Assembly (NCBI RefSeq): GCF_019890615.1
Contig: NZ_JAINVZ010000001.1
Span: forward strand, 434,001-498,000
Length of the DNA: 64,000 nt
Source: Streptantibioticus parmotrematis
GTDB taxonomy: Bacteria > Actinomycetota > Actinomycetes > Streptomycetales > Streptomycetaceae
Direction: 5' to 3'
Shown here: one piece after another, positions 1-64,000 of the stretch
Layout of the letters: each line of letters starts with the position of its first letter
How positions within the stretch are numbered: the first letter of the stretch is position 1
The notes under the pieces: model-generated
What the model saw: the letters and a program-made list of their open reading frames with translations, nothing else
Databases searched by the model: none
What the model was told of the DNA's origin: nothing
Translations under genes and position numbers: made by a program

Positions 1-1667
1 TGAGCCACGAACTGCGCACTCCGCTCAACAGCCTGCTGATCCTCGCCCAGTTGCTGGCCCAGAACCCGACCCGCAACCTCACCCAGAAGCAGGTCGAGTA
101 CGCGGGCATCATCCACTCGGCCGGCTCCGACCTGCTCCAGCTCATCAACGACATCCTCGACCTGTCCAAGGTCGAGGCCGGCAAGATGGACATCAGCCCC
201 GAACGCGTGCCGCTGCGGCGGCTGCTGGACTACGTCGAAGCCACGTTCCGGCCGATGACCAGCCAGAAGGGCCTCGCCTTCCAGATCAGCACCGCCCCCG
301 GGGTGGCCCCCACCCTCCTCACCGACGACTCGCGGCTGCGCCAGGTACTGCGCAACCTGTTGTCCAACGCGGTGAAGTTCACCGAGACCGGCAGCGTGGA
401 ACTGCGCATCGAACCCGCGGAACCCGACGAACTGCCCGCCTCCGCGCACCGCTACGGCGCCGCCATCGCCCTGCGCGTCGCGGACACCGGCATCGGCATT
501 CCCCACCAGCAACTCGAGTCGATCTTCGGGGCGTTCCAGCAGGCCGACGGGACCACGAGCCGCAAGTACGGCGGCACGGGCCTGGGACTGTCCATCAGCC
601 GTGAGATCGCCTACCTGCTCGGCGGCTCGATCTCCGTGGAGAGCACCCCCGGCCGCGGCAGCACCTTCAGCCTCTATCTCCCGCTCACCCGGCCCGACTT
701 CGAGGAAGTCCTCGACGGGCCGAGCGGTTCCGACGGCACCACCGACAGCGGCTCGACGGCGCCGCAGGCCATCCCGGCACCCGCCGCCGAGCCCGTGCCC
801 CCGCAGCAGCGACGGCTCCTGGTGCTGGAGGAGCGCCCGCGCGGTCTGCTGTCGATGGTCGCCGAGAGCGCGGTCGCCGACCTCGTCGACAGCCGTGACC
901 TGGCCGCCTCCCTCGGTGGCATCGACGTGGTGACCGCCGCCGACGCCCAGGAAGCCGCGACCGCCCTGGCCGCGCAGCCCTGCCACTGCGTGGTGCTCGA
1001 CCTCGACATGGCCGACGGAGGGGCCCTGCGCTTCATCGGGGCGATCGACGCCGACCCCGCCCTGCGCGACGTGCCGGTCCTCGCCCACAACAACCGGCGC
1101 CTCGGCACGGCGCAGGAGGAACGACTGCTGGCCCGCGAATCGGGCCGGCCCCTCGAACTCCTCTCCAGCCTGGACGAGTTGCGCGAACGGATCGCCCTGC
1201 ACCTGTCCGCGGACCGGCCCGGAGACGTGCTGCCGCTGGTCCTGCCGGACAACCGGCCGGCCCTGACCGACGGCGCGACCATCGACCCCATGCTGGCCGG
1301 CCGCACCGCCCTGGTGGTGGACGACGACGCCCGCAACCTCTACGCGCTGACCGGCATACTCGAACTGCACGGCATGCGTGTGCTGCATGCCGAGAACGGC
1401 CGCGCGGGAATCGACGCGCTGCTCGCCAACCCCGGCATCGACGTCGTGCTGATGGACGTGATGATGCCCGAGATGGACGGCTACGCGGCGACGGCGGCCA
1501 TACGCGAGATGTCCCAGTACGCCGAACTGCCCATCATCGCGGTGACCGCCAAGGCCATGCCCGGCGACCAGGAGAAGAGCATGGCCTCCGGCGCCAGCGA
1601 TCACGTCACCAAGCCTGTCGACGCCAACGATCTCGTCGGGTGTCTCAGCCGCTGGCTGAACCGGTAG
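1..1667 (+). CDS. Hybrid sensor histidine kinase, C-terminal part (5' truncated by window edge)
   Basis: The gene begins before the window. Reading in frame from base 3 gives the H-box SHELRTPLNS at once, so the phospho-accepting His is at the very edge. Next come a HATPase domain (N-box LLSNAVKF, G1 ADTGIGIP, F/G2 region with GGTGLGLSISR) and two receiver domains. The first receiver (about nt 810-1215) is degenerate: it keeps an Asp in VVLDLDM but starts with a Glu pair and lacks the usual Lys. The second (about nt 1300-1660) is complete: VVDDD, phospho-acceptor Asp in LMDVMMPEMDG, AVTAKA, and Lys in HVTKPVD. The protein autophosphorylates and passes phosphate to its own receiver; the input domain is out of view. 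The next gene, a SpoIIE-type phosphatase, points to a shared signalling pathway. Confidence 0.93.
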   Translation, partial: SHELRTPLNSLLILAQLLAQNPTRNLTQKQVEYAGIIHSAGSDLLQLINDILDLSKVEAGKMDISPERVPLRRLLDYVEATFRPMTSQKGLAFQISTAPGVAPTLLTDDSRLRQVLRNLLSNAVKFTETGSVELRIEPAEPDELPASAHRYGAAIALRVADTGIGIPHQQLESIFGAFQQADGTTSRKYGGTGLGLSISREIAYLLGGSISVESTPGRGSTFSLYLPLTRPDFEEVLDGPSGSDGTTDSGSTAPQAIPAPAAEPVPPQQRRLLVLEERPRGLLSMVAESAVADLVDSRDLAASLGGIDVVTAADAQEAATALAAQPCHCVVLDLDMADGGALRFIGAIDADPALRDVPVLAHNNRRLGTAQEERLLARESGRPLELLSSLDELRERIALHLSADRPGDVLPLVLPDNRPALTDGATIDPMLAGRTALVVDDDARNLYALTGILELHGMRVLHAENGRAGIDALLANPGIDVVLMDVMMPEMDGYAATAAIREMSQYAELPIIAVTAKAMPGDQEKSMASGASDHVTKPVDANDLVGCLSRWLNR

Positions 1668-1698
1668 GACCGGACCGCAGACCGAGACGCCCGCACGA

Positions 1699-1740
1699 CC
1701 CGGTTCCGCTCCCCTCGAGTCCCCTCGAGCCGGAACCGGG
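1699..1740. terminator. Hairpin with a tandem repeat in its loop, between kinase and phosphatase genes
   Basis: A perfect 10-bp stem (CCCGGTTCCG at 1699-1708, CGGAACCGGG at 1731-1740) encloses a 22-nt loop that is essentially two tandem copies of TCCCCTCGAG (1710-1729). It lies between the kinase stop and the chosen GTG of the next gene. It may attenuate read-through or act as a protein or RNA control site. There is no T-run, so terminator is only the closest label. Confidence 0.45.
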
Positions 1741-1759
1741 CCTCGGACCGAGGAGCGCA

Positions 1760-4249
1760 GTGAGCAGCGACCAGTGGCCCGCCGTACCCGTCGACGCGAC
1801 GGACGCGGCCGACACGACGGGGACGCCCCACCCGCGGGAGGCGATCGACGCATCGCCGACGGCGATCCCGGCCGTGGACGACGCGTCCGACAAGCAACTC
1901 GGCCGCCTGGCCGCCACCGTGGCGCGGCTGCGCGAGGAGGTCGAGCAGGCCCACGCCGCCGCCGACGGACGCGCGCTCGTGGAAATGGCCCGGGGCGTCC
2001 TGGTCGAGCGCCTGCGCTGCGGCCCCACGCAGGCCGCGAAGCACCTCGCCGACCTGGCCCACGCCGCCGACGTGACGGAACTCGAACTCGCCGCCGACAT
2101 CGTCAGCCAGGCCGCCCAGGACCGGCTCACCGACGCCGCCCGCGACTTCCTCGACCGTGTCGCCCACGAGACCCCGGCCGACGCGACGCAACCACCACCG
2201 GCGGACGGCGCCGATCCCACGGTGCGCCTGCGCACCGCCGAAAGCGGGGTCCTCGCGGCGGGCGACACCCAGACCGTCGCCGAATCGCTCCTCGAACACG
2301 CCCTCAAGCCCCTGGACGCCACCGCGGTCGCGGTGTGGGCCGCGGGCCCGGGCACCTCCCTGCGCCTGGCAGGACACGCGGGGTTCCAGCCCGACGAGGC
2401 CGACCAGTGGCATTACGTCCCGCCCGGCGTCGCCACCCCCGCCCGCCAGGCGCTCCTCACCCGCCGCTCCCTGTGGTACCCGGCGTGGACCGCGAACGAG
2501 CTGCCGTCCATCGGCCGCCGGGGCGGACCGTACGGCAGCCGGATGGCCGTACCCGCCAGCACGGAGGGACGGATCCAAGGCGTACTGGAAGTCGCCTGGC
2601 CGAGGCGCCAACCCCCGTTGTCGCCACAGATAAGGAGGCAGATCGAAGCCCTGGCCGAACTCGTCGGCCACACCCTGGAATCGCTGCCCCACACCGCCGC
2701 GCAGTGGCCGCAGGCAGGCGCCGGCACGTCGAGCGAACTGATCGAACTGGCCGACGGACTACGCGATCCGGTCCTGCTGCTCCGTCCCCACTTCGGCCCC
2801 GACGGCACCCTCACCGACTTCCGCATCCACCACGTCAACCCGTGGTTCAAGGACCCGGCCGGCCGTTCCGCGGCGGCCGTGACGGGCGCGCTGCTCCTGG
2901 AGGCGTACCCCATGGTGGCGGGGGAGGGCGGCCTGCTGGAGATGATCGAGCACGTGCATGCCACCGGCGAGCCGTTCCGTGCCGCCGGGATGAACTTCAC
3001 CGCGCTCGTCGGACAGGTCCCCGTGACCGGCCCGGCCGACATCAGCATCAGCCGCCACGGTGCGGTGGTGCTCTTCGTGTGGCGCATCGAGGACGAGGCG
3101 GCACGGCTCGCCAGGCTCCTCCAGCACGCCCAACGACTCGGCCGCATCGGCGCGTTCGAGGAGAGCTTCCTGACCAACGAGGTCACCTGGAACAGCCAGC
3201 TGTTCGACCTGTTCGGGCTGCCGGACGACGCCACGCCGACCCGCCTGGAACAGGTCGGCTCGCACGCCCACGGTGACGACGCGGCCCCCCTGGGCCGATT
3301 CCTGCGCACCGTGCTGCACCACCGCAGGCCCGCCACCGCCGCGTTCCGCCTGCTGCGGCCCGACGGCGTCATCCGCCACATGCGGATCGTCGCGGAACCG
3401 GTGCTCGACAGCGCGGGTCACCTCAACGGGGTGCGAGGCGCCTACCAGGACATCTCCGCCCAGCACTGGACCGAGGTGGCGCTGGCCGCCACCCGCGACC
3501 AACTCGCCCTGAGCGAACAGCAGACCGCCGAGAGCAACCGCCTCGCCCGCCAGCTGCAACACGCGATCATGCCTCCCACCCACGGGCCGATCGACGCCCC
3601 CGGACTCGAGATCGCCGTGCGCTACCGCCCCGCGGAGGACGACAGCCTCGTCGGCGGCGACTGGTACGACGCCATCGTGCTGCCGTCCCAGCAGGTGCTG
3701 CTGTCCGTCGGCGACGTCGCCGGACACGGCATCTCGGCCGCCACCGGCATGGTCGCCCTGCGCAACGCCCTGCGCGGCCTCGCCACCACCGGCGCGGGCC
3801 CCGCGCAACTCCTGACCTGGCTCAACCTCGTCGCCCACCATCTGACCCAGCGGGTCACCGCCACGGCCATCTGCGCCCTGTACGACCCCGAGACGCACAT
3901 CCTGCGCTGGGCCCGCGCCGGGCATCTGCCACCGTTGCTGGTGCGGGCCGGTGAACCCGCCACCGTCCCGTCCCTCGACGGCCTCCTGCTCGGCGCGGTC
4001 AGCGAGGCGGTCTACGAGGAGGGCCAGGTGCGCCTGGAGTACGGAGACGTGCTGCTCATGTACACCGACGGGTTGATCGAGCGACGTGACCGTTCCCTGC
4101 AGGAGAGCCTGGACCAGCTCCTGACCACGGTACGGCGCCCGGCGGAGGCGCTGGACCAGCGCCTGGACCAGATGCTCACGCACAGCAGCGCCGACACCGA
4201 CGACGACACGTGCGTCATCGGAATCCACCTGCGCGCCCCGGCGGCCTGA
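1760..4249 (+). CDS. SpoIIE-family serine phosphatase with ANTAR, GAF and PAS domains
   Basis: About 829 aa. Order along the protein: an ANTAR-like helical segment (roughly residues 40-120, GRALVEMARGVLVERLRC), a GAF domain (about 135-280), two PAS-like regions (about 300-410 and 450-580), and a C-terminal PP2C/SpoIIE phosphatase (about 600-829). The phosphatase has LQHAIMPP, VGGDWYDA, GDVAGHGISAA, YTDGLIERRD and a terminal DDDTCVIGI, which supply the metal-binding aspartates. Such proteins dephosphorylate anti-anti-sigma factors or relay stress signals; here the partner is probably the upstream kinase system. The GTG at 1760 is chosen because GAGGAG (1750-1755) precedes it. A GTG at 1640 would overlap the kinase, has no ribosome site and would run through the hairpin at 1699-1740. 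The domain assignment is sure; the signal sensed is unknown. Confidence 0.9.
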   Translation: MSSDQWPAVPVDATDAADTTGTPHPREAIDASPTAIPAVDDASDKQLGRLAATVARLREEVEQAHAAADGRALVEMARGVLVERLRCGPTQAAKHLADLAHAADVTELELAADIVSQAAQDRLTDAARDFLDRVAHETPADATQPPPADGADPTVRLRTAESGVLAAGDTQTVAESLLEHALKPLDATAVAVWAAGPGTSLRLAGHAGFQPDEADQWHYVPPGVATPARQALLTRRSLWYPAWTANELPSIGRRGGPYGSRMAVPASTEGRIQGVLEVAWPRRQPPLSPQIRRQIEALAELVGHTLESLPHTAAQWPQAGAGTSSELIELADGLRDPVLLLRPHFGPDGTLTDFRIHHVNPWFKDPAGRSAAAVTGALLLEAYPMVAGEGGLLEMIEHVHATGEPFRAAGMNFTALVGQVPVTGPADISISRHGAVVLFVWRIEDEAARLARLLQHAQRLGRIGAFEESFLTNEVTWNSQLFDLFGLPDDATPTRLEQVGSHAHGDDAAPLGRFLRTVLHHRRPATAAFRLLRPDGVIRHMRIVAEPVLDSAGHLNGVRGAYQDISAQHWTEVALAATRDQLALSEQQTAESNRLARQLQHAIMPPTHGPIDAPGLEIAVRYRPAEDDSLVGGDWYDAIVLPSQQVLLSVGDVAGHGISAATGMVALRNALRGLATTGAGPAQLLTWLNLVAHHLTQRVTATAICALYDPETHILRWARAGHLPPLLVRAGEPATVPSLDGLLLGAVSEAVYEEGQVRLEYGDVLLMYTDGLIERRDRSLQESLDQLLTTVRRPAEALDQRLDQMLTHSSADTDDDTCVIGIHLRAPAA

Positions 4250-4364
4250 GCGCGTCGACTCGTTTCACCTCCCTCCGCTTCCGCCCAACGTCCCACGCGC
4301 TGAGGCGTGTTCGCCGTGAGCCGACCCCGGTGTATCCGGGCACTCGGCGCGGCAGAATGCCCGT

Positions 4365-5063
4365 GTGAAGCCGATCTTCGTTCTCGTGCACAGCCCCTCA
4401 GTGGGCCCCTCGACCTGGCGCCCGGTGGCCGACCACCTGACGGCGATGGGTCATCAGGTGCGGATACCGTCGCTGCTGCACGTGGGCGACGACAGCACGC
4501 CGCCCTTCTGGCCCCGGGTGGTGGACGCGGTCCGCGACGACCTCGCGCAGGTCCCCGCCGACACCCCCCTCGTCCTCGTCGTGCACAGCAACGCGGGCCT
4601 GTTCCTCCCCGCGATCCGCTCGGGCGTCGCGCACCCCGTGCTCGCCTCCGTCCTCGTGGACGCCGCGCTGCCGGCCAGGACCGGGGCGACCCCTGTCGCA
4701 CCGCAGGAGCTGCTGGAGTTCCTGCGCCCGATGGCCGTGGACGGCAGGCTGCCGCGCTGGACCGACTGGTGGGACGAGGCGGACGTGGCGCCCATGTTCG
4801 ACGATCCCGTGACGCGGGAGACGGTCACCACCGAGCAGCCCACGCTCCCGCTGTCCTACTACGAGCAGCTCATCCCGGTCCCCGACGGCTGGGCGGACCA
4901 CCCTTGCTCGTATCTCCTGTTCGGCCCGCCGTACGACGAGTACGCGGCCGAGGCCCGCGAGCGCGGCTGGCGCGTCGCCCACCTGCCCGGTGAGCACCTG
5001 CACCAGATCGTCGACCCGGCAGGCACGGCACGGCACATCGTCGAACTCGCCACCACCCCATGA
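4365..5063 (+). CDS. Alpha/beta-hydrolase fold protein
   Basis: 232 aa, small alpha/beta hydrolase. It opens with the typical first strand and turn (IFVLVHSPSVGPSTWRPVA), which also supplies the oxyanion region. The nucleophile elbow reads VVHSNAG with Ser75, a departure from GxSxG because both flanking glycines are replaced. A late His in GEHLHQIVDP fits the catalytic base. Such proteins hydrolyse small esters or amides in the cytosol; the substrate cannot be read from sequence. The GTG start at 4365 has no clear ribosome site, but no better in-frame start exists before the first strand. It stands alone, with 115 bp upstream and 235 bp downstream free of genes. Confidence 0.8.
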   Translation: MKPIFVLVHSPSVGPSTWRPVADHLTAMGHQVRIPSLLHVGDDSTPPFWPRVVDAVRDDLAQVPADTPLVLVVHSNAGLFLPAIRSGVAHPVLASVLVDAALPARTGATPVAPQELLEFLRPMAVDGRLPRWTDWWDEADVAPMFDDPVTRETVTTEQPTLPLSYYEQLIPVPDGWADHPCSYLLFGPPYDEYAAEARERGWRVAHLPGEHLHQIVDPAGTARHIVELATTP

Positions 5064-5298
5064 CCCACCTCGGCGTACGCGGCCGAGTCACCGCTCGGCC
5101 GGGCCGGTAGAAGCGATCCACAGCGCGACATGCCCCGCAGGCGAACGCCCCCGGCGATGGCGAAGGGGCAGAGTGGTAACCGAGGGGTCCGGCGACGCGG
5201 TCGGCGCGTACGAAGCAGGTGCCGTCGCAGCAGTGGGTTCGCCGGGGCTCACCATCGCACACACCTGAACGGGACGACCGACGCGCCGGGAGCAGGAC

Positions 5299-5943
5299 AT
5301 GGGCCTCATCCACATCGAACTCTTCGCCACGCTCGACCTGGTCGGCCAGGCACCCGGCGGCCCCGACGAGGACCCGGTGGGGTTCCCGTTCGGCGGCTGG
5401 CAGGCGCCCCTGATGAACGACGTCACCGGAGCGCAGATCGGTGCCGCGTACGAGGGCACGGACGCACTCCTGCTCGGCCGGCGGACCTACGACATCTTCG
5501 CCGCCTTCTGGCCGCACCAGCAGGGCGGCGAGGACAACCCGATGGCGACGCTCTTCAACAGCGTTCCGAAGTACGTGGCCTCCCGCGGCAGGCCCGACCT
5601 GTCGTGGGCCGGTTCCACGTTGCTCGGGCCGGATCTGGGCGCCGCGGTGCGCGAGATCCGCGACCGGCACGAGCACGTGAGGGTCGTCGGGAGCCTGAAC
5701 CTCGTGCAGTCCCTTCTGCGCGAGAAGCTCTTCGACCGTCTCGACCTCTGGGTGCATCCGATCGTGCTCGGGGTGGGCAAGAAGGTGTTCGACGGCGGTG
5801 AGGTGCCCACGAACGTCACACTCCTCGAGCCGCCGGTCGCCAGCCCGAAGGGCACCGTGTACCTGCGCTACGGTCTCGCCGACGGCGTTCCCGCGACGGG
5901 GGACATGACCGCACCGGATCGCGGTACCGGGCGCGAGGACTGA
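5299..5943 (+). CDS. Dihydrofolate reductase-fold (RibD C-terminal domain) family protein
   Basis: 214 aa. The protein matches the small stand-alone RibD-C/DHFR-like family common in actinomycetes: an N-terminal beta strand (LIHIELFATLDL), the conserved ALLLGRRTYDIFAAFWP segment, VVGSLNLVQSLL, and near the C-terminus LDLWVHPIVLGVGKKVFDGG. Family members are NADPH-dependent reductases or of unknown substrate, so this one may be redox-active but nothing here fixes the reaction. The ATG at 5299 is preceded by GGGAG about six bases upstream. The last 25 residues are low-complexity and probably disordered. It converges on the TetR gene to its right with only about 45 bp between them. Confidence 0.85.
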   Translation: MGLIHIELFATLDLVGQAPGGPDEDPVGFPFGGWQAPLMNDVTGAQIGAAYEGTDALLLGRRTYDIFAAFWPHQQGGEDNPMATLFNSVPKYVASRGRPDLSWAGSTLLGPDLGAAVREIRDRHEHVRVVGSLNLVQSLLREKLFDRLDLWVHPIVLGVGKKVFDGGEVPTNVTLLEPPVASPKGTVYLRYGLADGVPATGDMTAPDRGTGRED

Positions 5944-5987
5944 GGGCGGCGGCGGACGAGCGCGTGGACACCATCAGGCAGCAGGGG

Positions 5988-6545
5988 TCAGGTGTGGTCG
6001 AGGGTGGTGGCGACGAGCTGGTGTGTGTGGGTGGTGTCGAGTCCGTCGGGGCGGAAGAGGATGCGGTAGATCAGGGGTGCGACGAGGTGGTCGATGACGG
6101 TCTCGGTATCGGGCGTCTTCTCGCCGCGTCGGGTGGCCCGGGTGAGGATGGTGTCGATCTGTTCGGCGGCGTAGGCGGAGCACTGGCCCGCGTTGCCGCC
6201 GTCGGGGTCGCCGAGGAGGGCGTCGCGGATGTAGGCGCGACCGGTGGGGGAGGACATCTCGTCGAGGAAGTGCTCGGCCCAGGTGGTGAGGTCGTCCGCC
6301 AGGGAGCCGTGGTCGTCCGGCGTGGTGTCGGGACGCAGCCGTTCGACGGCCACGTCCGAGAGCAGCGCCTGGAGGTCTCCCCAGCGGCGGTAGATCGTGG
6401 ACGGCGTCACGCCTGCGCGGCGGGCGATCTGCGGGACGGTGAGTGTCTCGCGCCCGTTCTCCGCGAGGAGTTCGTGGACAGCGGTGTGGACGGATGCCTG
6501 GACGCGGGCGCCGCGGCCGCCGGGGCGCACCATCTGCCTGCTCAT
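5988..6545 (-). CDS. TetR/AcrR-family transcriptional regulator
   Basis: 185 aa from ATG at 6545, chosen because AAGGTGG sits five bases upstream. An ATG seven codons earlier lacks any site. The N-terminal helix-turn-helix is clear (LTVPQIARRAGVTPSTIYRRW, then LLSDVAVERL). The C-terminal ligand-binding part contains DDLTTWAEHFL and is typical of one-component repressors that release DNA on binding a small molecule. It is the last gene of a minus-strand run (AtzG-like protein, amidase, regulator), so it probably controls that operon and the divergent hydrolase through the inverted repeat at 8272-8341. The ligand is unknown; an amide or amidase product would be logical. Confidence 0.9.
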   Translation of the reverse strand: MSRQMVRPGGRGARVQASVHTAVHELLAENGRETLTVPQIARRAGVTPSTIYRRWGDLQALLSDVAVERLRPDTTPDDHGSLADDLTTWAEHFLDEMSSPTGRAYIRDALLGDPDGGNAGQCSAYAAEQIDTILTRATRRGEKTPDTETVIDHLVAPLIYRILFRPDGLDTTHTHQLVATTLDHT

Positions 6546-6600
6546 GGCATCCACCTTAAAGCACATTCATTGCGTCTGGTGGAGGAGTGCTCCCGGCTGT

Positions 6601-7992
6601 TCATGCCGCGGGTGCGAGGCCGCGTGCCGGGTGGGTCAGTTCGTAGGCATGGCCGACCCGCAGGAGCACGTCCTCGCCGAGGGGGCGCCCCAGCAGTTGC
6701 ATGCCGATGGGAAGTCCCGCCGCGTCCTGTCCGACGGGCACGGTCAGGGCGGGTACGCCGGTGATGTTGGCGGGGGAGGAGAGGCGCACGTAGGCGTCGG
6801 GGACGCTCTCGGTGGTGCCGTCGGGCCAGGTGATCGTTTCCTGGCCCGCTGTCACGGCGGTGGCCGGGACGGCGGGGGCGGCGACGAGGTCGACTTCCCG
6901 GAGCATGCGGCTCCACGCGTCCCGCATGAGGGTGCGTGAGCGCTGGGCGCGCAGGTAGTCGCCCGCGGTCATCAGCTCACCGGCTTCCAGGAGGATGCGG
7001 ACGTCGTCCTGGTACAGGTGAGGGGCTGTGCGCAGGGTGCGTTCGTGGTAAGCGGTGGCCTCAGGGACCATCAGCCCCCAGTGGGTGGCCTGGACGTAGC
7101 GGGTCATGGGGATGTCCACCTCGACGAGGTGTGCGCCGAGGGCTTGGAGCTCGTCGATGGCGTGCCGGACGGCGGCTTCCACGGCGGGGTCGGTGTGGTC
7201 GAAGTAGTAGGTGCGCGGTATGCCGACGCGCAGGCCGGTGAGTTCGGTGCGGGCGGCCGGCCGGTAGTCGGCGCGGGGCGTGGCGAGGGAGGCGGGGTCG
7301 CGCGGGTCGTGTCCGGTCAGCGCGGTCAGTACCAGGGCGGCGTCCTCGACGGTGCGGGTGAGGGGGCCGACGTGGTCCAGTGACCAGGACAGGGAGGTGA
7401 CGCCGTGCCGGGGAACGAGGCCGTAGGTGGGCTTGAGGCCGACGACGCCGTTGAGCGCGGCGGGCACCCGGATCGAGCCGCCGGTGTCGGTGCCGAGGGC
7501 GAAGGTCGCGGCCCCGGACGCCACGGCGACAGCGGATCCGCCGCTCGACCCACCGGCCACCCGGGCGGGGTCCCAGGCGTTGTGCGTCTGCGGGGTGGTC
7601 AGGCCGTAGGCGAACTCGTGGGTGTGCGTCTTGCCCACCAGGACCGCCCCGTCCGCTGCCAGGCGTGCGGCGACCGTGCTGTCGCTGTGCGCGTGGTGGC
7701 CGTCGCGGACGCGGGAACCGGCCGAGGTGGCCGCCCCGGCCACGTCGATCAGGTCCTTGAGGCCCATCGGGATGCCGTGCAACGGACCGCGGTGGCGGCC
7801 CGCCGTGATGTCGCGTTCGGCCAGGCGCGCGGCGTCGCGGGCGCGTTCGGCGTCGATGCTCGCGTAGGCGTGCAGGTGTGGTTCGGTGCGCCCGGCCCGT
7901 TCCAGGACGGAGTCGGTGAGTTCCACGGGGGACAGGCGGCGGGTGCGGAGGGCGTCGGAGGCCTCGGCGAGCGACATCTCATACGGCTGCAT
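6601..7992 (-). CDS. Amidase-signature family amidase
   Basis: 463 aa, full length for the family. The Ser-cisSer-Lys triad is visible: Lys in GIPMGLKDLIDV, the Gly/Ser-rich AGGSSGGSAVAVA, and the nucleophile region ALGTDTGGSIRVPA. It hydrolyses a carboxamide, possibly a small-molecule amide or a carbamoyl intermediate. It overlaps the upstream AtzG-like gene by 14 bp, so translation is probably coupled, and the TetR gene follows after 55 bp. Amidases of this type paired with a small GatC/AtzG-like partner occur in catabolic complexes. The exact substrate, and whether the neighbouring metallo-hydrolase acts in the same pathway, cannot be read from sequence. Confidence 0.93.
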   Translation of the reverse strand: MQPYEMSLAEASDALRTRRLSPVELTDSVLERAGRTEPHLHAYASIDAERARDAARLAERDITAGRHRGPLHGIPMGLKDLIDVAGAATSAGSRVRDGHHAHSDSTVAARLAADGAVLVGKTHTHEFAYGLTTPQTHNAWDPARVAGGSSGGSAVAVASGAATFALGTDTGGSIRVPAALNGVVGLKPTYGLVPRHGVTSLSWSLDHVGPLTRTVEDAALVLTALTGHDPRDPASLATPRADYRPAARTELTGLRVGIPRTYYFDHTDPAVEAAVRHAIDELQALGAHLVEVDIPMTRYVQATHWGLMVPEATAYHERTLRTAPHLYQDDVRILLEAGELMTAGDYLRAQRSRTLMRDAWSRMLREVDLVAAPAVPATAVTAGQETITWPDGTTESVPDAYVRLSSPANITGVPALTVPVGQDAAGLPIGMQLLGRPLGEDVLLRVGHAYELTHPARGLAPAA

Positions 7993-8224
7993 CGTGCTGG
8001 TCCTGTTCTGCCTGGTGGGTGAGTTCTGCCTGGTAGGCGAGTTCTGCCTGGTAGGTAAGGGCGGGTGGGACGTCGCCGAACTCCAGCTCCCGCAAGGTGG
8101 CGACCACGGAGTGGATGTGGCGGGCGGTGGCGGCGACCGCGGCGTGGCGGTCGGGCAGGAGCGGGAGCCCGGCGCGGGCGGCCCAGTGGGCGGCTTGCGC
8201 GGGGGAGAGGTCGCTGGTGGGCAT
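7979..8224 (-). CDS. Small AtzG-like amidase partner protein with C-terminal repeats
   Basis: 81 aa. The N-terminal part (AHWAARAGLPLLPDRHAAVAA, then a helix ending LRELEFGDVPPAL) resembles the small AtzG/GatC-like proteins that precede amidases and stabilise or complex with them. The C-terminus is a run of six-residue repeats (LTYQAE, LAYQAE, LTHQAE), encoded by three 18-bp DNA repeats. The reading frame overlaps the amidase start by 14 bp. The ATG at 8224 has only a weak purine stretch upstream. It is the first gene of the minus-strand operon, facing the inverted repeat. The family call rests on size, position and motif feel rather than on catalytic residues. Confidence 0.7.
   Translation of the reverse strand: MPTSDLSPAQAAHWAARAGLPLLPDRHAAVAATARHIHSVVATLRELEFGDVPPALTYQAELAYQAELTHQAEQDQHDAAV
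8005..8058. repeat. Three tandem 18-bp repeats inside the AtzG-like gene
   Basis: Units at 8005-8022, 8023-8040 and 8041-8058 share GTTCTGCCTGGT and differ at one to three positions. The length is a multiple of three, so gain or loss of units keeps the frame and changes the number of QAE repeats in the protein tail. Confidence 0.9.
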
Positions 8225-8271
8225 GGATCTGTTCTTTCGTCAGAGGCCGGGAGGGTTGCCCCGGGAGCCGT

Positions 8272-8341
8272 TAAAAGCTAAGGCTTTGCGTTAGGTGACT
8301 GTAGGGCCTACGATGCTGTTAACGCAAACGCATGGCTTTTA
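8272..8341. promoter_or_regulatory. Long inverted repeat between divergent amidase operon and MBL gene (candidate TetR operator)
   Basis: Two 22-bp arms, 8272-8293 and 8320-8341, are inverted copies matching at 18 of 22 positions, with a 26-bp spacer. Outer parts (TAAAAGC) and inner parts (TTTGCGTTA) are perfectly conserved. The left arm also contains the smaller palindrome AAAGC-TAAG-GCTTT. The repeat fills most of the space between the start codons at 8224 (minus) and 8364 (plus), the classical place for a TetR-family operator. Binding by the TetR protein encoded at 5988-6545 is inference. Confidence 0.65.
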
Positions 8342-8363
8342 GCCGCTGCTCGAAGGGACGACC

Positions 8364-9290
8364 ATGAACATCTCCACCCCGCCCGCCACTCCGGCCCCGG
8401 CCGAGGTTCCCGGGTGGAGCGCGGGCGGCATCCGTGTCCACCGCATCGACGAAATCGTTCTGCCGCCCGCCACCGGGCAGTGGCTCCTGCCCGACGCCAC
8501 TCCTGACCTCGTCACCACCCAGGACTGGCTGCACCCCCACTTCACCGACGACGAAGGTCTTCTGCGCCTCGCCAGCCACAGCTTCGCCTTCACTCTCGGC
8601 GGGCTGCGCGTCCTGGTCGACACCGGCATCGGCAATGGCAAGGAGCGCGCCAACCCCGCCTGGCACGACCTGCGCACCGACTACCTCCAGCGCCTGACGC
8701 AGGCCGGATTCCCGCCGGACGAGGTGGATTTGGTGATCCTCACGCATCTGCACGCCGATCATGTCGGCTGGAACACACGCCAGGAGAACGGGCGGTGGGT
8801 TCCCACCTTCCCCAACGCCCGTTACGTCGTGTCCCGCACCGAGCGGGAGTTCTGGGCCGGATACGACATGGAGGAGGCCCGCAGGCAGATGTTCCGCGAC
8901 TCCGTCATCCCCGTGGAAGAAGCCGGACTGCTCGACCTCGTCGACGTCCCCGCCGAGGGCGCGGACCTCCTGCCCGGCCTGCGCCTGCTGCCCACCCCGG
9001 GCCACACCCCCGGCCACGTCGCCGTCGAACTCTCGGATGCCGGGCACAAGGCCCTGATCACCGGCGACTGCATTCATCACCCCTTCCAACTCGCCCACCC
9101 AGGTGTCGGAGCCTGCGTCGACATCGACCCCGAGCGGTCCGAGCACTCCCGCCGCACCCTGCTCGCGTCACTCGCCGGCACCGACACCCTCGTCCTGGGC
9201 ACCCACTTCCCACCGCCGACGGCGGGTCATGTCGTTTCCCACGAGGAGACTTATCGCCTCGCACCCGTCCCGGCCGGTCACGGGCGCTGA
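8364..9290 (+). CDS. Metallo-beta-lactamase-fold hydrolase
   Basis: 308 aa. The metal-binding signature is complete: THLHADHVGW (His128, His130, Asp132, His133), PTPGHTPGHVAV, GDCIHHP and a late GTHFPPPTAGHV. This fits the AHL-lactonase/glyoxalase-II-like branch with a dinuclear zinc or iron site, which hydrolyses lactones, esters or thioesters. No signal peptide is seen, so it is probably cytosolic. ATG at 8364 follows GAAGGGA. The gene is transcribed away from the amidase operon across a shared inverted repeat, suggesting joint control by the TetR regulator and possibly consecutive steps in breakdown of one compound. The substrate remains open; antibiotic resistance is not implied by the fold. 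Confidence 0.9.
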   Translation: MNISTPPATPAPAEVPGWSAGGIRVHRIDEIVLPPATGQWLLPDATPDLVTTQDWLHPHFTDDEGLLRLASHSFAFTLGGLRVLVDTGIGNGKERANPAWHDLRTDYLQRLTQAGFPPDEVDLVILTHLHADHVGWNTRQENGRWVPTFPNARYVVSRTEREFWAGYDMEEARRQMFRDSVIPVEEAGLLDLVDVPAEGADLLPGLRLLPTPGHTPGHVAVELSDAGHKALITGDCIHHPFQLAHPGVGACVDIDPERSEHSRRTLLASLAGTDTLVLGTHFPPPTAGHVVSHEETYRLAPVPAGHGR

Positions 9291-9447
9291 CGGGGTCCAC
9301 GACGACGCGGGAGGGGCCGGGAGCGGCCACACCGTACGGATACCAGGGCGGTGGTGGCCGTGGCTCGTCGGACTGAATCCGATGCCGAAGGGCAGGCGAG
9401 GTGGCGAGCGCTCGTTGAGCGATGACACCCGGAAAGGGAGGATGGGC

Positions 9448-10350
9448 ATGAACTCTCCACGCAGGGGCACTCGTTCCGCACTGCGACGGACGGCATTGCT
9501 GAGCAGCGGCATCCTGATGGCCGGTGGTGTGCTCACCGGCTGCGGTACGTCCCACTCCGCCGACGGTTCGACGCAGTCGTCGTCCGGGGCGGCTGATGCC
9601 AGTCTTGCGGCGTCGGTCGAGGCCGCCCGGACGGCGACGGCGAACGCGAAGTCGGCGCGGCTCGCCCTGCAGGAGACGGTGCGGGTGGACGGCAAGGCCC
9701 AGTCCGTGCACGGCAGCGGCGTCACGCGGATGGGCGACAGCGGCGCGGCCGACGGCCAGTTCACCTTGAGCGCGGCAGGACAGAACGTGCAGATGCGCGT
9801 GCTCGGCACGACTCTCTACGAGGAGCTTCCCGCCTCCGCCGCCACCCGGCAGCTCAGCGATGGCAAGCCCTGGATCAGCGTGGACACCACCAAGATCCCG
9901 CACGCGGCGGCGGACACGCAGAACCAGGCCCCCGACGCCGCCCAGCAACTCGCCTATCTGCGGAACCCACAAGGGGCGACCAAGGTCGGTACCGAAACGA
10001 TCGACGGCGTGCCGACCACGCACTACCGGTTGAGTCTCTCGCCCTCCCAGATCGCCGGCGCGACCGCCAACAAGGCCCAGGTGGTCGGGAGGATTCCGGT
10101 GGACGTGTGGATCGACACCTCACACCGGGTGCGGCAGGAGACGGTCGCCATGACCGTGCGGCCGACCGCCTCCGCCTCGGCGCCTCCCGGCGGCAGCACC
10201 TCGGGCCAGAGCCAGGAGGTGCAGGTCGCGATGACGATGCGACTGAGCGACTTCGGCACGCCGGTTCACGTGACGGCGCCGCCGCAGTCGCAAGTCACCG
10301 ACGCCACGGCGAAGTTGGCGCAGGCGATGGACAGCGGGCAGACAGCCTGA
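9448..10350 (+). CDS. Putative lipoprotein (LolA/LppX-like)
   Basis: 300 aa. A lipoprotein signal peptide is clear: an Arg-rich start, a hydrophobic stretch and the lipobox VLTGC with Cys32, so it should be anchored to the outer face of the membrane. The mature part contains a Ser/Ala-rich linker, then a domain with strands such as ARLALQETVRVDGKAQSVHG and VDVWIDTSHRVRQETV. This resembles the LolA/LppX-type lipoproteins of actinobacteria that bind hydrophobic ligands. The ATG at 9448 is preferred over one at 9442 because AGGGAGG (9435-9441) would abut the latter. No operon partner is evident, and the function of the domain here is unknown. Confidence 0.8.
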   Translation: MNSPRRGTRSALRRTALLSSGILMAGGVLTGCGTSHSADGSTQSSSGAADASLAASVEAARTATANAKSARLALQETVRVDGKAQSVHGSGVTRMGDSGAADGQFTLSAAGQNVQMRVLGTTLYEELPASAATRQLSDGKPWISVDTTKIPHAAADTQNQAPDAAQQLAYLRNPQGATKVGTETIDGVPTTHYRLSLSPSQIAGATANKAQVVGRIPVDVWIDTSHRVRQETVAMTVRPTASASAPPGGSTSGQSQEVQVAMTMRLSDFGTPVHVTAPPQSQVTDATAKLAQAMDSGQTA

Positions 10351-10582
10351 CGCCCCACTGGACCCCGGTCGCACACGGAGACTCGCGCGCAACGGTGAGC
10401 CGGGCCGCCCGGCTCGATCGGCTCTCGGGTCGTGGCGTCCGTCGACCGAATCGCAGTCGGCGCGGCGGTCCTCGCCCGCAGGAGGATGCCTGCTGGATCT
10501 TCTGATGGGTGACGGACCCTCGTGCCCTCCATCGCCCTTCAACGGCCGTGCGCGGGCCGATTCCTCGGATCCGCATCCACCC

Positions 10583-10631
10583 TTGACTTTCCTGTTGGGA
10601 AAGAGGAGCGTTACTTTCCCGACGGGAAAGT
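10583..10631. promoter_or_regulatory. Two tandem palindromic operators overlapping a TTGACT element
   Basis: Site 1 is CTTTCC-TGTTG-GGAAAG (10587-10603); site 2 is the perfect 9-1-9 palindrome ACTTTCCCG-A-CGGGAAAGT (10613-10631). Centres are 27 bp apart. A TTGACT (10583-10588) overlaps site 1 and could be a -35 box, though no good -10 was found at 17-19 bp. Site 2 ends at the GAGG ribosome site of the next gene, so bound protein would block transcription or translation. The winged-helix regulator encoded second in this operon is the obvious candidate ligand. Confidence 0.7.
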
Positions 10632-10641
10632 GAGGTCTGTG

Positions 10642-11106
10642 GTGGACAACATCGCTCCGGATCAGGCGCGTACGGCTCTTGACGCGGCTGACCGTGCGCG
10701 GCGCCAGGTGGCCGAAGAGGTCGGCCTGCCCCGCGGTTACTGGTGGGCCATGGCAGCTGGCTGGGCCGTGCTGGGTGTGCTCGACGATCTGCTGCCCTCC
10801 TGGGTCGCCGTGATCGCGACCTTGTGTTTCGGCGCGGGGCACTCCTTCCTCGCCTCGCGTCTGCTGAGCGGGCGCCGGCGCACTGACCGGCTACAAGTGA
10901 GCGCGGCCGTCGCCGGTCACCGCATCCCGCTGGTGGTGGTCGGCATGCTCGTCGGGCTCGTCGCCGTCACCGTCCTCGCGGCGCTCGCGGTGGACGCCGA
11001 CGGTGCCAGGCATGCCGGAATCTGGGCGGGGCTGCTGGTCGCGGCCGTCGTCGGGTTCGGCGGACCGGAGATCCTGCGCGTACTGCGCCGATGGGTGCGG
11101 GCATGA
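10642..11106 (+). CDS. Membrane protein of unknown function
   Basis: 154 aa from GTG at 10642, chosen for GAGG (10632-10635) six bases upstream; GTGs at 10630 and 10639 are alternatives. After a charged N-terminal segment (RTALDAADRARRQVAEEVG), about four hydrophobic helices follow: WWAMAAGWAVLGVLDDLL, VAVIATLCFGAGHSFL, PLVVVGMLVGLVAVTVLAAL and GIWAGLLVAAVVGFGG. This is a small integral membrane protein without a recognised catalytic motif. Its stop overlaps the start of the regulator gene (ATGA), so the two are translated together. This pairing of a small membrane protein with a winged-helix regulator recurs in actinomycetes, but I cannot name its role. Confidence 0.75.
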   Translation: MDNIAPDQARTALDAADRARRQVAEEVGLPRGYWWAMAAGWAVLGVLDDLLPSWVAVIATLCFGAGHSFLASRLLSGRRRTDRLQVSAAVAGHRIPLVVVGMLVGLVAVTVLAALAVDADGARHAGIWAGLLVAAVVGFGGPEILRVLRRWVRA

Positions 11107-11420
11107 CGAAGGCGCGGTTCGACGAACTGATCCATCCCAGCACCCGCTTGTCGCTGGTGGCGACCCTGGCAGCCGCCGACTGGGCCGAGTTCGCCTTCCT
11201 CAAGGAACGACTCGACCTGTCCGACTCGGCCCTGTCCAAGCAGCTGACGACACTCGAGGAAGCCGGGTACGTCACGACGGAACGCCGCCTGAGCGGCAAC
11301 CGCCGCAAACTACGGGCCCGGCTCACCGACACCGGCCGTAACGCCTTCAACGGCCATATCGAGGCGCTGAAAGCAATCGTCGACGGTGCCACAGCACCAG
11401 CGGCGGAACCTCCGACGTGA
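11103..11420 (+). CDS. Winged-helix transcriptional regulator (HTH_34/MarR-like)
   Basis: 105 aa. A compact winged helix-turn-helix: FDELIHPSTRLSLVATLAAAD, the recognition-helix region LDLSDSALSKQLTTLEEAGYV, and the wing RRLSGNRRKLRARLTDTGR. This is characteristic of the short one-domain regulators of the winged-helix DNA-binding (PF13601-type) family. The start ATG (11103) overlaps the preceding stop in ATGA, so expression is coupled to the membrane protein. It has no ligand domain beyond a short C-terminal helix. By position it is expected to bind the two palindromes at 10587-10631 and repress its own operon. Confidence 0.85.
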   Translation: MTKARFDELIHPSTRLSLVATLAAADWAEFAFLKERLDLSDSALSKQLTTLEEAGYVTTERRLSGNRRKLRARLTDTGRNAFNGHIEALKAIVDGATAPAAEPPT

Positions 11421-11434
11421 AGCCCCGGCACCGG

Positions 11435-11465
11435 CGGCCTCGGCCCTTTCTGGGCGCCGAAGCCG
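11435..11465. terminator. Candidate transcription terminator after the regulator gene
   Basis: A GC-rich imperfect stem, CGGCCTCGGCCC (11435-11446) against GGGCGCCGAAGCCG (11452-11465), encloses the loop TTTCT, 15 bp past the stop codon. There is no downstream T-run, as is common in Streptomyces terminators. Confidence 0.55.
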
Positions 11466-12078
11466 CTGGTCGTGCGTAGCGGTGGGTCTGGCACACATGA
11501 GGTTCGCGCCAGGAGTTGTCCCGTGACCCCCGAGGTTGAAGATCATGCTGCCTCAGGGTCGGTGTCGATGGCACCGACTGAGCGGAGCGAGCGCCCGAGA
11601 CCTCCGGTGAGGATCCTGTGGTGCCTGCGCCACCACCACAAGTCGGGGCCGGGCAGGCTGTGGAACTGGCCAAGTTCTTGGCTGCCGTTGACAGCCGCTG
11701 TTTGTGCCAATCGTCCAGAGTCTTGATCTGCGGAGGTCCAGAACCCTCTTGCGTTGCACGCGTAAACGCCAACGCCGCGTCCGAGGTCTGAACTCACTGC
11801 TGCCTGACGGCGCATCATCCCAATACCCTCGGAGATGTGCCCCTGAACAGCGGCGACGACACACTGTTACTGGACTGCTAAAGCGCGATAAATGGAAGGT
11901 TGGCGTCGCGGGAAGGGTGGATATATTCCCGGGAAGCGGTACCAGATAATCGCGACACCTGCGAGTGCCGCTGGCGAATCGGTCTCGCTGCCGAAGCCGT
12001 CCGGAAATCGCTGGCCTCATCTGTCGGCTGTCGGACATACTTTTTGTGCGGCAAAGAGCCGCGCCAAGGGAGGGGTTC
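11466..12078. other. Gene-free stretch of about 610 bp
   Basis: Short open frames occur on both strands but none has a ribosome site, codon bias or recognisable motif. Composition is less GC-rich than the surroundings, especially 11860-12060. A minus-strand frame near 11543-11818 looked faintly like transposase debris but could not be supported. The last part must contain the promoter of the small secreted protein. Confidence 0.5.
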
Positions 12079-12441
12079 ATGCGTTTCAGCAAGCGTGCAG
12101 GGGTAGTTGGTGCTACCGCCGTCCTCGTCGCCGGGCTGACCGTCGTAGCGGGGGGCACCGCAAACGCTTCGTCGCCCTGCGACTACGTGGCAACAGCGAA
12201 CAACTCGGACACGACTACAAAACTCATGGCGGGCAGTAACCTTTTTATAGAGCCGTCGGAGGATTGCACGGCCATCGCAAGCTACCGTCAGGGTTCCACC
12301 TTCTACGCATGGTGCGCAGTGTCCAACTACTACGGGAATCAGTGGGTTTACGGCCGCCTGGCCGGCGAGGACACCAAGGGCTGGGTCAGCATCAGTGTTC
12401 TGGGCTGGGTGAGCGGCCCTAAGAGCATCGCGCACTGCTGA
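12079..12441 (+). CDS. Small secreted protein, SH3-like
   Basis: 120 aa with a classical Sec signal peptide (MRFSKRAGVVGATAVLVAGL and an Ala-x-Ala cleavage near residue 30). The mature protein is about 90 aa with four cysteines (SPCDYVA, SEDCTAI, YAWCAVS and a C-terminal Cys), probably disulphide-bonded, and a WVYGRLAGEDTKGWVS segment resembling bacterial SH3-like repeats. Exported small proteins of this kind are common in Streptomyces, with unknown function. The RBS AAGGGAGGGG (12066-12075) directly precedes the ATG. Codon use is atypical (CTT TTT ATA, GTA GTT, ACA AAA), suggesting recent acquisition. A perfect hairpin terminator follows. Confidence 0.75.
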   Translation: MRFSKRAGVVGATAVLVAGLTVVAGGTANASSPCDYVATANNSDTTTKLMAGSNLFIEPSEDCTAIASYRQGSTFYAWCAVSNYYGNQWVYGRLAGEDTKGWVSISVLGWVSGPKSIAHC

Positions 12442-12474
12442 TCCGGTACCCGGAACACTGGCAGTATCGAAGGC

Positions 12475-12515
12475 GACTGAGGGGAGACAGCCAGTCGGGC
12501 TGTCTCCCCTCAGTC
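12475..12515 (+). terminator. Strong intrinsic terminator
   Basis: A perfect 18-bp stem, GACTGAGGGGAGACAGCC (12475-12492) against its complement at 12498-12515, closes a five-base loop AGTCG, 33 bp after the stop of the small secreted protein. It is followed by ACAATTCG. Confidence 0.85.
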
Positions 12516-12664
12516 ACAATTCGTCGGGCGTATTTGTACACCAGAACTGCCGACCAAAGGCGATGGCGTTCACCAGGCAACTCATCCGGCAGACGGGACG
12601 ATGTGCAGCTGGTGCAAGATAAACGCGTCGACAACGCCCCTCCGGCCCGGCACAGTGGACACCC

Positions 12665-13405
12665 GTGACGAGCAGTGAGCTGTGGACCCGTGGGACTGCC
12701 GAACGCTACGACGCGGAGACGACCGAGGTGTCCTCGGACGCCGTTCTCGGACCGACTCTCGCCTTCCTCTCCGAACTGGCCGGAGACGGCCGGGCATTGG
12801 AGTTCGCCATCGGGACGGGACGAGTGGGCGTCCCGCTCCGGGAACGTGGCGTACCGGTGGCAGGCATCGAACTGTCCGAGCACATGGCAGCGGTCCTGCG
12901 GCGCAAGATCGACGAGGACACGCTCCCGGTGGTCATCGGGGACATGGCCACCACCGTCGTCCCCGGCGAGTTCACCCTGGTCTATCTCGTCTACAACACC
13001 ATCACGAATCTGCTCACGCAGGACGAGCAGGTCGAGTGCTTCCGCAACGCCGCACGTCATCTGGGGCCCGGCGGCCGATTCGTCATCGAACTGGGCGTGC
13101 CGCCGCTGCGGTTGCTGCCGCCCGGCCAGGTCGCCGTGCCGTTCGACGTCTCCGAGCGGCATCTCGGTTTCGACACCTTCGACCTCGTCGACCAGATTCT
13201 CGTCTCTCATCATTTCACCCGCGACGGCGACGACGGCCGCTTCCGCCGAGGCAACTCCCGGCACCGGTACGCCTGGCCCGCGGAGCTCGACCTGATGGCA
13301 CGGATCGCCGGGCTCGAGTGGGAACGTCGCGTCGCGGACTGGGACGGGACGCCGTTCACCCAGGACTCCGTGAAGCACATCTCCGTGTGGCGCAAGCCGA
13401 CCTGA
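12665..13405 (+). CDS. Class I SAM-dependent methyltransferase
   Basis: 246 aa. SAM-binding motif I is ALEFAIGTGRVGVPL, motif II region is PVAGIELSEHMAAVL, and motif IV region is FTLVYLVYNTITNL, followed by HLGPGGRFVIELGVP. This is the standard Rossmann-fold order. It transfers a methyl group to an unidentified acceptor; the C-terminal part (about residues 150-246) that would bind it has no recognised signature. GTG at 12665 is the start in best agreement with the family but shows no ribosome site. The gene stands alone between two terminators (12475-12515 and 13461-13493), so it is probably monocistronic. Confidence 0.85.
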   Translation: MTSSELWTRGTAERYDAETTEVSSDAVLGPTLAFLSELAGDGRALEFAIGTGRVGVPLRERGVPVAGIELSEHMAAVLRRKIDEDTLPVVIGDMATTVVPGEFTLVYLVYNTITNLLTQDEQVECFRNAARHLGPGGRFVIELGVPPLRLLPPGQVAVPFDVSERHLGFDTFDLVDQILVSHHFTRDGDDGRFRRGNSRHRYAWPAELDLMARIAGLEWERRVADWDGTPFTQDSVKHISVWRKPT

Positions 13406-13460
13406 GAACGGCCACCGGGCCCCGCAGCTGCTGGTAGACGTGCAGCGGGCCACGCGAGCA

Positions 13461-13493
13461 GGCTCGCCGTCGCCCACTGCGCGGCGGCGAGCC
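13461..13493 (+). terminator. Intrinsic terminator after the methyltransferase gene
   Basis: A 13-bp stem with one G-U pair, GGCTCGCCGTCGC (13461-13473) against GCGGCGGCGAGCC (13481-13493), and a seven-base loop CCACTGC. Confidence 0.7.
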
Positions 13494-13981
13494 CGTGTGG
13501 CATGCGGCGTGGGTTGCGCCGGGGCCCGACCCCTGATGACGGCAGTAAGCAACTCGGCAATGGAAAACCGTACTTGAGCGAGGGAAGAGCGCTCGGTGCG
13601 CAGCGGCGCGGTGATGGTCATGCCGCCGAAGACGAGCTCGGCCACGACGATACCGGCGTCGTCGGACAGACACCGCGGTCCGCCTACGCCGGGATGGTCG
13701 CCGAATCCTCCGGGCATCGTCACCGGACTGGGCCGCCTGGCCCCCGCGCTCGCCGATGGCGCCGAGTTCGACGGGGAACACCTCGCTGACGTCCTCCTCG
13801 CGCGCCCGGGGGCCATCACCCGCGCGCCCGGGCGCCATCAGCGGTGCCGACGGCGACATCGCCACGGGCATCGCCGCCCTTCCGCCGGAGGCTCCCCGTC
13901 GTCCCGTACAGGTCTCGGGTGAACCCGGCCCGGTGCGCGACCCGTCCTGCGTCGGTCCAGGGTCTGGCATGCGAGACATCA
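13494..13981. other. Intergenic stretch with possible decayed phosphatase-like fragment
   Basis: No intact gene. On the plus strand around 13720-13830 one frame reads GLGRLAPALADGAEFDGEHL, and a shifted frame near 13840-13895 continues with GDIATGIAALPPEAPRRP. Together these faintly resemble the end of a SpoIIE-type phosphatase broken by a frameshift. The fragment is short, so this is only a suggestion; the rest holds no signal apart from the promoter region next to the ABC operon. Confidence 0.25.
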
Positions 13982-13995
13982 AAGTGATATCACTT
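13982..13995. promoter_or_regulatory. Perfect palindrome at the promoter of a leaderless ABC-transporter operon
   Basis: AAGTGATATCACTT (13982-13995) is fully self-complementary and ends five bases before the GTG at 14001, leaving no room for a ribosome site. TATCAC (13988-13993) within it could serve as a -10 box, placing transcription start at or near 14001, so the mRNA is probably leaderless. A repressor bound here would block RNA polymerase. No regulator gene is adjacent. Confidence 0.6.
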
Positions 13996-14000
13996 AAATT

Positions 14001-14996
14001 GTGGAACGAGAGAGCGCGAATACGCGCGACCAGGCACCGCCCTCCGGGCCCGCGATCGTCGTCGAAGGACTGACCAAGCGCTTCGGCGGGCGTACCGCGT
14101 TCGCCGACGTCACCTTGTCCGTCGAGTACGGGGAGGTGTTCGGCTTCCTCGGGCCGAACGGGGCCGGGAAGAGCACCACCGTCAGGACGCTCGGCACCCT
14201 GCTCGCCCCCACCTCCGGGTCCGCGACGGTGGCCGGCCTGCCCCTGCACCCCGCCAACAGCGGCGAGATCCGCCGACGGATCGCCGTCATGCCCGAATCA
14301 CCCGGCCTGTACCCGCGCCTCAGCGTCGCCGAGAACCTCGACTTCTTCGCAGGGCTCTACGAGCTCGACCATCGGCGAAGCCGCATCGAGCGCAGCCTGC
14401 GCGCCGTCAACCTGCTCGACCGCGCCGACGACCCGTGCCGCTCGCTCTCCAAGGGCCTGCGCCAGCGGGTCGGCCTTGCCCGTGCGCTGTTGAGCGACCC
14501 CCGCATCCTGTTCCTGGACGAGCCGACCTCCGGCCTGGACCCGCTGGCCGCCCACGACGTCCACGAGCTCATCGACGGCCTGCGCAAGCGTGGCGTCACC
14601 ATCTTCCTCACCACGCATCGCCTCGCCGAAGCCGAGGCACTGTGCGACCGCGTCGGCATCCTGAACACCACCCTGCGCACCATCGGCCGCCCCGACGACC
14701 TGCGCGAGCGCCTGTTCGCCAAGACCCTCGAGGTCTCGACCCGAGCGCCGCTCACCGAGCCCGACAGCGTCTTCGCCGACCTGCCCGGAGTGGACGGCTG
14801 GCGCCGGGGCGACGACGCGGGGGAGCACACCACCTACGTGCTGACCATCACCGACGCGGACCTGGCGGCCCCCGCCGTCGCACGCGCCGTGGTCACCGGC
14901 GGCGCCGACCTGCTCACCCTGAACCCCTCACGCCACTCACTCCAGGAGGTCTACCTCCAACTGGTCAACGAGGACGTGGAGGCACAGGCGCGATGA
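14001..14996 (+). CDS. ABC transporter ATP-binding protein
   Basis: 331 aa. Walker A is GPNGAGKSTT (residues 51-60), the signature is LSKGLRQRVGLARAL, Walker B is ILFLDEPTSGLDP and the switch His lies in TTHRLAEAEALC. The C-terminal extension after about residue 230 is typical of the CcmA/DrrA-type ATPases that drive drug or lipid export with a separate permease. GTG at 14001 is the only start that keeps the N-terminal strand; it sits five bases after a palindrome, so translation is likely leaderless. It ends in an ATGA overlap with the permease gene. The substrate is unknown and no resistance context is visible. Confidence 0.93.
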   Translation: MERESANTRDQAPPSGPAIVVEGLTKRFGGRTAFADVTLSVEYGEVFGFLGPNGAGKSTTVRTLGTLLAPTSGSATVAGLPLHPANSGEIRRRIAVMPESPGLYPRLSVAENLDFFAGLYELDHRRSRIERSLRAVNLLDRADDPCRSLSKGLRQRVGLARALLSDPRILFLDEPTSGLDPLAAHDVHELIDGLRKRGVTIFLTTHRLAEAEALCDRVGILNTTLRTIGRPDDLRERLFAKTLEVSTRAPLTEPDSVFADLPGVDGWRRGDDAGEHTTYVLTITDADLAAPAVARAVVTGGADLLTLNPSRHSLQEVYLQLVNEDVEAQAR

Positions 14997-15793
14997 CGAA
15001 GATGACGAAGATGACGAACCAGGTACGGCCGCAGCAGCCCACCGAACGGGCCACGGGCCGGCTCAGCCGGACCAGGATCCTGGCCCTGGTGCGCAAGGAG
15101 CTGAACGACTTCCGGCGCAACCGCCTCATCGCCACCACGATGGCGGTGATGCCGCTGCTGTTCATGATCGAACCGGTGATCACCGTCTTCAAACTTCCCG
15201 CGAACGCCCCGGCGTCCAGGCTCGACGCCCTGGTCGGCGTCGCGACACTGGAGCTGATGCTGATCCCGGCACTCGTCCCGGCGGTCGTCGCCTCGTACGC
15301 GGTGGTCGGCGAACGGGAGCAGGGCACACTCGAGCCGGTCCTGACGACCCCGATCCGCCCGTCCGAGTTCCTGCTCGGCAAGGCCCTGGCGGTCTTCCTG
15401 CCGGCGCTGGGGGTCGCCTACACGATGTACGGGGTCTTCCTCGCCGCTGTCGGGCTCTTCGCGCACGCGAACGTGGCGCACGACATCTTCGAAGTCCCCA
15501 GGATCGTCGCCCAACTGCTGTTCACGCCCTTGCTGGCACTCTGGTCGATCTGGGCCGCCATCGCCGTGTCCACCCGTGCCGGTGACGTCCGCGTCGCCCA
15601 GCAACTCAGTTCGCTCGCCAGCCTGCCACCGCTCGCGGTGACGGCGCTGGTCGGTTTCGACGTCGTCAAACCCACCACCACCGTCGCCGTGGTCATCGGT
15701 GCCGCACTGCTGCTCGTCGACACGGTCGCCTGGCGCCTGGTGTCCGCCTTCTTCCACAGCGAACGCCTCGTCACCGGTGCCAAGCCGGCATGA
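14993..15793 (+). CDS. ABC-2-type transporter permease
   Basis: 266 aa with about six membrane helices (for example MAVMPLLFMIEPVITVF, LMLIPALVPAVVASYAV, VFLPALGVAYTMYGVFLAAV, PLAVTALVGF and VAVVIGAALLLVDTVAW). ALVRKELNDFRRNR at the N-terminus and the cytoplasmic GEREQGTLEPVLTTPIRPSEFL segment are hallmarks of ABC-2 permeases. It partners with the ATPase immediately upstream through an ATGA overlap. The start region encodes MTKMTKMTN from a 9-bp tandem repeat, so three nearby in-frame ATGs are possible starts. An exporter of unknown substrate. Confidence 0.9.
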   Translation: MTKMTKMTNQVRPQQPTERATGRLSRTRILALVRKELNDFRRNRLIATTMAVMPLLFMIEPVITVFKLPANAPASRLDALVGVATLELMLIPALVPAVVASYAVVGEREQGTLEPVLTTPIRPSEFLLGKALAVFLPALGVAYTMYGVFLAAVGLFAHANVAHDIFEVPRIVAQLLFTPLLALWSIWAAIAVSTRAGDVRVAQQLSSLASLPPLAVTALVGFDVVKPTTTVAVVIGAALLLVDTVAWRLVSAFFHSERLVTGAKPA

Positions 15794-15840
15794 GAGCGCG
15801 GGGGTTCGGTCTGCGCGAGGTGTCGACCGATTAACTGACC

Positions 15841-15860
15841 ATACCTGGGCTGATAGGTAT
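15841..15860. promoter_or_regulatory. Hairpin/inverted repeat between ABC operon and 2-MIB operon
   Basis: ATACCT (15841-15846) pairs with AGGTAT (15855-15860) around an eight-base spacer GGGCTGAT. The short AT-rich arms suit an operator better than a terminator. It lies 48 bp after the permease stop and 230 bp before the shell-protein gene. Confidence 0.4.
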
Positions 15861-15931
15861 CGGGAGCGTTCCGGGTGAATCCCGTCAACTCTGATGGTTG
15901 ATAAGGGATTTGGGGCCCCGCGTCAACCCTT

Positions 15932-15959
15932 TCGCGGCAAGATCATCCCATCGCGGCAA
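15932..15959. promoter_or_regulatory. Direct repeats upstream of the 2-MIB operon
   Basis: TCGCGGCAA occurs at 15932-15940 and 15951-15959, a 19-bp period. Such spacing is compatible with a regulator binding the same DNA face twice, or with accidental similarity. The repeats lie about 130 bp before the shell-protein ATG. Confidence 0.35.
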
Positions 15960-16089
15960 TGTTGTCGGACCATCGAATCAACCTCTCCTCCGGCGGGGAA
16001 CGATCGTGTGGAGCCTGAGACATCAGGTTGCCCGTCGCTCTGCCAGCCCCGCGCTCATGGACCCACCTCTACGAGGGAGAGTTCGATCG

Positions 16090-17502
16090 ATGACTGTCGA
16101 AGCCGACCCGCAAGCGCAGCCGGAGCACCCCCAGCAGACCAGTCTCAGTACGGCTGCTGCCCGCAACCTCGCGACCACGACCAAGTCCGTTCCGCAGATG
16201 CAGGAGATCACCTCCCGGTGGCTCCTGCGGCTTCTTCCCTGGGTGGAGACCAGGGGCGGCACGTACCGGGTGAACCGTCGACTGAGCTACACCGTCGGTG
16301 ACGGACGGGTGGACTTCATCCAGGACGGCGCCCAGGTCCGTGTGATCCCGCGCGAGCTGGGTGAACTGGCCTTCCTCCGTGGCTTCGACGACGAGGAGGT
16401 GCTGAAGGCGATCGCCGACCGGTGCGTGCAACGCGACTTCCAGCCCGGGGAGACGCTGGTGGAGGGCGGGACGTCCGCCGACCGGCTCCACCTGATCGCC
16501 CACGGGCGGGTACGCCAGACGTCGGTCGGCAAGTTCGGCAACAAGGTGGCCGTCGCGGTCCTCGCCGACGGCGACCGCTTCGGCGACCAGGCGTTGCTGG
16601 ACGGCGAAGGACAGTGGGAACACACGGCCACCGCCGAGACGGCCGGCACCTTGCTGACCCTCTCCAAGGACGACTTCGACGCCGTGCTGTCCTCGTCACG
16701 AGGCCTGCAGGACCACATTCGCAACTTCAGCACCATTCCTCACCAACGGCAGAACCGTCACGGTGAGGCCGAGATCGCCATGTCGTCCGGCCACAGCGGT
16801 GAGCCGGAGCTGCCCGGCACGTTCGTCGACTACGACCTGAATCCGCGCGAGTACGAACTGTCGGTGGCCCAGACCGTTCTCCGGATTCACACCCGGGTCG
16901 CCGATCTCTACAACGATCCGATGGACCAGACCGAGCAGCAGTTGCGGCTCACCATCGAGGCGTTGCGCGAACGCCAGGAGTACGAGCTGCTGAACAACCG
17001 GGACTTCGGCCTGCTGCACAACGCCGACTTCAAACAGCGCATCCAGACCCACTCCGGCCCGCCCACCCCCGACGACCTCGACGAGCTGCTGTGCCGTCGC
17101 CGCGGCTCGCAGTACTTCCTCGCCCACCCCCGTGCCATCGCCGCGGTCGGCAGGGAGTTCAACGCCCGCGGTCTCTACCCGACCCACGTCGACCTCGGCG
17201 GTCAACAGGTCCCGGCGTGGCGGGGGGTGCCCATCCTGCCGTGCAACAAGATCCCCATCACCGCGGACAACACCAGCTCGATCCTGGTCATGCGTACCGG
17301 CGAGGACAACCAGGGTGTGATCGGACTCCGGCAGACCGGTCTGCCGGACGAGTACGAACCGGGCCTGTCGGTGCGCTTCATGAACATCAACGAACGGTCG
17401 ATCATCTCCTACCTGGTGTCCACCTACTACTCCGCGGCCATCCTCGTCCCGGACGCACTGGGCGTGCTGGAGAATGTGCAGATCGGCCGCAAGGGCGACT
17501 GA
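16090..17502 (+). CDS. eshA: Family 2B encapsulin-type shell protein with cyclic-nucleotide-binding domain
   Basis: 470 aa. A disordered N-terminal arm (TLSTAA-like, about residues 1-40) is followed by a cyclic-nucleotide-binding fold (about 85-215: [29 protein letters not shown]) and a C-terminal HK97-type shell domain (about 235-470: [56 protein letters not shown]). Known family members self-assemble into a nanocompartment, and 2-MIB synthase, encoded next, has been described as cargo. The phosphate-binding loop reads [20 protein letters not shown] and lacks the usual Arg, so nucleotide binding may be weak or altered. ATG 16090 is taken over an upstream in-frame ATG at 16057 because GAGGGAGAG (16073-16081) precedes it. 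First gene of the 2-MIB operon. Confidence 0.88.
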
Positions 17503-17605
17503 CGCGCTCCTGCCGTGACCAGGAGACGGGCCCGTCGGCCGACCCGGACCGGTTCCACCCGGTCGGCCCCGGCCCGGCAGCCACTTGCCACGTCAAGGAG
17601 CCACC

Positions 17606-19021
17606 ATGTCCTCCTCCGAGCCCCCACCCCTGGCCGAGCACCCGCCGGGGACCGCTTCCCATCCCGCGCCAACACATCCCGTGTGCAGGCCTGTTCGGGT
17701 CGACGAACCCACGGCGGCGACCGGGGGCCTGCCCCACGCCCCTGCGCTGTCGTCGCCCCGCCCGGCCCTTCCCAGCAGCATTCCCGGTGACGCGGCGGTG
17801 ACCGGTCCCAAGGCGGAGCGTCTCCTGAGCGGCCCGAAAGGCCTGGGCACCACAGGGGTCCACCCGCGGCGGCCCGGAAAGCCCGTGAACCCGCTCGGCC
17901 CCCCGAACCCGGCCCTTCCCAGCGGCATCCCCGGTGACGTACCGGTGACCGGTCCCGAGGCGCAACAGCTCCTGGGCGGCCCGAAGGGCCTGGGCACGGC
18001 CAGTGCCTACCCGCAGCGGCCCCGGAAGGCCGCGGACCCGGTGGGCAACCCGGTCCCCGGCTTGTACTACCACCCGGTGCCGGAGCCCGACCCGGTGCGG
18101 GTGGCGGAGGTCGACCGCAGGATCAAAGCCTGGGCGATGGACGAGGTCGACCTGTACCCCGAGGAGTGGGAGGAGCAGTTCGACGGCTTCTTCGTCGGAC
18201 GCTACATGGTCGCCTGCCACCCCGACGCACCCACGATCGACCACCTCATGGTCGCCGCACGCCTGATGGTCGCCGAGAACGCCGTCGACGACTGCTACTG
18301 CGAGGATCACGGGGGCTCGCCCATCGGCCTGGGGGGACGCCTCCTGCTCGCGCACACCGCCCTCGACCCGCTGCACACCGCGGAGGAATACCAGTCGGCG
18401 TGGGCGCGGTCGCTCCAGTCCGACGCCCCCCGCAGGGCCTACCGGTCCGCCATGAAGTACTTCCTCGACTGGGCCGGTCCCTCCCAGGCCGACCGCTACC
18501 GGCACGACATGGCCCGCCTGCACATGGGATATCTCGCCGAGGCCGCGTGGACACAGACCGAGTACGTTCCCGAGGTGTGGGAATACCTGGCGATGCGCCA
18601 GTTCAACAACTTCCGTCCCTGTCCCACCATCACCGACACCGTCGGCGGCTACGAACTGCCCGCGGACCTCCAGGCTCAACCCGCCGTCCAGCGGATCATC
18701 GCGCTCGCAGGAAACGCCACCACCCTCGTCAACGACCTGTACTCCTACACCAAGGAGCTCGCCAGCCCCGGCAACCACCTGAACCTCCCGGTGGTGATCG
18801 CCGAACGTGAGGCGCTGTCCGAGCGCGATGCCTACCTGAAGGCCGTCGAGATCCACAACAACCTGATGCACGCCTTCGAGGCCGAGGTCGCGGCACTGAC
18901 CACCGCCCACGCGCTGCCGAACCTGCTGCGCTTCCTCCGGGGCGTCGCCGTGTGGGTGGACGGCAACCACTACTGGCACCAGACCAACACCTACCGCTAC
19001 AGCCTGCCCGACTTCTGGTGA
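17606..19021 (+). CDS. 2-methylisoborneol synthase (terpene cyclase)
   Basis: 471 aa. It cyclises 2-methylgeranyl diphosphate to 2-methylisoborneol, the earthy odorant. The catalytic domain starts near residue 155 and shows the Asp-rich motif VDDCYCED (228-234) and the second metal motif NDLYSYTKE (Asn376, Ser380, Glu384). The first 150 residues are Pro/Gly-rich and disordered and contain two copies of a segment with SIPGD...VTGP...GPKGLGT. This extension is known in the family and serves as the encapsulin cargo-loading region. ATG 17606 follows AAGGAG (17595-17600). The gene sits 103 bp after the shell gene and 12 bp before the methyltransferase start, in the canonical order. Confidence 0.95.
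   Translation: MSSSEPPPLAEHPPGTASHPAPTHPVCRPVRVDEPTAATGGLPHAPALSSPRPALPSSIPGDAAVTGPKAERLLSGPKGLGTTGVHPRRPGKPVNPLGPPNPALPSGIPGDVPVTGPEAQQLLGGPKGLGTASAYPQRPRKAADPVGNPVPGLYYHPVPEPDPVRVAEVDRRIKAWAMDEVDLYPEEWEEQFDGFFVGRYMVACHPDAPTIDHLMVAARLMVAENAVDDCYCEDHGGSPIGLGGRLLLAHTALDPLHTAEEYQSAWARSLQSDAPRRAYRSAMKYFLDWAGPSQADRYRHDMARLHMGYLAEAAWTQTEYVPEVWEYLAMRQFNNFRPCPTITDTVGGYELPADLQAQPAVQRIIALAGNATTLVNDLYSYTKELASPGNHLNLPVVIAEREALSERDAYLKAVEIHNNLMHAFEAEVAALTTAHALPNLLRFLRGVAVWVDGNHYWHQTNTYRYSLPDFW
17762..18004 (+). repeat. Two-copy coding repeat in the cargo-loading region of 2-MIB synthase
   Basis: Unit 1 (17762-17857, residues 53-84) and unit 2 (17909-18004, residues 102-133) are 147 bp apart. Both begin PALPS-x-IPGD and end GPKGLGT, with most residues identical. 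Conservation at the DNA level indicates a recent or homogenised duplication. Confidence 0.85.
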
Positions 19022-19033
19022 ATGGAGAAGCCT

Positions 19034-19912
19034 ATGATCGGCACCGGCTCCACCTCCACGTCAGCCCCGTCCATCCCGCGCCCGCAGACGCCGTACCAGG
19101 GGGACATCGCCCGTTACTGGGACGGTGAGGCCCGACCGGTCAACCTGCGTCTCGGCGATGTCGACGGCCTGTACCACCACCACTACGGCATCGGCGACGT
19201 CGACCACGCCGCCGTCGGCGCGAGCGACGACGCGCGGCACGAGGAGCGGCTGATCGCCGAGCTCCACCGGCTGGAGTCGGCCCAGGCCGACTGCCTCCTC
19301 GACCACCTGGGTCCCATCGGGCGCGATGACACCCTCGTGGACGCCGGCTGCGGACGCGGCGGTTCGATGGTCATGGCCCACCAGCGCTTCGGGTGCGCCG
19401 TCGAAGGCCTCACCCTGTCGGCGAAGCAGGCCGACTTCGCCAACTCACGCGCCGAGGACCTCGGCATCGCCGACCACGTCCACGCTCGCGTGTGCAACAT
19501 GCTTCACATGCCCTTCGACACCGGGCAGATCGCCGCCTCGTGGAACAACGAGTCGAGTATGTATGTCGACTTGAACGACCTGTTCGCCGAGCACGCGCGC
19601 GTCCTGGCCATCGGCGGACGGTACGTCACCATCACCGGCTGCTGGAACCCCCGCTACGGCCAACCGTCGAAGTGGGTCTCCCAGATCAACGCGCACTTCG
19701 AGTGCAACATCCACTCCCGCCGCGAATACCTGCGCGCCATGGCGGACAACCGGCTCGTTCCCCAAACCGTCATCGACCTGACCGCCGCGACCCTGCCCTA
19801 CTGGCAACTGCGCGCCACTTCCTCACTCGTGACGGGCATCGAGGACGCCTTCCTCAACTCCTACCGGGACGGCTCGTTCCAGTACCTCCTCATCGCCGCC
19901 GACCGCATCTGA
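19034..19912 (+). CDS. Geranyl diphosphate 2-C-methyltransferase
   Basis: 292 aa. A SAM-dependent methyltransferase with motif I LVDAGCGRGGSMVMA, the post-I region VEGLTLSAKQADFA, and substrate-binding motifs typical of the enzyme that C-methylates geranyl diphosphate (HHHYGIG near the start, SWNNESSMYVDLNDLFAEHA, TGCWNPRYG). Its product, 2-methylgeranyl diphosphate, is the substrate of the synthase encoded just upstream. The start at ATG 19034 is chosen over ATG 19022 because GGAG (19024-19027) sits six bases before it; the 19022 codon abuts the previous stop. Last gene of the operon, followed by a strong terminator. Confidence 0.94.
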   Translation: MIGTGSTSTSAPSIPRPQTPYQGDIARYWDGEARPVNLRLGDVDGLYHHHYGIGDVDHAAVGASDDARHEERLIAELHRLESAQADCLLDHLGPIGRDDTLVDAGCGRGGSMVMAHQRFGCAVEGLTLSAKQADFANSRAEDLGIADHVHARVCNMLHMPFDTGQIAASWNNESSMYVDLNDLFAEHARVLAIGGRYVTITGCWNPRYGQPSKWVSQINAHFECNIHSRREYLRAMADNRLVPQTVIDLTAATLPYWQLRATSSLVTGIEDAFLNSYRDGSFQYLLIAADRI

Positions 19913-19924
19913 CCCACGAAAGGC

Positions 19925-19969
19925 GAAGACGGTGGCCGCGCCCGGTCTCCCGAGCGCGGCCACCGCTTC
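19925..19969. terminator. Bidirectional terminator between convergent operons
   Basis: An 11-bp perfect stem, GGTGGCCGCGC (19931-19941) against GCGCGGCCACC (19954-19964), with a 12-base loop. It is flanked by further pairing GAAG (19925-19928) with CTTC (19966-19969). It separates the 2-MIB operon from the convergent amidase gene. Confidence 0.8.
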
Positions 19970-19978
19970 AGCGTGTCG

Positions 19979-21913
19979 TCACGGTGCCGACGTGGTGACG
20001 TCGGCGGAGTCGACGAGGGCGAGCCGGTGGCCGTACTGGATGGTGTAGTACGACTCGGTGCCCTTGACGACGGTGTCCGGCGGGTTGTGGAAGAAGTCGT
20101 CGGCCGGGGACGCCGCGGCGGTCGCCACGTACGCCTGCCCGGTGGGGAACTGGTAGTGACTCAAAGGGACTTGGGTGGACGGCGACAGATTGGCCGGGTA
20201 CTCCGACGCCTTCGGGTAGCCCGACCCGTACAGCGCGACCGTCGAGGTACCGGACGCGGGGCTGACCACCTTCACACAGTGCGCCGGGGTGGTGTTCACA
20301 CCGTCCGGGTTGTAGATCCAGCCCTCCTTGCCGGAGTACCAGATGGCGGTCCAGTCGCCGGACCGGTCGGCGACCACGAACTGCTGACCGGCCGAGACCG
20401 TGCTGCCCCAGTCGCTGATCTCGTCGCTGCCGGCAGCGGAGCCCGAGTGCAGGTAGGGGTCGCTCACCAGCGGGGCCGATGCGTCCGGCGCGGTGCGCAC
20501 GTACAGGATGCTGGACGCGCCGGTCTGGTCGGTGCAGGTCTTGGTGGAACCGGTGCCGTCGTCGCTGGGACAGACGTTCACCGTCTGCTGGTCGTCGGCG
20601 AAGGCGGGGTCGATGGTGATCGGGGAGCCGACCGGGCCCACCCCGTGGGGAGTGGAGTCCACCGGCGCGCCGAGCATGCGCATGAAGCGGTTCCAGTCCC
20701 AGTACGGGCCCGGGTCCCAGTGCATGCCCGCCACGTAACCGTCCTGAGGACCGGGCACGTTGTCGTGGCCGATGATGTGCTCGCGGTCCAGCGGGATGTG
20801 GTATTCAGCCGCCAGGTAGCGCACCAGGACGGCGGTCGAGCGGTACTGCGCGTCGGTGTACCAGGTGGCGCCCTGCGCGGCGAACCCCTCGTGCTCGATG
20901 CCGATGGCGTGCATGTTGAACCAGAAGTTGCCCGCGTGGAACGCCACGTCCTGGTTCGGCACCGACTGGGTGACTGCGCCGTCCGCGGAACGGATCACGT
21001 AGTTGGCCGCGTCGCCGCCCGGGCTCTGGAAGCTGTCGATGGCTGCCTGGTAGGACGACTCGGTGTCGTGGATGACGATGTACCGGATGTCGACCCCGTC
21101 CGCCGGCCGGTTCGCGACCTGGTAGTTGGCGGTGTTCGCGGGGGCGAACTGGCAGTCCAGCCGCGCGGGACACTGCGCCTGGGGGTCCGGCTGCGTGTCG
21201 TTCAGGTGCAACGCGGTGATCTGCGAGGTACGGGGCTGGACCGCGGAGTCGGCCGACAGCTTCATCCGCTGCCCTCCGGGGGTGGCGGAAGCGCCGTGCC
21301 GCACGTCCTGGAAGACCGCGTCCGCGAAGGAACGGGCTGCCGCCGCACCGGTGGACTGGCTGTAGCGGGCGACCGCGCCGTACCACTGGCCGGGATCGGA
21401 CGGCGTGCCCCCGCCGGTGATCTTCTTCTCGTACGACGCGAGCAGCGCGGCGCCGGCCCGGATGTTCTGCCGGTCGTCGTCGCGCACCTGCGAGGCGGGC
21501 GCGCCGATGAGGGCGGCAGCGGTGGTGAGGGTGTGCATCGCGGGGTTCGCCGAGACCGAGGCGAGTTCGTGCCGCCCCGCTTCCCCCGCGCTGCCGCCCG
21601 CGACCATCCGCGGGGTGACGTCCGCGAGGTTCATCACCCCGTATCCGCCGTCAGAACTGTAGCGCCCGCTGTGCGAGACCCACTGGGACTCCTCGTAGGA
21701 GACGCCGAGCAGCACCGGCGCGGGAACGTGGAACTCCCCGGCCGCGGCGACGAAGTCCTGCTGCTGGGCGCCGGACAGGGCGGCCGCCGGACTGGCCTGG
21801 GCGCCGGAGCCGGCGAACAGTGTGCCGCCGACGGCGAGAAGCGCGGCCGCGCCCCCGGCGACCGTCGTCACCACCTTGTTCCGTCTCCGCCGATGGGAAG
21901 CGTGTGGAGCCAT
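19979..21913 (-). CDS. Secreted N-acetylmuramoyl-L-alanine amidase with N-terminal transglycosylase-like region
   Basis: 644 aa. A twin-basic N-terminus and hydrophobic stretch form a signal peptide cut near residue 40. Residues about 45-200 resemble a lytic-transglycosylase-like helical domain (VSYEESQW, GYGVMNL). Residues about 270-410 form an amidase_2 (T7-lysozyme/AmpD-type) zinc domain: His282 in IVIHDTESS, Glu340 in IGIEHEG, His383 in IIGHDNVPGPQDG, Asp400 in WDPGPYWDW. The C-terminal 200 residues contain an SH3-like part (SSILYVRTAPD, GDWTAIWYSGKEGWIYNP). It cleaves the amide between MurNAc and the peptide stem in the wall. AGGAG lies seven bases before the ATG. A TAGCAT at 22009-22004 could be a -10 box. 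Confidence 0.9.
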   Translation of the reverse strand: MAPHASHRRRRNKVVTTVAGGAAALLAVGGTLFAGSGAQASPAAALSGAQQQDFVAAAGEFHVPAPVLLGVSYEESQWVSHSGRYSSDGGYGVMNLADVTPRMVAGGSAGEAGRHELASVSANPAMHTLTTAAALIGAPASQVRDDDRQNIRAGAALLASYEKKITGGGTPSDPGQWYGAVARYSQSTGAAAARSFADAVFQDVRHGASATPGGQRMKLSADSAVQPRTSQITALHLNDTQPDPQAQCPARLDCQFAPANTANYQVANRPADGVDIRYIVIHDTESSYQAAIDSFQSPGGDAANYVIRSADGAVTQSVPNQDVAFHAGNFWFNMHAIGIEHEGFAAQGATWYTDAQYRSTAVLVRYLAAEYHIPLDREHIIGHDNVPGPQDGYVAGMHWDPGPYWDWNRFMRMLGAPVDSTPHGVGPVGSPITIDPAFADDQQTVNVCPSDDGTGSTKTCTDQTGASSILYVRTAPDASAPLVSDPYLHSGSAAGSDEISDWGSTVSAGQQFVVADRSGDWTAIWYSGKEGWIYNPDGVNTTPAHCVKVVSPASGTSTVALYGSGYPKASEYPANLSPSTQVPLSHYQFPTGQAYVATAAASPADDFFHNPPDTVVKGTESYYTIQYGHRLALVDSADVTTSAP

Positions 21914-22408
21914 GGGCGTTCTCCTGAGGGATTGTGCTGGGGAACTCCGGCTGAAGTGTGCCGAGTTGAACGGCTGCCGAAGTCCGCCACGTGTGTGATG
22001 CGCATGCTACTTTCCCGTCACGAGGCGCCACGCCGGGAGGATTCGTCCACGGAGACCCCGGCCCGCGACTTGACGCCGGTGACCCTGGCAAGAGGGGCAT
22101 CCGGTGAACTGGTGGCGTGAGCCACCTCGTGGGCGCCGAACCCGCAGGTGAGACGGTCGTCGGCGACTCCGGCGGGGCGCTCGGGGTTTGCGCGACGAAC
22201 GCCGTGGAGCGGGTCCGGAGCGAGGAGCCGCGGCTGACCGGCGAGTGCGGTCCCCGGACGTCAGCGGTCCAGGAGGGTACGGGAATCTGCCCCGGCGAAC
22301 GGGATCACCGACCACCACACCCATCACGGAGGCGACCCTTCGGGCAAGGTCGGCGACCTTCCGCCGAACCCTGGCAGGATGGGCGACCCGACTCCGGAAG
22401 GGCAGCCC
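21914..22408. other. Divergent intergenic region between amidase and SMP-30-like genes
   Basis: Nearly 500 bp without a supported gene. It contains the amidase ribosome site (AGGAG, minus strand) and a possible -10 TAGCAT at 22009-22004 on the minus strand. A GC-rich element on the minus strand (about 22053-22032) can pair GCCGGG with CCCGGC. I looked for the c-di-AMP (ydaO) riboswitch often found before Streptomyces wall hydrolases and did not find its conserved blocks. Confidence 0.4.
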
Positions 22409-23377
22409 ATGGAGCGACCCACCCCGTCCACTCCACTCGTCCCGCTGCACTACGTCCACCTGGGCTCCCGCGGCCCCGAGGACGTGGTGGCCGACCCGCA
22501 CGGACGCGTGCTGACCGGCACGGCCGACGGCCGTGTCCTCCGCCTCCACCACCTCGGCGATCCCGGCTCGGCCCGGGTGGAGACCCTGGCGCAGACCGGC
22601 GGCCGGCCCCTCGGGCTCGAACTCCTGCCCGACGGTGACCTCTTGGTATGCGATGCCGAACGTGGGCTCCTGTGCGTCGGCGTGGACGACGGCAGCGTCC
22701 GCGTCCTCGCGGACCGGGCGGGGGGAGAGCGGCTCGGTTTCTGCAGCAACGCCGTCGCCCTGCCCGACGGCACCGTGTACTTCACCGTCTCCAGCCGCCG
22801 CCATCCCCTCGACCGGTGGATCGGGGACATCGTCGAACACACCGGCACCGGCTGCCTGCTGCGGCTCCCGGCGGAGGGCGGTGAGCCCGAAGTCCTCCTG
22901 GACGGCCTCCAGTTCGCCAACGGACTCGCCCTGAGCGCCGACGGCTCGTTCCTCGTCGTCGCCGAGACCGGCGCCTGCCGCCTCACCCGCTACCACGTCA
23001 CCGGCGCCCGCGCCGGACACGCCGAACCGTTCGCCACGCTGCCCGGCATGCCCGACAACCTCTGGCGGGCGGGCCCGGACGGGCCGATCTGGGTGGCGCT
23101 GGCCAGTCCGCGCCTTCCCGCCCTCGACCTGCTGCACCGCGCCTCACCCGCGGTCCGCCGCGCCGCGGCGCGGGTCGCCGTGCGGGCGCCGTACCGCCCG
23201 GCGGGAACGATCGGTGTGCTCGCCCTCGACGACCACGGCCGCGTCCTCCACCACCTGCGCCGCCGACGCTCCGGCTATCGCATGGTCACCAGCGTCTGCA
23301 CGACCGGCGAACACCTGATCCTGGGCAGCGAGCGGGAGCCCGGCGTCGCCGTCTGCGCGCGACCGCAGCCCCGATGA
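22409..23377 (+). CDS. SMP-30/strictosidine synthase-like beta-propeller protein
   Basis: 322 aa. Repeated blades of the six-bladed propeller are visible: PEDVVADPHGRVLTGTADGRV, GLELLPDGDLLVCDAERGL, NAVALPDGTVYFTVSSRR, QFANGLALSADGSFLVVAET, and GMPDNLWRAGPDGPIWVALA. The family includes lactonases and strictosidine-synthase-like or adipocyte-membrane-associated homologues that hydrolyse lactones or organophosphates using calcium. The reaction here is unassigned. ATG 22409 is preferred to ATG 22379 because GGAAGGG (22396-22402) precedes it by six bases. The gene faces the flavodoxin-like gene with only 28 bp between stops. Confidence 0.85.
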   Translation: MERPTPSTPLVPLHYVHLGSRGPEDVVADPHGRVLTGTADGRVLRLHHLGDPGSARVETLAQTGGRPLGLELLPDGDLLVCDAERGLLCVGVDDGSVRVLADRAGGERLGFCSNAVALPDGTVYFTVSSRRHPLDRWIGDIVEHTGTGCLLRLPAEGGEPEVLLDGLQFANGLALSADGSFLVVAETGACRLTRYHVTGARAGHAEPFATLPGMPDNLWRAGPDGPIWVALASPRLPALDLLHRASPAVRRAAARVAVRAPYRPAGTIGVLALDDHGRVLHHLRRRRSGYRMVTSVCTTGEHLILGSEREPGVAVCARPQPR

Positions 23378-23398
23378 GCGCGGTCGCGACGGCCGCGC
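23378..23398. terminator. Hairpin between convergent genes
   Basis: GCGCGG (23378-23383) pairs with CCGCGC (23393-23398) around a nine-base loop, filling the short gap between the convergent stop codons. Likely bidirectional terminator. Confidence 0.55.
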
Positions 23399-23405
23399 GC
23401 CGAGG

Positions 23406-24143
23406 CTACCGGTGCTCCGGATTCGCGGAGTCGTGACGACAGCCGGCATCCCAGACGGTGCGCTGGTTTCCGTGAGTGGGGATGCCACCGGCGTCCTTGA
23501 GCATGCGGGCGAGGTGCAGAAGGTTCCATGTCATGAACGTCGTGTTGCGCTTCGTGAACTCGTTGTCCGGCCCGCCCGATCCGGGGTCGAGGTAGGAGGG
23601 ACCCGGCCCGGCCTCGCCGATCCAGCCCGCGTCGGCCTGCGGCGGAATGACGCAGCCGAGGTGCTGAAGGCTGTAGAGGACGTTCATGGCGCAGTGCTTG
23701 ACGCCGTCCTCGTTCCCGGTGATCAGACATCCGCCGACCCGGCCGTAGTACGCGTACTGCCCCGCCTCGTTGAGAAGGCTGGAGCAGGCGTACAGGCGCT
23801 CGATCACGCGCTTGGCCACCGAGCTGTTGTCGCCCAGCCAGATCGGTCCGGCCAGTACCAGGATGTCGGCGGCCAGGACCTTCCGGAACAGCTCGGGCCA
23901 GGCGTCGCCCGGCCAGCCGTGTTCCGTCATGTCCGGCCAGACACCGGTGGCGATGTCGTGGTCGACGGCCCGTACGACGTCGACGTGCACGCCTTGATCC
24001 TGCATGATGCCCACGCTGCGGTCGATGAGTCCCTGGGTGTTGCTGCGTTCCGGCGAGCGTTTCAGCGTGCAGTTGAACACCAGAGCGCGCAGGTCGTCGT
24101 AGTGCGCGGGAGGCGCGCCGCCGTTCGAAGAAGGGGCCGTCAC
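23406..24143 (-). CDS. Flavodoxin-fold NAD(P)H-dependent oxidoreductase
   Basis: 245 aa from GTG 24143, which has GGAG five bases upstream; a longer frame to 24875 is open only by chance. The FMN phosphate loop FNCTLKRSPERSNTQGLI and the isoalloxazine-binding segment ILVLAGPIWLGDNSSVAKRV are those of the NADPH-dependent FMN reductase/flavodoxin family. It reduces flavin or a quinone-like acceptor in the cytosol. It borders the NRPS locus on its left and is transcribed away from it across a 1.26-kb gap, so it could supply reducing equivalents to the P450 or be unrelated. It converges on the SMP-30-like gene. Confidence 0.85.
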   Translation of the reverse strand: MTAPSSNGGAPPAHYDDLRALVFNCTLKRSPERSNTQGLIDRSVGIMQDQGVHVDVVRAVDHDIATGVWPDMTEHGWPGDAWPELFRKVLAADILVLAGPIWLGDNSSVAKRVIERLYACSSLLNEAGQYAYYGRVGGCLITGNEDGVKHCAMNVLYSLQHLGCVIPPQADAGWIGEAGPGPSYLDPGSGGPDNEFTKRNTTFMTWNLLHLARMLKDAGGIPTHGNQRTVWDAGCRHDSANPEHR

Positions 24144-24596
24144 GAGGGCTCCGTGGGGTCTTTCGCCACCGTGCCGTTCACGGTGGACACACCGTTCATC
24201 GTGCTGGCCCGGGCCCTGCCGCCGGTGTCGCGGCGCGACGTGCCGCTTCCCATCACCCCGACGGTCGAGCCGCTTGCCGGGACAGCCCACCGCCCGCCGG
24301 ACGAGTCGGAGGGCCACGGGGGCGTCGCGACGCGGAGACCGGTAGTGCGTCCCCGGCGTCGTCGGCTCGGGTGTCTGCCGCAAATTCCGTAGCCGAAATG
24401 GTCCTTCGGTATGAACCGCTCGCGCAAGATCGATGGTTGGGCCGCCTTTCGGGGGGATGAACTCCCCAGCCGGAAAGCCGATTTCTTTACCAGTTCTTAG
24501 TGTTGCGGGGAACGTAAGCGCTTCCTGGGCTTTGAGCTGTGCGATTCGGCATTCGTCGTCACGGCCCGGTCGGATTGCCGGGACTGGCGGCCGGTA

Positions 24597-24627
24597 CGGA
24601 TGGCGGGGCGTACGCCCCGCTGATCCG
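24597..24627. promoter_or_regulatory. Perfect 18-bp palindrome inside a longer stem, upstream of the NRPS operon
   Basis: GCGGGGCGTACGCCCCGC (24603-24620) is fully self-complementary. Flanking CGGA (24597-24600) and TCCG (24624-24627) extend the pairing. A closely related palindrome follows the P450 gene at 26617-26632. Operator or terminator. Confidence 0.55.
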
Positions 24628-24984
24628 GTCGGCCGCGTCGGTCGCATCAGCGGGACGCGTACCGGAACCCCCGCGTGGCCGGAGCCGCCGCGCGCCCGGC
24701 ACGAAGTGCTGAGCATGTCCGCTGGTCGGGATGGTGGCCGCGTGGCCGGTTCCGCCGCGGAGCGCTGTGTGGCGGATTCTGTTTCATCGTCCGTTCGTTG
24801 GGCACACGCGGAGGTGGCGACTCGGCCGGGTCGCCTCGTAAGACGAGTCCCGCTCGGCATTTCCTTCCCCTTCAATCTCGTGGGGTTGCCAGAGGGTGAC
24901 TCCCCGTGAAGACTGTGGGTGCTTCACCGCTCCACCATTCGAGGTCCTGGGCTTGGTACTGTCCTGATCTCGTGCCGTGCAGTG

Positions 24985-25007
24985 TCTCGCGCAGTGGCTG
25001 CGTGAGA
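24985..25007. promoter_or_regulatory. Inverted repeat in the NRPS leader region
   Basis: TCTCGCGCAG (24985-24994) and CTGCGTGAGA (24998-25007) are inverted copies with one mismatch (a G-U pair in RNA) around TGG. Located about 400 bp before the P450 start; could be a regulator site or an RNA hairpin in a long leader. Confidence 0.45.
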
Positions 25008-25404
25008 GAGAACCACTGGGGGGATCGCTGTGCACAGGTGCTTTACCGTGCAGGCCGATGTTCGGCGTTACGGCCCTTTGTGGGGCCGAGTCGTGCGCCA
25101 GAAGTGTTGAGGCGCGCCTGACGGACGTGGTGAAGCACCTCGATGCACGACGGCCGCGGGTCGATGGTTCCCTGCCTTCGTGCCGTGACCGGTGACGCCG
25201 CAGGGACTTCAGAGGTCTTCTCGTCGCGTCCGGGCCACCGAGTACCGGCTTGCTCCCGCAGCACTGCGGCCTCATGAGCGGGCGATCGCGGATCCCCGTC
25301 TCCACTGCCTGAAGGCCGCGTTCGCCATGCCCTGCTCCCGGTGCCGCTCGCCGGCCACCGTCGCTGTTCCGCCATGCCCGAGAGCCGCAATCGAAGGAGT
25401 GCAG

Positions 25405-26613
25405 ATGACTGCCGATCAACTCGCTGGTGTCCCCGTCCTCTTGGAGGACGTCGCCGACCGTTGGCGCCAGTTACGTGCGGCGGGCCCGATGTCCTACGAG
25501 GAGAGCCGGGGGCTGTGGCAGGTCCTGGACCACGAGGCCGTCTCCTCGGTGCTCGCCGATCCCGCCACGTACTCCTCCGATCTGGGGTCCCTCGCTCCGA
25601 CCCAGGAGGACTTCGAGACCTTCACCCAGGGCAACTTCGTCGGGATGGACCCACCGGAACACCGAAGACTCCGCGCGCTGGTGAGCCAGGCGTTCACCCC
25701 GCGAGTGGTGCAGGGTCTGGCACCGCGCATCGAGGCCATCTGCGCACGCCTGCTGGACGCGGTCGCGGACCACGACCGGTTCGACCTGGTCGACGCGCTC
25801 GCCTACCCGCTCCCCATCATCGTCATCGCCGAACTGCTCGGTGTGCCGGCCGACGAGCACCGGCTCTTCCAGGAATGGGCGAGCATCCTGTTCAGCGGCG
25901 ACCAGCTCGGCGAGACGGCCGACATGGCCGACCTGGAACGGGCGCTGGAAGCGATCGCTCCCACCATCCGGGAGATGAACGACTACGTACTGGAGCACAT
26001 CCGCCGCCGTCGGGCGCATCCGGGGGACGACCTCACCAGCAGGCTGATCGCCGCCGAGGTCGACGGTGTCCACCTGGAGGACCAGCAGATCGTGGGATTC
26101 GTCGCCCTGCTGCTGGTGGCGGGACACGTCACCACGACCGCACTGCTGGGCAACGCCGTCGTGACGTTCGACCGCAATCCCGGTGCGGACGCGACGCTTC
26201 GCTCCGACCCCGACCTGCTGCCTCGGGCCATCGAGGAGGTGCTGCGCTGGCTGCCCCCCTTCCCCGAGCTGGGGCGCCGCGTCACCCGGCCCGTGGTCCT
26301 CGGCGGTCAGGAACTGGCCGCGGACAGCATGCTGATGGTCCACCTCGGTACCGCCAACCGGGATCCGGCCCGCTTCGACGCCCCTGACGTCCTGGACGTG
26401 ACGCGTCGGCGCAATCCCCATCTGACCTTCGGCCACGGCATCCACTTCTGTTTCGGTGCCCCGCTGGCCCGGCTGGAGGCGCAGATCGCGCTACGCATGC
26501 TGCAAGAACGGTTCACCTCCCTGACGGTCCCCTCCTACGAGGACGTCACGTACCAGAACCCGGCCGTCATCATCGGCGTACGCCGGCTGCCGGTCGACGT
26601 CGTCAGGCCGTAG
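25405..26613 (+). CDS. Cytochrome P450 (CYP107-like), first gene of the NRPS operon
   Basis: 402 aa, typical soluble actinomycete P450. The I-helix motif is LLVAGHVTTTALLGN (from about residue 236), ExxR is EEVLRW (about 277), and the heme loop FGHGIHFCFG places the thiolate ligand at Cys349. It hydroxylates or cross-links a substrate using electrons from a ferredoxin system not seen here. Being first in the run P450, PBP-type thioesterase, NRPS, it probably tailors the peptide or a carrier-bound amino acid. ATG 25405 follows AAGGAG (25394-25399). Residue 23 is encoded by TTA (25471-25473), so translation should depend on the bldA tRNA, a known developmental gate on Streptomyces secondary metabolism. 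Confidence 0.93.
   Translation: MTADQLAGVPVLLEDVADRWRQLRAAGPMSYEESRGLWQVLDHEAVSSVLADPATYSSDLGSLAPTQEDFETFTQGNFVGMDPPEHRRLRALVSQAFTPRVVQGLAPRIEAICARLLDAVADHDRFDLVDALAYPLPIIVIAELLGVPADEHRLFQEWASILFSGDQLGETADMADLERALEAIAPTIREMNDYVLEHIRRRRAHPGDDLTSRLIAAEVDGVHLEDQQIVGFVALLLVAGHVTTTALLGNAVVTFDRNPGADATLRSDPDLLPRAIEEVLRWLPPFPELGRRVTRPVVLGGQELAADSMLMVHLGTANRDPARFDAPDVLDVTRRRNPHLTFGHGIHFCFGAPLARLEAQIALRMLQERFTSLTVPSYEDVTYQNPAVIIGVRRLPVDVVRP
25471..25473 (+). other. Rare TTA leucine codon in the P450 gene (bldA dependence)
   Basis: In frame at codon 23 (RWRQL). TTA is read only by the bldA tRNA in Streptomyces and is strongly enriched in genes for secondary metabolism and its regulators. It is the only in-frame TTA I noticed among the called genes, though I did not scan every codon systematically. 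Confidence 0.85.
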
Positions 26614-26616
26614 TAC

Positions 26617-26632
26617 GGGGCGCGTACGCCCC
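26617..26632. promoter_or_regulatory. Palindrome after the P450 gene, related to that at 24603
   Basis: GGGGCG (26617-26622), CGTA, CGCCCC (26627-26632), three bases past the P450 stop. The core matches the palindrome at 24603-24620 except for two extra central bases. It may be an attenuating hairpin between P450 and thioesterase, or a second binding site. Confidence 0.5.
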
Positions 26633-26710
26633 CGGTCGGCCCCGCTACCGCTCAGCCCGGCCGGCCTTGCCACCCGCACATGAGACCCACACAACGGGAG
26701 TTCCCCTCTC

Positions 26711-28063
26711 ATGCCGCACATCACCAGTGCTCTGGTTGCCGAGCGCGCGCCATCCTTGTCGCGCCAGGAACTACAGCACCGTCTCGACACGCTGGCCCGC
26801 GACCACCGGGTGCCCGGCGCCCAACTGGTCCTGGACACCGGCTCCCGGATCGTCACCCTGCACACCGGCGTGGCCGACGCCGCGACCGGTGCGCCCTTCA
26901 CCGCGGACACCGCCGTTCCCCTGGGGTCGCTCACCAAGCCCTACACGGCGGCCCTGGTGATGCTCCTCGCCGACGACGGCGACCTCGACCTGGACGACTC
27001 CGCGGCCGACTACCTCCCCGAGCTGCGGGGCGTTCCGGAGGTGACGATCGGCCAGCTGCTCAGTCACACCGGCGGCCTGCCGACCGGGCCCGACTCCGAC
27101 ACCGCCGCCCGGACGACCACGGCCCACTACCTCACGTCCACGTGCACCGCGCGGGACGCGCTGTTCGCGCCGGGGAGCGACTTCTCCTACTCCAACGCCG
27201 GTTACGTCGCCGCCGGGCGCCTGGTGGAGTCGGTGACCGGCATGGCGTGGCACGAAGCCGTCAGCGCCCTACTCCTCGAACCCCTGGAAACCGTCCCGGC
27301 GTTCCTCGGGTTCTCCGCCCCCGCCGGCCGTCCGGTCGCCGCCGGGCACGCCCTCAACACCGCGACGGGCCAGGTCCGTCCGGTCCGGCAGAACCTCGCG
27401 CCGCTGGAGGCACCGGCCGGAGCGCTCCTGGCGAGCGCCACGGACCTGGCCGCGCTGGGCAGCACGCTGGTCGGCCGGACCGCCGCCGTGCCGACCGCCG
27501 TCGCCATGGAGATGCGTCTTCCGCAGCCCTCGGCCCACCCGGGCGCGCTGGCGGACGGCTGGGGGCTGGGGCTCGCCCTCTACCGCGAGGGCGAGCACCT
27601 GTGGTGCGGCCACGACGGCAACGCCCAGGGCACCTCCTGCCATCTGCGGGCCGACCCGGACAGCGGTGTGGTGGTCGCCTTCACCGGCAACGCCGGTGCC
27701 GCGACCGCGATGTGGCGCGATCTCGCGGACGACCTGGCGGCCACGGCCGGTGTGCGGGTCCCCGTCGGCAGCGCGTCGCCGAGCCCGCGGGAGACCGTCG
27801 CCCTGCCCGAGTGCGTGGGCACCTACGCCAACGGCCGCACCGAGTACCGCGTCGCCCTCGGACCCGACGGCTCGCCGACGCTGTCCGTGGACGGTGACCT
27901 GCCGCTGCCCCTGGTCTGCCACCCCGACCTGACGTGCGACCTGGTCGACCCGGCCACCGGCCTGCGTGAACCCGGCGGCCGGTTCCACCGCGACGCCGTG
28001 ACCGGTGCGGTCGACCGCGTGCAGATATCCGGGCGCACCGCGCGCCGCACCCAACTCGCCTGA
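26711..28063 (+). CDS. Penicillin-binding-protein-type thioesterase (stand-alone peptide cyclase), beta-lactamase superfamily
   Basis: 450 aa. Class C beta-lactamase/DD-peptidase fold with SLTK (Ser73, Lys76), YSN (Tyr160) and HDG (His301), plus a C-terminal lipocalin-like beta domain from about residue 340 (CVGTYANGRTEYRVALGPDG, DRVQISGRTARRTQL). There is no signal peptide, so unlike a true penicillin-binding protein it acts in the cytosol. Size, the four catalytic positions, the extra domain and the location 138 bp before a giant NRPS match the PBP-type thioesterases exemplified by SurE of surugamide biosynthesis. These take a peptidyl chain from the last carrier protein and close it head to tail. 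A self-resistance or D-peptidase role is the alternative, but less likely. Confidence 0.8.
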   Translation: MPHITSALVAERAPSLSRQELQHRLDTLARDHRVPGAQLVLDTGSRIVTLHTGVADAATGAPFTADTAVPLGSLTKPYTAALVMLLADDGDLDLDDSAADYLPELRGVPEVTIGQLLSHTGGLPTGPDSDTAARTTTAHYLTSTCTARDALFAPGSDFSYSNAGYVAAGRLVESVTGMAWHEAVSALLLEPLETVPAFLGFSAPAGRPVAAGHALNTATGQVRPVRQNLAPLEAPAGALLASATDLAALGSTLVGRTAAVPTAVAMEMRLPQPSAHPGALADGWGLGLALYREGEHLWCGHDGNAQGTSCHLRADPDSGVVVAFTGNAGAATAMWRDLADDLAATAGVRVPVGSASPSPRETVALPECVGTYANGRTEYRVALGPDGSPTLSVDGDLPLPLVCHPDLTCDLVDPATGLREPGGRFHRDAVTGAVDRVQISGRTARRTQLA

Positions 28064-28201
28064 GGCTCGACCCGCAGCACCTCGCCCCCTCGGGCCCGCC
28101 CACGGCGCACCACCGCTGCGCTCGGGTGGGTCCGAGGGCTGCCCGCTCGCCGCCCTCCGCCGCTCGCGTCGCACCCTCCTCACCCCCGAAGGACCTCACC
28201 C

Positions 28202-46894
<18,693 letters not shown>

Positions 46895-46907
46895 GGATCC
46901 GACGACC

Positions 46908-64000
<17,093 letters not shown>

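Follow-up and report, generated by a model that had tools for sequence, protein, structure and literature searches.

The 2-methylisoborneol (2-MIB) synthase encoded by the window, the 64,000-nucleotide stretch of Streptantibioticus parmotrematis DNA analysed here, carries two tandem copies of a putative shell-docking motif within a single N-terminal extension, where nearly all of its relatives have one. 2-MIB is an earthy odorant, and the operon as such is ordinary and already well described; the duplication within the synthase, however, is genuine and uncommon, and the two copies may share the work of binding to the encapsulin shell.

The operon and its products

The three genes proposed by the sequence-only reading, for a family 2B encapsulin-type shell, a synthase and a methyltransferase, all match curated families (NF041163, NF041167 and NF041943, respectively) above the cut-off of 400 bits that applies to each. 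The shell protein (470 aa; 16090–17502, forward strand) scores 773 bits with encap_f2b (NF041163) and contains an HK97-type domain (PF19307; E = 3e-141), into which a cNMP-binding-like domain is inserted (PF00027; residues 115–202; E = 9e-16). Its best match in the PDB is 9bhu_A, which covers residues 1–466, and it aligns end to end, with a score of 824 bits, with the shell from the family 2B 2-MIB operon of S. griseus; we take PDB entries 9bhu, 9bhv and 9bi0 to represent this latter protein, formerly named EshA. The S. griseus shell is said, in a study from 2024, to encapsulate 2-MIB synthase via the N-terminal disordered domain of the synthase.

The synthase of the window (17606–19021, forward strand), a terpene cyclase cargo, scores 483 bits with f2_encap_cargo2 (NF041167), contains PF19086, and matches the 2-MIB synthase structures 3v1v and 3v1x. 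Its membership of the family is further indicated by synteny with the shell and methyltransferase genes, and by the presence of GPxGLGT in a low-complexity N-terminal extension. Translation most likely begins at the ATG at 17606, behind an AAGGAG sequence, to give 471 aa, rather than at the TTG at 17585. The geranyl diphosphate 2-C-methyltransferase (296 aa; 19022–19912, forward strand) scores 469 bits with GPPMT (NF041943), and its ATG immediately follows the TGA of the synthase (19019–19024), which suggests translational coupling.

The host is a member of the Streptomycetaceae with a 7.4 Mb genome, and its genus was represented in the set searched by one other species (G001, hereafter the sister), the synthase locus of which carries an extension that is the same as in Streptomyces sp. 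ICBB 8177. Elsewhere in the host genome, a second family 2B shell gene (L212; G000:C23:245010-246356) lies beside a polyprenyl synthase gene, and belongs to a separate prenyltransferase-type encapsulin system.

A tandem repeat in the synthase extension

The extension occupies residues 1 to ~143 of the synthase and is rich in Pro, Ala and Gly: together with Ser and Thr, these account for 61% of its residues versus 33% in the remainder of the protein, a composition from which the extension would be expected to be flexible or disordered. Self-comparison reveals a tandem duplication of 147 nt that is exactly head-to-tail, such that unit 1 (17761–17907, forward strand) abuts unit 2 (17908–18054, forward strand), each being 49 codons long, with 79% nucleotide identity between them. 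The two 32-residue segments picked out by the sequence-only reading (17762–17857 and 17909–18004) are present at these positions, with 79 of 96 nucleotides and 23 of 32 residues identical, and they lie well beyond chance expectation: over 32 residues, the extension matches itself at 24 at best, whereas 200 codon shuffles reach 13 at most. At 72% residue identity, to call them near-identical was, nevertheless, too strong. The separation of 49 residues given at that time holds as a start-to-start spacing, and equals the unit length, but the true units are contiguous and comprise 49 codons rather than 32. Moreover, the part of each 32-residue segment that is conserved across the family amounts to only ~18 residues, the remainder being linker.

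The putative docking motif

Among 163 single-copy homologues, the sole strongly conserved part of the extension is a block of ~18 residues with the consensus LERILRGPSGLGTAGLxL, in which core positions mostly carry 3–4.3 bits versus 1–2 bits in the flanks. Likewise, in an alignment of 36 sequences, no columns of the extension proper are invariant apart from the initiator Met and those of GP.G.GT, and the single copy in the synthases of other species lines up with copy 2 of the window. By sequence comparison, copy 1 (KAERLLSGPKGLGTTGVHPR; 17810–17869, forward strand) has its GPKGLGT core at 17831–17851, and copy 2 (EAQQLLGGPKGLGTASAYPQ; 17957–18016, forward strand) has the same core at 17978–17998. 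The extension ranges from 22 to 246 residues in length among homologues, and the distance from the motif to the catalytic domain from 11 to 121 residues. Some synthases (L026, L038 and that of PDB entry 3v1v, which has GPTGPGT) show a variant core, GPxGPGT, with Leu replaced by Pro.

Andreas and Giessen (2021; PMC8346489) described GPTGLGT in most 2-MIB-synthase-like cyclases, where they proposed it as a targeting sequence, and twice in geosmin-synthase-like cyclases; our literature search yielded no further work on loading that addressed this motif. The suggestion that the repeated units carry a cargo-loading motif finds support here, in that each contains an element of this type, the element is the single sharply conserved part of the extension, and both cores have been kept. 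The motif would be predicted to bind to the inner face of the shell; it could also serve another role, for example, in enzyme regulation or as a dimer contact.

Copy number among Streptomycetaceae synthases

Counting the pattern from stop to stop in 188 distinct loci identified 179 single copies, five genuine doubles, one chance double and three loci without the pattern. Addition of the relatives of S. antibioticus, and retention of synthases with at least 70% identity, gave a set of 198 distinct Streptomycetaceae synthases, of which six have two copies and nearly all of the others have one; the two-unit state is, therefore, not invariant among homologues, whereas the sequence-only reading had named such invariance as what would make it ordinary. 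These totals were taken from the pattern count and the added relatives, instead of from a profile count with automatic starts, which returned 17 zeros, due mostly to wrong GTG starts, and missed the weakest of the window and sister copies. Copy 2 of the window scores 10.9 bits, just below the profile threshold of 12 bits, and, therefore, diverged second copies elsewhere could have escaped the count. Loose patterns had also flagged L127 and L056 as two-copy synthases, but in one of these the match arose by chance, and in the other it lay upstream of the start codon. Plasmids were searched as well, without useful additions to the survey.

The doubles fall into three lineages of two species each: the genus of the window, S. 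antibioticus and a relative, and GTDB genus g5, in which both gene-bearing members are two-copy. On a tree of the catalytic domain, the two-copy state needs three changes, and a constraint placing all two-copy synthases in one clade, as a single origin would require, was rejected (p-AU 0.001). The doubling arose at least three times and is, thus, rare yet recurrent. A single copy is a common feature of 2-MIB synthases, albeit not a defining one, so that the window synthase, which departs from it in having two, remains a member of the family.

History of the duplication in the genus

Within the genus, the tails that follow the motif match copy for copy: those after copy 1 (TGVHPxRPGKP) share 59% amino acid identity between the window and the sister, as do those after copy 2, whereas the two tails within one protein share 41% in the window and 24% in the sister. 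The copy tails are, therefore, orthologous between the two species, which places the duplication before their divergence and excludes independent duplications in each. The unit in the sister is 84 residues long, the difference residing in a stretch of ~35 residues between the copies. Over the 5' part of the units, DNA identity is higher within the window (86%) than to the sister (65–72%), pointing to later homogenization of the units, albeit with few supporting sites (Fisher p=0.048).

Strength and conservation of the two copies

Copies from two-copy proteins are poorer fits to the consensus than single copies are, also after correction for divergence of the catalytic domain. The difference is significant for all 12 copies (p=1e-6) and for the best copy per protein (p=0.001), and persists in the fairest count, the best copy per lineage (n=3; p=0.03), although only three lineages contribute to the pattern and the consensus is drawn largely from other clades. 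Only one of 176 single copies scores below the copies of the window, both of which are without Leu at positions +9 and +11; copy 2, in addition, has no Arg at −4. For comparison, the synthase of S. griseus (L029) has one copy, GPHGLGT, in its extension, whereas the window has two, both of which deviate more strongly from the consensus. With each copy poorer than the usual single copy, the binding work is probably shared, either through avidity or through redundancy, and the weakness of the individual copies hints at two docking sites that would divide this work between them.

Both copies also appear to be under selection, since their cores are wholly kept while the linkers drift: for the six fixed positions (GP.GLGT) of two copies in three species pairs, 36 of 36 comparisons are identical, versus linker identities of 58/96, 59/110 and 86/108 (54–80%). 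The dN/dS values of the 20-residue motifs are 0.12–0.15 in one pair, where constraint is clear, and 0.35–0.38 in another, where it is moderate. In the pair to which the window belongs, the motifs have values of 0.45 and 0.82, not distinguishable from that of the linker (0.49), and thus only the core looks constrained in this lineage. Retention of GPxGLGT is, by itself, no proof of simultaneous binding, given that the core is invariant everywhere.

Motif spacing and the shell receptor

The distance between motifs is 49 residues in the window and 84 in the sister, with 55–58 in the other two lineages. The idea that two copies might set cargo spacing is, therefore, disfavoured, as this distance varies even between sister species. 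In the shell, the only position peculiar to the window and the sister, relative to 108 other shells, is R126G, in the cNMP-binding-like domain, and this comparison gave no sign of a changed receptor co-varying with the doubled motif. A luminal loop has been suggested as the cargo site in two-component shells (PMC12407261), and the equivalent loop of the window shell is nearly the same as that of S. griseus. The lack of a matching change in the shell speaks for the usual receptor.

Discussion

Taken as a whole, we consider it probable, though by no means assured, that the synthase is a docked cargo in which two selected copies of the motif share the binding. The product of the operon would be a family 2B encapsulin nanocompartment with the 2-MIB synthase inside, the methyltransferase would supply 2-methylgeranyl diphosphate, and the ~18-residue motif in the flexible extension would dock on the inner face of the shell. 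An ancestral tandem duplication in the genus would have given rise to the two copies, both of which were then kept by selection, allowing each synthase chain either to dock at two sites or to have two chances of docking, with two poorer copies sharing what one stronger copy does elsewhere. Two copies would be expected to alter loading. An avidity-based interpretation is plausible, in that it fits the sequence evidence and has comparative support.

A neutral origin must be set against this, namely, that a second copy arose in this GC-rich, low-complexity region rich in proline, by unequal exchange or by slippage during replication, and is merely tolerated, one copy being sufficient. The extension is prone to indels and very variable in length, the two-copy state is rare, the linkers of the window and the sister are separated by a ~35-residue stretch, and the homogenization of the 5' parts suggests ongoing exchange; moreover, the motifs of the window pair have diverged at roughly the rate of the linker, and relaxed constraint following a neutral duplication would give a similar pattern of weak copies. 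It is harder to reconcile such neutrality with the complete retention of the cores beside drifting linkers, or with a two-copy state that not only arose three times, but on each occasion lasted through speciation, and we regard it as rather unlikely.

We think it very unlikely that the two copies divide their labour, with one docking here and the other contacting the methyltransferase or the second family 2B shell: although such a shell is encoded in the genome, and the copies differ at otherwise conserved positions (R in copy 1 versus Q in copy 2 at −4, and V versus A at +9), that shell system has its own putative cargo, and the operon's own shell preserves its luminal loop relative to S. griseus. 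Least probable, in our estimation, is that the motif is part of the catalytic mechanism or the synthase dimer interface and not a docking signal at all; its presence even where the extension of a homologue is very short would accord with this, but it sits in low-complexity sequence at widely varying distances from the catalytic domain, and geosmin-type cyclases have it both between their domains and following them.

Several described encapsulin systems come close to that of the window. In family 2A, the cysteine desulfurase cargo of SrpI is loaded via a long disordered N-terminal domain bearing two short conserved motifs, and a fragment with a single motif is not enough for loading (PMC8049743); those motifs differ from each other, whereas the window carries the same motif twice. 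The geosmin-synthase-like cyclases, like the synthase of the window, have two motifs of the same type in one cargo protein (PMC8346489). In these, however, a GPTGLGTSAAR element lies on either side of the second cyclase domain, one between the domains and one at the C-terminus, throughout the subfamily, whereas the doubling in the window is in tandem, within one N-terminal extension, rare and lineage-specific. The two-copy synthases of ICBB 8177 (representing the sister), of S. antibioticus and its relative, and of g5 resemble that of the window in having two GPxGLGT elements, but the S. antibioticus and g5 lineages duplicated independently. A literature search confirmed no published case of multivalent targeting in family 1 cargo. 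Two motifs per cargo are, therefore, already known from geosmin-type cyclases, and the tandem doubling in a 2-MIB synthase extension adds a variant.

The geosmin-synthase-like cyclase of the host genome (L256; G000:C4:180049-182295) has diverged motif-like elements, LPVGLGTSAADLGL between its domains and VPKGLGTSAVHL near its C-terminus, neither of which has the first Gly of GPxGLGT. Additionally, four terpene-cyclase cargo relatives with 37–40% identity (L226, L222, L227 and L223) have at least two GPTGLGT-like elements in their extensions, the two copies in L226 being 35 residues apart; accordingly, multi-motif cargo may be commoner outside the 2-MIB synthases of Streptomycetaceae.

Cargo selection in family 2B is poorly defined, the motif having been proposed from alignments. 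Natural synthases with one or two copies, whose shells are closely alike, constitute a ready test set with which to probe docking residues and valency, and would also be useful in the engineering of loaded nanocompartments. A broader proposal, which we advance tentatively and consider unlikely, is that motif valency tunes loading in family 2B, with lineages swapping one strong motif for two weaker ones, such that number and strength co-evolve. If true, such tuning would be a general rule for terpene-cyclase cargo, including the geosmin-type and the distant multi-motif cyclases.
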